48,925 nucleotides of DNA. It comes from Chloroherpeton thalassium. GTDB lineage: Bacteria > Bacteroidota > Ignavibacteria > Kapaibacteriales > UBA2268. Under the pieces are notes generated by a model that did no database searches, was not told where the DNA came from, and worked only from the letters and a program-made list of their open reading frames with translations. The translations under genes and the position numbers were made by a program. Shown here one piece after another: positions 1 to 48,925 of the stretch. Position 1 is the first letter of the stretch. Each line of letters opens with the position of its first letter. The stretch covers positions 1 to 48,925 of the forward strand of contig DYLM01000001.1 in assembly GCA_020722095.1 (NCBI GenBank). Reading direction: 5' to 3'.

Positions 1-362
1 AGTTTGTAAAGTTGAATGTAATCCCGAAGGGATGATAATATTATAGCTGGTAAAGTTTGTGTCCTCGTAGATGTGCCACATCTGCCAGATGTGCCACATC
101 TCAATAAGTCCAAAATATTTCAAAATTGTCATTCCCGTGCAAACGGGAATCTATTTTCCCACGAATAAATTCGTGGGCTATGATTATTTGATCCTACATT
201 TTCAAATTATCAAATTTTCAAATTATCAAATTGATTTATGGAAAACCTCTAATAAATTTACCTAATACCTAATACCCAACCCCAATTAATAGACTATTGA
301 AAAAGTTTATATTATAAATCATCTAAAACTTACTAATTTTGTGTTTTATATAAATTACAAAA
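1..362. repeat. Intergenic mosaic of short palindromes and repeat fragments
   Basis: No credible gene lies here; the only sizeable reading frame (71-265) translates the repeats. From left to right I see: the repeat agtttgtaaagtt at 1-13, which recurs at the right edge of the window; a small hairpin atccc-gaa-gggat at 21-33; two copies of the palindrome agatgtgccacatct at 69-83 and 87-101; a 48-nt match (104-151) to the inverted-repeat element near 43.9 kb, containing the hairpin attcccgt-gcaa-acgggaat (131-150); another hairpin cccacgaa/ttcgtggg (158-177); and A/T-rich repeats of the caaatttt type (about 199-230). A Bacteroidota-type -7 element, TAATTTTG, at 334-341 probably belongs to pdxH, but I could not match a -33 TTG at the usual spacing. 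Confidence 0.75.
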
Positions 363-998
363 ATGAAAATAATAGACGATAAACATCAAGATTACGGGAA
401 GTTTAAATTAGAAGAGAAAAGTTTATCAAGAAATCCATTAGAACTATGTGCTAATTGGTTTCTTTTTGCTAAAGAGCAAGATATTCCTGACTATAATGCA
501 TTTGCTTTATCAACTGTCTCGCCCGATGGAATGCCATCATCTAGAATGCTGTTAATGAAAACAATAGATGATACAGGTTTAGTATTTTATTCAAATTACG
601 AAAGCCAAAAAGCGAAAGAATTAGAATTAAATCCAAAAGCTTCAATCCTCTTCTTTTGGCAGCAATTCGAGCGTCAAATAAGAATACAAGGAACAATAGA
701 AAAGATAACTCCCGAAGAATCTTATGAGTACTTCAAAACTCGTTCAATAACAAGTCAAGCGGGTGCTTGGGCTTCTAAGCAAAGTCAGCCGCTCTCCAGT
801 AGATTCAAACTTATGAGAGAAGTTGCAGTAATTATGATGAAAAATCCAATTTCATTGCCTTTACCACCAAACTGGGGAGGCTATAGAATGATTCCAACAC
901 AATTTGAATTTTGGCAAGGCAGACCAAGCCGCTTGCACGATAGATTTCAATATAAGTTAATTGATGGTGAATGGAAAGTTTGCCGACTTTATCCATAG
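363..998 (+). CDS. pdxH: Pyridoxamine 5'-phosphate oxidase
   Basis: This 211-residue protein has the usual length and layout of PdxH, the FMN enzyme that oxidises pyridoxamine or pyridoxine 5'-phosphate to pyridoxal 5'-phosphate in the cytoplasm. Family segments visible are FALSTVSPDGMPSSRMLLMK near residues 47-66, VFYSNYESQKAKELELNP, FFWQQFERQIRIQG, the AWASKQSQPLSSR stretch and the C-terminal EFWQGRPSRLHDRFQY with the Arg and His typical of substrate binding; it ends CRLYP like other members. It is a single-gene unit with a -7-like element TAATTTTG 20 nt upstream. Its stop codon almost meets the convergent M20 gene, leaving 14 nt. The assignment is firm. Confidence 0.96.
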   Translation: MKIIDDKHQDYGKFKLEEKSLSRNPLELCANWFLFAKEQDIPDYNAFALSTVSPDGMPSSRMLLMKTIDDTGLVFYSNYESQKAKELELNPKASILFFWQQFERQIRIQGTIEKITPEESYEYFKTRSITSQAGAWASKQSQPLSSRFKLMREVAVIMMKNPISLPLPPNWGGYRMIPTQFEFWQGRPSRLHDRFQYKLIDGEWKVCRLYP

Positions 999-1015
999 TT
1001 TTGTTTTTCAAACTA
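996..1015. terminator. Weak hairpin joining two convergent stop codons
   Basis: The sequence tagttt at 996-1001 pairs with aaacta at 1010-1015. The first arm begins with the TAG stop of pdxH and the second contains the TAG stop of the convergent peptidase gene. The stem has only 6 bp and the T-run lies in the loop, so termination is possible but weakly supported. Confidence 0.3.
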
Positions 1016-2212
1016 AATTCTGTTTAAATATTTAATCCCAATTGCTGCCATAAGTGCAGTTCCTTGAATTAAAGCATTTTCGTCTGGATTTAAATTAGGA
1101 TTATGTAATGGAAAAATCGGTTTATCCTCGTTTTTAACACCCAGAAACCAAAAAGTTGAAGGAGCAATTTGTGTGTAATAAGCAAAATCTTCTGCCCACA
1201 TTTTGGGTTCAGCAATCTCAAAAGAATTTTCACCTAAAATTTGCACTGCAACATTCTGAACTAATGCGGTTGTTCCTGAATTGTTAATTAAAGGTGGATA
1301 ACCTTCTAAAATATTATTTTCAACAGAGCAATCATATTGTTTGGCAATATCAATAATATTTGAATTTATTTTTTCTTTTAATAATTCGCGTAATTCTTGA
1401 TTATATGTTCGCAATGTCCCCATCATTTTGGCAGAATCAGGAATAATATTAGTTGTATTTCCCGAATTAATTGCAGTTATTGAAATTACGGCGGGTTCTA
1501 ATGGATTTTTAAATTTTGTTAGAAGATTTTGAAAAGATTGAATAATATTTACAGATGCTAATATTGGGTCGGCTCCAAGATGTGGCTGTGCCGCATGAGT
1601 TGATTTACCATTAATTGTCAAATGAATTTCATCTGTAGAAGCCATCAAGGGACCAGATTTCGTTACAATTTTTCCTGATTGTATTTCTGGATTTATATGT
1701 TGTCCAAAAAATGCTTCTGGCTTGTATTCATCAAGAATTTTACTATCCAATAACAATTTTGCTCCACCGGGGAGCATTTCTTCGGCAGGTTGAAAAATCA
1801 ATATTATCCTTCCCTTGATTTGATTTTCATTTTCCTTTAATATTTTAGCAGCAGTTAGTAGAATTGCAGTGTGCATATCGTGTCCGCAAGCATGCATTAT
1901 GCCTTTATTTCGTGATGAAAATTCCAAATTTGTTGATTCAGCAATAGGCAATGCATCAATATCCGCCCGAAGTGCAAGTGTCCTCTCGCCTACCCCGAGA
2001 ACTCCAATTACCCCGATATTGTTATCAGCCACTTCAGGACTTGATTTTAATGCAAAGAAATTTTTTATTCCTAAATTAGTCAATTCCTTAGCAATTAATT
2101 TAGATGTTTCAATTTCATTAAATGATAGTTCAGGATTTTGATGAATTGCTCTTCTAATTGATTTGCAATATTCAGAGTTTTCTTTTGCAAGTTCTAAAAA
2201 ATTAATTTCCAT
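1013..2212 (-). CDS. M20-family metallo-amidohydrolase (hippurate/N-acyl-amino-acid hydrolase type)
   Basis: A 399-residue M20D-type zinc aminoacylase. Metal-site motifs are HACGHDMHT around residues 107-114 and QPAEE further on; the N-terminal IHQNPELSFNEIET and the ALRADIDALP strand are also typical, and the length matches the family (about 380-400). I start at the ATG at 2212 because it has AAGGAA about 9 nt upstream; a TTG 18 nt earlier is also open but looks less likely. It is the last gene of a leftward suhB-dapF-M20 unit and starts 21 nt after dapF. Lying beside a diaminopimelate gene, it could act as an N-acetyl-diaminopimelate deacetylase, but the family covers many N-acyl substrates and nothing in the sequence fixes which. 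Confidence 0.85.
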   Translation of the reverse strand: MEINFLELAKENSEYCKSIRRAIHQNPELSFNEIETSKLIAKELTNLGIKNFFALKSSPEVADNNIGVIGVLGVGERTLALRADIDALPIAESTNLEFSSRNKGIMHACGHDMHTAILLTAAKILKENENQIKGRIILIFQPAEEMLPGGAKLLLDSKILDEYKPEAFFGQHINPEIQSGKIVTKSGPLMASTDEIHLTINGKSTHAAQPHLGADPILASVNIIQSFQNLLTKFKNPLEPAVISITAINSGNTTNIIPDSAKMMGTLRTYNQELRELLKEKINSNIIDIAKQYDCSVENNILEGYPPLINNSGTTALVQNVAVQILGENSFEIAEPKMWAEDFAYYTQIAPSTFWFLGVKNEDKPIFPLHNPNLNPDENALIQGTALMAAIGIKYLNRI

Positions 2213-2233
2213 TATTAAAAATTCCTTCAATTT

Positions 2234-3076
2234 TTATTCAATATCAATTTCAAAATAGCCAATTTTGTCAGCAAGACCAGTTAGTTCAAATCCATCAATG
2301 ACATCACTATTTTTTACAATATTCACCTTTAAAGGTATTTGACTTGTTGGAATAATTGAAACACTTTCATTAATCTGCCCTCGGCTAAATAAAGTGAATG
2401 CGGTGGAAATTGATGCAGTTCCACAAGCACCAGTTTCGGCTTCCACTCCCCTTTCGTAAGTTCGTAAATATACTGAACTATGACTAATAATTTTGTATAT
2501 GCTCACATTCACTCCATTTGGAAAGGCTTGTAAGTTATTTCGAATTGGTTCGGCGAAATCAGCAAGCGGATAATATTTGTATTCAAACTTATCAGAATAA
2601 GGTATTTGCAAGTAATTAAATAAAATATGTGGCGAACCAACATCAACATAATCTGCGATTATTGATAAATTATCAAATTGGACTTCTTTATTGAAAATAC
2701 TTTCAATTGGTTTGGGAAATTCCACATATATTAATTTTTTATAAATACGTGCATTATATATTCTGCCAGCCAAAGCAATTCTTACATTTTCGTTTTCATT
2801 GATTAAGAACATATCAAGGGCAAACTGCACAACCGAACGAGCACCATTGCCACACATCATATCCGTAGTTCCATCGGGATTAAAGAATTGGACATCGATT
2901 TCATTGTTTTCCGCTGAATTTAATGCTATAAAACCTTCAGTTGCCATTGTAAATTTATCAAATTTTTGGCAAAACTTCACAGCAAATTGTGAAAGTTGCT
3001 CTGTGGTAAACCGAGCAAATCTATTATCAATAATTGTAAATAAATTTCCTGAGCCTGAATAATAATAAAATTTCAT
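2234..3076 (-). CDS. dapF: Diaminopimelate epimerase
   Basis: A 280-residue protein of DapF length. The two catalytic cysteines sit in MMCGNGARS (first half) and ETGACGTAS (second half), the usual paired thiol acid/base residues, and the N-terminal FYYSGSGNLFTIIDNR is a variant of the normal M-x-G-x-GND start. The enzyme interconverts LL- and meso-diaminopimelate for lysine and peptidoglycan. One deviation is visible: the usual GNDF motif near the start reads GNLFTIIDN. It lies between suhB (33 nt upstream) and the M20 gene (21 nt downstream), so the three are probably co-transcribed. dapB is elsewhere in this window. Confidence 0.94.
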   Translation of the reverse strand: MKFYYYSGSGNLFTIIDNRFARFTTEQLSQFAVKFCQKFDKFTMATEGFIALNSAENNEIDVQFFNPDGTTDMMCGNGARSVVQFALDMFLINENENVRIALAGRIYNARIYKKLIYVEFPKPIESIFNKEVQFDNLSIIADYVDVGSPHILFNYLQIPYSDKFEYKYYPLADFAEPIRNNLQAFPNGVNVSIYKIISHSSVYLRTYERGVEAETGACGTASISTAFTLFSRGQINESVSIIPTSQIPLKVNIVKNSDVIDGFELTGLADKIGYFEIDIE

Positions 3077-3109
3077 TTTCTTAATTCTGTTTTGTGATTA
3101 TATTTGTTA

Positions 3110-3892
3110 TTATTTTGTTAAAAAAATTGAGGCTTCTTTATGAATTAAGCCATTTGTTGCCAAAATTGTGTTTGAATGTATTGAATACTCACTTAAATCG
3201 TATTGAGAAACAACTCCGCCCGCTTCCTTAACTAACAAACAACCTGCTGCAACGTCCCAAGGATTCAATTCCATCTCCCAAAATCCGTCAAATCGTCCTG
3301 TGGCAACATAAGCCAAGTCTAATGCAGCAGAGCCAAGTCTTCTGATTGGTATTCCTTTTTGCACAACATTTACGAATAATTCTGCACTCCGATAGTTTCC
3401 CGCTCCGGGACGATAAGGAAAGCCAGTTACTAAAAATGCCTCCTCGAAAGTTGAAATTGTACTTACTGTAAGTTTTTCCCCATTTAAAAAGCTTCCTTCG
3501 CCTTCTTGAGCGTAAAAAAGTTCGTTTGTAATTGGATTGTAAATTACACCAACAAAAATTTTCCCGTTTATTTCGGCAGCAATACTAACCGAAAATATTG
3601 GGATATTGTGTGCAAAATTAACTGTTCCGTCTAATGGATCAATTACCCACTTTATTTTTCCTTCGTGCTTTTCCGAAGAAGAGCCACTTTCTTCGGCTAA
3701 AAATATTGAGTTTGGAACTTCATTCTTTATTCTATTGATAATGTAATTTTCAGATTTTATATCATATTCAGTTACTAAATTATGTATACCTTCTTTGCTT
3801 TTTATAGAAAAATTAGTCCCGAAGCCTTCTAAAAGAATTTTACCCGCATTGATAGCGGTATCTTTGGCTATATTTAATAAATCAATTTTCAT
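3110..3892 (-). CDS. suhB: Inositol monophosphatase family protein (SuhB/IMPase type)
   Basis: A 260-residue Mg-dependent sugar/inositol phosphatase. Metal-site motifs are visible: FLAEESG in the first third, WVIDPLDGTVNFAH and NPWDVAAGCLLVKEAGG near the C-terminus. In-frame GTG (3898) and ATG (3892) codons are two residues apart; I chose the ATG. Family members hydrolyse myo-inositol phosphates, and some act as CysQ-like or fructose-bisphosphatase enzymes; the motifs alone do not separate these. It is first in the leftward suhB-dapF-M20 unit. The 90-nt gap to the divergent exporter gene has TAATTTTG on both strands (3943-3950 forward, 3920-3913 reverse), suggesting back-to-back promoters. 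Confidence 0.88.
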   Translation of the reverse strand: MKIDLLNIAKDTAINAGKILLEGFGTNFSIKSKEGIHNLVTEYDIKSENYIINRIKNEVPNSIFLAEESGSSSEKHEGKIKWVIDPLDGTVNFAHNIPIFSVSIAAEINGKIFVGVIYNPITNELFYAQEGEGSFLNGEKLTVSTISTFEEAFLVTGFPYRPGAGNYRSAELFVNVVQKGIPIRRLGSAALDLAYVATGRFDGFWEMELNPWDVAAGCLLVKEAGGVVSQYDLSEYSIHSNTILATNGLIHKEASIFLTK

Positions 3893-3982
3893 ATTCACTC
3901 ACTTGTTTAATACAAAATTACAATAAAATCGTATATTATTTCTAATTTTGTTAATTTGCATTTTTTATAAAAACAATCACAA

Positions 3983-5617
3983 ATGAAAAAAATCTTATTA
4001 GTATTTTTTATCCTGAATTTTGGCATAATCTACTCTCAAATTGATTATTCTAAAATAACAGGAATTTCAAAGTTGAAATTGGATACATTGGCTTTACAAA
4101 ATGCAATGGAAGTGTCCAAACAAACTCAATCATTGTTAGAAAAAGAGATTGACCCTAACTTGTATAAAGTTGGACCAGGAGATAAATTTGAATTTTCAAT
4201 TTTCACCACTCAACCCGAAGTCTATCCAATTAAAGTTTCACCTGAAAGTAAATTGATGATCCCTACAGTAGGATTAATCAATGTAAAAGATTTAAACCTA
4301 ACAGAAGTCTATAAAATCGCAGAAGAAAAGATTAAAAAAGCATATAAAACAACTGAATATGGCTTTATGCTCTCCCAACCAAGACAATTTAAGGTTATCG
4401 TAAGTGGCTCGGTAGCAAAATCAATGAGTATTCCAGCATCTCCAACCGACAGAGCATCCGAAGTAATCGAAAGAGCGGGCGGACTTAGATTCGATGCTTC
4501 ACTTAGGAATATTTCGCTTATTCGGGGAGATAGTGTTATTCCTATCGACTTATTAAAATTCTTTCTTGCTGGTATCAAAGAAGCAAATCCATTTTTGGAA
4601 GGTGGCGACCAAATAATAATTCCTCCGAGTAGTGAACGGCAGAAAATCAGCATTTTCGGTGAAGTAGGTTATCCCGGTGAATTTGAATTTATTCCCGGTG
4701 ATTCGCTTTCCACTTTAATAAGATTTGCTCAAGGTTTTCTTGCATCTGCTCAATTAGATTCAGTTGAAATAAGTAGGTTTAAAGAAGATGAAAAAGCACT
4801 TGAAATCTTTTTTGTAGATTTATCGGAGTGGAGCAATATATTGAATACTCGTGATGATTTGCAAGGAGATTTCCCATTACAGATTGGCGATAGAGTATTA
4901 GTAAGAATTATTCCAAATTGGAATAAGGAAAACTACGTTGTTATATCTGGAGAAGTTAAGTATCCAGGGAAATATGCAATTATTGAAAATAAAGATAAGA
5001 TCTATGATTTGTTGTTGCGATGTGGTGGTTTCACCGAAGATGCTTCTGTTGCAGATATTGAATTCATTCGCCAACAAGAAACAGAAAAGAAAGATTTCGA
5101 AATGGAGCGATTATATCGAACACCCTTTTCAGAAATGTCCGAATTTGAACAAAGATATTTCCAGTCTCGTGTGCGAGAGAAGCGAGGAGCAATGGCTGTT
5201 GACTGGAATAATGCAATACAACAACCCTCAAGCGACCAAAACATTTCACTTTTCAATAAGGATTCAATTATTGTTCCAACTAAGAAAAATTATATAAATG
5301 TGCAGGGTAGAGTAAATAATCCCGGTTATGTAGTATTTGTTGAGGGCTGGACTTATCTTGATTATATCAATCAAGCAGGTGGATTTGGTTATAGAGCAGA
5401 TGATAGGGAAACTTTTATCGCTAAAAGTCGCGGGGAGATATTCTTAGCGAAGGATATGAATTATGTGATTGAACCTGGTGATGTGATTCTTGTTCCACCA
5501 GAAAAAGAAATTTCATTCTCCGAAGTTTTCAAAGATGTCATTACAACTATAGCACAATTAACTACAATTTTGGGTGTATTATTCACTATTTACAGTGCGC
5601 TTCCCAAAAAACAATAA
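3983..5617 (+). CDS. Polysaccharide export protein with SLBB domains (Wza-like)
   Basis: A 544-residue envelope protein. It has an N-terminal signal peptide (about residues 1-19, basic start, hydrophobic core, no lipobox), a poly-export domain with the KVGPGDKFEFSIF motif near residues 62-74, then several SLBB repeats (ISIFGEVGYPGEFEFIPGDSL, VVISGEVKYPGKY, INVQGRVNNPGYV) and a hydrophobic C-terminal segment around residues 515-538. This is the Wza-type subunit that carries exo- or capsular polysaccharide through the periplasm and outer membrane. The extra SLBB repeats and the C-terminal hydrophobic helix are common in Bacteroidota and Chlorobi versions. It opens an operon with the Wzz-like gene (33 nt) and an RSH gene. 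Specific polymerase genes are not in the window. Confidence 0.9.
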   Translation: MKKILLVFFILNFGIIYSQIDYSKITGISKLKLDTLALQNAMEVSKQTQSLLEKEIDPNLYKVGPGDKFEFSIFTTQPEVYPIKVSPESKLMIPTVGLINVKDLNLTEVYKIAEEKIKKAYKTTEYGFMLSQPRQFKVIVSGSVAKSMSIPASPTDRASEVIERAGGLRFDASLRNISLIRGDSVIPIDLLKFFLAGIKEANPFLEGGDQIIIPPSSERQKISIFGEVGYPGEFEFIPGDSLSTLIRFAQGFLASAQLDSVEISRFKEDEKALEIFFVDLSEWSNILNTRDDLQGDFPLQIGDRVLVRIIPNWNKENYVVISGEVKYPGKYAIIENKDKIYDLLLRCGGFTEDASVADIEFIRQQETEKKDFEMERLYRTPFSEMSEFEQRYFQSRVREKRGAMAVDWNNAIQQPSSDQNISLFNKDSIIVPTKKNYINVQGRVNNPGYVVFVEGWTYLDYINQAGGFGYRADDRETFIAKSRGEIFLAKDMNYVIEPGDVILVPPEKEISFSEVFKDVITTIAQLTTILGVLFTIYSALPKKQ

Positions 5618-5650
5618 ACAAATTAATTTAACTAAGGCAATAGGAAATCA

Positions 5651-6814
5651 ATGAAACTTAAAGAATTATCCAATGCATCATTTAAAGATTTGTCCATTAC
5701 TGTCTCTTCAAATAAGAGACAGATAAGTTTATTAATAATTGGATTGTATTTTGTGCTAATTATTTTTATGATTGTTACACCATTCAATTATGTTGCAGAT
5801 TATTCTATAATGCCACCCAAACAGCAAAGTTCTGCAATGAATTTGTCTGCGATGATGCAAAATGTTGGAATAGCTGGAATGGCGGGCATTGGTGGACTGC
5901 AACAATCTAATTTATCTTCGTTTTATTCAGAAGTTCTACGTAGCCGAAGTGTAGCAGTTTATATTATTGACTCATTGCAATTACAAAAAACTTCATTTTT
6001 CCGAAAATTACCTCGCGCAAAATTAATCGAGGAATTATCTTTGTCAATAAAACCTCTTGTTGATAAAAGTGGTGTAATCTATACTTCGGTATCATTATGG
6101 ACTGGATTTTTCCCAAGCAAGTCGCTTAAAGATTCTGCTGCATTACTATCCAAACAAATTGCTAATTACTCAATATATGCATTGGACTACATTCTTCGTC
6201 AGCGGACCAATAATGTTTCAGGTAAAACTAAAGATTTTATTTCGGGCGAAATCATAGTCTATTCCAAAAAATTAGACTCTATACAAAAGCAAATTGAAAA
6301 TTTTCAAACTCAAAACAAAGTTCTGGAGTTAGAAGAGCAAACCAAAGCAATTGTTGGACAAGCAAACGAATTAGCTGTGGAACTTGCTAAAGCTGAAGTG
6401 GAAATGAATTTAGCTAATAATTTATATTCAGACAATTCCCAAACAACAAGAATTCTCAAACAAAATTATTCAGTTTTGAAAAGTCAATTTGACAAAATTC
6501 AAACTGGCGGATTAACTGCTAATGATAAGTTTTCTATTCCTTTGAATGAAATTCCTTCATTGATTAGGCAATACACTAACTTAATAAGAGATCAAAAACT
6601 TTATGAACAAATACTTGCGTATTTAAAGACAAATTACTTCCAAGAGGCAATTCAAGAAAAGAAAGATGTGCCTCAAATTGATGTGCTTGATTGGGCTGTA
6701 AAACCCTATGAAAAGAACTTTCCATCATATTCTCTATTACTAATAGTTGGCTCTATAATTATCTTAACAATAACAATTATTTATATTTTATTTAAAGCAT
6801 TTGTAACAAAATAA
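5651..6814 (+). CDS. Wzz/BcsF-type chain-length determinant-like membrane protein
   Basis: A 387-residue inner-membrane protein with two transmembrane helices, about residues 27-47 (ISLLIIGLYFVLIIFMIVT) and 358-383 near the C-terminus. They bracket a large periplasmic domain containing a Gln/Glu/Lys-rich coiled coil (about residues 200-275). That is the polysaccharide co-polymerase (Wzz/PCP) layout, which sets polymer length and works with the Wza-like exporter encoded just upstream. There is no C-terminal tyrosine-kinase domain. A Met/Gly/Ala-rich stretch (residues 55-85) occurs right after the first helix. It is followed after only 11 nt by the RSH gene, so the three genes are almost certainly one transcript. 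Confidence 0.85.
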   Translation: MKLKELSNASFKDLSITVSSNKRQISLLIIGLYFVLIIFMIVTPFNYVADYSIMPPKQQSSAMNLSAMMQNVGIAGMAGIGGLQQSNLSSFYSEVLRSRSVAVYIIDSLQLQKTSFFRKLPRAKLIEELSLSIKPLVDKSGVIYTSVSLWTGFFPSKSLKDSAALLSKQIANYSIYALDYILRQRTNNVSGKTKDFISGEIIVYSKKLDSIQKQIENFQTQNKVLELEEQTKAIVGQANELAVELAKAEVEMNLANNLYSDNSQTTRILKQNYSVLKSQFDKIQTGGLTANDKFSIPLNEIPSLIRQYTNLIRDQKLYEQILAYLKTNYFQEAIQEKKDVPQIDVLDWAVKPYEKNFPSYSLLLIVGSIIILTITIIYILFKAFVTK

Positions 6815-6825
6815 ATTTCAGAAAT

Positions 6826-8769
6826 ATGGAAATTAAACAAGCCTCAGAATCTGCACTCATTGACGATTATGCAGAAGGATTTGGAAAAGATACAAAACAG
6901 GATTTTGATTTTTTAATAAATAAATTATTACCTCATAATCCCGATGCAGATGTTGATTTTCTAAAAAGTGTTTTTGCTTTTGCTGTGTTTCACCATAGAA
7001 ATCAGTATCGTAAATCAGGACAGAGATACTATGTGCATTTATTATGGGTTGCATTATTTCTTATTGAGAGATTTAAAATTTATGATGAGATTTATATTGC
7101 TGCTGCATTGCTTCACGATACAATTGAAGATACCCAACAAAATATCCAAAAAGTTTCTCGCGACCTAATTACTCGTAAATTTGGCAATCAAAACTTAGCT
7201 TTAGCAGTGGAAGCATTAACCAAAATTTCAAACGATAATATAAAGCAAGACGTAGGATTGAATTTCAATATAATTAATAAAATTCAAGCTAATCATAATT
7301 TCGATGACTATTTGAATAATAAAACTATTCAGAAAGGTCTGACGTACTGTAAGCTTTTTATGACATTTGTTACCGATCCGAATGTTATAGTCATCAAACT
7401 TTCAGATAGGCTTCACAATATGAAGACTTTGCAATATTTTGAGGAGGGTCGCTCCAAAGAAGAAGCACTAAAAAAGCAAAGAGCTATTGCAAGCGAAACA
7501 ATGCAGTTCTATGTTGGTTTTGCATATCGCTTGGGATACTCAGATATTGCTAATGAATTGATTCAATTATCATTTAGGTATCTTTCTGACTCAAATTTAC
7601 AAAAAGAAATACGTTCAATAATCAATCAAAATATGGACAAAATTATGAACAAAATTTCAATTTTTGAGTCAAGAATAAATAATAAACTACTTGAAACTGG
7701 TTTAGATATCATCAAGTTAAATGTCTATCACAGACCAGACTATGAAATTTATAATCTCACCAATAAACTTAAGAATTTGAATGCCATCAAAGATTTTGTA
7801 AATTGCGTTATACCCGTACCCAAACCAATTGACATTGAATTTGCAAGTTCAATAATTGCCTCGATTTTTCCTACTAAATTTTATTCACAACAAAAGATGC
7901 AGTTTTCAGAATATATTTTTGAAGTAATAAAATTAACCATCTCAAATATAGAAAATGATGATGAATTGGAAATTGTGTTTTTGAGCGACGAAGACCATAA
8001 TATACTTGAAGAACAATCAGTTAAGCGATCTAATTTACATTTAACGAACAAAATAATAAATATCACTAATGAGGATCTAAATACTTGGGGTGAATGGATG
8101 ATATACACATTATTCCATTCAGCCGAAGATGCTATTCCAATAATATGGGAATCGGTGGAGCGAAACATTTTTAAAGAAAAGATTAAATGTTATTATTTGA
8201 ATAAAGGTGAATATTCATTACCACAAAATTCAACAATTAATGACTTTATTTTAATCATAAATAAAGAATATAATACTAATTACAATGCTGCGAAGATATT
8301 CGACAAAAATGTTGATAACATTTATGTCCTACAAGGTGGAGAAATCATACAGTTATACTATAACGACACATTATCAAACAACAAAATTAATTTCCATCAA
8401 CTAATCGACTATCGCTCAATAAGTTATTTATACAAGTATTTATATGAGACTAATCAATTAAATTTTGACCAAATTAATATCGCAATAACAGAAGAGGAAG
8501 ATATTTCAACTGAAAGAATCTCAACTGGTATGCTTCGTGAAATAATTACAATTGAAGGAAACGATAGAAATGATTTAGTCAAGGATATTTATGCGGTATT
8601 TGATAGAAATTCTGTCTTAAAATACTCATTCAAAAGCAATGAAGCCGACAAGACTTTCCAAGGTGTGATTGAAGCACAATTTTCCAATCGCTATCAAAGC
8701 AATCAGAAACTACTTGATTTAATGGGAATTAGAAGTGTTAAGTCTATCAATATTGTTGATTTAAAATAA
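6826..8769 (+). CDS. RelA/SpoT homologue: intact (p)ppGpp hydrolase domain, degenerate synthetase domain, TGS and ACT
   Basis: A 647-residue protein with long-RSH architecture. Residues 45-215 are a SpoT-type HD hydrolase with all expected metal and substrate residues visible: QYRKSGQRYYVH (R62, H71), LLHDTIEDT (H97, D98, E101, D102) and KLSDRLHNMKTL (D194, N198). Residues about 285-450 occupy the synthetase position, but I find none of its motifs (no PKPNGYQSLHT-like or EIQIRT-like segment). Residues 452-512 resemble a TGS domain (YYLNKGEYSLPQNSTINDF...GGEIIQL) and about 565-647 an ACT domain. It therefore looks able to degrade but not make (p)ppGpp. Its place 11 nt after the Wzz-like gene ties it to polysaccharide export. 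It might be the cell's only long RSH or a specialised paralogue; that cannot be told from this window. Confidence 0.85.
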   Translation: MEIKQASESALIDDYAEGFGKDTKQDFDFLINKLLPHNPDADVDFLKSVFAFAVFHHRNQYRKSGQRYYVHLLWVALFLIERFKIYDEIYIAAALLHDTIEDTQQNIQKVSRDLITRKFGNQNLALAVEALTKISNDNIKQDVGLNFNIINKIQANHNFDDYLNNKTIQKGLTYCKLFMTFVTDPNVIVIKLSDRLHNMKTLQYFEEGRSKEEALKKQRAIASETMQFYVGFAYRLGYSDIANELIQLSFRYLSDSNLQKEIRSIINQNMDKIMNKISIFESRINNKLLETGLDIIKLNVYHRPDYEIYNLTNKLKNLNAIKDFVNCVIPVPKPIDIEFASSIIASIFPTKFYSQQKMQFSEYIFEVIKLTISNIENDDELEIVFLSDEDHNILEEQSVKRSNLHLTNKIINITNEDLNTWGEWMIYTLFHSAEDAIPIIWESVERNIFKEKIKCYYLNKGEYSLPQNSTINDFILIINKEYNTNYNAAKIFDKNVDNIYVLQGGEIIQLYYNDTLSNNKINFHQLIDYRSISYLYKYLYETNQLNFDQINIAITEEEDISTERISTGMLREIITIEGNDRNDLVKDIYAVFDRNSVLKYSFKSNEADKTFQGVIEAQFSNRYQSNQKLLDLMGIRSVKSINIVDLK

Positions 8770-8776
8770 ACTTTTT

Positions 8777-11700
8777 TTACTGATTCTTTCTACATAAAGC
8801 TGCATAGCTGCAATATTTACAGTTATCTTTTACTCTGGTTAATTTATACATTCCATCACCAATCATATCTTTGATTCTAAACATTTCGTTTTTTGATGCT
8901 TTAAGTATGTCTTCACTTTTTTCATTAGACTCCAAAACTATATTACATTCTTTTTGATTTTGGTAATAGTTGAAAAAATAATAAATTCCATATTTATAAT
9001 TATTTTCAATATTTTGACTTGCAAGTGATGTTTGGAGAGCAAGTATGTAAAGTGGCATTTGAAATGACGAGAAATTCTCAATTTTTTTATCATTTACATC
9101 ATTATCCTTAGACTTATAATCAGCAACAATAAAGTTCAATTTATCACTCTCATCTCTTTCAATTCTATCAATTTTTAGATTTAGCTTAATGAACTTATTA
9201 TTTTCATTCATAAGTTGTATATTTCTGATTTCATACTCGAATAATATTGGATAAGAGGACTTTTGTGTTTGATTTTGTATGTCAAAATTAATAAATCTAA
9301 GAAGTGGATTGGTTGCTAAACTATCCGATAATAAGCTGCGAGTGTTTACTTTTACTAAAGGATGTTTGTATATTGGATTTGATAGCTCTGAATTTATTAT
9401 TTTAAAAAGAATACTTTTGTAATCATTGAATTTTACAGCTTCAAGTTTTATTGGATTTTGAATTGAAAAAGAATTCTTGGCAACTTCTGAGTAAAATTTA
9501 TACAAAATCTTATGGTATAAATCGCCTAATTCAAGAAAATTTAATGATTCTGTCGTTATTTGTCTAATCTTGTAATTTAACAGTTTGTCTACATAATATT
9601 TATAAGAACATTTATTGAATGTTTCAAAATCACCAACAGAATAAGATTTATTCTCAACGAAAGATTTGTCAAAATCACATAAATTAATATGAATATTTTT
9701 TGATGAATTAATAAACGAAAATTGGCTTGTTTCTCCTTGTAAATATTTATGATAAGAATAGTCTTTATTATAAATAATTATTTTTTTAAAATCAATATTT
9801 TGATAGCTATTATTTTGAACTTCAAGTTTTTTGGATATTTTTAAATGTTCTAAGAAAGGAGAAGGCAGTATTTTATAACCATTACTTAAAGTAGGATAGA
9901 AAATAAATGCGTGCTGTTCAGAATCAATATTAAAATTTAAAAATTGGTAAAATAGAACCTTTTCGGAGCGATAATGAGCAATTTTACTATCGTAGATTTC
10001 CTTCCCTGTTAGCTTATCAGTTGAATATGGCTGTGGAAAAATCCCATCATTTGCACCACACAGAATTCTTACTTTTAGTGGTAATTGCCTGATTTGCTCT
10101 ATCGAAGTGAATAAAACACCGAAATTCTCTTTTAACTGAATTTGATAGGGTTGATGAGTTATTGCAATATTCAATCTTTCCAATAATTCCGACACATCAA
10201 CCGAAGCATTTGTGCTGTCAATATTTTGTGCTTTATACCATTCTGATATGTCGTTAAAAACAATAACTAATTGATTTAAAGCTTGAGCTTCTGCTTCGTA
10301 AGAAGTGAATAAATAATTTAAATTATGAAATTCATAATCATTTGTAGATGATTTAATTTTTTTAAATGCTTCTTGTAATTTATTAATTATTCCAAATTTT
10401 CTAATTATATTTTCAATATATAACTTGATTTTATTATACTGAATAGTTAACGAAAAATCAATAAACAACGATTCCAATTTTTCATAATCCGATATAAACT
10501 GACGTATTTTTGGAACAGTATCTTTAACATATTTGCTATAATAATAATCAGAAGTTTTTTTACCCTGTTCAGTTAAATATGCTATATAGGAGGTTGCTCT
10601 ATCCACTACATAATTATTATCAAAGTTAATGTAAGTTGCTTGTATTCTAAGTAGTTGCAAAATACTCTTAAAATTATTTGGATTTTCGATTTTCAAGTCC
10701 AAAAAAGGATTATCAATTAATCTTTTTAATTCTTCAATCGTAAAAGATCTGGATATAATTTTAAGTATAAGCATTACCAAGCTAACAAGTACAGAATTAT
10801 CAAGAGTTTTTCTATGTGTTATATTTATCGGGATATTAGCACTTTTAAAATTCTCGAAAATTTCTTGAGCATAAAGTTCGGGCTTTCTTGCAACAATGGC
10901 TATTTCGGATAATTTAATACCTTTTTCGATGTTTAGCATCTTAACAAGCTTAACTATATTTTTTATTTCATTATTAATAGTTGAAACTTCATAAATATTA
11001 ACTTTCTGTCTTAATTTTTCTAAATGATTGATTTTATTGATATTAAATAAATCTCGCTTAAGAATATCTCTAAAATTAATTTTTTCAAATGGCTCATCTT
11101 CAACAAAAATATCATCAGATGAAAGCAATTTATAGCCAGATTGAAACAAGGAAGAAATTGTTTCCTGTATATTGCCAAAAACAGGTCCGTAAGTTTCTGA
11201 ATAATCGAAAAACAGGGCAGTTGGAGTAGTGATATTTGCAAAATATGAAAGAATGCTTAGTTCCGTCTTTTTAAATTCAGTAAATCCATTAAATATTATG
11301 TACTTATTAGATATATCTGATAAAAATAATTTCGTAGGTAAATCATCGTAATTCATATTAGATAAATACTTAATTAATTCATCATATATCTTGGGAATAT
11401 CATAAAAGTTTTTAGGAATTGAATCATCAAAAGCATTTAATAAAACATTTATATCATTCGACTTATCCTTGTCGATTATTTGGAATTCATCATTTGAATC
11501 ATCGATATCTATAGTTCGAAGCAATCCTTGCTTTCTTAAATTAAGAATTGCTTCACCAATTTGATTTACAATATCAAGTCTAAGCTTATTTTGTTTGTAT
11601 CGATAATAATTTAAAGTTGCAGAATTTATAACTTTTTCAAGTAAAACCATTTTCAATCCATCAGACATCAAATGGTAATCTTTATTTATCTCCAGTTTAC

Positions 11701-11941
11701 TAAAAATATGAATAACAAAATTGTCAAAGTTAAATATATTGATTTCGGAAATTGGTCGGTTGTATCGTTCGGCATACCTTTTGATGATGTGATTCTTATA
11801 TAATCGAACTAATCGATTAGTAGGTACAATTAAATATAAATCACTTATTTTATCTTCTTCTATCAACTGATTTAAATATTCAATTGTATCTTCGAATAAA
11901 TACTTTTTATCAAAAGTGTTATTATGAACAACAAACGACAT
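8777..11941 (-). CDS. addB: AddB-like PD-(D/E)XK exonuclease with Fe-S cysteines
   Basis: A 1054-residue protein resembling the AddB subunit of AddAB double-strand-break repair nucleases. The N-terminus (DLYLIVPTNRLVRLYKNHI) matches the helicase-like start of non-Firmicute AddB proteins, in which the Walker A motif is lost. The C-terminal nuclease domain starts near residue 766 (YSVGDFETFNKCSYKYYVDKL) and has LGDLYHKILYKFY and the catalytic IVADYKSKD near residue 940. A cysteine near residue 778 plus C1041, C1044 and C1050 (CKYCSYAALC) form the Fe-S cluster staple of this family. No addA is present in the window. The gene is last in a leftward dprA-prenyl synthase-addB unit, starting 3 nt after the prenyl synthase stop. 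Confidence 0.82.
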   Translation of the reverse strand: MSFVVHNNTFDKKYLFEDTIEYLNQLIEEDKISDLYLIVPTNRLVRLYKNHIIKRYAERYNRPISEINIFNFDNFVIHIFSKLEINKDYHLMSDGLKMVLLEKVINSATLNYYRYKQNKLRLDIVNQIGEAILNLRKQGLLRTIDIDDSNDEFQIIDKDKSNDINVLLNAFDDSIPKNFYDIPKIYDELIKYLSNMNYDDLPTKLFLSDISNKYIIFNGFTEFKKTELSILSYFANITTPTALFFDYSETYGPVFGNIQETISSLFQSGYKLLSSDDIFVEDEPFEKINFRDILKRDLFNINKINHLEKLRQKVNIYEVSTINNEIKNIVKLVKMLNIEKGIKLSEIAIVARKPELYAQEIFENFKSANIPINITHRKTLDNSVLVSLVMLILKIISRSFTIEELKRLIDNPFLDLKIENPNNFKSILQLLRIQATYINFDNNYVVDRATSYIAYLTEQGKKTSDYYYSKYVKDTVPKIRQFISDYEKLESLFIDFSLTIQYNKIKLYIENIIRKFGIINKLQEAFKKIKSSTNDYEFHNLNYLFTSYEAEAQALNQLVIVFNDISEWYKAQNIDSTNASVDVSELLERLNIAITHQPYQIQLKENFGVLFTSIEQIRQLPLKVRILCGANDGIFPQPYSTDKLTGKEIYDSKIAHYRSEKVLFYQFLNFNIDSEQHAFIFYPTLSNGYKILPSPFLEHLKISKKLEVQNNSYQNIDFKKIIIYNKDYSYHKYLQGETSQFSFINSSKNIHINLCDFDKSFVENKSYSVGDFETFNKCSYKYYVDKLLNYKIRQITTESLNFLELGDLYHKILYKFYSEVAKNSFSIQNPIKLEAVKFNDYKSILFKIINSELSNPIYKHPLVKVNTRSLLSDSLATNPLLRFINFDIQNQTQKSSYPILFEYEIRNIQLMNENNKFIKLNLKIDRIERDESDKLNFIVADYKSKDNDVNDKKIENFSSFQMPLYILALQTSLASQNIENNYKYGIYYFFNYYQNQKECNIVLESNEKSEDILKASKNEMFRIKDMIGDGMYKLTRVKDNCKYCSYAALCRKNQ

Positions 11942-11944
11942 ATT

Positions 11945-12934
11945 TTAATAATCTCTTTTAAAAATTGATTCAATTTGATATTTAAGCAAATCTTTGTAAA
12001 TATTATCTTCGAAACTATCCAGAAGAAACATAATATCTTTGTAATAAGATTCTATTTTTGTTTCAACTAAATCAAATATTCCATTATCGCTCAAGTACTT
12101 AATCATCGTATTAATTTGATCTTCTTCTAAACCCTTATTTTGATAAAAAAGGTTCAATAAATCAATTTCTCCTTGTTTTTTGAATAATTCTTTTGCTTTT
12201 ATGATAATAAAAGTTTTCTTACCTTCAACTAAATCTTTGCCTACAACTTTGCCAAATTTAGGATTTACAGCAGTTAAATCTAATAAATCATCTTGCAACT
12301 GAAAAGCAGTACCCAAATATTTTCCAATATTTCTTAATTTCTCTAAATTTTCCTCAGAAGAATGAGCAATTAAACCACCAATTAATAATGAATTTTCAAT
12401 CAATTTTCCCGTTTTCAAATAAATCATTTTGAAATATTCATCTTCTGTAACATTAATTCTTTTTTCAAAATCCATATCAAAACCTTGACCTTCGCACACA
12501 TCTATCAAACTTTGAGTAAAAGATAACAATACATCTTTGCAACAATCTAACTGAACATCTTTTATGATATTCCTGAATGCAAGAGCAAGCAAGAGGTCGC
12601 CTGATAATATACCAACAGCACTATCCCATTTTTTATGGATAGTTTCCCTACCCCGTCTCATATCGCTATTATCCATAATATCATCGTGTATGAGTGTAAA
12701 ATTGTGCAATAGTTCTATAGCAGCAGCTGGCTTAAGTGCTTGGTGAATATCGCCTTTGAGCATACCTGCCGCCAGAATTGTTAAGAGTGGTCTGATGTGT
12801 TTGCCCGGAATTTCAAAAAGATACTTCAAAGGTTCGTACAAGTTTGATGGAGTTTTAATTTCCAGCAAAAAAGAAAATTGATCATTTATAAGTTTTTGTA
12901 TTTCGTTGTATTTTGTTAAAAGTTCATTATTCAT
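11945..12934 (-). CDS. Polyprenyl (short-chain type) diphosphate synthase
   Basis: A 329-residue trans-isoprenyl diphosphate synthase. Both Asp-rich motifs are present: LIHDDIMDNSDMRRG (D84, D85, D88) and FQLQDDLLDL. GKHIRP near residue 45 binds the homoallylic substrate. Phe79 lies five residues before the first Asp-rich motif, where aromatic residues in characterised enzymes limit products to about C15-C20; this suggests a farnesyl- or geranylgeranyl-type product rather than a long quinone tail, though this is inference. The enzyme condenses isopentenyl diphosphate with an allylic primer in the cytoplasm. It is tightly packed between dprA and addB (3 nt on each side), so it is co-transcribed with DNA-processing genes. 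Confidence 0.9.
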   Translation of the reverse strand: MNNELLTKYNEIQKLINDQFSFLLEIKTPSNLYEPLKYLFEIPGKHIRPLLTILAAGMLKGDIHQALKPAAAIELLHNFTLIHDDIMDNSDMRRGRETIHKKWDSAVGILSGDLLLALAFRNIIKDVQLDCCKDVLLSFTQSLIDVCEGQGFDMDFEKRINVTEDEYFKMIYLKTGKLIENSLLIGGLIAHSSEENLEKLRNIGKYLGTAFQLQDDLLDLTAVNPKFGKVVGKDLVEGKKTFIIIKAKELFKKQGEIDLLNLFYQNKGLEEDQINTMIKYLSDNGIFDLVETKIESYYKDIMFLLDSFEDNIYKDLLKYQIESIFKRDY

Positions 12935-12937
12935 AAT

Positions 12938-14014
12938 CTATTTCCTTACATATTGTTTTCCAGGCAATTGTTTAATAATTCCACTAAATTCTAAATTAAA
13001 TAAACTTACAGATACTTCCGTGATATTATTCTCAAGCGAATTTAGTAAATAATCTATAGTTACAGGTTCGTATTTTATTAATTCATAAACAAGTTTATCT
13101 AATTCACTTGAGAAATTGATTTTGAGTTCTGCATTTTTAGAATTATAGTTCCAACCTAATTCTACGATAATTTCAGATGGGTCCAAGCAAATTTTAGCAA
13201 TGTCTTGTTTTATCAGATTATTACAGCCTTTGCTTCTTTCTGAAGTAATATTGCCAGGAATTGCAAACACGAGTCTGTTTTGTTCAAATGCAAATCGAGC
13301 AGTAATTAACGAACCACCTTTTTCGCCACTTTCAACAACTAATGTTGCATCACTAATTCCGCTTACAATTCTATTTCTTTGCGGGAAATAGCCTATTTTG
13401 GCTGCTTCGTCTGGTGGATACTCGCTAACTACAGCTCCGCCATTTTTAATTATTTCATTAGCCAAATTATTGGCATATACGGGAGAAATTTTATTCAAAC
13501 CCGAGGCAACTACAGCGATAGTAATTCCCTTATTTGCTAATGCTGTATGATGCGAAATAGTATCTATTCCAGTTGCTAAACCGCTTACAATAACACAATT
13601 ATTTTTAACTAAATCGCTTACAAATCTTTCTGTATTTAGTTTGCCATAAGTGGTGTATTTACGAGTACCAACAACAGAAACAAATTTTTGATCATTAAAA
13701 TTAAAAAGACCTTTTTTATATAAAATGAGTGGTGGAGATGAAATTTCTTTAAGTTTCAAAGGATATTTTTCTTGCCAATATGTGATAATTTCAATATCAT
13801 TCTCTCCACAAACTTTAATGATATTATCAATTTTATCTTTGTAATGTTTACTTATGTCGCCGATTAATTCTGTTTCGATTTTGGGAAATGTTTTGTAAAA
13901 ATCCTCAATCGAGTTGAATTTATCCACAAAATCAATAATCTGCTGGGATCTAAATCTATGCACAAAAAGCAGTTGATAAATATCAATTAATGTCCAATTT
14001 TTAAAAATATACAT
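12938..14014 (-). CDS. dprA: DNA-processing protein DprA (Smf)
   Basis: A 358-residue DprA. The Rossmann-like core is unmistakable: SVVGTRKYTTYG, VSGLATGIDTISHHTAL, AVVASGLNKISP, VVSEYPPD, FPQRNRIVSG, VVESGEKGGSLITARFA and FAIPGNITS. An N-terminal helical region (1-75) and a C-terminal winged-helix segment (about 295-358, EPVTIDYLLNSLENN...) complete the family layout. DprA loads RecA on incoming single-stranded DNA during natural transformation and is also widespread in bacteria not known to be competent. It heads the leftward unit with the prenyl synthase and addB. No com genes are seen in the window. Confidence 0.96.
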   Translation of the reverse strand: MYIFKNWTLIDIYQLLFVHRFRSQQIIDFVDKFNSIEDFYKTFPKIETELIGDISKHYKDKIDNIIKVCGENDIEIITYWQEKYPLKLKEISSPPLILYKKGLFNFNDQKFVSVVGTRKYTTYGKLNTERFVSDLVKNNCVIVSGLATGIDTISHHTALANKGITIAVVASGLNKISPVYANNLANEIIKNGGAVVSEYPPDEAAKIGYFPQRNRIVSGISDATLVVESGEKGGSLITARFAFEQNRLVFAIPGNITSERSKGCNNLIKQDIAKICLDPSEIIVELGWNYNSKNAELKINFSSELDKLVYELIKYEPVTIDYLLNSLENNITEVSVSLFNLEFSGIIKQLPGKQYVRK

Positions 14015-14066
14015 ATTTAAAATTTAAAAAATGTAAATTACTAAAAATTTATCAAGTAAAAATCAT

Positions 14067-14074
14067 TAATTTTG
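14067..14074 (+). promoter_or_regulatory. -7 element candidate for tRNA-Glu
   Basis: TAATTTTG matches the Bacteroidota -7 consensus TAnnTTTG and lies 29 nt before the tRNA. No TTG lies 19 nt upstream, so only the -7 half can be supported. Confidence 0.4.
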
Positions 14075-14103
14075 TAATTAGTTATTTTAATGAAAACAAA
14101 ATT

Positions 14104-14175
14104 GGCATATTCGTCTAGTGGTTAGGACGCTGGCCTCTCACGCCGGTAACAGGGGTTCGAATCCCCTATGTGCTA
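14104..14175 (+). tRNA. tRNA-Glu (anticodon CUC)
   Basis: The cloverleaf can be folded by eye. The acceptor stem pairs ggcatat with atgtgct, with a terminal G-U; a 3-bp D stem (gtc/gac) flanks agtggttagg. The anticodon stem ctggc/gccgg encloses the loop ctctcac, giving anticodon CTC at positions 34-36. The T arm is agggg-ttcgaat-cccct and the discriminator base is A. The sequence closely parallels E. coli tRNA-Glu apart from the anticodon wobble base. CCA is not encoded; the genomic sequence after the discriminator is caaaa. It stands alone between dprA and the flippase gene. Confidence 0.95.
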
Positions 14176-14297
14176 CAAAAAATTAACATTTATCAATGAA
14201 TAAATTAGTATTCATCTTTTGCATATTCATCATAATTCCAAAATAAACTAATTAACTTGATTAAAATTGCCAACAAAATTGAACACCTAATTATTTT

Positions 14298-15638
14298 ATG
14301 CAAATCAAAAATCATTTAGCAAAAATATCTTGGGCACTTGCAGACAAGGCATTATTCATTTTGTATGGGTTTATTTTCCTAATAATTATTCACTACACTA
14401 ATGTTGATGATTATGGACTATATTCACTTTTAGTAGTAATTCATACTTGGATTTTTACAATCAGCGATTCATTCTCGCTGCAAAGCATTATTCAATTTGG
14501 TTTTGATGAAAAGAACCAGAAAAAAGTAAATTTAATTAGTCTAATAATACATATAACCTTTACTTTATCAATTGCGTTAATAATTTTACTTTTATCAGGC
14601 ATCCTCTCAGGCTTATACGAGCCAAGAATTGGGGAAGTTGCATTTTATTTGCCATTATTAACCCTCGCATTTATTCCGAGGACTTTTGCTCAAAAGTTAA
14701 TTTATCGCAATCAAAGTATGCTAAAATTATTTATTTCGAATGCGTTTTTCTTCGGCACCACTACAATTTACTTGGGATATATAATATTGACTAACAAACA
14801 TTTATCGTTTAATAATTTAGTTTACAGTTATATATTTGGTGGAATTATTAGTTCAGTTATCACTTTATTTCTTGTTAAACAAGACCTTCGATTCAGCAGA
14901 AATGGTACAATTAACATTAAGAAAATAATAAATTTCAATTGGAAAACAACAATAATTGGTTTGTTATACTCATTTCCTAAACAATTTGAGTTAATTATTT
15001 TGAAATTCTTCTTTTCATTAGAGATTATTGGATTATACTCAGCTGCTAAAACTCTATTCAGAATTTTCGAAGAAGCCATTAGTGCGGTTACAGGTTTGCT
15101 TTACCCATCGTATGTAAAACAAATAGAAAGTAATAGAATGGATGATGCCAAAGATTTATTAATAAAATCTACTTCTTATGTTTTTTGGTCTTTTATCATA
15201 ATATCTTTGATTATAGTTAGTCCAGTGGGAACTTTGATTTTTGATTATATTATACCCGATAAATTCAATAAGTCAATGACTTATTTTTATTGGTTTTTAG
15301 CAATGTCTCCATTTTTATCTTTCCATCTATTTTACGCTTTATTCACTGCGATGAAACACTTAAAAATTATACTTATTGCCGAAATATTCTCAATAATCAT
15401 ATTTTTAATCATCTTCTTATTCGTATCTTACAATAATTTAACTAACTATATATCTTTTGGATTAATGGCATACAATATAGTTTTAGGTCTTTTTGGTTAC
15501 TTTATAGTTCAGAAAAGGTTAGATTATAAATTTTCTTACCTTTTTAGATTGTTTAATGATTTAAAATTTTTCTTTTTAAGAATAAAATGGCTACCTCATA
15601 ACTATGACGCCTCCGCGAAGCAATCTAAAAAAAAGTAG
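14298..15638 (+). CDS. Polysaccharide/lipid-linked oligosaccharide flippase (Wzx/MATE-like)
   Basis: A 446-residue very hydrophobic protein with about 12 predicted transmembrane helices from start to end. It has the N-terminal ISWALADKALFILYGFIFL and YGLYSLL pattern seen in polysaccharide-biosynthesis (Wzx-like) transporters, and a middle segment IIGLYSAAKTLFRIFEEA that matches the same family. Such proteins flip undecaprenyl-linked oligosaccharides across the inner membrane. No dedicated sugar cluster surrounds it here; it is separated from the tRNA by 122 nt and followed by a G-rich repeat block. The exact substrate cannot be deduced. Confidence 0.8.
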   Translation: MQIKNHLAKISWALADKALFILYGFIFLIIIHYTNVDDYGLYSLLVVIHTWIFTISDSFSLQSIIQFGFDEKNQKKVNLISLIIHITFTLSIALIILLLSGILSGLYEPRIGEVAFYLPLLTLAFIPRTFAQKLIYRNQSMLKLFISNAFFFGTTTIYLGYIILTNKHLSFNNLVYSYIFGGIISSVITLFLVKQDLRFSRNGTINIKKIINFNWKTTIIGLLYSFPKQFELIILKFFFSLEIIGLYSAAKTLFRIFEEAISAVTGLLYPSYVKQIESNRMDDAKDLLIKSTSYVFWSFIIISLIIVSPVGTLIFDYIIPDKFNKSMTYFYWFLAMSPFLSFHLFYALFTAMKHLKIILIAEIFSIIIFLIIFLFVSYNNLTNYISFGLMAYNIVLGLFGYFIVQKRLDYKFSYLFRLFNDLKFFFLRIKWLPHNYDASAKQSKKK

Positions 15639-15663
15639 GAGATTTAGAAATAGGATATTTTTA

Positions 15664-15778
15664 TCAGGACCTCCCCCTGACCCCCTCATTGAGGGGGAAA
15701 AGACAAAATTCTTCTTCACTGAGGGGGAAAAGACAAAAATCCCCCTCATTGAGGGGGAATAAAAGGGGGAGGATCTGA
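15664..15778. repeat. G/C-rich inverted and direct repeat block
   Basis: This block stands out in AT-rich surroundings. The hairpin ccccctc-att-gaggggg occurs twice (15681-15697 and 15741-15757). The segment gagggggaaaagacaaaa occurs twice in direct orientation (about 15691-15708 and 15721-15738). The ends form an imperfect inverted repeat: tcaggacctccccct at 15664-15678 against agggggaggatctga at 15764-15778 (13 of 15 pair). It lies between convergent genes, so it may be a small mobile REP-like element or a transcription barrier. Confidence 0.75.
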
Positions 15779-15864
15779 ATCAATATATGAACCACTATGA
15801 TAATTTTGAATTATTTTTGACTTACGGAAAAGCCTCTAATTTTAAATGAGATTTAAGTATAATA

Positions 15865-16212
15865 TTATTTTTTTCCAAAATCTTTATCTTTTTCTTCAAT
15901 TACTTTAGCTTCAAATCCTAAATCTTTTATCACTCTGCAAACTTTCTCTGAATTAGTAATAGTTTTATCGTAAGTGATATAAGCCAATTTTTCATCTAAA
16001 TCAATGTATGTATCCAATACTCCTTCGTGATCTTTCAATTGAGTTTCAATCATATCTTTATCGTAAAAGGAATTAACTTGAACCGATAGTTTACATTCAA
16101 CTTTGTTATTGTTTGGATTGTTATCTTCCGCAAAAGTATTTGATGTGAATGCGAAGATTGTAAATAAAGCAACAACTAAAGCTGCTATTCTGTTGTATTT
16201 TGAATTTTTCAT
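15865..16212 (-). CDS. Secreted HMA-fold (heavy-metal-associated-like) protein without the CxxC motif
   Basis: A 115-residue protein with a signal peptide (about residues 1-28, cleavage near AFTSNTFAED) followed by a ferredoxin-like HMA-type domain: VECKLSVQVNSFYDKDMIETQLKDHEGVLDTYIDLDEKLAYITYDK and VCRVIKDLGFEAKV. The pattern of strands, including the final helix with a DLGFEAKV ending, follows MerP and CopZ proteins. The metal-binding MxCxxC loop is absent; the position reads VNSFYDKD. Two single cysteines remain, one near the start of the domain and one near its last helix, and could be a disulfide or an unusual metal site. A TTAGAGGT stretch upstream may serve as the ribosome site. Function unknown; convergent with the flippase, divergent from the WD40 gene. 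Confidence 0.7.
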   Translation of the reverse strand: MKNSKYNRIAALVVALFTIFAFTSNTFAEDNNPNNNKVECKLSVQVNSFYDKDMIETQLKDHEGVLDTYIDLDEKLAYITYDKTITNSEKVCRVIKDLGFEAKVIEEKDKDFGKK

Positions 16213-16350
16213 TTTATACCTCTAAAATTTGTTAATTTATATGTTCTTGATTGATTTTACGATTTTTTTCAACAAAAGTTTCAAAAAGTAATTATTTTTT
16301 AATTTTTTTTGCTTAATTTTATAAATTCAACAATTCAAAAAGGATGAATT

Positions 16351-17349
16351 ATGAAAAAATCAAAAAACATTATTCTTTCGCTTGTATTGTTTCTTTTTTC
16401 AGTTAGCTCTATTTTTTCCCAATTGTTAGAGTATAAAGAAACAATAATCGGAAAACATTCAGACGAAGTGCTTGGGGTATTTGTAAACGAAGCAAATACA
16501 AAATTTGCAACAAGTTCGCTCGACGAAACAATTAAAATTTGGAGTCTGCCAGAAGGGAAAGAATTACTAACATTAAAAGGACACTTGGGAGCAGTTTATA
16601 ATCTTTCATTTTCTGGTAATGATTTGATGCTTGCAAGTGGCTCGGAAGACCAAACAATTCGAATTTGGAATGTTCAAACTGGAGCGCAGGAGAAAGTTCT
16701 TACAGGACACACAGGACCTGTAATTGGCGTTTATTTCAGTCAAGATGAGAATAACTCAATGATAGCATCTACAAGTTTTGACAAAACTGTAAAATTATGG
16801 GATGTTGCCACTGGAACAGAAATTAAAACTTTACGCGGACACACAGAAGCAACAAACAATGTAGCATATAGTTATGACGGTAAAACTATTGCGTCTTGCA
16901 GCGATGATTCAACAGTTAGAGTATGGTCAACTGACTTGACAACAAGTCAACCTTTAATGGTATTACGAGGACATAAAGCCCCAGTATTAACCGTTCTCTA
17001 TAGCTTTGATAGCCAAAAAATTGCATCTTCTGATTTATCAGGTGAAGTTGTAATTTGGGATGCAAAAACTGGAGAAATCCTGAGAAAATTCAAAGCTCAT
17101 AATGATATACTGCAAGATTTATCATTTGCTGCAGATAATCGTACTGTAGTAACCGGAAGTTTAGACAAGCACGTTAAATTATGGGATATTGAAGGTCCTG
17201 TTTTGCTTGCCGATGTCACTCTAAATGCAGGCGTTTGGTCGGTCGATTTAGTTTCTGATGCGAGTATTATTACTGTTGGTTGCGATGACGGAAGTGTTAG
17301 ATTACTTAAAAAAGTTGTTGCACCAGTTAAAAAAACAAAGAAAAAGTAA
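16351..17349 (+). CDS. Secreted WD40-repeat protein
   Basis: A 332-residue protein with a signal peptide (residues 1-23, ending SSIFSQ) and about seven WD40 repeats forming one beta-propeller. Repeat endings are easy to see: IKIWSLPEGKELLTLKGH, IRIWNVQTGAQEKVLTGH, VKLWDVATGTEIKTLRGH, VRVWSTD, VVIWDAKTGEILRKFKAH and VKLWDIEG. It ends in a Lys-rich tail. WD40 propellers are protein-binding platforms; here it would act in the periplasm or envelope. AAAAAGGATG upstream provides a ribosome site. It is followed after 12 nt by the CNA/OmpA-like gene, with its own AAGGAGAT ribosome site, so the two are likely translated together. Partner unknown. Confidence 0.85.
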   Translation: MKKSKNIILSLVLFLFSVSSIFSQLLEYKETIIGKHSDEVLGVFVNEANTKFATSSLDETIKIWSLPEGKELLTLKGHLGAVYNLSFSGNDLMLASGSEDQTIRIWNVQTGAQEKVLTGHTGPVIGVYFSQDENNSMIASTSFDKTVKLWDVATGTEIKTLRGHTEATNNVAYSYDGKTIASCSDDSTVRVWSTDLTTSQPLMVLRGHKAPVLTVLYSFDSQKIASSDLSGEVVIWDAKTGEILRKFKAHNDILQDLSFAADNRTVVTGSLDKHVKLWDIEGPVLLADVTLNAGVWSVDLVSDASIITVGCDDGSVRLLKKVVAPVKKTKKK

Positions 17350-17361
17350 GGAGATAAAAAT

Positions 17362-18072
17362 ATGAAAAAAATATTTATTACAATATTTATTACAATAATT
17401 GCTGTAATGACTTTCTCGCAAATTGATGTATTTGCGTTTAATGTTGTTTCGGTTGGTGGTGCAACTTATGATGCAATTACCAAGAAACCAATTTCTGTAT
17501 ATATTGAAATTTTTGATGAAGCAGGTAAAAGATTGCAAAAAGTAAAAAGCAACGCCAAAGATGGTTATTATTTCATCACAGGACTAAAACCAGGCCAAAC
17601 ATACGAACTCCGCTGTGCTGAATTCGAATATATGAAACAATCAGTAATTGTATCTACTCCTGCTTCTGAAAAATACCAAGAGATTTCAAAAGATTTACTC
17701 TTTACCCCCAAGAAAGTTGGAATTCAAATACCAGTTGATGTAAAACTCTTTGAATTTTCAAAATCTTCACTTAAAAATGGTACTGATCTATTTTTAAATC
17801 AAAATCTTGAATGTTTAAAACTTAATCCAACTGTAAAAATTAAGATTGTATCTTATCCCGATAATGATAACGACCCCGCAAAAAATGCTCAATTAACTCT
17901 TGAGAGAAGCAATGCTATTCGTAATTATCTTATCGGGAAAGGATTGGAACAAGATAGAGTTGTCACCGAAGGTGCGTCAAATGTAGATCCCAAAAACCCC
18001 GTTCCAGTTGGCAAGGCTTCAAAAGGCAAAAGATATGTGGGTAAATCTTACTTTTTTATTGAAGCATATTAA
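17362..18072 (+). CDS. Envelope protein: regulatory-like beta-sandwich plus divergent OmpA C-terminal domain
   Basis: A 236-residue protein with an N-terminal signal peptide (about 1-24). Residues 30-110 look like a carboxypeptidase-regulatory/CNA-B beta-sandwich (GGATYDAITKKPISVYIEIFDEAGKRLQKVKSNAKDGYY, GLKPGQTYEL). Residues 120-236 resemble an OmpA C-terminal peptidoglycan-binding domain (VKLFEFSKSSLKNG, LERSNAIRNYLIGKGLEQDRVVTEGAS), but the consensus is loose and the NxxLSxxRA motif reads NAQLTLERSNA. It likely anchors a surface or periplasmic partner to peptidoglycan, plausibly the WD40 protein encoded 12 nt upstream. AAGGAGAT precedes its start. The convergent AlbA-type gene begins 23 nt downstream. 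Confidence 0.75.
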   Translation: MKKIFITIFITIIAVMTFSQIDVFAFNVVSVGGATYDAITKKPISVYIEIFDEAGKRLQKVKSNAKDGYYFITGLKPGQTYELRCAEFEYMKQSVIVSTPASEKYQEISKDLLFTPKKVGIQIPVDVKLFEFSKSSLKNGTDLFLNQNLECLKLNPTVKIKIVSYPDNDNDPAKNAQLTLERSNAIRNYLIGKGLEQDRVVTEGASNVDPKNPVPVGKASKGKRYVGKSYFFIEAY

Positions 18073-18095
18073 TTAATACTTCAAACAAGTAAGAA

Positions 18096-18740
18096 CTAAA
18101 TCAAAGTAAAATAGTCGTGGTGCGTGTCGGAGTTTATTTGTAACACTCCAGCACGCACCAATCTTATTAATAGCTGTTCTGCTCTTCTTTTAGATATATT
18201 CACAAGCCCTGCAAATTCTTTTACTGTTGCTCTATTGTACTTTTCCAAATATTGAAATAGTCTCTTCTCTTTGTCTCCAATTGAAAGTCGTAGAGGTTTA
18301 TCGCTTGCTTGAGATTTTAATAGTCTGCTCATCTCCGAACTTGCTGGTACTGAACTCTCGCCTACTCTAATAAAAACTTGATACACTACTTTATCGTCCT
18401 CGATATGAGACATAGCCTTGTAGGGTTTGTGAGTGCCCTCTTTGATTATTACGGCAAGTAAATCTTTTCCTTGAACATCAAAAAGTTGCACTTCTGCTTT
18501 TAGTTCGGGTATAATATAAAATCCACAGGCTTTTTCAACAATATCCAATTCACTCTTTTCACTTTTGAGCCCTTTAATAGTGCCATCATCATCAATACCA
18601 ATGATAATTACACCGCCTTTGGTATTGGCAAATGCACAAATTTCTTTTGCAAGTTTTTCGGGATTATTGATTTTCCGCTTGTATTCCAAAGTTGAGCTTT
18701 CTCCAGCGGTAAGGAGTTGTTGGAATTCGCTGAATTTCAT
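18096..18740 (-). CDS. AlbA_2 (Schlafen-like) domain ATP-binding/DNA-binding regulator with winged helix
   Basis: A 214-residue protein. The first 120 residues form an AlbA_2 domain: ESSTLEYKRKINNPEKLAKEICAFANTKGGVIIIGIDDDGTIKGL is the family hallmark (E-x-K and ANTxGG). The C-terminal part (about 155-214) contains a winged-helix/HTH-like stretch, RATVKEFAGLVNISKRRAEQLLIRLVRAGVL. Such proteins are annotated as putative DNA-binding transcriptional regulators and are common in Bacteroidota and archaea. It stands convergent to the OmpA-like gene and tandem with the downstream lipoprotein gene (40 nt after its start side), without an evident operon. The target is unknown. Confidence 0.82.
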   Translation of the reverse strand: MKFSEFQQLLTAGESSTLEYKRKINNPEKLAKEICAFANTKGGVIIIGIDDDGTIKGLKSEKSELDIVEKACGFYIIPELKAEVQLFDVQGKDLLAVIIKEGTHKPYKAMSHIEDDKVVYQVFIRVGESSVPASSEMSRLLKSQASDKPLRLSIGDKEKRLFQYLEKYNRATVKEFAGLVNISKRRAEQLLIRLVRAGVLQINSDTHHDYFTLI

Positions 18741-18780
18741 TGAATTGTAGATTTGTTTAATTATTTACAATTAAACGAAT

Positions 18781-19533
18781 TTATTTGGAAATGATTTTGA
18801 TTTTACTTACACTATCCACAAGACTACGGTTTGCTTTGGTTTCTAAAGCAAAATCAACATTTAAAATCTTTTCTTCTGGAATATCTGAATAATAAATACA
18901 TTTAATTATCTTATTTGAATTGCGGTTAACAGTTATCGGCAAATCAGTTTTTAGCAATATATTTGAACCAATATCTAATCTTATTTCATTGATAATAACT
19001 GAATGCTCGCTTATATTCGTAAAATTAACTGAAAATTCATTTTCTTTTGAAACTTTGAACTCTTGTTCAACTTCAAAATCATCTGCAAAAATATAAGGGA
19101 CTTTTGCCTCGACCATACAAAAAGTATATTCAAGATTTGCAAAAACTAATGTGTCGATATACACTCCTGGTGTTTTTGCTTTAAACTCTATCTCAATTGG
19201 AAATTCCCATCCATTTTCGCCAACTGCAGATAACAAAATCGGTATTGTTTTATTTAATATTCTGAAATTATTATCTCCAAAATATAAAAAATAATTTGAA
19301 ATCAAATAGTTGTGTGATAGCTTGTTTTGAAGTATTACTCTTTTTATTACAGATGAATCGGGATGTACAAAATCGTAATTAATATAATTTGTGCTTAACT
19401 TAACATACGGATTTTCGAAAGAATTCTCTGTAAATTCAATTGTTCTATTTGCTGGCACATCTAATGGAGATGAACAATTACTTGAAATAATCACTATCAT
19501 TAAAAAGAATAATATATTTTGGATTTTCTTCAT
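18781..19533 (-). CDS. Putative lipoprotein with Ig-like (ASH/DUF1573-type) domains
   Basis: A 250-residue protein starting with a signal sequence whose hydrophobic core ends VIISSNCSS; the cysteine after a Ser-rich stretch suggests lipidation, although the Asn before Cys is unusual for a lipobox. The rest is beta-rich with paired segments (VKLSTNYINYDFVHPDSSVIKRVILQN, FKAKTPGVYIDTLVFAN, NFTNISEHSVIINEIRL) that look like tandem ASH/Ig-type domains built around P-G-x-Y-x-D-T-L. No enzyme motifs are seen. It lies 6 nt after the putative anti-sigma gene, so it probably belongs to the sigma/anti-sigma transcript and may be part of that envelope-stress response. Confidence 0.65.
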   Translation of the reverse strand: MKKIQNILFFLMIVIISSNCSSPLDVPANRTIEFTENSFENPYVKLSTNYINYDFVHPDSSVIKRVILQNKLSHNYLISNYFLYFGDNNFRILNKTIPILLSAVGENGWEFPIEIEFKAKTPGVYIDTLVFANLEYTFCMVEAKVPYIFADDFEVEQEFKVSKENEFSVNFTNISEHSVIINEIRLDIGSNILLKTDLPITVNRNSNKIIKCIYYSDIPEEKILNVDFALETKANRSLVDSVSKIKIISK

Positions 19534-19539
19534 ATATTT

Positions 19540-20850
19540 TTAAAAATTAATTCTCGATCCATAAAAAAAGCCATATTTTGGGGTATTATATGATTTATTT
19601 TGGAATTGATACATTAGTATTGAACCTTCCAATCCAGCTGTAATTAAAAGTTTATCATTCAAATGATACGCTATTCCCGCTGACGATTTGAACAATGGTC
19701 CAATTTTTGTTGCCGAACCAAGTATTTTGATATATGGATTAATTAAAAGATTATCTGCTGGTAAATCAAATGTGTATTGATAGGCTAAACCATACCACTG
19801 TGCAGTATAAACTTGATTGATATTAGCAGAAATTCCATTCACATATCCACTGAATTTCTGCGGATAATTTTCTTGACCATATTCTATTGAGAAAGAATTA
19901 TTTTTATCAATATTATATGCTAAAGCAAGCGAATAGTTATTTAGTAAAGGATTAGTTAATGGTTCTAAATCAGTTTTAATATTAGAATAATTTGCTGATT
20001 TTATTATAGATAATGACATTTTATCTAAAAAAGAAAAATCAAAATAATTAACGTCACTTTTTTTGCTGTAATCATAGAATAAATTAAGCATAAACAAATC
20101 TTTTACAAAATTTGTAAATGGGATCTCTCTGAATTCAAAAGCAACTTGTTTAATTTGTTGTTGATTTTGAACAAGTTCACTTGTATTATTAAGAGTTAAA
20201 TTTTGATAATCATTATTATCAATAAAATTATCCACAACTTGGCTGTTGGCTGTTTCTGTAAGATTTTTAGGAGATTTTAATTTAGAAATAATAAGTGGTT
20301 TGTTTTGCTTAAGATTATTATCTTTCTTTGTTGATACTTCATTTTTTCCTGCAATGAGGTTTGAATTGAATTTGTTTTGTGCAGGATTTTGTTTAATAAA
20401 ATCATCATTTGCAGTATTTTTTTCTTCAGTATTGATATTTTTAGTTAATGTTTGCTTTTCAATTTTATTTCCATTGGTTTCATTCTCTTTTGCATTTTGA
20501 TTAAAGAAATAACCGAAAATGAAAAGTGCAACCCCAAATACAGCTGCTCCAAAAGCTGGATTAAATATAATTTTCTTAATTTCCGAGAAAAAAGTAGCAA
20601 TTAAACCAATAATTGCAGCTGATCTCTGCAAATTGAGTTTGCCCAAAAGCACAAATCTGGAATCTTTTGGTGGTGGCAAAAGTTCCTGCTGAAATAAACT
20701 TCTTAAATTTATTTGTTCTTTCAATTCTTCTTGCAAACTCGGATTATTCGAAATTTCCTTGAATAATTCGCCTGTTTCCAAAGAATCTAATTCTCCATCT
20801 AAATATTCACTTATTTTCTGAGAATAATATTCTTCATTTTTCAATTCCAT
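19540..20850 (-). CDS. Putative anti-sigma protein with transmembrane helix and C-terminal outer-membrane-barrel-like region
   Basis: A 436-residue protein from the ATG at 20850, which has AAGGAA upstream; an ATG 27 nt earlier would add nine residues. Residues about 1-50 (YYSQKISEYLDGELDSLETGELFKEI) look like the helical N-terminus of a FecR-like or ZAS-like anti-sigma factor without the HxxxCxxC zinc motif. A transmembrane helix (AAVFGVALFIFGYFF) follows near residue 100, then a long Asn/Lys-rich linker, then about 200 residues of alternating amphipathic strands (SLALAYNID, WYGLAYQYTF, INPYIKILG, SAGIAYHL, LLITAGLEGS) ending in Phe, a barrel-assembly hallmark. It overlaps the sigma gene by 17 nt, which supports a sigma/anti-sigma pair. 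Whether the C-terminal part is a real barrel is uncertain. Confidence 0.7.
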   Translation of the reverse strand: MELKNEEYYSQKISEYLDGELDSLETGELFKEISNNPSLQEELKEQINLRSLFQQELLPPPKDSRFVLLGKLNLQRSAAIIGLIATFFSEIKKIIFNPAFGAAVFGVALFIFGYFFNQNAKENETNGNKIEKQTLTKNINTEEKNTANDDFIKQNPAQNKFNSNLIAGKNEVSTKKDNNLKQNKPLIISKLKSPKNLTETANSQVVDNFIDNNDYQNLTLNNTSELVQNQQQIKQVAFEFREIPFTNFVKDLFMLNLFYDYSKKSDVNYFDFSFLDKMSLSIIKSANYSNIKTDLEPLTNPLLNNYSLALAYNIDKNNSFSIEYGQENYPQKFSGYVNGISANINQVYTAQWYGLAYQYTFDLPADNLLINPYIKILGSATKIGPLFKSSAGIAYHLNDKLLITAGLEGSILMYQFQNKSYNTPKYGFFYGSRINF

Positions 20851-21430
20851 AATTTTCCTTTTTGCTTTTTTCGTCAATTTTGTTTAATTTTTCAAAAACT
20901 TCACGTAGCATATTTTTGGCTCTATGAATCAGTACTCCAACGTTAGTCCGAGACTGATTAGTCATAAGTGCTATGTCATCGTAGGAATAATCCAAATATT
21001 CCCGTAAAATCAACATTTCTCTGTAAATGTCTGGTAATTGTTCTATTGCCAAATCTAATACTTCTTTTTGTTGTTTTTTTTCATAATCATTGTCGTAAGT
21101 TGATAATCTTGTTTTATTGATATCTACTCTTTTAACTTTATTTGTTCGAACCTGATTAATACACAAATTTCTTGCAATTTTTGCTAAATATGCACCAATT
21201 TTTTCTATACCTTCATTAGTCGAGGTATTTATTTCGTAAAATTTTACGAATGTTTCCTGAAAAATATCCTTTGCTGTTTCCTTGTCCTTCAAAAATCTAT
21301 AACAAAGCGTATAAATTTTTGACGAATATCTACTATAGATTTCGTCAAAAGCTCTTTTAGCAATATCCTTTTTTTCTGACTTGATAAGGAAGCTAAGTTC
21401 TATCTCCGAATATTTTGAAAAATCACTCAC
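20834..21430 (-). CDS. ECF-family RNA polymerase sigma factor
   Basis: A sigma-70 family protein of about 198 residues from the GTG at 21430; an upstream ATG at 21559 would add 43 low-complexity residues unlike sigma factors, so I prefer the GTG. Region 2 is recognisable (FDEIYSRYSSKIYTLCYRFLKDKETAKDIFQETFVKFYE), as is region 4 (EQLPDIYREMLILREYLDYSYDDIALMTNQSRTNVGVLIHRAKNMLRE). It would direct polymerase to a small stress or envelope regulon. It overlaps the downstream anti-sigma-like gene and is divergent from pyrB, from which it is separated by about 200 nt. No obvious promoter of the TTG-N19-TAnnTTTG type precedes it. Confidence 0.88.
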   Translation of the reverse strand: MSDFSKYSEIELSFLIKSEKKDIAKRAFDEIYSRYSSKIYTLCYRFLKDKETAKDIFQETFVKFYEINTSTNEGIEKIGAYLAKIARNLCINQVRTNKVKRVDINKTRLSTYDNDYEKKQQKEVLDLAIEQLPDIYREMLILREYLDYSYDDIALMTNQSRTNVGVLIHRAKNMLREVFEKLNKIDEKSKKENYGIEK

Positions 21431-21562
21431 ATATATATAACACAAAAAAGAACATTTTATTACAAAAAGTGGAATATTTTTTTTATTTTTCAGCAATTTT
21501 ATTAAAACAAACTCATTTTTTCTATTTTTGAGGAAATTTTCGTATATTTCTTTCAACATTTT

Positions 21563-21593
21563 TTTGTGAAATTGCTTACAATATTTATTTTTG
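21563..21593 (+). promoter_or_regulatory. Bacteroidota-type promoter of pyrB
   Basis: TTTG at 21563-21566 (TTG 21564-21566) is followed 19 nt later by TATTTTTG at 21586-21593, matching the Bacteroidota -33/-7 layout TTG-N19-TAnnTTTG. The pyrB start codon is 37 nt downstream of the -7 element. Confidence 0.75.
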
Positions 21594-21630
21594 TAGAATT
21601 TATTTTTACAAAAGTTAATTTTTCATCAAA

Positions 21631-22554
21631 ATGCAGACAATTTCAAAACCTTATTTATTATCATCTGAAGATTTAACAAGAGATGACATCAATCTTATTT
21701 TCCAAAGAGCAAAATTTTTCCAAGATAATTACACGCCAGGTTCACGCTTTGACGACTTAAAAGGAATTTCTGTAGCTTTGGCTTTTTTCGAAAATTCTAC
21801 AAGGACCAAACTTTCTTTCGAAATTGCTGCTAAAAGATTATCTGCTGATACAATTGGCTTTGCTGCTTCCACTTCGAGCCTTTCTAAGGGCGAATCATTG
21901 CTTGATACTTTGAAAACCATCGAGGCAATGGGAGTGCAGATTTACATCATTCGTCACGGAAGTAGTGGTGCACAGCAGTTTTTGCAAAGAAATACAAGTG
22001 GGCTTATTCTCAATGCAGGCGATGGAAAACATGAACATCCAACTCAAGCGCTTTTGGACAATTATACATTGCTCAATCATTTTGGGAAATTGGAAGGACT
22101 AAAAGTAACTATTGTTGGCGATATTTTCCATAGCCGAGTAGCTCGTTCAAACATTAATGTAATGCGAACTATGGGAATGGAAGTAAAATTCTTAGGACCA
22201 GGCACTTTACTACCTCAACAGAATAATCCTTGGGGCGTTGAATTTTGCTCAAATCTTGACGAAGCAATAGAGTGGTCGGATATTTTACTTGTTCTTAGGT
22301 TGCAAAGGGAAAGAATGAATAGTGGATTATTGCCATCAATCGAAGAGTTTTCAAATTTCTTTGGAATAACCGCAAAAAAGATTAGTAGAAAACCCGAATT
22401 AGTTGTAATGCACCCGGGACCAGTAAATTACGGAATTGAATTAGATTATCGCATTAGCACTTATCCTAATTGTTTAATTCAAACTCAGGTTACATCGGGC
22501 GTGTATATCCGTATGGCTGTTTTATCATTACTTTCTGAATATTTAAAAAAATAA
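21631..22554 (+). CDS. pyrB: Aspartate carbamoyltransferase catalytic subunit
   Basis: A 307-residue ATCase. Carbamoyl-phosphate and aspartate-binding motifs are visible: FFENSTRTKLSFEIAAKRL around residues 52-70, HEHPTQALLDNYTL near 136, HSRVARSNINVM and MHPGPVNYGIELD, which are the classic STRT, HPxQ and HPGP signatures. It catalyses the first committed step of pyrimidine synthesis in the cytoplasm. No regulatory subunit pyrI or dihydroorotase gene adjoins; it is followed after 6 nt by prmC, so the two are likely co-transcribed. Confidence 0.96.
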   Translation: MQTISKPYLLSSEDLTRDDINLIFQRAKFFQDNYTPGSRFDDLKGISVALAFFENSTRTKLSFEIAAKRLSADTIGFAASTSSLSKGESLLDTLKTIEAMGVQIYIIRHGSSGAQQFLQRNTSGLILNAGDGKHEHPTQALLDNYTLLNHFGKLEGLKVTIVGDIFHSRVARSNINVMRTMGMEVKFLGPGTLLPQQNNPWGVEFCSNLDEAIEWSDILLVLRLQRERMNSGLLPSIEEFSNFFGITAKKISRKPELVVMHPGPVNYGIELDYRISTYPNCLIQTQVTSGVYIRMAVLSLLSEYLKK

Positions 22555-22560
22555 TTTACT

Positions 22561-23421
22561 TTGGAAAAAATCTGGACTACTTCAGAACTACTTAATTGGG
22601 GCAAAAGTTATTTTGCAGCAAAAAACATATCTGAACCAAGATTGAATTTTGAGTTATTGCTTTGCAAAGTGCTAAATTGTAATAGAATTGATTTGTATTT
22701 GAGATACGATTATCCATTTAAACCAAATCAGTTAAATGAATTAAAGGGATTAGTTAATAGACGCATAAAATTCGAACCACTCCAATATATTTTGGGAGAA
22801 GTAGAATTTTACGGCAACAAATTTATTTGCGATAAAAGAGCATTAATACCACGTCCAGAGACAGAATTGTTAGTAAGTCATTCTAAAGAAATAATATCTC
22901 TATTAAATAAACCAAAGCCAAAAGTGTTGGAAGTTGGCATTGGCACTGGTTGTGTGTCAATTTCATTGGCAAAAATGTTCCCCGATGTAGAATTTTATGG
23001 GATTGATATTTCTCCAGATGCAATTAGTCTTGCTACTGAAAATCAAAAATTGAACAAAGTAGAGAATATTAAATTCAAAGAATATGACTTTTTTGAATTT
23101 ACAAAATTTTCTTATTTCGATTTAATTATTTCAAATCCGCCCTATATTCCAAAAGAACATTATTCAAAGAATAATCTACAAGAGGAATTATTTTTTGAAC
23201 CTAAAATTGCATTAACAGACGATGCAGATGGATTAGTCTTTTATAGAAAATTTGCAGATATTATCAATTCCTCAACAAATAATATCAAGTTGATACTTGA
23301 AATAAATGAAAATACAAGCAAAAAAATTGTAGAATTATTTAAAAATGAAAATACTGAGACAACAAAAATAATGGATTATAACAATTTAGATAGGGTGTTA
23401 ATAATCGAAAAAAACAAATAA
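22561..23421 (+). CDS. prmC: Peptide chain release factor glutamine methyltransferase
   Basis: A 286-residue PrmC (HemK) that methylates the Gln of the GGQ motif in release factors. It has the N-terminal helical domain with ISEPRLNFELLLCKVLN and RIKFEPLQYILGEVEFYG, then IPRPETELLV, a SAM-binding segment VLEVGIGTGCVSISLAKMFP near residue 120 and the catalytic NPPYIP motif near 190. The start is TTG at 22561: no ATG or GTG occurs in the following conserved N-terminal region, so a non-ATG start is well supported. It follows pyrB after 6 nt. Confidence 0.93.
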   Translation: MEKIWTTSELLNWGKSYFAAKNISEPRLNFELLLCKVLNCNRIDLYLRYDYPFKPNQLNELKGLVNRRIKFEPLQYILGEVEFYGNKFICDKRALIPRPETELLVSHSKEIISLLNKPKPKVLEVGIGTGCVSISLAKMFPDVEFYGIDISPDAISLATENQKLNKVENIKFKEYDFFEFTKFSYFDLIISNPPYIPKEHYSKNNLQEELFFEPKIALTDDADGLVFYRKFADIINSSTNNIKLILEINENTSKKIVELFKNENTETTKIMDYNNLDRVLIIEKNK

Positions 23422-23478
23422 TTTTGTTTTGTTTATATTAATGTTAATTTAATTAACTTATATTTCACAAAAGTTTGT

Positions 23479-23486
23479 TAATTTTG
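23479..23486 (+). promoter_or_regulatory. -7 element candidate for the STAS gene
   Basis: TAATTTTG at this position lies 22 nt before the STAS start codon. A second copy occurs at 23419-23426. No TTG sits 19 nt upstream of either, so the assignment is partial. Confidence 0.4.
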
Positions 23487-23508
23487 AAATTCTTAAATAT
23501 TGGAAATT

Positions 23509-23853
23509 ATGGCAAAGTTAAAAATTGAAAAACAAATTGGTGGAGTTATACTCCATTTGAATGGAAAATTCATTGGTGGAGAAGAAACTGATGAATTAAA
23601 GCAATTATTACAAGAAATTGCTGAAAGCAACGAACAAAAATTAATTATTAACCTTGCAGATGTAACTTATCTCAATTCTACTGCGTTAGGTGTATTAATA
23701 GCAAGTCACACAAATTTTGTAAAAAGACAAGGCGAGGTGATACTTTGTAATATAAGTAAATCAATAGAAAATATCTTTGTGATAACAAAACTGACTTTGG
23801 TATTTAAAATAGCAGAAACGCTTGATGAAGCAATTAAAAATTTTTCAAACTAA
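23509..23853 (+). CDS. STAS-domain protein (anti-sigma factor antagonist type)
   Basis: A 114-residue single STAS domain. The strand-helix pattern LKIEKQIGGVILHLNGKFIGGEETDELKQLLQEI and LIINLADVTYLNSTALGVLIASH is that of SpoIIAA/RsbV proteins, and the serine of LNSTALG corresponds to the phosphorylated residue that switches partner binding. I start at the ATG at 23509 rather than the in-frame TTG at 23500. No anti-sigma kinase or phosphatase is adjacent. It precedes exbB by 21 nt in the same direction, so co-transcription with the TonB system is possible. Confidence 0.88.
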   Translation: MAKLKIEKQIGGVILHLNGKFIGGEETDELKQLLQEIAESNEQKLIINLADVTYLNSTALGVLIASHTNFVKRQGEVILCNISKSIENIFVITKLTLVFKIAETLDEAIKNFSN

Positions 23854-23874
23854 TAAATTTTTACGAGGTTTTAT

Positions 23875-24657
23875 ATGAAAAACTACGTTAATCTCATTGT
23901 GATAACATTATCACTCGTAGTTGGTTACACCATTTATTACGTTATCTTAGGTAATCCCGATAACTTTCTTGACCCATTGTTGAAACACGAGCCAAAACCA
24001 GGCAATATTTTAGGAACAATCTATACTGGTGGTCCGCTTGTTGGTTTATTAATGTCGTTAATCGTTATTTCCATCACTTACGTATTTGAAAGATTGTTCT
24101 CAATCAAAAAAGCACAAGGTAAAGGCAATCCTGCAACTTTCATTTCTGGCGTTGTAAAAGACTTAGAAAAAGGCGAATTAGACTCAGCATTGGCTAAATG
24201 CGATAAGCAAAGAGGAAGCGTTGCTAATGTATTGCGTGCAGCAATTCAAAGATTCAAAGATATTGAAAGTGATCCTGCTTATGTTGGCGACAGAAAATTA
24301 GCAGAAATTCAACGTTCTATCGACGAATCAATGAACTTAGAAACTCCACTTTTAGAGAAGAATTTAGTAATGTTATCAACTGTAGCATCAATTGCAACTA
24401 TGGTTGGTTTGTTAGGAACAACATTAGGTATGATTAGAGCATTCCAAGCATTAGCAGTAAGCGGTACAGTATCAGCAATACAATTATCTATTGGTATTTC
24501 CGAAGCATTATACAATACTGCTGGTGGTCTTATTGGCGCTATCATTTCAATTGTTGCTTTCAACTTCTTTACAACAAAAGTTGATAACTTTGTTTATATG
24601 ATTGACGAGGCTATACTAAACATAATGGAAATATTCACTATAAGAATTAAGAAGTAA
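23875..24657 (+). CDS. exbB: ExbB/TolQ-type proton channel protein
   Basis: A 260-residue MotA/TolQ/ExbB-family inner-membrane protein. It has an N-terminal transmembrane helix (LIVITLSLVVGYTIYYVIL), a second at about residues 50-70 preceding the cytoplasmic domain (PLVGLLMSLIVISITYVFERLFSI), and the conserved C-terminal pair (LSTVASIATMVGLLGTTLGMIRAFQALA and LYNTAGGLIGAIISIVAFNFF). With ExbD it converts proton motive force into movement of TonB. It begins the run exbB-exbD-exbD-tonB, spaced by 24, 46 and 2 nt. ACGAGG upstream is a plausible ribosome site. Confidence 0.92.
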   Translation: MKNYVNLIVITLSLVVGYTIYYVILGNPDNFLDPLLKHEPKPGNILGTIYTGGPLVGLLMSLIVISITYVFERLFSIKKAQGKGNPATFISGVVKDLEKGELDSALAKCDKQRGSVANVLRAAIQRFKDIESDPAYVGDRKLAEIQRSIDESMNLETPLLEKNLVMLSTVASIATMVGLLGTTLGMIRAFQALAVSGTVSAIQLSIGISEALYNTAGGLIGAIISIVAFNFFTTKVDNFVYMIDEAILNIMEIFTIRIKK

Positions 24658-24681
24658 TTCCATTAATTTTAGGAGTCTACT

Positions 24682-25194
24682 ATGCCAAAAGTAAAAAAGA
24701 AGAGAGTAGGCTTTGTAATAGATATGACACCGTTGGTGGATATCACTTTTCTGTTGCTAACATTTTTTATGTTCACAGCAAAATTCAAAAGTGAGGCTGA
24801 AAGCCAACAGAAATTTACAATACAAAGACCAAAAGTATCGCCTGATACTACAACTATACCGCAAAATAATTTAGCAGTTATTAAAATTGCAATTGATTCA
24901 GTTACTCTTGATACTAATTATTATTATGAATTGAGCAATGAAACAGATAGAGCGAAGGTTTGGGGTAGTATTTCGGCATTAACAGAAGAACAAAGAGCAG
25001 AACCTCAATTAAAAGTTACTAAGGAACTTTTAGAGGAATTAGTAAGAGGAACAAGACTTGTTCAACCTACTACTAAATTTGCTATTGATGCAGATAGACG
25101 TTTAAGATTCCAATGGATACAAGATGCAATGGATATCTTAAGAAGGAAACAAGCAACTAAATTCACTTTCGTTACTGAAAAGAAAGGGGCTTAG
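24682..25194 (+). CDS. exbD: ExbD/TolR-type protein (first copy)
   Basis: A 170-residue ExbD-family protein with the diagnostic start KKRVGFVIDMTPLVDITFLLLTFFMFTA; the Asp inside DMTPLVDITFLLLTFF is the proton-carrying residue of the single transmembrane helix. The periplasmic part is longer than in E. coli ExbD (141 residues). It lies 24 nt after exbB, within the exbB-exbD-exbD-tonB operon. The two ExbD copies differ outside the membrane helix and may form mixed complexes, as in other Bacteroidota. Confidence 0.9.
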   Translation: MPKVKKKRVGFVIDMTPLVDITFLLLTFFMFTAKFKSEAESQQKFTIQRPKVSPDTTTIPQNNLAVIKIAIDSVTLDTNYYYELSNETDRAKVWGSISALTEEQRAEPQLKVTKELLEELVRGTRLVQPTTKFAIDADRRLRFQWIQDAMDILRRKQATKFTFVTEKKGA

Positions 25195-25240
25195 TAACTT
25201 TTTAATCAATTAATAAGTATATTAAGAAAAGGAGATAATT

Positions 25241-25819
25241 ATGTCTGGAGGAGGCGAAGCGTTAGGTGGCGGAGGCAAAGCCAAACGTGGTAGTAGTAAA
25301 AGAAAGACCAAGAAAAGAGTTGGTTTTAGAATAGATATGACTCCATTAGTGGACATCACCTTTTTGTTGTTAACTTTCTTTATGTTTACAACAACAATGG
25401 CTGCTCCACAAATTATGGAAATGTCTGTTCCACCAGAAACTGAAGAAGTGGAAGTTGCTGAATCACAATTATTACAATTTTATGTGCGAGATGATGGTGC
25501 CGTTTTCTATGCAATAGGTAAAGACGAACCCGAAAGAATTGATCCTAAAAAATTAACTGAAGTAAGTGAAATTTCCGCAAGAGAAAATCTTAAGGAAGAA
25601 CATTTAAATAAACTTATTGTTGCTTTATATGCATCGGGAGATGCTCCTTATGGTTTAGTAGTAGCAGTTTTGGATCAATTAAATATAGCTGAAGGTATCA
25701 TCGTAGATAAAATGAAAAAAGATATTGATCCAGAAACAGGCAAACCAGTAGAACGACAAAGAAGATTTACTATAGCACCGTTATTACCTGAAGATGTTGA
25801 AAGATTAAAGGGATTATAA
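25241..25819 (+). CDS. exbD: ExbD/TolR-type protein (second copy)
   Basis: A 192-residue ExbD paralogue with a Gly/Lys-rich N-terminal extension (about 27 residues) before KKRVGFRIDMTPLVDITFLLLTFFMFTTTM. The motif is nearly identical to that of the upstream copy, whereas the periplasmic domain differs. The AAGGAGATAATT sequence upstream is a strong ribosome site. It ends 2 nt before tonB. Roles as for the first copy: energising TonB-dependent transport across the outer membrane. Confidence 0.9.
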   Translation: MSGGGEALGGGGKAKRGSSKRKTKKRVGFRIDMTPLVDITFLLLTFFMFTTTMAAPQIMEMSVPPETEEVEVAESQLLQFYVRDDGAVFYAIGKDEPERIDPKKLTEVSEISARENLKEEHLNKLIVALYASGDAPYGLVVAVLDQLNIAEGIIVDKMKKDIDPETGKPVERQRRFTIAPLLPEDVERLKGL

Positions 25820-25821
25820 AA

Positions 25822-26598
25822 ATGACAGAATTAGTGCAAAATATTATAGATCTTCCTCGCTATGGAGCCCGAGAACTTAAAGGCTTTATTAATAAATTTA
25901 CTTATCGTGGATTTATCATTACTGCTGCTATTTTCTTAGGATTATTTTTTCTTTATTTTGGTTATACAAAGTATGAAAATGCTAAGCCAAAATTAAAGAA
26001 ATTACCACCAATAGCAAAGATAGATATTGTGGATTTACCTCCACAAGACGAATCTTTAGAAGCACCACCACCTGTTGAGCAAGTTATCAATAATGGTCCT
26101 GCTGCTCGTGCTGGTATTCCTGTACCGGTGCCTGATGCACAAATTACACCTGATATGCAAGAATTTGCTACAATCGATATTATGAACAGAGCATCTGCTG
26201 AAGGTGGAACTGGATTAGATTTAGGTGGATTTGCTTCAAACATTGATTTTGAAGGCACAGGCAATGTAGATGTAAAAGTTAAGGAAAAAGAACCCGAACC
26301 CGATGAATTTATTCCAGTGGAAAAGGAACCTGGTGTGGATTACGCTCGTCTTCAACAATTAGTAGTTTATCCAGATTTGGCTAAACGTGCTGGCATTGAA
26401 GGTAGAGTAACTATTCGTGTTCTAATCGGCAAAGATGGTACAGTTCGCAAAATGTTTATTGAAGATTCTGACAACAGTTTGTTAAATGAAGCTGCAGAAA
26501 ATGCAATAAGACAATATGGCAGGTTCACACCTGCTATTCAAAACCAAGAACCAATAACTTGTTGGATATCAATTCCAATTCAATTTAGGTTACGTTAG
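25822..26598 (+). CDS. tonB: TonB-family energy-transducing protein
   Basis: A 258-residue TonB protein. A cytoplasmic N-terminus is followed by one transmembrane helix (FIITAAIFLGLFFLYFGY, about residues 33-50), a Pro/Glu-rich periplasmic spacer and a C-terminal TonB domain (VVYPDLAKRAGIEGRVTIRVLIGKDGTVRKMFIEDSDNSLLNEAAENAIRQYGRFTPA) that contacts outer-membrane receptors. The N-terminal cytoplasmic part is longer than in E. coli. No TonB-dependent receptor gene is in the window. A strong terminator lies 23 nt after the stop codon, so it closes the operon. Confidence 0.9.
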   Translation: MTELVQNIIDLPRYGARELKGFINKFTYRGFIITAAIFLGLFFLYFGYTKYENAKPKLKKLPPIAKIDIVDLPPQDESLEAPPPVEQVINNGPAARAGIPVPVPDAQITPDMQEFATIDIMNRASAEGGTGLDLGGFASNIDFEGTGNVDVKVKEKEPEPDEFIPVEKEPGVDYARLQQLVVYPDLAKRAGIEGRVTIRVLIGKDGTVRKMFIEDSDNSLLNEAAENAIRQYGRFTPAIQNQEPITCWISIPIQFRLR

Positions 26599-26620
26599 TT
26601 CTCATAATTTTTAATTATTA

Positions 26621-26655
26621 AAAAAGGTAGATTACTTGACCAATCTACCTTTTTT
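26621..26655 (+). terminator. Rho-independent terminator after tonB
   Basis: The arms aaaaaggtagatt (26621-26633) and aatctaccttttt (26642-26654) pair perfectly around the loop acttgacc, and the 3' side runs into a T-tract. The A/T-flanked symmetry also allows use from the other strand. Confidence 0.9.
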
Positions 26656-26677
26656 TTTATTATTTTTTTTGTTTTGA

Positions 26678-26707
26678 TTGGTTAATTGCAAATTGGCATT
26701 AATTTTG
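26678..26707 (+). promoter_or_regulatory. Bacteroidota-type promoter of the TPR gene
   Basis: TTG at 26678-26680, a 19-nt spacer, then TAATTTTG at 26700-26707. This is the same spacing as in the pyrB and fliW promoters. The start codon follows 37 nt later, and the terminator of the tonB operon lies just upstream. Confidence 0.75.
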
Positions 26708-26744
26708 TAATTTAATAAATTTACAGAATTAATTTTGGTTTGAA

Positions 26745-27368
26745 ATGAAAATTATCATTTACATATTTTTTATTGTTATTTTTAGTTACATTTCTTTTGC
26801 TCAAAAATCGGATTTAGAAAAAGCAAATCAATCACTAATAGATGGATATTATAACGAGGCAGTTGATGCTTATTCCAAAATCATATCTATCAATTCTAAT
26901 TATTTGCCTGTTTATTATAGCCGTGGAATAGCTTTATTAAAATTAAATGAATATCAAAGAGCAATCGATGATTTTTCATTCTTAATAAGTAAAGAAGATA
27001 CAAACTACAATGCTTACGTTGGCAGAGCAATTTGTTATCGCAATATCAAAAAGTATTCCGAAGCATTGCGAGACTTAGAAAAAGCAATAAAATTAGATTC
27101 AACAAAATTTGAAGCTTATTACGAGAAAGCAAATGTCCACTTAGATTTAGAAGAGGACGAAGAAGCTATGCAATTTTATCGTCTTGCTCAAAGAATTAAT
27201 CCATCAAATGAATTTACAATTTACGGTCAAGCATTAGTTTTTTATTATGCTGAAAAAAACAAAGAAGCTATCGATTATTTCCAAAAATTTATCGAGATTC
27301 ATACAAAAGAAGACCAATACAAGATTGATGCACTTAGAATTTTGAAATATTTGAAAGAAGAGGATTAA
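26745..27368 (+). CDS. Secreted TPR-repeat protein
   Basis: A 207-residue protein with a signal peptide (residues 1-19, ISFAQ) and about five tetratricopeptide repeats, recognised from motifs such as YYNEAVDAYSKIISINSNYLPVYYSRGIALLKLNEYQRAIDDF and KKYSEALRDLEKAIKLDSTKFEAYYEKA. TPR proteins in this setting usually scaffold envelope complexes; no other domain is seen. Its stop codon is immediately followed by the GTG of the glycosyltransferase, so the two are probably translationally coupled. It has its own promoter (26678-26707). Confidence 0.88.
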   Translation: MKIIIYIFFIVIFSYISFAQKSDLEKANQSLIDGYYNEAVDAYSKIISINSNYLPVYYSRGIALLKLNEYQRAIDDFSFLISKEDTNYNAYVGRAICYRNIKKYSEALRDLEKAIKLDSTKFEAYYEKANVHLDLEEDEEAMQFYRLAQRINPSNEFTIYGQALVFYYAEKNKEAIDYFQKFIEIHTKEDQYKIDALRILKYLKEED

Positions 27369-28511
27369 GTGAAAATTGCTTATTTATCAACATTTTATCC
27401 ATTTCGTGGTGGTATCGCTCAATTTAATGCTTCACTCTATCGTGTTTTTGAGAAAAACCATTCCATCAAAGCATATACTTTCACCCGTCAGTATCCCGAT
27501 GCTCTTTTCCCAGGCAGTAGCCAATATGTTAGTGGTGCCGACAAAGCCGACCACATTCCATCAATTAAATTATTAGATTCAATAAATCCTGTTAGTTATT
27601 ATCGCACTGCTTCCAAAATTGCTGATTTCAATCCAGATTTACTACTTACCAAATTTTGGATGCCTTTTTTTGCACCAAGTTTGGGTGCTGTAAGTAAAAA
27701 TCTAAAGAAGAAAAATACAATAAACATATCAATTTTAGATAATGTGATTCCACACGAAAAGCGAATGGGAGATATTAGCTTAACGAAATACTTCTTAAAT
27801 CAACAAGATGGATTTATTGTGATGAGTGATACCGTTAAAAACGACTTATTGAAATTAAAACCTAAAGCTGTTTATCAGGAGCATCCTCACCCAATTTACG
27901 ACCATTTTGCAAATTCTATGAACAAATCTGAAGCTCGGAAAAAATTAGGTATTTCTGCAGAAAAAAAAGTTCTATTATTTTTTGGGTTTATTAGAGATTA
28001 TAAAGGTTTAGATATTTTGCTTAAAGCAATGAAAGTTCTACCAGAAGAATATCATTTGATTATTGCTGGTGAAGTCTATGGAAATTTCCAAAAATACGAT
28101 GATTTAATATCCAGATTAGGTATCTCCCCTAAAATATCAAAGTTTGTTAGGTACATAAATGATGATGAAGTGCCAAGTTTCTTCTCTGCTGCAGATGTTT
28201 GTGTTTTGCCCTATAAATCTGCTACTCAAAGTGGCATTGTTGGAATTTCCTATCAATATAATTTGCCTGTCATTGCAACAAATGTCGGGAGCTTAAAGGA
28301 AATGATCGAGCCATATAAAACTGGATTAATTATAGAAGAATCAGATTATATTAAAATTTCAGAAGCAATAATCAAATATTTCAAAGATGGAATGAATTTG
28401 AATTATCCTGCAAATATCGAGAATTATAAAAATAAATATAATTGGGAAAATTTAGCAAATACTATAATAAACTTACATTCACAATTATCAATGGAAATGA
28501 TAGTAAAATAG
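27369..28511 (+). CDS. Glycosyltransferase, GT4/GT-B family
   Basis: A 380-residue GT-B glycosyltransferase starting with GTG directly after the stop codon of the TPR gene. The N-terminus KIAYLSTFYPFRGGIAQFNASLYR and the C-terminal KKVLLFFGFIRDYKGLDILLKAM, ADVCVLPYKSATQSGIVGISYQYNLPVIATNVGSLKEMI segments with the nucleotide-sugar-binding E/G pattern are typical of GT4. It probably transfers a sugar during cell-surface polysaccharide synthesis; the donor is not deducible. The GTG start and coupling to the TPR gene suggest joint regulation. The gene ends inside a hairpin terminator shared with the convergent response regulator. Confidence 0.88.
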   Translation: MKIAYLSTFYPFRGGIAQFNASLYRVFEKNHSIKAYTFTRQYPDALFPGSSQYVSGADKADHIPSIKLLDSINPVSYYRTASKIADFNPDLLLTKFWMPFFAPSLGAVSKNLKKKNTINISILDNVIPHEKRMGDISLTKYFLNQQDGFIVMSDTVKNDLLKLKPKAVYQEHPHPIYDHFANSMNKSEARKKLGISAEKKVLLFFGFIRDYKGLDILLKAMKVLPEEYHLIIAGEVYGNFQKYDDLISRLGISPKISKFVRYINDDEVPSFFSAADVCVLPYKSATQSGIVGISYQYNLPVIATNVGSLKEMIEPYKTGLIIEESDYIKISEAIIKYFKDGMNLNYPANIENYKNKYNWENLANTIINLHSQLSMEMIVK

Positions 28512-28536
28512 TTTGATAAAAAACTATTTGTTTTTT
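28506..28536. terminator. Bidirectional terminator overlapping both stop codons
   Basis: Arms aaatagttt (28506-28514) and aaactattt (28521-28529) pair over a gataaa loop, followed by gtttttt on the plus side and by a T-stretch on the minus side. The left arm includes the TAG stop of the glycosyltransferase gene (28509-28511) and the right arm the TAG stop of the response regulator (28524-28526 on the plus strand). Confidence 0.75.
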
Positions 28537-29144
28537 AATAACATTTTTTTGATTGAATCAAGTGTTTTCTTTTCATCTTTTGGATAAGTTTTGCTCAATT
28601 CATCTGGAGTAGCTTTTGCGGATTCTGAAGTATTAAAATCTGTTCCTAAAAAGTCGCTTGATTTAATATCCCACGCCGAAGATAAATCATTATCAGGGTT
28701 TTCGTTTAATTTGCTGGATGAGTCAATATTCTCAAGGAAAGCCTCTCCACGGCTAATTTGCAGTAATTTTTCTTTGCCATAAACTTCAACCAACTTATCG
28801 TAAACAGTTGCTCTGGTGAATGGCTTGGAAATAAATCCTGCACTACCATTACGAACAGCCATACCAAGATTTTCAGCATCAGATAGAGCAGAGACCATTA
28901 AAATTGGTATTGGGCGAGTAGTTTTGATAGCTTTTAATACCTTTAAGGTTTGCAAACCAGTAATTTCGGGCATTAAAATATCGAGTATTATTAAATTAGG
29001 TAAATGTTCAGTAGCTAAAGCAATACCATCGTAACCATTACTGGCAAGAAATGTTTTTTTGAAACCGTAACTTTGGAAGGACTTGGAAAGTATCCTTTGC
29101 ATCCAAATATCATCATCTATTATTAAAACTGAATACTCAATCAT
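28524..29144 (-). CDS. Response regulator receiver protein with uncharacterised tail
   Basis: A 206-residue protein. Residues 1-125 are a receiver domain: VLIIDDDIWMQ (acidic D10/D11), LIILDILMPEITG (phosphoacceptor D55), ILMVSALS and ISKPF (Lys near residue 108). The remaining 80 residues are Asp/Ser/Lys-rich and show no HTH or enzyme output domain, so the protein may act by protein-protein contact. It is in line with csrA and fliW (72 nt after csrA), with a -7-like TAATTTTG on the minus strand (29171-29164) in the gap, so it may have its own promoter. A histidine kinase is not in the window. Confidence 0.88.
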   Translation of the reverse strand: MIEYSVLIIDDDIWMQRILSKSFQSYGFKKTFLASNGYDGIALATEHLPNLIILDILMPEITGLQTLKVLKAIKTTRPIPILMVSALSDAENLGMAVRNGSAGFISKPFTRATVYDKLVEVYGKEKLLQISRGEAFLENIDSSSKLNENPDNDLSSAWDIKSSDFLGTDFNTSESAKATPDELSKTYPKDEKKTLDSIKKMLLKNK

Positions 29145-29216
29145 TTTGAATCTATTAAATATGCAAAATTATTAAAAAAAAGTGAAACTATGATTTTTTA
29201 TCTTAAAAATTTATAA

Positions 29217-29462
29217 TTAATTTTTCATCGGATTATTTAAGTTCTGCTTTTTGACAAAATTCTTAAAGTCATTTATGTTTGTACTTGCTGATAGTTTATT
29301 TAAATTAATAATCTTATCGTGAATTTCCTTTCTATGAACTTGTACATCTTTAGGAGCTTGTATGCCGATTCTTGCCACGCCTCTTTCAAATCCAATAATT
29401 GTAATTGTTATTGAATTACCTATTTTTATTTCTTCACCCGGCTTACGAGATAGTACTAACAT
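29217..29462 (-). CDS. csrA: Carbon storage regulator / translational repressor CsrA
   Basis: An 81-residue Csr[52 protein letters not shown] is the full RNA-binding core (GEEI, GVARIGI, VHRKEI), with a 25-residue C-terminal extension beyond the usual 60-65 residues. CsrA binds GGA motifs in mRNA leaders and controls flagellin and carbon metabolism. Its ATG overlaps the TAA stop of fliW by 1 nt and is preceded by AAGGAGA within fliW. The pair implies the FliW-CsrA-flagellin regulatory circuit. Confidence 0.96.
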
Positions 29463-29899
29463 TATTTATCTCCTTTCTCTACATTGACAATAATTTCGAA
29501 GGAGGTTGAGTATTTTTCAGTAGGCAACAGAATTTGTTCCCCTTGCATAAGTGACAAGTCAATAATCAAAGGTGCTTTTAAATTTGCAGTTATTCGTTTT
29601 TTTTCATTTTGTAGAGTAACTACTGCAAAAATCACTTGATTATTATTATCAATTTTTTTATTTATATCATATTCATAATCAATAAAATAAGGGCTAATCA
29701 AAGGAAAACCAATAGAAGTATCGTCTAAAGAAATCAACCATTTAAAAGGATCTGTTTCCTCGTCAGCGATAAGTACATATTTCTTTAAATCTTCAAAACC
29801 TAATAAACCATTAGGGAAGAAAAAAACTTGTTCCTGCTCAATTTGAATATCCCCAAACTGTGCAGTTGATATAATAATTGTATTTTCTTGTGATTCCAT
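29462..29899 (-). CDS. fliW: Flagellar assembly factor FliW (CsrA antagonist)
   Basis: A 145-residue FliW. The family core is visible: [41 protein letters not shown] and [15 protein letters not shown]. FliW binds and sequesters CsrA until flagellin occupies it. It starts with an ATG and follows a Bacteroidota-type promoter (29923-29952). It overlaps csrA by 1 nt, so the ratio of the two proteins is likely set by translational coupling. The flagellar structural genes, including flagellin, are not in this window. Confidence 0.95.
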
Positions 29900-29922
29900 T
29901 CAAATATATCCTTTACTAAATA

Positions 29923-29952
29923 CAAATTTAGCAATAAATTACTTATCGTCAA
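29923..29952 (-). promoter_or_regulatory. Bacteroidota-type promoter of fliW-csrA
   Basis: On the minus strand TTG (29952-29950) is followed after 19 nt by TAAATTTG (29930-29923), matching the TTG-N19-TAnnTTTG layout. The fliW start codon is 23 nt further on. This sequence is in the 67-nt gap between motB and fliW. Confidence 0.7.
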
Positions 29953-29966
29953 AATTTTATTAAAAT

Positions 29967-30746
29967 TTAGTTTTCTTTTTGTTCACTTTTATTTTCTTCT
30001 GTATTGGCTGCAACTTCCGAAGAAGTTTGCGAAATTGTAATTTCCACTCTTCTATTCTTACTTCTTCCATAATCGGTTGAATTATCCTCGATTGGTCGTT
30101 CGGGTCCGAAACCTCTAATAACTACATTTTTTTCAGCAATACCCTTTTGAATCAAATAATACCCAACTACAAGAGCTCTATCAACTGACAAATGCCAATT
30201 AGATTGATATGTAAAAGTTCGGATTGGCACATTATCAGTATGCCCATCAATTGAAATCTCAAAAGGTAAATTTTTGATGGCAGCCGCAACCGAATCTAAT
30301 ACTTGATAAGATTGTGGATAAATATCTGCTTTGCCTGACGAAAACAACAGCATTTCGGGCAGAGTTAAAGTTACAGAATTTGCATTTTGAACTATAGATA
30401 ATTGCTGCGATTCCAAATATGCGGACAATTTCGAATCCAATTCAGATTTAACTTCATCAAGGCTTTTTTCTTGTTGTGAAGAGAACTCAGGTTGGGGCAA
30501 TACTCCTTTACCTGCAGAAAGCTCTCCGCTTCCGCCCTGCAAAACTTTATCTGTTTTAAAAACCTGACTTAAGGCTTCGGAAATTTCCGTAAACTTGGAT
30601 TTATCAACTTGCGAGGCGGCATATAAGATAACAAATAAACCTAAAAGCAGAGTGATAAGGTCTGCATAGGTTATCAAATATCTATCCGAACCTGTATTAT
30701 GTTCGGGCTCGGAAGATAACTTAAATTTGTCTCTTTTTTTTGCCAT
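29967..30746 (-). CDS. motB: MotB-family flagellar motor stator protein
   Basis: A 259-residue MotB. The N-terminal transmembrane helix contains RYLITYADLITLLLGLFVILYAAS, where D29 in YADL is the conserved proton-conducting Asp. The C-terminal half is an OmpA-like peptidoglycan-binding domain (ISIDGHTDNVPIRTFTYQSNWHLSVDRALVVGYYLIQKGI...GFGPERPIEDNSTDYGRSKNRRVEI). With MotA it forms the ion channel that drives rotation; no motA is present in the window. It is separated by 22 nt from the upstream CBS gene, suggesting one transcript, and lies 67 nt upstream of fliW. Confidence 0.9.
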   Translation of the reverse strand: MAKKRDKFKLSSEPEHNTGSDRYLITYADLITLLLGLFVILYAASQVDKSKFTEISEALSQVFKTDKVLQGGSGELSAGKGVLPQPEFSSQQEKSLDEVKSELDSKLSAYLESQQLSIVQNANSVTLTLPEMLLFSSGKADIYPQSYQVLDSVAAAIKNLPFEISIDGHTDNVPIRTFTYQSNWHLSVDRALVVGYYLIQKGIAEKNVVIRGFGPERPIEDNSTDYGRSKNRRVEITISQTSSEVAANTEENKSEQKEN

Positions 30747-30768
30747 AAATCGTCTTAATTAAATCAAA

Positions 30769-31209
30769 TTAAGTTGTTGCTTGTCCGTGTATGTATTCCA
30801 TCAAATACTTGTTTTCAATGTGCATTTCGTTTAATTGTACTTTCACCAAATCGCCAATAGACACAATTCCAATCAATGAGCCCTCCTTCATAACTGGAAC
30901 GTGTCTGAATTTATTTTTGGTCATTATGCCAAGAACATAATCAACTTCATCTTCAGGTTCTGCGAAGATAATTGATTTTGTCATTACTTGATTAACGGCA
31001 ATTTCTGCAAAATTGTTTGGATTTTCGAAACAAACTTTCAATGCATCGCGTTCACTAATAATGCCAGTAATTTTAGCCTCATCATTGATAACTATCAAGG
31101 AACCAATTCGATTAGCAACAATAAGTGCCATTGCTTGCAGAACATTTTTATCTTCACTTATGGTGAATACTTCCGGTCCTTTTGATTTGAGAACATTTTT
31201 TATTTTCAT
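30769..31209 (-). CDS. CBS-domain pair protein
   Basis: A 146-residue protein consisting of two CBS domains, about residues 5-65 (VFTISEDKNVLQAMALIVANRIGSLIVIND...GIISERDALK) and 72-132 (VMTKSIIFAEPEDEVDYVLGIMTKNKFRHVPVMKEGSLIGIVSIGDLVK). Such pairs bind adenosyl ligands and sense energy state; nothing further is encoded. It is 22 nt upstream of motB in the same direction, which raises the possibility that it modulates motor or signalling activity, but this is only a positional argument. Confidence 0.85.
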   Translation of the reverse strand: MKIKNVLKSKGPEVFTISEDKNVLQAMALIVANRIGSLIVINDEAKITGIISERDALKVCFENPNNFAEIAVNQVMTKSIIFAEPEDEVDYVLGIMTKNKFRHVPVMKEGSLIGIVSIGDLVKVQLNEMHIENKYLMEYIHGQATT

Positions 31210-31272
31210 TAAAATACCTTTAAATTGAGAAATTTAAATTACGAAAAAAAAATCAAATATCTCAACATTTTA

Positions 31273-32166
31273 TTACACTTTTTTTCTTTTGGTTAAATAA
31301 GATACAAGTGCTTTATCGAATGTTGTAGAAGTTGATATTTGATTAAAATCAATTTTTTGAATTAAACAATGTGATTTTAGTTTCTGAATAAAATCATTCA
31401 TCGAACTTTCGTAAGATTTTTGGATGTGGAATGGATGGGTTAAAAGCGTCTCATTCGTCTCTAAATCAACAAATGTTGCACTTTTTCCAAATTTAAAGTC
31501 AACTTCCCTATCATCTAAAACCTGAAAAGCAATTACCTCATTATTGTTATGCCTAAAATGATGCAATGCTTTAATAACATCATCGGAATTATCAAAGAAA
31601 TCACTAATAACAACAATTAAACTTCGCTTTTTAATTCTCTCGGCAATTTCATTTAAGCAATTTGAAGTACCTGTTTGATTTTCTGGTTTATTTAATTCTA
31701 ATGCTTTTAGAATTTCTCTAATATATGAAGGTCTTGAATTTGGTGAAAGAAATTTCTTAATTTGAGTATCATATAAAGCCAATCCAACAGAATCTCGTTG
31801 CTGAATCATTAATAAAGCCAAAGATGCGGCTAAATACGCCCCGTATTCATATTTAGTTATATTCCCTTCCGATGCATATTTCATCGAAGCACTGGAATCC
31901 AAAATTATCATTACTCGTGTGTTAGTTTCTTCTTCGAATTGCTTAATAAAATACTTGTCGGAACGTGCTAAAACTTTCCAATCTAAATATTTAATTTCAT
32001 CACCAGGACGATATGGGCGATGTTCGGCAAATTCAACACTGAACCCGTGAAATGGAGAATGATGCAAACCTGTAATGAAACCTTCAACAACTAACTTGGA
32101 AATCAATTCAATATTAGCAAGTTTAGCTACAACTTTTGGATTTAGGTATTTTTTATAATCTTTCAT
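31273..32166 (-). CDS. DUF58 (MoxR-associated, vWA-like) protein
   Basis: A 297-residue DUF58 protein starting at the ATG at 32166; a TTG two codons upstream is also open but the ATG is preferred. The DUF58 core is visible: GFSVEFAEHRPYRPGDEIKYLDWKVLARSDKYFIKQFEEE, and the following vWA-like fold has a MIDAS motif, LDSSASM. Such proteins act with MoxR AAA ATPases in cofactor insertion or surface maturation, but no MoxR gene is in this window. The 5' side has a 12-bp tandem repeat (32195-32230). The downstream neighbour is the CBS gene, 63 nt away. Confidence 0.88.
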   Translation of the reverse strand: MKDYKKYLNPKVVAKLANIELISKLVVEGFITGLHHSPFHGFSVEFAEHRPYRPGDEIKYLDWKVLARSDKYFIKQFEEETNTRVMIILDSSASMKYASEGNITKYEYGAYLAASLALLMIQQRDSVGLALYDTQIKKFLSPNSRPSYIREILKALELNKPENQTGTSNCLNEIAERIKKRSLIVVISDFFDNSDDVIKALHHFRHNNNEVIAFQVLDDREVDFKFGKSATFVDLETNETLLTHPFHIQKSYESSMNDFIQKLKSHCLIQKIDFNQISTSTTFDKALVSYLTKRKKV

Positions 32167-32194
32167 TTGCAATTCATTTAATAATCAAATGACG

Positions 32195-32230
32195 TTTTGA
32201 TTTAATTTTTGATTTAATTTTTGATTTAAT
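32195..32230. repeat. 12-bp tandem repeat upstream of the DUF58 gene
   Basis: The unit ttttgatttaat occurs three times in perfect tandem at 32195-32206, 32207-32218 and 32219-32230. It lies 29 nt from the DUF58 start codon, within its likely promoter region, and the unit reads attaaatcaaaa on the minus strand. Confidence 0.8.
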
Positions 32231-32263
32231 TAACAATTAATGATTAGTTTTTCTTATTTGATT

Positions 32264-35017
32264 TTATAATTTTATTCCAAAACTTAAATATGTTTTTGCT
32301 TCACCTTTGTATAATTCTAATGATTCATCAACAGAAAAAATGTCTGCTATGCCAATACTTAATGGTCCTAATGGTGTATTTAAAGAATATGAAATTCCAA
32401 GACTATGCAAAAAACTTACAAATTGTATTTTGTCTGTTCTTTGCCAAACTCTTCCTGTATTATAATGAATGCTAACGTACATATCAAGTATTGACTTTAT
32501 TGGAATTCTATACCGATAATTAACAAATAAGTTTATTATTTGCCTACCTAAATACTGATTTTCGAGCAAACCCCAGAAATTTCCCTCTCCGCCCAGCGAG
32601 AACATTTCGGTTATTGGCATTGTCTCGTCTCCTGCTCCAATAATTGACCCAAAATTTATAGTGTTCCGCGAATCGAAGCTATAAAATGAAGAGAAAGAAA
32701 AGAATAATTTCGAATATGAAATAAAGTCGCTAAATGGAGCAATGTTTGTTTCTAAATATGACTCTAATTGCATTCCATTTGTTGGATAGAAAGTGAAATC
32801 GCGGGAATCATACTGAAAATTTATCTTAAATGTTGCTAAATTTTGAAACTTTGATGGAGTCTCTCCAATATTAAATGATCTTTGTCTTTCGTATTTTAAA
32901 TCAAATGTAAATTTCCCTTTTTTCTCGATTTGCGAACCAAAAGATAAATTCAATCCCATTTTTTCAATTAATAACTCTGATTTTAATTGATATAATAATT
33001 CTTTATCACTGTAATCTTTGGTATTATCGTAAAGTTTAATTCTATTACGATAATAATAAGCCATCGACCTGCTTGTTAAAGTAGTAGTTAGTATTTTTGG
33101 GTTAAGTCCAGAGATTGAAAAATATTGATTTAATTCTCCACCAAAGAATGAAAATGCAACTTGCGAACCCAAATTTAAAAAGTTCTGATGAATAAAATCA
33201 ACACTTGCTTGCAAATATCTTTCATTATCAGCACGAATGCCAAGCTGGAGAGTTTGATTACCTGATTCTGTTAATTGAACAATTACATTGATTTTCCCGC
33301 TTGCATTTTTAGTTGGATAAACATCAATAAAAGAAAAATAATTAGTAGAAAGCAAATTTGCTCTACTTTGTTGCAACATCTGAAATGACAAAATATCGCC
33401 CTGTTTGAATACCAATTCCCTTTTTATTAAGTAATCATCAACTGTTTTATTTCCTTTAATAATCACGGAATCAACAATGCCTTCATCAACAATCAATTCA
33501 AATATTTTATTTTCTCTGTCGCATATTATTTTCTTTATGTTTAAGAAAGAATAATTTTTTTCTTTTGCCTTTTCAATAAATGCAGTTTTTACTTTTTGCA
33601 TTAAATTATAGTCAAATTGTTCAGCAAAAAACTTTTGATTAATTTCAGATAAAATTTCTTCCAAATTAGGAGTGATTTGATGGTTAATCACAATTTTGGT
33701 TAATTGAGTTTGCTCATTAGCATTGATAATTATTTCACTTTGATTTGTTTCAACCCACAATTTGCAATAAGAGTTAGCATTTGAATTGAAATAATGATAA
33801 ATATCATCTAACACAATTAAATTCTTACTATTAAACAATTTTATAATATTTGCACTATCAATTGGCTTGATATTTTTAAATTTAATAGATGAATACTCAT
33901 TATTTATTGCTGGATTATCATTATTGAAATCATTGAACTTCTCATTTGTTAAGTTCTCAATTTGTAATTTGATATTGTTAGCCACATCTGTTGCAGTTAT
34001 CTCACCTTTATAAATCAATGAATCTGTATTTTTAAAATCAGTATTTGAATAATTTCCCAAGTCTGGAGTGATTAGAAAGTTCGCTTTATTTCGTTCAATT
34101 TCTGTAAACTTTTGCATTTCAATCGAAACAATTTGATCGGCAACATTCCAAGGTTTGTTGAGATCCTTTTGCTCAAAAAGTGGTGAAGTAACATCAACAG
34201 CAATAGTTATATCGGGATTGAATTCACTGTTAGCAATACTTACTGGAATATTTGACATTAGTCCGCCATCTACAAGCAGCATATTTTGATAAGGAACAGG
34301 CGAATGCCGTAGTGGAATGGTTGAACTCGCACGCACCGACATTGGCAAACTCCCATTTTTAAGAACCACCGTATTGCCCGAAACAATATCTGTTGCTACT
34401 GGTCGAAACGGAATTTGCAAATCATCATAATCTTCGAGCGATACACTTCGGGCATTATAAAACAAATCGCTCAATAGTTGATTGAATTTATTTGCAAACG
34501 ATAGGCCTTGAGGAAATACAACTTCGAAATTCTGAAAATTTAACTTTATCAAACTTCTATCCAGAAATGCCTTGTTATCATAGATGTATTCGCGCCTATC
34601 GGTGTTTTCGATAAGCGAAAATATCTCGGTCCAATCTTTGTCCATAAAGATTTTCTCGAGTTCGTCAGTTGTGTAGCCCGCAGAATAAAGACCACCGATA
34701 ATAGCACCAATACTTGTTCCAACAATATAATCAATTTTGATATTTGACTTTTCGAGTTGTTTTATTACTCCAATGTGAGCAATACCACGAGCACCACCGC
34801 CGCTAAGAACTAAGGCAACTTTTGGTTTGAAAAAATTCCTATTTGGGATTAAATTATACTTTTGTGTATTTACGGAATTGTAGTATTTTTCCCAGTCTTG
34901 TTCGGAAACAAAAGGAGCATCGGAATTAACTACTTCCAAAGATTTACTTAATAAATTTGCAGAAAAACTGGAAAGTAATATAAGTAGGTAAAGGATATTT
35001 TTTGGAACTTTTTTCAA
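32264..35017 (-). CDS. Patatin-like phospholipase with POTRA and outer-membrane barrel (PlpD-type)
   Basis: A 917-residue protein with a signal peptide (residues 1-22). A patatin domain (about 66-270) carries LSGGGARGIAHIGV, the nucleophile in GTSIGAIIGG (S102) and the catalytic Asp in LLVDGGLMSN. A middle region (about 440-580) fits POTRA repeats, for instance KIFELIVDEGIVDSVIIKGNKTVDDYLIKRELVFKQGD, and the C-terminal third is a BamA/TamA-type barrel (YDSRDFTFYPTNGMQLESY, GGEGNFWGLLENQYLGRQ) ending YLSFGIKL. This is the PlpD (type V-d autotransporter-like) layout: the barrel presents the lipase at the surface. A -7-like TAAATTTG lies on the minus strand at 35037-35030. Confidence 0.9.
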   Translation of the reverse strand: MKKVPKNILYLLILLSSFSANLLSKSLEVVNSDAPFVSEQDWEKYYNSVNTQKYNLIPNRNFFKPKVALVLSGGGARGIAHIGVIKQLEKSNIKIDYIVGTSIGAIIGGLYSAGYTTDELEKIFMDKDWTEIFSLIENTDRREYIYDNKAFLDRSLIKLNFQNFEVVFPQGLSFANKFNQLLSDLFYNARSVSLEDYDDLQIPFRPVATDIVSGNTVVLKNGSLPMSVRASSTIPLRHSPVPYQNMLLVDGGLMSNIPVSIANSEFNPDITIAVDVTSPLFEQKDLNKPWNVADQIVSIEMQKFTEIERNKANFLITPDLGNYSNTDFKNTDSLIYKGEITATDVANNIKLQIENLTNEKFNDFNNDNPAINNEYSSIKFKNIKPIDSANIIKLFNSKNLIVLDDIYHYFNSNANSYCKLWVETNQSEIIINANEQTQLTKIVINHQITPNLEEILSEINQKFFAEQFDYNLMQKVKTAFIEKAKEKNYSFLNIKKIICDRENKIFELIVDEGIVDSVIIKGNKTVDDYLIKRELVFKQGDILSFQMLQQSRANLLSTNYFSFIDVYPTKNASGKINVIVQLTESGNQTLQLGIRADNERYLQASVDFIHQNFLNLGSQVAFSFFGGELNQYFSISGLNPKILTTTLTSRSMAYYYRNRIKLYDNTKDYSDKELLYQLKSELLIEKMGLNLSFGSQIEKKGKFTFDLKYERQRSFNIGETPSKFQNLATFKINFQYDSRDFTFYPTNGMQLESYLETNIAPFSDFISYSKLFFSFSSFYSFDSRNTINFGSIIGAGDETMPITEMFSLGGEGNFWGLLENQYLGRQIINLFVNYRYRIPIKSILDMYVSIHYNTGRVWQRTDKIQFVSFLHSLGISYSLNTPLGPLSIGIADIFSVDESLELYKGEAKTYLSFGIKL

Positions 35018-35052
35018 TTTAATTTATGGCAAATTTATGCAAAAAAAATTAT

Positions 35053-35337
35053 TTAATAAATTACAAATTCATATAAGTCAGTTGAAAAATTGGAAAAATC
35101 ATCTTGAATTTCACTCACTCTTTTTACATTAGCCCGCTGTGGACCAATTTCTAATTGCTTTTTGAAAAGCTCGATATTTTCTTCGTATCCGTGTGCAATA
35201 ATCTCTACATTTCCATTCATCAAATTTTTGGCATAACCATAAATGCTATGCTCAATTGCCTTGCGATGAGCAAAGTAGCGGTATCCAACACCCTGCACAA
35301 ACCCTTCTACTATGAATTTTTTGGTAATTTTTTTCAT
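35053..35337 (-). CDS. acyP: Acylphosphatase
   Basis: A 94-residue acylphosphatase of full length. The active-site loop reads VEGFVQGVGYRYFAHRKAIE with the catalytic Arg of GVGYR, and the catalytic Asn appears in GYAKNLMNGNVEIIAHG. It hydrolyses carboxyl-phosphate bonds in small metabolites. It is directly downstream of the DJ-1 gene, whose stop codon lies 1 nt before this start codon, so they are translationally linked. Confidence 0.93.
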   Translation of the reverse strand: MKKITKKFIVEGFVQGVGYRYFAHRKAIEHSIYGYAKNLMNGNVEIIAHGYEENIELFKKQLEIGPQRANVKRVSEIQDDFSNFSTDLYEFVIY

Positions 35338-35338
35338 T

Positions 35339-35893
35339 TTATTCCGACCAAACTATGGCTCGTTTAACATTTTCTAATGTTTCATTTCCAAACAATTTTT
35401 CAATTATATAAAATGATAATTGAAAAACAGTTCCTGCTCCCCTACTCGAAATTATATTATTCTCTTCAACAATAATTTCTTCGGAATAATTATAATTCAT
35501 TAAATCCTCGCGAACAGATGGATGTGAAGTAATTTTTTGTCCTGGTTTTAGCAGTTGAAAATAAGATAAAATGCTTGGAGCAGCACAAATTGTAGCAACT
35601 AATTTTTGATTTTCTAAATGATTTTCCAAAATTGTTTTTACCTGCGATAATTCCATAATATTCTGCACTCCTTTTGCACCGCCAGGAAGATATACCAAGT
35701 CAAATAATTGATTATCTTTGATTTTATGCAAAGGCACATCTGGAAGAATTTTTATATTCCTGGAACAATGGATAATATCATTCTCGCCCGCCAAAGTTAC
35801 ATTTGCACCAGCACGGCGAAGCAAATCAACAAAAACCACTGTTTCGATTTCCTCTGTTCCATTAGCAACAATAACTAAAATGTTTTTAAACAT
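35339..35893 (-). CDS. DJ-1/PfpI-family protein
   Basis: A 184-residue DJ-1/ThiJ protein. I start at the ATG at 35893; a longer open frame to 35992 adds 33 unlikely residues and would overlap the aroA start. The conserved Glu is in NGTEEIE and the nucleophilic Cys in VATICAAPSIL, with the following SSRGAGTVFQLSFYIIEKL segment typical of YajL/DJ-1. These proteins are redox-responsive chaperones or deglycases; the specific activity is debated for the family. It shares a transcript with acyP and is divergent from aroA. Confidence 0.9.
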   Translation of the reverse strand: MFKNILVIVANGTEEIETVVFVDLLRRAGANVTLAGENDIIHCSRNIKILPDVPLHKIKDNQLFDLVYLPGGAKGVQNIMELSQVKTILENHLENQKLVATICAAPSILSYFQLLKPGQKITSHPSVREDLMNYNYSEEIIVEENNIISSRGAGTVFQLSFYIIEKLFGNETLENVKRAIVWSE

Positions 35894-35972
35894 AATTTTG
35901 ATTATTTTATATTTTAAAATATTATATTCTAATAATTTATTTATATTTTTGTGAAATAAATTTATCACAAAA

Positions 35973-37205
35973 ATGATTTTACAAAATTGCAAAATTTTCG
36001 GTAAAATAGACGCAAAACCCTCAAAAAGTATTTTTCAAAGATTGCTTGCTTTTGCTATTTTATCTAAAAATCCAACCACGATACATAATGTTTGTATTTC
36101 CGAAGATGCTTATGCCTCATTAAAACTCATTGAAGATATTGGAAATGAAATAATAGAATTGGGCAACAATTCAATTCAAATTATTCCACATTCTCCAAAA
36201 AGAGACACTGTACTTAATTGCGGCGAATCAGGTTTATGTATTAGAATGTTCTCGCCTATTCTTGCCTTGTTTCCTTATAATTTCACAATAAACGCAAAAA
36301 ATACTTTGCTAAAAAGAAAAAATGATGGAATACAAGAAACTTTAACATCGCTTGGAGCAAGTGTTGAAACAAATAATAATTATCCACCAATAAACATTAC
36401 CGGCAGTATAAAGCCAGGAAACATAAAATTTTCCAACCTTGATTCATCTCAATTTTTATCAGGGTTATTGATAGCATTACCCTATTTAAATTCAGCATCA
36501 TCTATTACAATTTCCAATATTGTAAGCAAACCCTTTCTTGATATTACTTTGCATTATTCAAAATTATTTGGTGGAAAAGTTGAATTTGATGGAGAAAACC
36601 ATTTTACTTGCTATCCATCTGCATATTTTGGGGGAGAGTTCTATGTAGAAAATGACTGGACTAATGCTGCTACAATGCTGATTGCTGGAGCAATTGGTGG
36701 ACAAGTTCAAATAAATAATATTTCCAGCAATTCTCCCCAAGGCGATAAAGTTATTCTTGACTTATTAACTGAAATTGGCGCCAAAGTAATTGAGCAAGGC
36801 AATTCAATATTAGTAGAACAAAATGAATTAAAGAATTTCGAATTTGATGCAACAGATTATCCTGATTTGGTTCCTGGGTTGTCAGTTCTGGCGGCTAACT
36901 GCAAGGGTTTATCCCGTATCAATAATATTGATAGACTAAAAAATAAAGAAACTAATAGAGTAGAGACTATTATAAATATTCTTCAAAATTCTGGAATTAA
37001 AGTTGAGTATTATGATTCTGCTTTAAAAATATATGGCGGGGAAACTAATATTGATTTGATAAATGCACAGAACGACCATAGAATTGCAATGATGGCAGCA
37101 TTATTATCCATCAACAACAAAAATGATATTCAGTTAATTGGCTTTGATTCTGTTGCAAAATCCTATCCAACATTCTGGCACGACTTTAATTTCTTAAAAA
37201 GATAA
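35973..37205 (+). CDS. aroA: 3-phosphoshikimate 1-carboxyvinyltransferase (EPSP synthase), atypical active-site loop
   Basis: A 410-residue EPSP synthase homologue, slightly shorter than the usual 430. Conserved segments include KPSKSIFQRLLAFA (KSxSxR-like), NCGESGLCIRM, SSQFLSGLLIALP, NDWTNAATMLIAGA, DYPDLVPGLSVLAA, RLKNKETNRVETI and NDHRIAMMAALLS. Two positions of the PEP/glyphosate pocket look unusual: in the GNAGTAMRP loop of E. coli, the local sequence reads GESGLCIRM, so Thr97 is Leu and Pro101 is Met (alignment by eye), and the RP dipeptide near Arg124 reads RK. Catalytic Lys, Arg and Asp residues are otherwise present. The gene stands alone, divergent from the DJ-1 gene. A -7-like TATTTTTG lies at 35944-35951. 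Confidence 0.85.
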   Translation: MILQNCKIFGKIDAKPSKSIFQRLLAFAILSKNPTTIHNVCISEDAYASLKLIEDIGNEIIELGNNSIQIIPHSPKRDTVLNCGESGLCIRMFSPILALFPYNFTINAKNTLLKRKNDGIQETLTSLGASVETNNNYPPINITGSIKPGNIKFSNLDSSQFLSGLLIALPYLNSASSITISNIVSKPFLDITLHYSKLFGGKVEFDGENHFTCYPSAYFGGEFYVENDWTNAATMLIAGAIGGQVQINNISSNSPQGDKVILDLLTEIGAKVIEQGNSILVEQNELKNFEFDATDYPDLVPGLSVLAANCKGLSRINNIDRLKNKETNRVETIINILQNSGIKVEYYDSALKIYGGETNIDLINAQNDHRIAMMAALLSINNKNDIQLIGFDSVAKSYPTFWHDFNFLKR

Positions 37206-37270
37206 TTAATATAATAATCAATTAAGACCATAAATTTTCTTGTGATTATAAATTTATTCTTAATAATTGT

Positions 37271-37278
37271 TAATTTTG
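37271..37278 (+). promoter_or_regulatory. -7 element candidate for gmhA
   Basis: TAATTTTG lies 14 nt before the gmhA start codon. No TTG is found 19 nt upstream, so only this half of a promoter is supported. Confidence 0.4.
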
Positions 37279-37292
37279 TAAAAAAATAAAAA

Positions 37293-37880
37293 ATGAATTA
37301 TTTCGAAAAAATTACAACATCAATAGAAGATAGCATTTTTACTAAACAAACTCTGTTCAAAAAAGAAACTATCGAATTAATAAATGAAATTGCCCTAAAA
37401 TTGAAAAAAGTTATCGAAAAAGGTGGCAAAATTCTTTTTTGTGGTAATGGTGGAAGCGCTGCTGATAGTCAGCATTTAGCTGCAGAATTAGTTGTCAGAT
37501 TTCGTAGTTCTTTTCCTCGTCCTGCAATACCAGCAATCGCTCTTACTACTGATTCTTCCATTTTAACTGCTTGCGGAAATGATTTTGGTTTTAATCAAAT
37601 ATTCGCCCGTCAAGTGGAAGCTCTTGGCAATCCAAACGATGCCTTGTTCGCAATTTCCACAAGTGGGAACTCCACAAATATCATTGAAGCTGTTAAGCAA
37701 GCTCGCAAAAAGAATATGCTTGTAGTTGGCTTTTTGGGGGGCAATGGCGGAGAGTTATCTTCAATGTGCGATATTAATTTTATTGCTCCAAGCGATGTTA
37801 CCGCACGAATTCAAGAAACTCACATTATGGTAGGTCATATTCTATGCGAATTAATTGAAGAATATTTATTTTTAAATTAA
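37293..37880 (+). CDS. gmhA: Sedoheptulose-7-phosphate isomerase (phosphoheptose isomerase)
   Basis: A 195-residue SIS-domain protein that matches GmhA: LFCGNGGSAADSQHLAAELVVRF, PAIPAIALTTDSSILTACGNDFGFNQIFARQVEALG, AISTSGNSTNIIEAVKQARKK and IQETHIMVGHILCELIE, with the metal-binding His and Glu of these motifs. It makes D-glycero-D-manno-heptose 7-phosphate, the first step of ADP-heptose synthesis for LPS core or S-layer glycans. DiaA-like regulators share the SIS fold, but the TDSS/IQETH motifs favour GmhA. It is followed by ferritin after 78 nt and its heptose partners are not in the window. Confidence 0.92.
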   Translation: MNYFEKITTSIEDSIFTKQTLFKKETIELINEIALKLKKVIEKGGKILFCGNGGSAADSQHLAAELVVRFRSSFPRPAIPAIALTTDSSILTACGNDFGFNQIFARQVEALGNPNDALFAISTSGNSTNIIEAVKQARKKNMLVVGFLGGNGGELSSMCDINFIAPSDVTARIQETHIMVGHILCELIEEYLFLN

Positions 37881-37958
37881 ATTTTTTTAAATTTAGAAAT
37901 ATTCTAACTGATTATTCGTTTTAAACTATAAATTTATTAACTTAATTAGGAAATTATT

Positions 37959-38471
37959 ATGATTAAAGAATCTTTGCAAACAGCAATTAACGAGCAAATC
38001 GTTCGTGAAATGTATTCTTCAAACTTATATTTATCAATGGCCGCATATTATGCATCAATCAATTTAAATGGTTTTGCAAATTGGATGAGAGTCCAAGCAG
38101 AAGAAGAAATGATTCACGCTTTGAAATTTTTCGACTATGTTTTAGACCGCGGTGGCAAAGTAACTTTAGGAGCTATCTCTGCAACTCCAGCGGAATGGAC
38201 GGGCTACATTCAACCATTTGCTGATGCTTTGGAACACGAGCAAAAAATAACTGCTTGGATTAATGATATTGCAGATATTGCTCATACCGAAAAAGATTAC
38301 GCAACAATGTCATTCTTAAATTGGTTTATTGACGAGCAAGTTGAAGAAGAGAAAACTACAGGTGAAATACTTGATAGATTAAGATTAGCAGGCGATAGCA
38401 AATCAAGTTTATTCCTCCTTGATAATGAACTTAAAACCAGAAAAGTAGGAACTGCAACAGAAAAAGAATAA
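37959..38471 (+). CDS. ftnA: Ferritin (FtnA-like)
   Basis: A 170-residue bacterial non-haem ferritin. Ferroxidase-site residues are visible in order: EQIVREMYSSNLYLSMAAYY (Glu17), EEEMIHALKFFDYV (Glu and His), and the later DEQVEEEKTTGEIL stretch (Glu/Gln). It oxidises ferrous iron and stores it as a mineral inside a 24-mer. TTAGGAAATTATT precedes the start. It is closed by a terminator at 38489-38530. Confidence 0.95.
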   Translation: MIKESLQTAINEQIVREMYSSNLYLSMAAYYASINLNGFANWMRVQAEEEMIHALKFFDYVLDRGGKVTLGAISATPAEWTGYIQPFADALEHEQKITAWINDIADIAHTEKDYATMSFLNWFIDEQVEEEKTTGEILDRLRLAGDSKSSLFLLDNELKTRKVGTATEKE

Positions 38472-38488
38472 ATTTATAAAATTATACT

Positions 38489-38530
38489 AAAGATGGAGTC
38501 CATTTACAAAAACGGGATCCATCTTTTTTT
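38489..38530 (+). terminator. Rho-independent terminator after the ferritin gene
   Basis: Arms aaagatgga (38489-38497) and tccatcttt (38518-38526) pair, extended by a partly paired gtcc/ggga, around the loop atttacaaaaac. A T-rich tail (ttttttt) follows. Confidence 0.85.
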
Positions 38531-38560
38531 TATTTAAACACCTTCCGTTTTACCTAAGAC

Positions 38561-38845
38561 GAGGCTGTCTTATAAGTCGATTATTTGGAAAAATATAAAA
38601 TTAAAAATTTTTTCAAACCTTATTTATCCTAACAACTTTAGTAGAGAAAAATGAACCAAACCAAATATTATAACCTTATTTCCTATTTTCAATAATTTAA
38701 TAAGGTTATAAGGTTTGGTGTGTATCAATGGGAATTATTTCTACTAATGTAAATAATTAGGATAAGGTTTTTCGATGTTATTTAATTAATTCTAATACCT
38801 AACACCCAAAACCAAAAACCTTTATAACATTTTCAAATTTTCAAA
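38561..38845. repeat. Repeat-bearing intergenic stretch: solo element end plus large imperfect palindrome
   Basis: The stretch 38472-38845 has no gene. After the ferritin terminator, gaggctgtcttataagtc (38561-38578) matches the terminal inverted repeat of the element at 43824-43952 with one mismatch; no matching second end is seen. Then an imperfect inverted repeat spans 38615-38770: outer arms aaaccttatttatcctaa and aattaggataaggttt, and inner arms taaccttatt (38671-38680) and aataaggtta (38699-38708). The remainder repeats ctaataccta-acacccaa, also found at 262-279. Confidence 0.75.
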
Positions 38846-40411
38846 TTATAATGGTATATTTCCGTGCTTTTTATATGGATTTTTATCTACTTTATTTTGC
38901 AATAATTCATAAGCATTTACCAATATTCTTCTTGTATCTTGCGGAATTATCACATCGTCAATAAATCCATAAGATGCAGCAATATATGGATTGCCAAATC
39001 TTTCATTATATTCATTAATCAATTCTTGTTCCTTTTCTTCGGGATTTGCGGAATCGTCAATATCTTTTTTGAAAATAATCTCAACAGCACCTTTCGCCCC
39101 CATCACAGCAATTTCGGCGGTAGGCCAAGCATAATTCAAGTCGCCACGAATATGCTTGCTATTCATCACATCATAAGCTCCGCCATAAGCTTTACGTGTA
39201 ATTACCGTAATCTTTGGAACGGTAGCTTCGGCAAATGCGTAAAGAAGTTTAGCTCCATTTGCAATAATACCATTCCATTCTTGGTCAGAGCCAGGTAAAA
39301 ATCCCGGGACATCTTCCAAAACAAGCAAAGGAATATTAAAAGCATCGCAAAAACGAACAAAGCGAGCGGCTTTTTTGGAAGCATTAATATCCAAAACTCC
39401 AGCCAAAACTGCTGGTTGATTAGCAATCACTCCAATGGAACGTCCTGCTAAACGAATAAAACCAACTACTATATTTTCTGCAAAATCTTTATGAACTTCA
39501 AGGAAGTCGCTATTGTCTGCTAATGAATGAATAATATCCCGAATATCATAAGGTTGATTTGGATTAGCTGGAACGATGTAATTCAAAGCCTCATCAATTC
39601 TATCTGATGGGTCATCAGTAGGAATAATTGGCACTTCTTCGGCATTATTTTGTGGAATAAATGAAAGCAATTTCTTTACAATATTCATTGCATCAATATC
39701 ATTTTCGGCAACAAAGTGAGCTACACCACTTTTAGATGAATGTACTTCTGCTCCGCCCAATTCCTCGCTTGTGAGAGTCTCGTGAGTAACCGTCTTTACT
39801 ACTTTCGGACCAGTAACAAACATATAAGAAGAATGTTTTACCATTATAATGAAATCAGTAATTGCTGGAGAATATACAGCACCACCAGCAGAAGGTCCCA
39901 TAATCACAGAAATCTGTGGCACAACTCCAGAAGCAAGTGTATTTCGCAGGAAAATATCAGCGTAAGCGCCCAAAGAGCTAACGCCCTCCTGCACACGAGC
40001 ACCACCAGAATCATTTAGTCCAATTACTGGCGTTCCAATTTTCATTGCAATATCCATTATCTTGCAGATTTTCCGCCCGTGCTGTTCTGCCAAACTACCA
40101 CCGAGAACAGTAAAATCTTGTGAGAACAACATTACTTTCCTACCATCAATTTCACCAAAACCTGTTACAACTCCATCGCCAAGAAATACTTCCTTATCCA
40201 AGCCAAAGGAATTAGAATGATGATGAGCAAGAGCATCAATTTCGTTAAATGAATTATTATCTAATAAATAATCTACTCGTTCGCGTGCAGTTAATTTGTT
40301 TTTTTTATGCTGGGAAGCAATTCTTTTTTCTCCTCCGCCAAGTTTAGCTTGAGTTTTGAGAACATTTAATTTGTCAATTTTTTTGTCAATAATGTGTTTA
40401 TTTTCACTCAT
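38846..40411 (-). CDS. pccB: Acyl-CoA carboxylase, carboxyltransferase subunit (PccB/MmdA-like)
   Basis: A 521-residue carboxyltransferase of the propionyl-CoA carboxylase beta or methylmalonyl-CoA decarboxylase alpha type. Visible hallmarks are the N-terminal [89 protein letters not shown] and [39 protein letters not shown]. It exchanges CO2 between biotin and acyl-CoA. Length and motifs fit either direction of the reaction. It is divergent from the biotin carboxylase gene over an 85-nt gap, so promoter control is probably shared. Substrate preference is not deducible. Confidence 0.93.
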
Positions 40412-40496
40412 AAGAATACTTTTTTTAGAAAAATTAATTTTAAAAAAAACAAATTAATAAAAAATTATTTAAATTACTTTTTTTTTAATAACAAAT

Positions 40497-42008
40497 ATGA
40501 AAAATATGTTTAAAAGAATACTTATTGCTAATCGTGGGGAAATTGCAATTCGAGTGATGCGTGCTGCAAAAGAGTTAAATATCGAAACCGTTGCAGTTTT
40601 TCACGAAGCCGACAAGAAATCATATTACTTGCAATTTGCTGATTATTTAATGCAAATCTACGGCGAAACCCCGAAAGCAGCTTATTTAGATGCAGAACAA
40701 ATAATCAAAAAAGCAAAGGAAATAAATTGCGATGCAATACATCCAGGTTATGGATTTTTATCTGAAAATTCTGATTTTGCCCGAAAGTGCGAGGAAAATA
40801 ATATAAAATTCATTGGTCCGAAAGCAGATTCTATTGATGCAATGGGAAGCAAAACACAAGCCCGTCAATTAATGCATAAAGCAAATGTGCCAATTGTCCC
40901 TGGGACTTTATCTCCAATTACAGACATTGAAGAAGCTATGAACTTTGTGCAATCGATTGGATACCCCGTTTTGCTTAAAGCTGCTGCTGGTGGTGGTGGC
41001 AAGGGAATGCGTATTGTGCGAAATGAAGGTGAATTTGTTGAAAATTTTGAATCTGCCCAAAGAGAAGCAATAAATTCCTTTAAAGATGGTTCAATTTATA
41101 TCGAAAAATTAATTGAGAATGCAAAACATATTGAAATTCAGATAATTGGTGATGAGTTTGGAAATTATGCTTATTTAGGCGAACGCGATTGTTCTATTCA
41201 AAGACGGCATCAAAAATTGATTGAGGAAAGTCCTTCAACAGTTCTAACCCCCGAAATTAGAAGTAAAATGGGTGAAGTAGCCGTGAATGCAGCCAAGGCT
41301 GTAAATTATGTGAATGCTGGTACAATTGAATTTCTGTTTGATAATCAAAATAACTTCTACTTTCTGGAAATGAATACACGATTACAAGTGGAGCATCCCG
41401 TTACAGAGCTTGTTACGAATATTGATTTAGTAAAAGAGCAAATTATGGTAGCATCGGGACATAAATTATCCTTCAACCAAGATTCAATCAAAATTAATGG
41501 GCACGCAATAGAATGTAGAATTAATGCCGAAGATGTTTTCAATGATTTTATGCCAGATATTGGTACAATCACATATTTGAACGAACCTGATGGAATAGGA
41601 ATTCGCCTTGATAGTGGAGTTACTCAAGGTAGCGAGGTCTCGATGTTTTTCGATCCAATGTTAGCAAAATTAATAGCTTATGGAAAAGATAGAAAAGAAA
41701 CAATTGAAAAAATGAAAAGAGCGTTAAAGAATTTCACTTTGTTTGGTATAAAGTCAAATATTCCATTCCATTTAGCAGTTTTAAGTAATCCAAAGTTTGT
41801 AGAAGGTTCATATAACACTAACTTTATTACAAATGATTTTAGTATTGATGAAATCAAAAAATTGACTGAAAGTGATTTGGAACATTTAGCTGCGATAATT
41901 GCTTATTATCAAAGTGAGATCAAGCACAAATTTAACATACCAATAAAAAATACTTCAACAAAAAGCAATTGGAAACAAACACAATTATTAACCCGAAAAT
42001 TAATTTAA
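40497..42008 (+). CDS. accC: Acyl-CoA carboxylase, biotin carboxylase subunit
   Basis: A 503-residue ATP-dependent biotin carboxylase. The start MFKRILIANRGEIAIRVMRAAKEL is classic; the ATG three codons upstream (40497) is also open, and 40506 is the alternative start. Other motifs are AAAGGGGKGMRIV (ATP loop), ERDCSIQRRHQKLIEE, EMNTRLQVEHPVTE and RINAEDVFNDFMP. It carboxylates the biotin carried by the downstream subunit (15-nt gap). It lacks a fused BCCP domain, so the complex is three-subunit: this gene, the BCCP gene and the divergent carboxyltransferase gene. Confidence 0.93.
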   Translation: MKNMFKRILIANRGEIAIRVMRAAKELNIETVAVFHEADKKSYYLQFADYLMQIYGETPKAAYLDAEQIIKKAKEINCDAIHPGYGFLSENSDFARKCEENNIKFIGPKADSIDAMGSKTQARQLMHKANVPIVPGTLSPITDIEEAMNFVQSIGYPVLLKAAAGGGGKGMRIVRNEGEFVENFESAQREAINSFKDGSIYIEKLIENAKHIEIQIIGDEFGNYAYLGERDCSIQRRHQKLIEESPSTVLTPEIRSKMGEVAVNAAKAVNYVNAGTIEFLFDNQNNFYFLEMNTRLQVEHPVTELVTNIDLVKEQIMVASGHKLSFNQDSIKINGHAIECRINAEDVFNDFMPDIGTITYLNEPDGIGIRLDSGVTQGSEVSMFFDPMLAKLIAYGKDRKETIEKMKRALKNFTLFGIKSNIPFHLAVLSNPKFVEGSYNTNFITNDFSIDEIKKLTESDLEHLAAIIAYYQSEIKHKFNIPIKNTSTKSNWKQTQLLTRKLI

Positions 42009-42023
42009 TTAGGAACAAAAAAT

Positions 42024-42542
42024 ATGGAAAATTGTAAAATAAAAATAAATGATAAATCATTTTCAATTGAAAGATCGCCTGATGGTAAAACTATTTTTGT
42101 TAATTCAAAGCCATATCAAGTTGAATTAATTAAATCACTTTCCAAGGATTATTTCTCATTTGCATCAAATGCAAAAATAATGAAAGTAGGATTTCAGCCT
42201 ACTGAAAACAATAATCTGAAAGTTTATGTTGATAATATCGAGACCGAAGTGGAATTGATGAACAAAACTAAGGAAATGATTAATAAATTAGGTATGAATA
42301 TCGGTGGATCTGCAAATAGCGGAATAGTTCAGATTAAAGCACCAATGCCCGGCTTAGTTGTGAAAATTCTTAAAACCGAAGGTGATTTAGTTGAGAAAAA
42401 TGAGACACTAATTATTGTTGAAGCAATGAAAATGGAAAATTCAATAAAATCTAACTTTAAAGGTAAGATAATTTCCGTAAAAGCAAAACAAGGATCACCG
42501 ACAAACAAAAACGATGTTCTGTTTGAATTAGAAATCCTTTAA
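42024..42542 (+). CDS. Biotin carboxyl carrier protein (biotinyl subunit)
   Basis: A 172-residue protein whose C-terminal 75 residues are a biotinyl domain: VQIKAPMPGLVVKILKTEGDLVEKNETLIIVEAMKMENSIKS, with the biotinylated Lys136 in EAMKMEN. The first 90 residues form an extension like that of oxaloacetate decarboxylase or propionyl-CoA carboxylase biotin proteins. It follows the biotin carboxylase gene by 15 nt and together they form an operon facing away from the carboxyltransferase gene. Confidence 0.93.
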   Translation: MENCKIKINDKSFSIERSPDGKTIFVNSKPYQVELIKSLSKDYFSFASNAKIMKVGFQPTENNNLKVYVDNIETEVELMNKTKEMINKLGMNIGGSANSGIVQIKAPMPGLVVKILKTEGDLVEKNETLIIVEAMKMENSIKSNFKGKIISVKAKQGSPTNKNDVLFELEIL

Positions 42543-42569
42543 TTTTTCGCAAAATCAAAGCAAATTAAA

Positions 42570-42589
42570 TTTAATCTTAACAGATTAAA
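42570..42589. terminator. Hairpin between convergent genes
   Basis: The arms tttaatct (42570-42577) and agattaaa (42582-42589) pair around taac, directly before the stop codon of the leftward small gene. The T-tail is poor on both strands, so a terminator is only suggested. Confidence 0.35.
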
Positions 42590-42865
42590 CTAAATTCGAA
42601 TATCCAAATATCCTTTGGCTATTTGATTTTGTGCTGTTGCTTGAATCTGCTGTACTGGAGCAGCTGCCGACATCATTTGCAATAATTGCTTTTGCAAATT
42701 GTTGTCAGTACCAATAACATCGCCTCTCATTGATTGACGAAGCATTTCTGTTTGTAATTTCTGCTGTGGGTTGCTACCCTCTTTGTTCTCCTGAACTTCA
42801 GCAGTTGTTTGTAGAATCCTTTCTTGCTCGTAATTACTTCCTGTTTTAATTGCATCAATTGCCAT
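42590..42865 (-). CDS. Small protein, possibly YjfB-like putative motility protein
   Basis: A 91-residue protein that I do not firmly recognise. It is Gln/Met-rich and mostly helical in appearance, with a long Gln-Glu-Lys stretch (residues 14-50) and the ending LLQMMSAAAPVQQIQATAQNQIAKGYLDIRI. The ending resembles the C-terminus of YjfB-type putative motility proteins, which close with a Gly-x-x-(I/L)-D-I-(K/R)-(I/V) tail. No transmembrane segment or signal peptide. AGAGAGGGAG precedes the ATG, a good ribosome site, and TAATTTTG lies on the minus strand upstream as a possible -7 element. The gene has its own transcript. Confidence 0.55.
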   Translation of the reverse strand: MAIDAIKTGSNYEQERILQTTAEVQENKEGSNPQQKLQTEMLRQSMRGDVIGTDNNLQKQLLQMMSAAAPVQQIQATAQNQIAKGYLDIRI

Positions 42866-43016
42866 AACTCCCTCTCTATTTACAATACAAAATTAATAAT
42901 AATTTTGGATTTATAAGTATCTTTTTTATAATTAACGTCACTTTTAATATTTTATTTAGTTTTTTTAGTAATTTTTTGTTATTTTTTATTAATTTTGAAT
43001 AAAATAAGGATTTTAA

Positions 43017-43760
43017 ATGACAAAAAATTTACCAAAAATTGCCATAGTTGGTTATGGTGCAATGGGTAAAGTTGTAGAAGAGATTGCCAATAGGAAGGGC
43101 TTCCCTATCACAGCTATTTACGACATTGACAAACCACTTCAGAGCGACCCAAATCTAAATTTCGATGTTGCCATCAATTTCTCCACCCCAGATTCACTTA
43201 TGGAGAATATCAATTTCTTAGCTTCCAAACGAAAGAATATTGTAATTGGCACAACTGGTTGGTATGACAAAATGGACGAAATTCGTTCTATAGCCGATAA
43301 ATCCAATATTGGGGTGGTTTGGGGTAGCAATTTTTCGATGGGAATGCAATACTTCTTTAGAATAGTACAAAGGTCTGCAATTTTAATGAAAAAATTAGAA
43401 GAATTTGATGTAGGAATTATCGAAACACACCACAAAAGAAAGAAAGATGCTCCAAGCGGGACTTCCATTTCACTTGCAAAGTATTTTCTAAATGAACTTT
43501 TCACTTATGACGGATATTCAACAAATCCTGATGAGTGTTTAAACGATTCCAAGAAAATTCCAATTACTTCACTTAGATTGGGAGATGTTTTTGGTGAACA
43601 TACCGTTAAAATTGAATCACCTTATGATACAATTGAACTTAAACATATTGCTAAAAACAGAAGTGGCTTGGCGCTGGGAGCTTTAGAAGCGGCAAAATGG
43701 ATAAACCGCAAACAAGGTTTTTTCAGTTTCAATGAGATTTTATCAAGTTATTGGAGCTAA
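43017..43760 (+). CDS. dapB: 4-hydroxy-tetrahydrodipicolinate reductase
   Basis: A 247-residue DapB. NAD(P)-binding start KIAIVGYGAMGKVVEEIANRK, then VIGTTGWYD, WGSNFSMGMQYFFRIV and the catalytic/substrate motif IIETHHKRKKDAPSGTSISLAK, where the His residues and Lys contribute to catalysis. It reduces hydroxytetrahydrodipicolinate in the lysine/diaminopimelate pathway; DapF of the same pathway is encoded at 2234-3076. AAGGATTTTAA precedes the ATG. TAATTTTG at 42990-42997 is a possible -7 element without a matching -33. Confidence 0.94.
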   Translation: MTKNLPKIAIVGYGAMGKVVEEIANRKGFPITAIYDIDKPLQSDPNLNFDVAINFSTPDSLMENINFLASKRKNIVIGTTGWYDKMDEIRSIADKSNIGVVWGSNFSMGMQYFFRIVQRSAILMKKLEEFDVGIIETHHKRKKDAPSGTSISLAKYFLNELFTYDGYSTNPDECLNDSKKIPITSLRLGDVFGEHTVKIESPYDTIELKHIAKNRSGLALGALEAAKWINRKQGFFSFNEILSSYWS

Positions 43761-43823
43761 ACTATTCTGTTCGTAAAGCTTGTAATGTTTATAAAGTGGA
43801 AAGTGGAAATATAACGAAAATTG

Positions 43824-43952
43824 AGGCTGTCTCATAAGTAAGCTTTGCTGTCATTCCCACGAAAGTGGGAATCCATAAATCCGCTCTGGCTGTGGATCCC
43901 CGTTTGCACGGGAATGATAATTTTGAAATATTATGGACTTATGAGACAGCCT
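43824..43952. mobile_element. Non-autonomous inverted-repeat element (MITE-like), 129 bp
   Basis: The perfect 16-bp terminal inverted repeats aggctgtctcataagt (43824-43839) and acttatgagacagcct (43937-43952) bound an element with no coding capacity. Inside it has two hairpins, attcccac-gaaa-gtgggaat (around 43853-43872) and one built around ccccgtttgcacgggaat (around 43899-43916). Its right half (43895-43942, reverse strand) matches 104-151 at 45 of 48 positions, and its end matches 38561-38578, so it belongs to a dispersed family. No target-site duplication is obvious by eye. A full-length transposase with these ends is not in the window. Confidence 0.8.
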
Positions 43953-44022
43953 TATTTTATTAGGTTTACTGTCATTTTAACAAAAATATACTCAGACATT
44001 TAGTCTGATTGCACATTTATTT

Positions 44023-44442
44023 CTATTGATTAATCAAAATACCTTCATAAGTTACTTCGCAACCTGATTGCTTGAACATTGCAGAAGCACCGCAATATGT
44101 ATTTTGACTTAATTCTATTGAACGGTCCAAATCTTTTTGTTCAGCATCTGGGCTTACTAAAGTATATTTCAAATGAACTTTGGTATAAACTTTTGGATGC
44201 TTATCGGCACGAAGTCCTTCAACTTCCATTTTTAATTCAGTTATTGTTTTTCTCTTTTTTCTCAAAATTGCAGCTACATCCATCATCGAGCAGCCAGCCA
44301 TTGCTTGAAGCATGACAACCATTGGAGCAGCGGCTGTGTTCTCACCACCGACTTCAGGAACTGTGTCAAAATATGTTTTATGCCCATTGCTTTCGGTAGC
44401 AGTGATGTGCATATTGCCGTCTAATACTAAATTTACAATCAT
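44023..44442 (-). CDS. osmC: OsmC/Ohr family protein
   Basis: A 139-residue OsmC-family protein. Two redox-active Cys positions are visible: GCSMMDVAAILRKKR (peroxidatic) and NTYCGASAMFKQSGCEV (resolving). The fold suits detoxification of organic hydroperoxides. It is a single gene located between the inverted-repeat element and the DegT aminotransferase gene. No clear promoter is seen. Confidence 0.85.
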   Translation of the reverse strand: MIVNLVLDGNMHITATESNGHKTYFDTVPEVGGENTAAAPMVVMLQAMAGCSMMDVAAILRKKRKTITELKMEVEGLRADKHPKVYTKVHLKYTLVSPDAEQKDLDRSIELSQNTYCGASAMFKQSGCEVTYEGILINQ

Positions 44443-44618
44443 ATTACCCTTATTTTGTTGAAAATTATTTTTAGTTATGACGAAAATAATTATTCTGAAT
44501 TTTATTTTTTACAGGCAGCAATTAACCAATTATTCAATATTGTGAATACATTCTGATTAGAAAATTAGAAATAGAAGTCTAATATTTCTTAATTTGCATT
44601 TTTACAAATTACAATTTT

Positions 44619-45767
44619 ATGAAAGTTCCATTATTAGATTTAGTAGCCCAATATAATTCCATTTCTCATCAAATTGAACCTGAATTATTGAGAGTGGCTC
44701 GCACTCAAATGTGTATTCTGGGGAAAGATGTTGAAAATTTAGAAATCGCTCTTGCAAATTATCTTGATGTTAAAAATGCAATTACAGTATCAAGTGGAAG
44801 TGATGCGCTGCTAATGTCCTTGATGTTGCTTGGCATAAAGGCCGGTGATGAAGTAATAATGCCGACTTTCTCATTTTTTGCAACAGCGGGAAGTGTGGCT
44901 CGATTAGGGGCAACACCAATTTTTGTTGATTCAGAGTTTGATACTTATAATATTGACCCAAAGCAAATCGAAGCAAAAATTACTGATAAAACTAAAGCAA
45001 TCATTCCTGTTCATCTTTACGGACAATCTGCTGCAATAGATGAAATTATGCAAATTGCAAAGGAACATAATCTTTTTGTTATAGAAGATGCGGCTCAATC
45101 GCTTGGCACTCAATACAAAGATGGAAAATTTGTTGGTTCAATTGGAGATTTGGGATGTTTTTCATTCTATCCATCAAAAAATCTTGGTGCATTCGGTGAT
45201 GGTGGATTAATCATTACAAATAATGATGAATATGCTACAAAATTAAAGCAAATGCGCAATCATGGAATGAATCCAAAATATTATCATAAATTTATTGGGG
45301 GAAATTTCAGATTAGATGCAATTCAAGCGGCAGTGCTAAATGTGAAATTACCTTATTTGGATAGTTGGCACAAAGCAAGACAAAATAATGCAGAATTATA
45401 TAATTCATTATTTGCCCAAAATGGTTTGATTGGTGAGGAAAATTCACCTATAATTATCCCAAAAGCAATTTACCAAAATGATAATCTCAAAAATTATCAT
45501 ATTTATCATCAATACACAATTCAAACAGCGGATAGAGATAGTTTAAAGGATTATTTAACGCAAAATGAAATTGGCTCGGATATTTATTACCCAATTCCTT
45601 TTCATCGTCAAGAGTGTTTTGGATATTTAAATTGCAATGATGATGCTTTTCCTATTGCTAATAAACTTGCTGAAAGAGTGATTTCATTGCCAGTTTATCC
45701 AGAATTAACTGAAGAACAAATAAGATTTGTGGTTGAAAAAATCACAGAATTTTATCATAAAAAATAA
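44619..45767 (+). CDS. DegT/DnrJ/EryC1/StrS-family aminotransferase
   Basis: A 382-residue PLP-dependent sugar aminotransferase. Visible motifs are SGSDALLMSLMLLGIKAGDEVIMPTFSFFATAGSVARLGATPIFVD, IIPVHLYGQSA, FVIEDAAQSLGTQY and FSFYPSKNLGAFGDGGLI, where the Lys of SKNLGAFGDGG carries PLP. Such enzymes make amino-deoxy sugars for surface polysaccharides. The window also encodes a flippase, a glycosyltransferase and gmhA, but none is adjacent; serS follows after 35 nt. Product identity is unknown. Confidence 0.88.
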   Translation: MKVPLLDLVAQYNSISHQIEPELLRVARTQMCILGKDVENLEIALANYLDVKNAITVSSGSDALLMSLMLLGIKAGDEVIMPTFSFFATAGSVARLGATPIFVDSEFDTYNIDPKQIEAKITDKTKAIIPVHLYGQSAAIDEIMQIAKEHNLFVIEDAAQSLGTQYKDGKFVGSIGDLGCFSFYPSKNLGAFGDGGLIITNNDEYATKLKQMRNHGMNPKYYHKFIGGNFRLDAIQAAVLNVKLPYLDSWHKARQNNAELYNSLFAQNGLIGEENSPIIIPKAIYQNDNLKNYHIYHQYTIQTADRDSLKDYLTQNEIGSDIYYPIPFHRQECFGYLNCNDDAFPIANKLAERVISLPVYPELTEEQIRFVVEKITEFYHKK

Positions 45768-45802
45768 TTTAAATTGATTATCATAAAATAAAATAAAAAA
45801 AT

Positions 45803-47074
45803 ATGTTAGATTTAAAATTCATACGCGATAATTTTGAATTAGTTAAAGAGAATATTCAAAATAAAAACGAAAAAACAGATTTAGGTCGCTTCTCGGAATT
45901 AGAAGAAAGCCGCCGAAATATTATTCAAACAGTTGAAAATTTGAAGAATGAGAGAAATAATGCCACCAAAGAAATTGCAAACCTAAAAAAAGAAGGCAAA
46001 AATGCAGATGATATTATTTCACAAATGAAAAGTGTTTCGGATAATATAAAAGAACTTGACGATAAGTTGAAAGAAGTAGAAGGCGAGATAACTGATATTG
46101 TTGCTCGTATTCCAAATATGTTAGGCAAAGCAGTGCCAATCGGCAAATCATCTGACGATAACAAAGTTGTTCGTACTTGGGGCGAAAAGAAAGGTCAGAA
46201 ACTCAAAGCAAACCATATTGAGATAGCCAAAAAACTTGGGATAATTGATTTTGAACGTGGAGCAAAAGTAACTGGTTCGGGCTTTTCATTTTACATCGGC
46301 AAAGGGGCGGCATTAGAAAGAGCAATAATTAGATTTATGATAGATTATCACACAAATCATCATAATTATACAGAAATTTGGTCGCCTTTTGTTGTGAATG
46401 CAGCAAGTATGTATGGCACTGGGCAATTGCCAAAGATGGCAGAAGATATGTATTTTGTTGGTGAAGATAATTTATATTTAATTCCAACTGCCGAAGTTCC
46501 ACTTACAAATTACCATCGCGATGACATATTAAAAGTTGAAGATTTAACCAAGAAAATTTGTGGTTATTCTCCTTGCTTCCGCCGTGAGTCAGGTAGTTAT
46601 GGCAAGGAAGTTCATGGCTTTTTAAGAGTACATCAATTCAATAAAGTGGAAATGGTAAATTTCTCTTTACCCGAAAATTCATATCAGCAATTGGAAATTC
46701 TTACTGGTGAAGCCGAAGATATTTTGAAGGCATTAGAAATTCCGTATCGTGTGCTTTTATTATGTTCTGGCGATACTTCTTTCTCGAGTGCCCAAACTTA
46801 TGATTTAGAATTATGGGCAGAAGGCGAGGAAAAATGGTTGGAAGTATCAAGTTGCTCCAATTTTGAAGATTTCCAAGCAAGACGAGCAAATATTAGATTT
46901 AGACGAACTCCTAATTCAAAACCTGAATTTGTGCATACTCTAAATGGTTCGGGACTTGCAACATCGCGACTTTACGCTGCTATTTTAGAAAATTATGTGC
47001 AAGAAGATGGTAGCGTAATCATACCAGAAGCATTAAGAGATTATACAAAATTTGATGTGATTGAATCTGCTTAA
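45803..47074 (+). CDS. serS: Seryl-tRNA synthetase
   Basis: A 423-residue class II SerRS. The N-terminal coiled coil (about 30-105) for tRNA binding is evident from its Glu/Lys heptads. The core has motif 2 at ICGYSPCFRRESGSYGKEVHGFLRVHQFNKVEMV and motif 3 at HTLNGSGLATSRLYAAILENY, both classical. It charges tRNA-Ser. The gene overlaps the convergent maltosyltransferase gene by 4 nt. Confidence 0.97.
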   Translation: MLDLKFIRDNFELVKENIQNKNEKTDLGRFSELEESRRNIIQTVENLKNERNNATKEIANLKKEGKNADDIISQMKSVSDNIKELDDKLKEVEGEITDIVARIPNMLGKAVPIGKSSDDNKVVRTWGEKKGQKLKANHIEIAKKLGIIDFERGAKVTGSGFSFYIGKGAALERAIIRFMIDYHTNHHNYTEIWSPFVVNAASMYGTGQLPKMAEDMYFVGEDNLYLIPTAEVPLTNYHRDDILKVEDLTKKICGYSPCFRRESGSYGKEVHGFLRVHQFNKVEMVNFSLPENSYQQLEILTGEAEDILKALEIPYRVLLLCSGDTSFSSAQTYDLELWAEGEEKWLEVSSCSNFEDFQARRANIRFRRTPNSKPEFVHTLNGSGLATSRLYAAILENYVQEDGSVIIPEALRDYTKFDVIESA

Positions 47075-48900
47075 TTGGCTTTTGCAATCAACATTGTACT
47101 AAATTGATTATTAAATTTTAAAGTCCTTTGCTCGATAGATGTATCGATTGAGTAAAGGAATTTTTCATTGTCAAATGGAATTTTTTCATTTGATATTTGA
47201 ACAAGTTTTTCTTGATAGTTGGAAATAAAAAAATAATCTTTATCGTCAAGTGAAATTTCTATAATCAAGCAATCATCATTTTCAATCACCTTATTGAATG
47301 TAATTTTTGAATAACTATCAATAATCTTATTAATTTCTTGAATAAAATTAATAATGGTATTCGGATTTTTCCAATTTAATTGAGATGTTGAAAACAATGG
47401 TAAATTATCAGAAGAGAAACCATATTTCAATTCATCAGTAAAGTCTAAACCAGTATTGATAGGAGTGGATTCGAGCAACTCAAATCCATTCAGTATAAAT
47501 GGAATTGAATTTGGCAATAAATTGCAAAGCAAGTAACTCATTTTGGAATAATTTGCATTCTTAAATCTTTGGAATGCTCGTGGCGTATTGTGAGTTTCTG
47601 GTGTGCCAAAGTATTTTATCTGCATTTTTTGATTGATTAAATAATTCACTAAATCTTTTGCTTTCTGTAAGTTATACAAATCAAATGGCAAATATCCAGC
47701 AACTACTTCAAAGCCTTTTTCAATTGAATTATCGTTTATAACAAAATTTTCTTCATAAAATATAAAGTCCTCTTTTTTCTTTTTGGCTTGATGAATGATA
47801 TTTTCAAGTAATTTAGTGGGCAAAGAATGACCCATATCTAACATTATACCGTCAATATCAAATTTATCAATAAAATATGGAATAATTCCAGTTAAATATT
47901 CACTCAATTCCTTATTATCAAATTTTCCATTAATTAATTCCTGCTCGTACATTCTAACTGTATTATAAGCAATATAGTTATAATTATGATGGTTATGAAG
48001 TTTCAAATAAGTAACATCATCCCAAGTCGGTTGAGTGTCATCGGGGGGCCAGTCGGCAAATGCGCCAGGAATCACACCTCTCTCACCATTGGAATTTATG
48101 CCAATATACTCACCATTTTCAATAAATATTTCAGTTGGAGTTTCGGAAAATTGCGAAATATATTCTTTACTTGGTGTAATTAAATCTGTAAAGTCTTTGT
48201 TTTCAACTTTTTGTTTAATTTCGTGGAGTTCATTTTCGGTGAATTGTGGCAAAGTAAAATTTTGTTTTGCACTTTCTTTTATCCAATAAAACCAATCGGG
48301 ATGTTTTGGAATTAAAGTATTATCTTTACTTGAAGTCCTAAACACCATTTCTGCTATCACTTTAATTCCAAGAAGATGACAAGCCTCCACCAATGCAGCA
48401 AATTCTGTATCATCTTCAAAATTCAATAATGAATCTTTTAAATTTGGATCTAATTCATAATGATTTTTAATGGAATAAGGAGAACCTAAATTTCCTTTTT
48501 GTCCAATACTCCCAATTTCTGTAATAGGCAATAAATATAAATGTGTTATTCCTAACGACACCAAATAAGGAAGCAAGGCTATTGTTTTCAAAAAAGTACC
48601 ATTTTCCGAAAATGTAAGTGGTTGGTAAAATTTAGTTTGCGATTGATTTTGCTCAATATGTGTGTTGAGCCTTGTGAATGAATTATAAATGCGTGTTCTC
48701 TTATTTCTCTTGGCAGATTTACTTAAAAATTCTATTTCAATAATTTTATTGTAGAAAAATTGAGCTGCATTTACAGGAATCAACTCTCCTTTTGCAAAGT
48801 TCTGTTCAATCCAATAATCGGGAATAAAATACTCAATTGTGTCTGTTTGAGATTGTAATTCTATTAATTTTCGTTTAATTTTATTTAAGTTAGAGTTCAT
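47071..48900 (-). CDS. GH13 maltosyltransferase homologue (Thermotoga MTase-like) with a changed catalytic motif
   Basis: A 609-residue alpha-amylase-superfamily protein. As I recall the Thermotoga maritima maltosyltransferase, it shares the blocks FRTSSKDNTLIPKHPDWFYWI, QPTWDDVTYLKL, FDIDGIMLDMGHSLPTKLL, GTPETHNTPR and LLPNSIPFILNGFELLE. The nucleophile Asp sits in LDMGH and a candidate acid Glu in IFYEENFVI. One near-invariant GH13 residue is missing: the Arg two residues before the nucleophile is Met (GIMLD instead of GxRxD), and motif IV reads HN rather than HD. It would transfer maltosyl units within alpha-glucans, if active. The reading frame starts within 26 nt of the window end and overlaps serS by 4 nt at the 3' end. 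Confidence 0.7.
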   Translation of the reverse strand: MNSNLNKIKRKLIELQSQTDTIEYFIPDYWIEQNFAKGELIPVNAAQFFYNKIIEIEFLSKSAKRNKRTRIYNSFTRLNTHIEQNQSQTKFYQPLTFSENGTFLKTIALLPYLVSLGITHLYLLPITEIGSIGQKGNLGSPYSIKNHYELDPNLKDSLLNFEDDTEFAALVEACHLLGIKVIAEMVFRTSSKDNTLIPKHPDWFYWIKESAKQNFTLPQFTENELHEIKQKVENKDFTDLITPSKEYISQFSETPTEIFIENGEYIGINSNGERGVIPGAFADWPPDDTQPTWDDVTYLKLHNHHNYNYIAYNTVRMYEQELINGKFDNKELSEYLTGIIPYFIDKFDIDGIMLDMGHSLPTKLLENIIHQAKKKKEDFIFYEENFVINDNSIEKGFEVVAGYLPFDLYNLQKAKDLVNYLINQKMQIKYFGTPETHNTPRAFQRFKNANYSKMSYLLCNLLPNSIPFILNGFELLESTPINTGLDFTDELKYGFSSDNLPLFSTSQLNWKNPNTIINFIQEINKIIDSYSKITFNKVIENDDCLIIEISLDDKDYFFISNYQEKLVQISNEKIPFDNEKFLYSIDTSIEQRTLKFNNQFSTMLIAKAN

Positions 48901-48925
48901 AAAGTTTATAAAGTTTGTAAAGTTT
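48899..48925. repeat. 9-bp tandem repeat at the window end
   Basis: Three copies of a 9-mer: ataaagttt (48899-48907), ataaagttt (48908-48916), gtaaagttt (48917-48925). The last 13 nt of the match to window start, agtttgtaaagtt, are also the first 13 nt of the window. Confidence 0.8.

Follow-up and report, generated by a model that had tools for sequence, protein, structure and literature searches.

A predicted hydrolase-type long RelA/SpoT homologue and its synthetase-type paralogue in a family of Kapaibacteriales

The RSH gene and its domain organization

The window, a stretch of 48,925 nucleotides from a genome labelled Chloroherpeton thalassium, carries a gene for a long RelA/SpoT homologue (RSH) that follows two polysaccharide export genes on the same strand (Table 1). 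The original prediction had described intact hydrolase residues, no recognizable synthetase, remaining TGS and ACT-like parts, and a start 11 nt after a Wzz-like gene in line with a Wza-like gene. The alignment, the profile searches, the structure model and the coordinates bore out each of these points. Hereafter, P denotes the hydrolase-type long RSH paralogue (the window gene, 6826-8769), C the synthetase-type paralogue, T a third RSH class, and O the outgroup Rels.

Table 1. Features at the RSH locus, in positions of the window
Feature	Position	Strand	Basis
Wza-like SLBB polysaccharide export gene	3983..5617	+	SLBB 6.6e-25, Poly_export 6.3e-08
Wzz-like chain-length/co-polymerase gene, ending 11 nt before the RSH gene	5651..6814	+	weak GNVR/KpsE-type matches
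Predicted hydrolase-only long RSH (P), HD - pseudo-synthetase - TGS - ACT, 647 aa	6826..8769	+	ORF, profiles, model, residues
Predicted HD_4 (p)ppGpp hydrolase domain; R62, H71, H97, D98, E101, D102, D194 intact	6976..7539	+	PF13328 3.5e-20 in the genome-wide search; residue mapping
Pseudo-synthetase; fold predicted, catalytic residues gone	7576..8013	+	no PF04607 match, residue losses, AlphaFold2, Foldseek to Rel catalytic domains
Long helix linking pseudo-synthetase and TGS, where long RSHs have the "Core" (assigned by position)	8068..8172	+	AlphaFold2 helix 415-449
TGS domain	8179..8370	+	weak Pfam; profile matches 2kmm, 7doj, 3hvz
ACT/RRM domain; HEL and ZFD, normally ahead of ACT, absent	8527..8766	+	alignment, 2ko1 profile, model, 3ibw TM-score 0.82 by target length

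The reading frame starts with ATG. HD_4 was detected in the protein with 69.6 bits (E 3.4e-19, Pfam). The RelA_SpoT synthetase profile PF04607 gave no match to it even at E<=1, and a genome-wide PF04607 search also missed the ORF. The NCBIfam model spoT_relA scored 162 bits against a cut-off of 499, mainly over residues 50-334. The TGS domain was sub-threshold in Pfam (16.3 bits), and a comparison of the family profile with solved structures supported both TGS (2kmm, 7doj) and ACT (2ko1/3ibw). The helical (HEL) and zinc-finger/CC (ZFD) domains were not found between TGS and ACT, where all P rows shown have a gap and the model has a short linker. In terms of the features of long RSHs, the window protein therefore has the R-H-HDxxED-D residues of HD_4 together with TGS and ACT, and it lacks intact synthetase motifs and HEL/ZFD.

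The AlphaFold2 model of P, built with 45 family members, has a pLDDT of 83. Its top Foldseek matches were B. subtilis Rel, A. baumannii SpoT and RelA, the first two at full length, and the Rel catalytic domains matched with a TM-score of ~0.7 by target length over ~380 columns. According to the model, the degraded synthetase domain of P keeps its fold. The dN/dS ratio against an 84%-identical orthologue is ~0.06 (NG86), with dS near saturation, and purifying selection acts on the window gene. Pseudogene formation or sequencing decay was ruled out by this selection and by the open frame in relatives.

Catalytic residues and reciprocal loss in two paralogues

Seven hydrolase and 11 synthetase positions were scored by alignment, with RelSeq numbering for the equivalents. 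The window protein keeps all seven hydrolase residues, R62, H71, H97, D98, E101, D102 and D194 being equivalent to R44, H53, H77, D78, E81, D82 and D144. Nine of the 11 synthetase residues are changed (R241 to Y301, K243 to R303, S247 to E307, K251 to N310, N306 to F360, Y308 to F365, H312 to K369, Q325 to V384, and R327 to L386), and only the equivalents of D264 and E323 are retained. H71, H97, D98, D102, K191, D194, and R195 are invariant across the 45 P family members, in which the hydrolase catalytic and metal residues are the most conserved of all.

Profile searches of the contigs of the window's genome (2.46 Mb, 94.65% complete) gave one PF04607 gene and two HD_4 genes. The sole other RSH is a C protein of 705 aa on contig C56 (4,014 bases; L001, 405-2522), so that the genome contains two long RSHs. 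The C56 protein has the full set of synthetase residues, and all seven of its hydrolase residues are replaced (R44 to H61, H53 to Q70, H77 to F95, D78 to N96, E81 to K99, D82 to N100, and D144 to A164). The two genes are complementary because P is intact at 7/7 hydrolase positions and C56, with its live synthetase residues, at 0/7. The same pair is present in three congeners (G001, G002, and G004). No hydrolase-proficient Rel was found elsewhere among the PF13328 matches of the genome, and this genome-wide HD_4 search ruled out a second one in the assembled contigs; the missing 5% of the sequence may encode a further synthetase or hydrolase. A second complete, synthetase-proficient RSH, together with random gene order in relatives, had been named as evidence against the original prediction. 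A synthetase-proficient second RSH does exist, but it is hydrolase-dead, which strengthens the reading of P as a hydrolase. The CC zinc-finger domain, which contacts the ribosome in Rel/RelA, is gone from several C proteins (genera g1, g4, g17, g18, g24, g25, and others), including the genome's only synthetase, C56; in the alignment, the ZFD cysteines are gone from C of the window's genus.

P could instead be a non-catalytic (p)ppGpp sensor that has kept the HD binding pocket and signals via TGS/ACT, as the signal-binding alternative of the original prediction implied. Retention of the accessory TGS and ACT domains would suit such a role. However, the most conserved part of P consists of the metal ligands and the E-D diad, which serve chemistry and not just binding, and the genome has a synthetase with no other intact hydrolase found. 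The alternative is thus weakened, and we consider it very improbable.

The genomes of the window's family were searched with the window protein, PF04607, and PF13328, both Pfam searches spanning all 54 genomes. The relatives are metagenome-assembled genomes and are incomplete. In total, 140 RSH proteins were extracted: 51 C, 52 P, and 21 T proteins from the window's family and 16 O proteins from other families of the order. P and C occur together in 49 of the 54 genomes, and the loss is strictly reciprocal in 45 of these 49. Of the remaining four genomes, two are truncated at contig ends, and the last two are sister genomes with a P lacking E81. The hydrolase set of P is complete (7/7) in 48 of 50 assessable proteins, and a complete synthetase set is found in 0 of 52. 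Conversely, all 51 C proteins have 11/11 synthetase residues, none of 47 has a complete HD set, and the E-D diad is intact in none. Both sites are intact in all 16 O Rels. Conservation follows the same division over 1,081 matched genome pairs (HD 0.49 versus SYN 0.39 in P; SYN 0.62 versus HD 0.50 in C). The Pfam score of the synthetase domain in P falls from 69 bits (G026) through 31 (G013) to no match in the window's genus. Among 99 genomes sampled across the phylum, G000 alone had two long RSH matches; the other 98, all outside the window's family, had one, and some of them also had a small HD_4 protein.

Several variants were observed within the family. Of 47 C proteins, 19 still have all four metal ligands. 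In many C proteins, the diad is swapped from E-D to D-E, and the alignment reads HD/HN-xx-DE in place of HDxxED (genera g18, g20, g21, and others). Some residual ppGpp hydrolysis by the C proteins of some genera, though not in the window's genome, is therefore conceivable. In the two sister genomes of genus g3 (G006, L087; G030, L082), P lacks E81 and C also lacks the diad; to judge from these residues, they may have no canonical hydrolase. One genome (G025, L114 6712-8295) has a second, very divergent hydrolase-type long RSH of 527 aa on a long branch within the P clade. The T proteins are long RSHs of ~680 aa with a zinc-finger domain, found in 21 genomes (e.g., L044 868-2919) and absent from the window's genome. 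Their HD site is intact in 0 of 20, and their synthetase site is intact save H312Q in 21 of 21.

In a tree of 136 RSHs, P forms one clade (support 100), and C and T together form another (99), which is sister to P, with the outgroup Rels outside. In a second tree, which added Rels of the class and phylum and E. coli RelA/SpoT, P and C are sisters (98) within the Rels of the order. The placement of T differs, being inside C in the first tree and beside E. coli RelA in the second. Both trees were quick searches with SH-aLRT support and no bootstrap, and P has long branches. Because P and C are sister clades nested among the Rels of the order, the simplest reading of the sequences is a single duplication at the root of the family followed by complete subfunctionalisation, with one function lost per copy. 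Descent of P from the gamma/betaproteobacterial RelA/SpoT duplication was not recovered in the second tree. The best solved profile match of P was B. subtilis Rel (398.8 bits; A. baumannii SpoT, 282.2), and horizontal gain of a Moraxellaceae-type SpoT was ruled out by the tree and the profile scores.

HD_4 enzymes outside the long RSHs act on other nucleotides, and some small HD_4 hydrolases are reported to act on ppApp or NADPH. P might likewise hydrolyse chiefly such a nucleotide and not ppGpp; its PDB matches include a (p)ppApp hydrolase and MESH1, both weaker than Rel. However, P groups within the Rels as sister to C, the synthetase paralogue, and taking P away would leave the genome with a ppGpp synthetase but no detectable hydrolase. 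Another main substrate is thus hardly to be expected.

Polysaccharide genes beside the RSH

The order wza-wzz-RSH was found in 6 of 7 genomes of g1 (the window's genus) and its sister genus g15, and only there, with gaps of 11 to 64 nt. In the congener G002, P lies away from wza-wzz. Wherever P occurs in the family, a block of M20, dapF, IMPase, wza, and wzz is common. Outside g1/g15, P has unrelated neighbours, and wza-wzz is elsewhere. A search for related loci among the genome contigs returned a single match, L034, on a contig of the relative G001. A scan for promoters and terminators yielded chance-level matches only. Further along the window, a tRNA gene (14104-14175; Rfam, 61 bits) precedes the gene of a Wzx-like flippase at 14298.

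Both in other genera and in the order's other families, a small HD_4 gene resembling small alarmone hydrolases (SAH-like) lies convergent to wzz at its 3' end. Such loci were found in the family (L185 6517-7113 in G028, L186 6519-7115 in G022, L187, L192, L202, and L203) and in outgroups (L205 5535-6134 in G046, L210, and L219). In G028, a recN-like gene and an ftsK gene come next on the strand of the SAH-like gene. Most outgroups keep the HDxxED motif of the SAH-like gene intact, and it is lost in every wzz-linked family copy examined, as if the gene had decayed once a dedicated long hydrolase existed.

The original prediction had P couple polysaccharide export to the stringent response. P would be co-transcribed with wza-wzz and would bring (p)ppGpp down as the export machine is produced, a role compatible with a hydrolase. 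In favour of this are the shared strand, the 11-nt gap, the conserved order in g1 and g15 (6 of 7 genomes), and the SAH-like genes, through which an HD_4 gene beside wzz recurs in other genera and families. However, the neighbours of P are unrelated in the rest of the family, and P of G002 stands apart from wza-wzz. Moreover, the SAH-like gene is read from the other strand together with recN, and in the window's family its catalytic diad is gone. We therefore regard the coupling as unlikely. As a general explanation of P, a role in the exopolysaccharide (EPS) operon was ruled out by gene order across the family, since P is family-wide and beside wza-wzz only in g1/g15. Any direct RSH-EPS link would thus be confined to g1/g15. 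The arrival of P in the slot after wzz, a pattern spotted post hoc, may reflect chance or replacement. It is doubtful that, in g1/g15, P moved into the SAH-like slot of its relatives and (p)ppGpp removal became transcriptionally tied to the export machine, with no other hydrolase present.

A predicted two-gene alarmone system

In a Rel system that has split reciprocally, the window gene very probably encodes the copy dedicated to (p)ppGpp hydrolysis; this part of the original prediction, a specialised hydrolase, is well supported by the sequence comparisons. From the computed residue pattern, reciprocity, tree, domain content, and genome-wide count, we infer that P is catalytic, that C no longer hydrolyses, and that the cell depends on P. 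A bifunctional Rel would have been duplicated in the ancestor of the window's family. In copy P, the HD domain would have stayed a Mn-dependent hydrolase while the chemistry of synthesis was lost, the synthetase fold being kept presumably as a structural part, and copy C, here on contig C56, would have retained the synthetase and lost the hydrolase. The pair would be the whole detectable alarmone system of the genome, in which (p)ppGpp is made by C and degraded by P. Since P alone would degrade it, the cell should require P to keep the alarmone from reaching toxic levels. P keeps Core and TGS and drops HEL/ZFD; therefore, ribosome switching as in Rel is unlikely for P. The C proteins of the window's genus lack the ZFD cysteines, so the control of synthesis by the ribosome may differ from the usual one as well.

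Atkinson et al. (2011, PMC3153485) assigned a bifunctional Rel to most Bacteroidetes and to Chlorobi, listed RshB as a duplicate in Bacteroidia, and described subfunctionalisation as complete in Moraxellaceae. The complete split has so far been described mainly in Acinetobacter and its relatives, and we found no description of it for the window's lineage among the open-licence papers searched. In the SpoT of A. baumannii, hydrolysis is driven by Core and TGS around HD, with the pseudo-SYNTH acting as a structural partner (PMC9974481). The Moraxellaceae pair SpoT[Hs]/RelA[hS] resembles P/C in combining an active-type HD and a dead pseudo-SYNTH with an HD-dead synthetase partner (PMC9974481, PMC3153485). 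P shares with SpoT[Hs] the intact HD, the lost synthetase residues, the predicted pseudo-SYNTH fold, and a mirror-image partner in the genome. However, P is independent in origin and lacks HEL and ZFD, and the split is common to essentially the whole family of 27 genera. In E. coli, Rel is also duplicated with one HD-dead synthetase copy, but SpoT stays bifunctional, whereas P lacks the synthesis residues everywhere. Bacteroides and Porphyromonas likewise have two long RSHs, Rel and RshB, one being predicted to be synthetase-only; in P. gingivalis, this Rel accompanies a bifunctional RshB, whereas the partner here is predicted to be hydrolase-only (PMC6994654). SAH and MESH1 also have an HD_4 hydrolase domain without a working synthetase, but SAH is a stand-alone HD_4 of ~200 aa, whereas P is a multi-domain protein of 647 aa derived from a long RSH by residue loss.

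Surveys that score one RSH as a "bifunctional Rel" would go wrong for the window's family. With P, one can ask which of the long-RSH parts (pseudo-synthetase, HEL, and ZFD) hydrolysis alone requires. The family would represent an independent case, outside Proteobacteria, of a family-wide and complete Rel split whose intermediate stages can still be seen in the P synthetase scores, from 69 bits to undetectable, and in the D-E diads of some C proteins. With one synthetase and one hydrolase in the genome, the pair would form a natural two-gene alarmone system.
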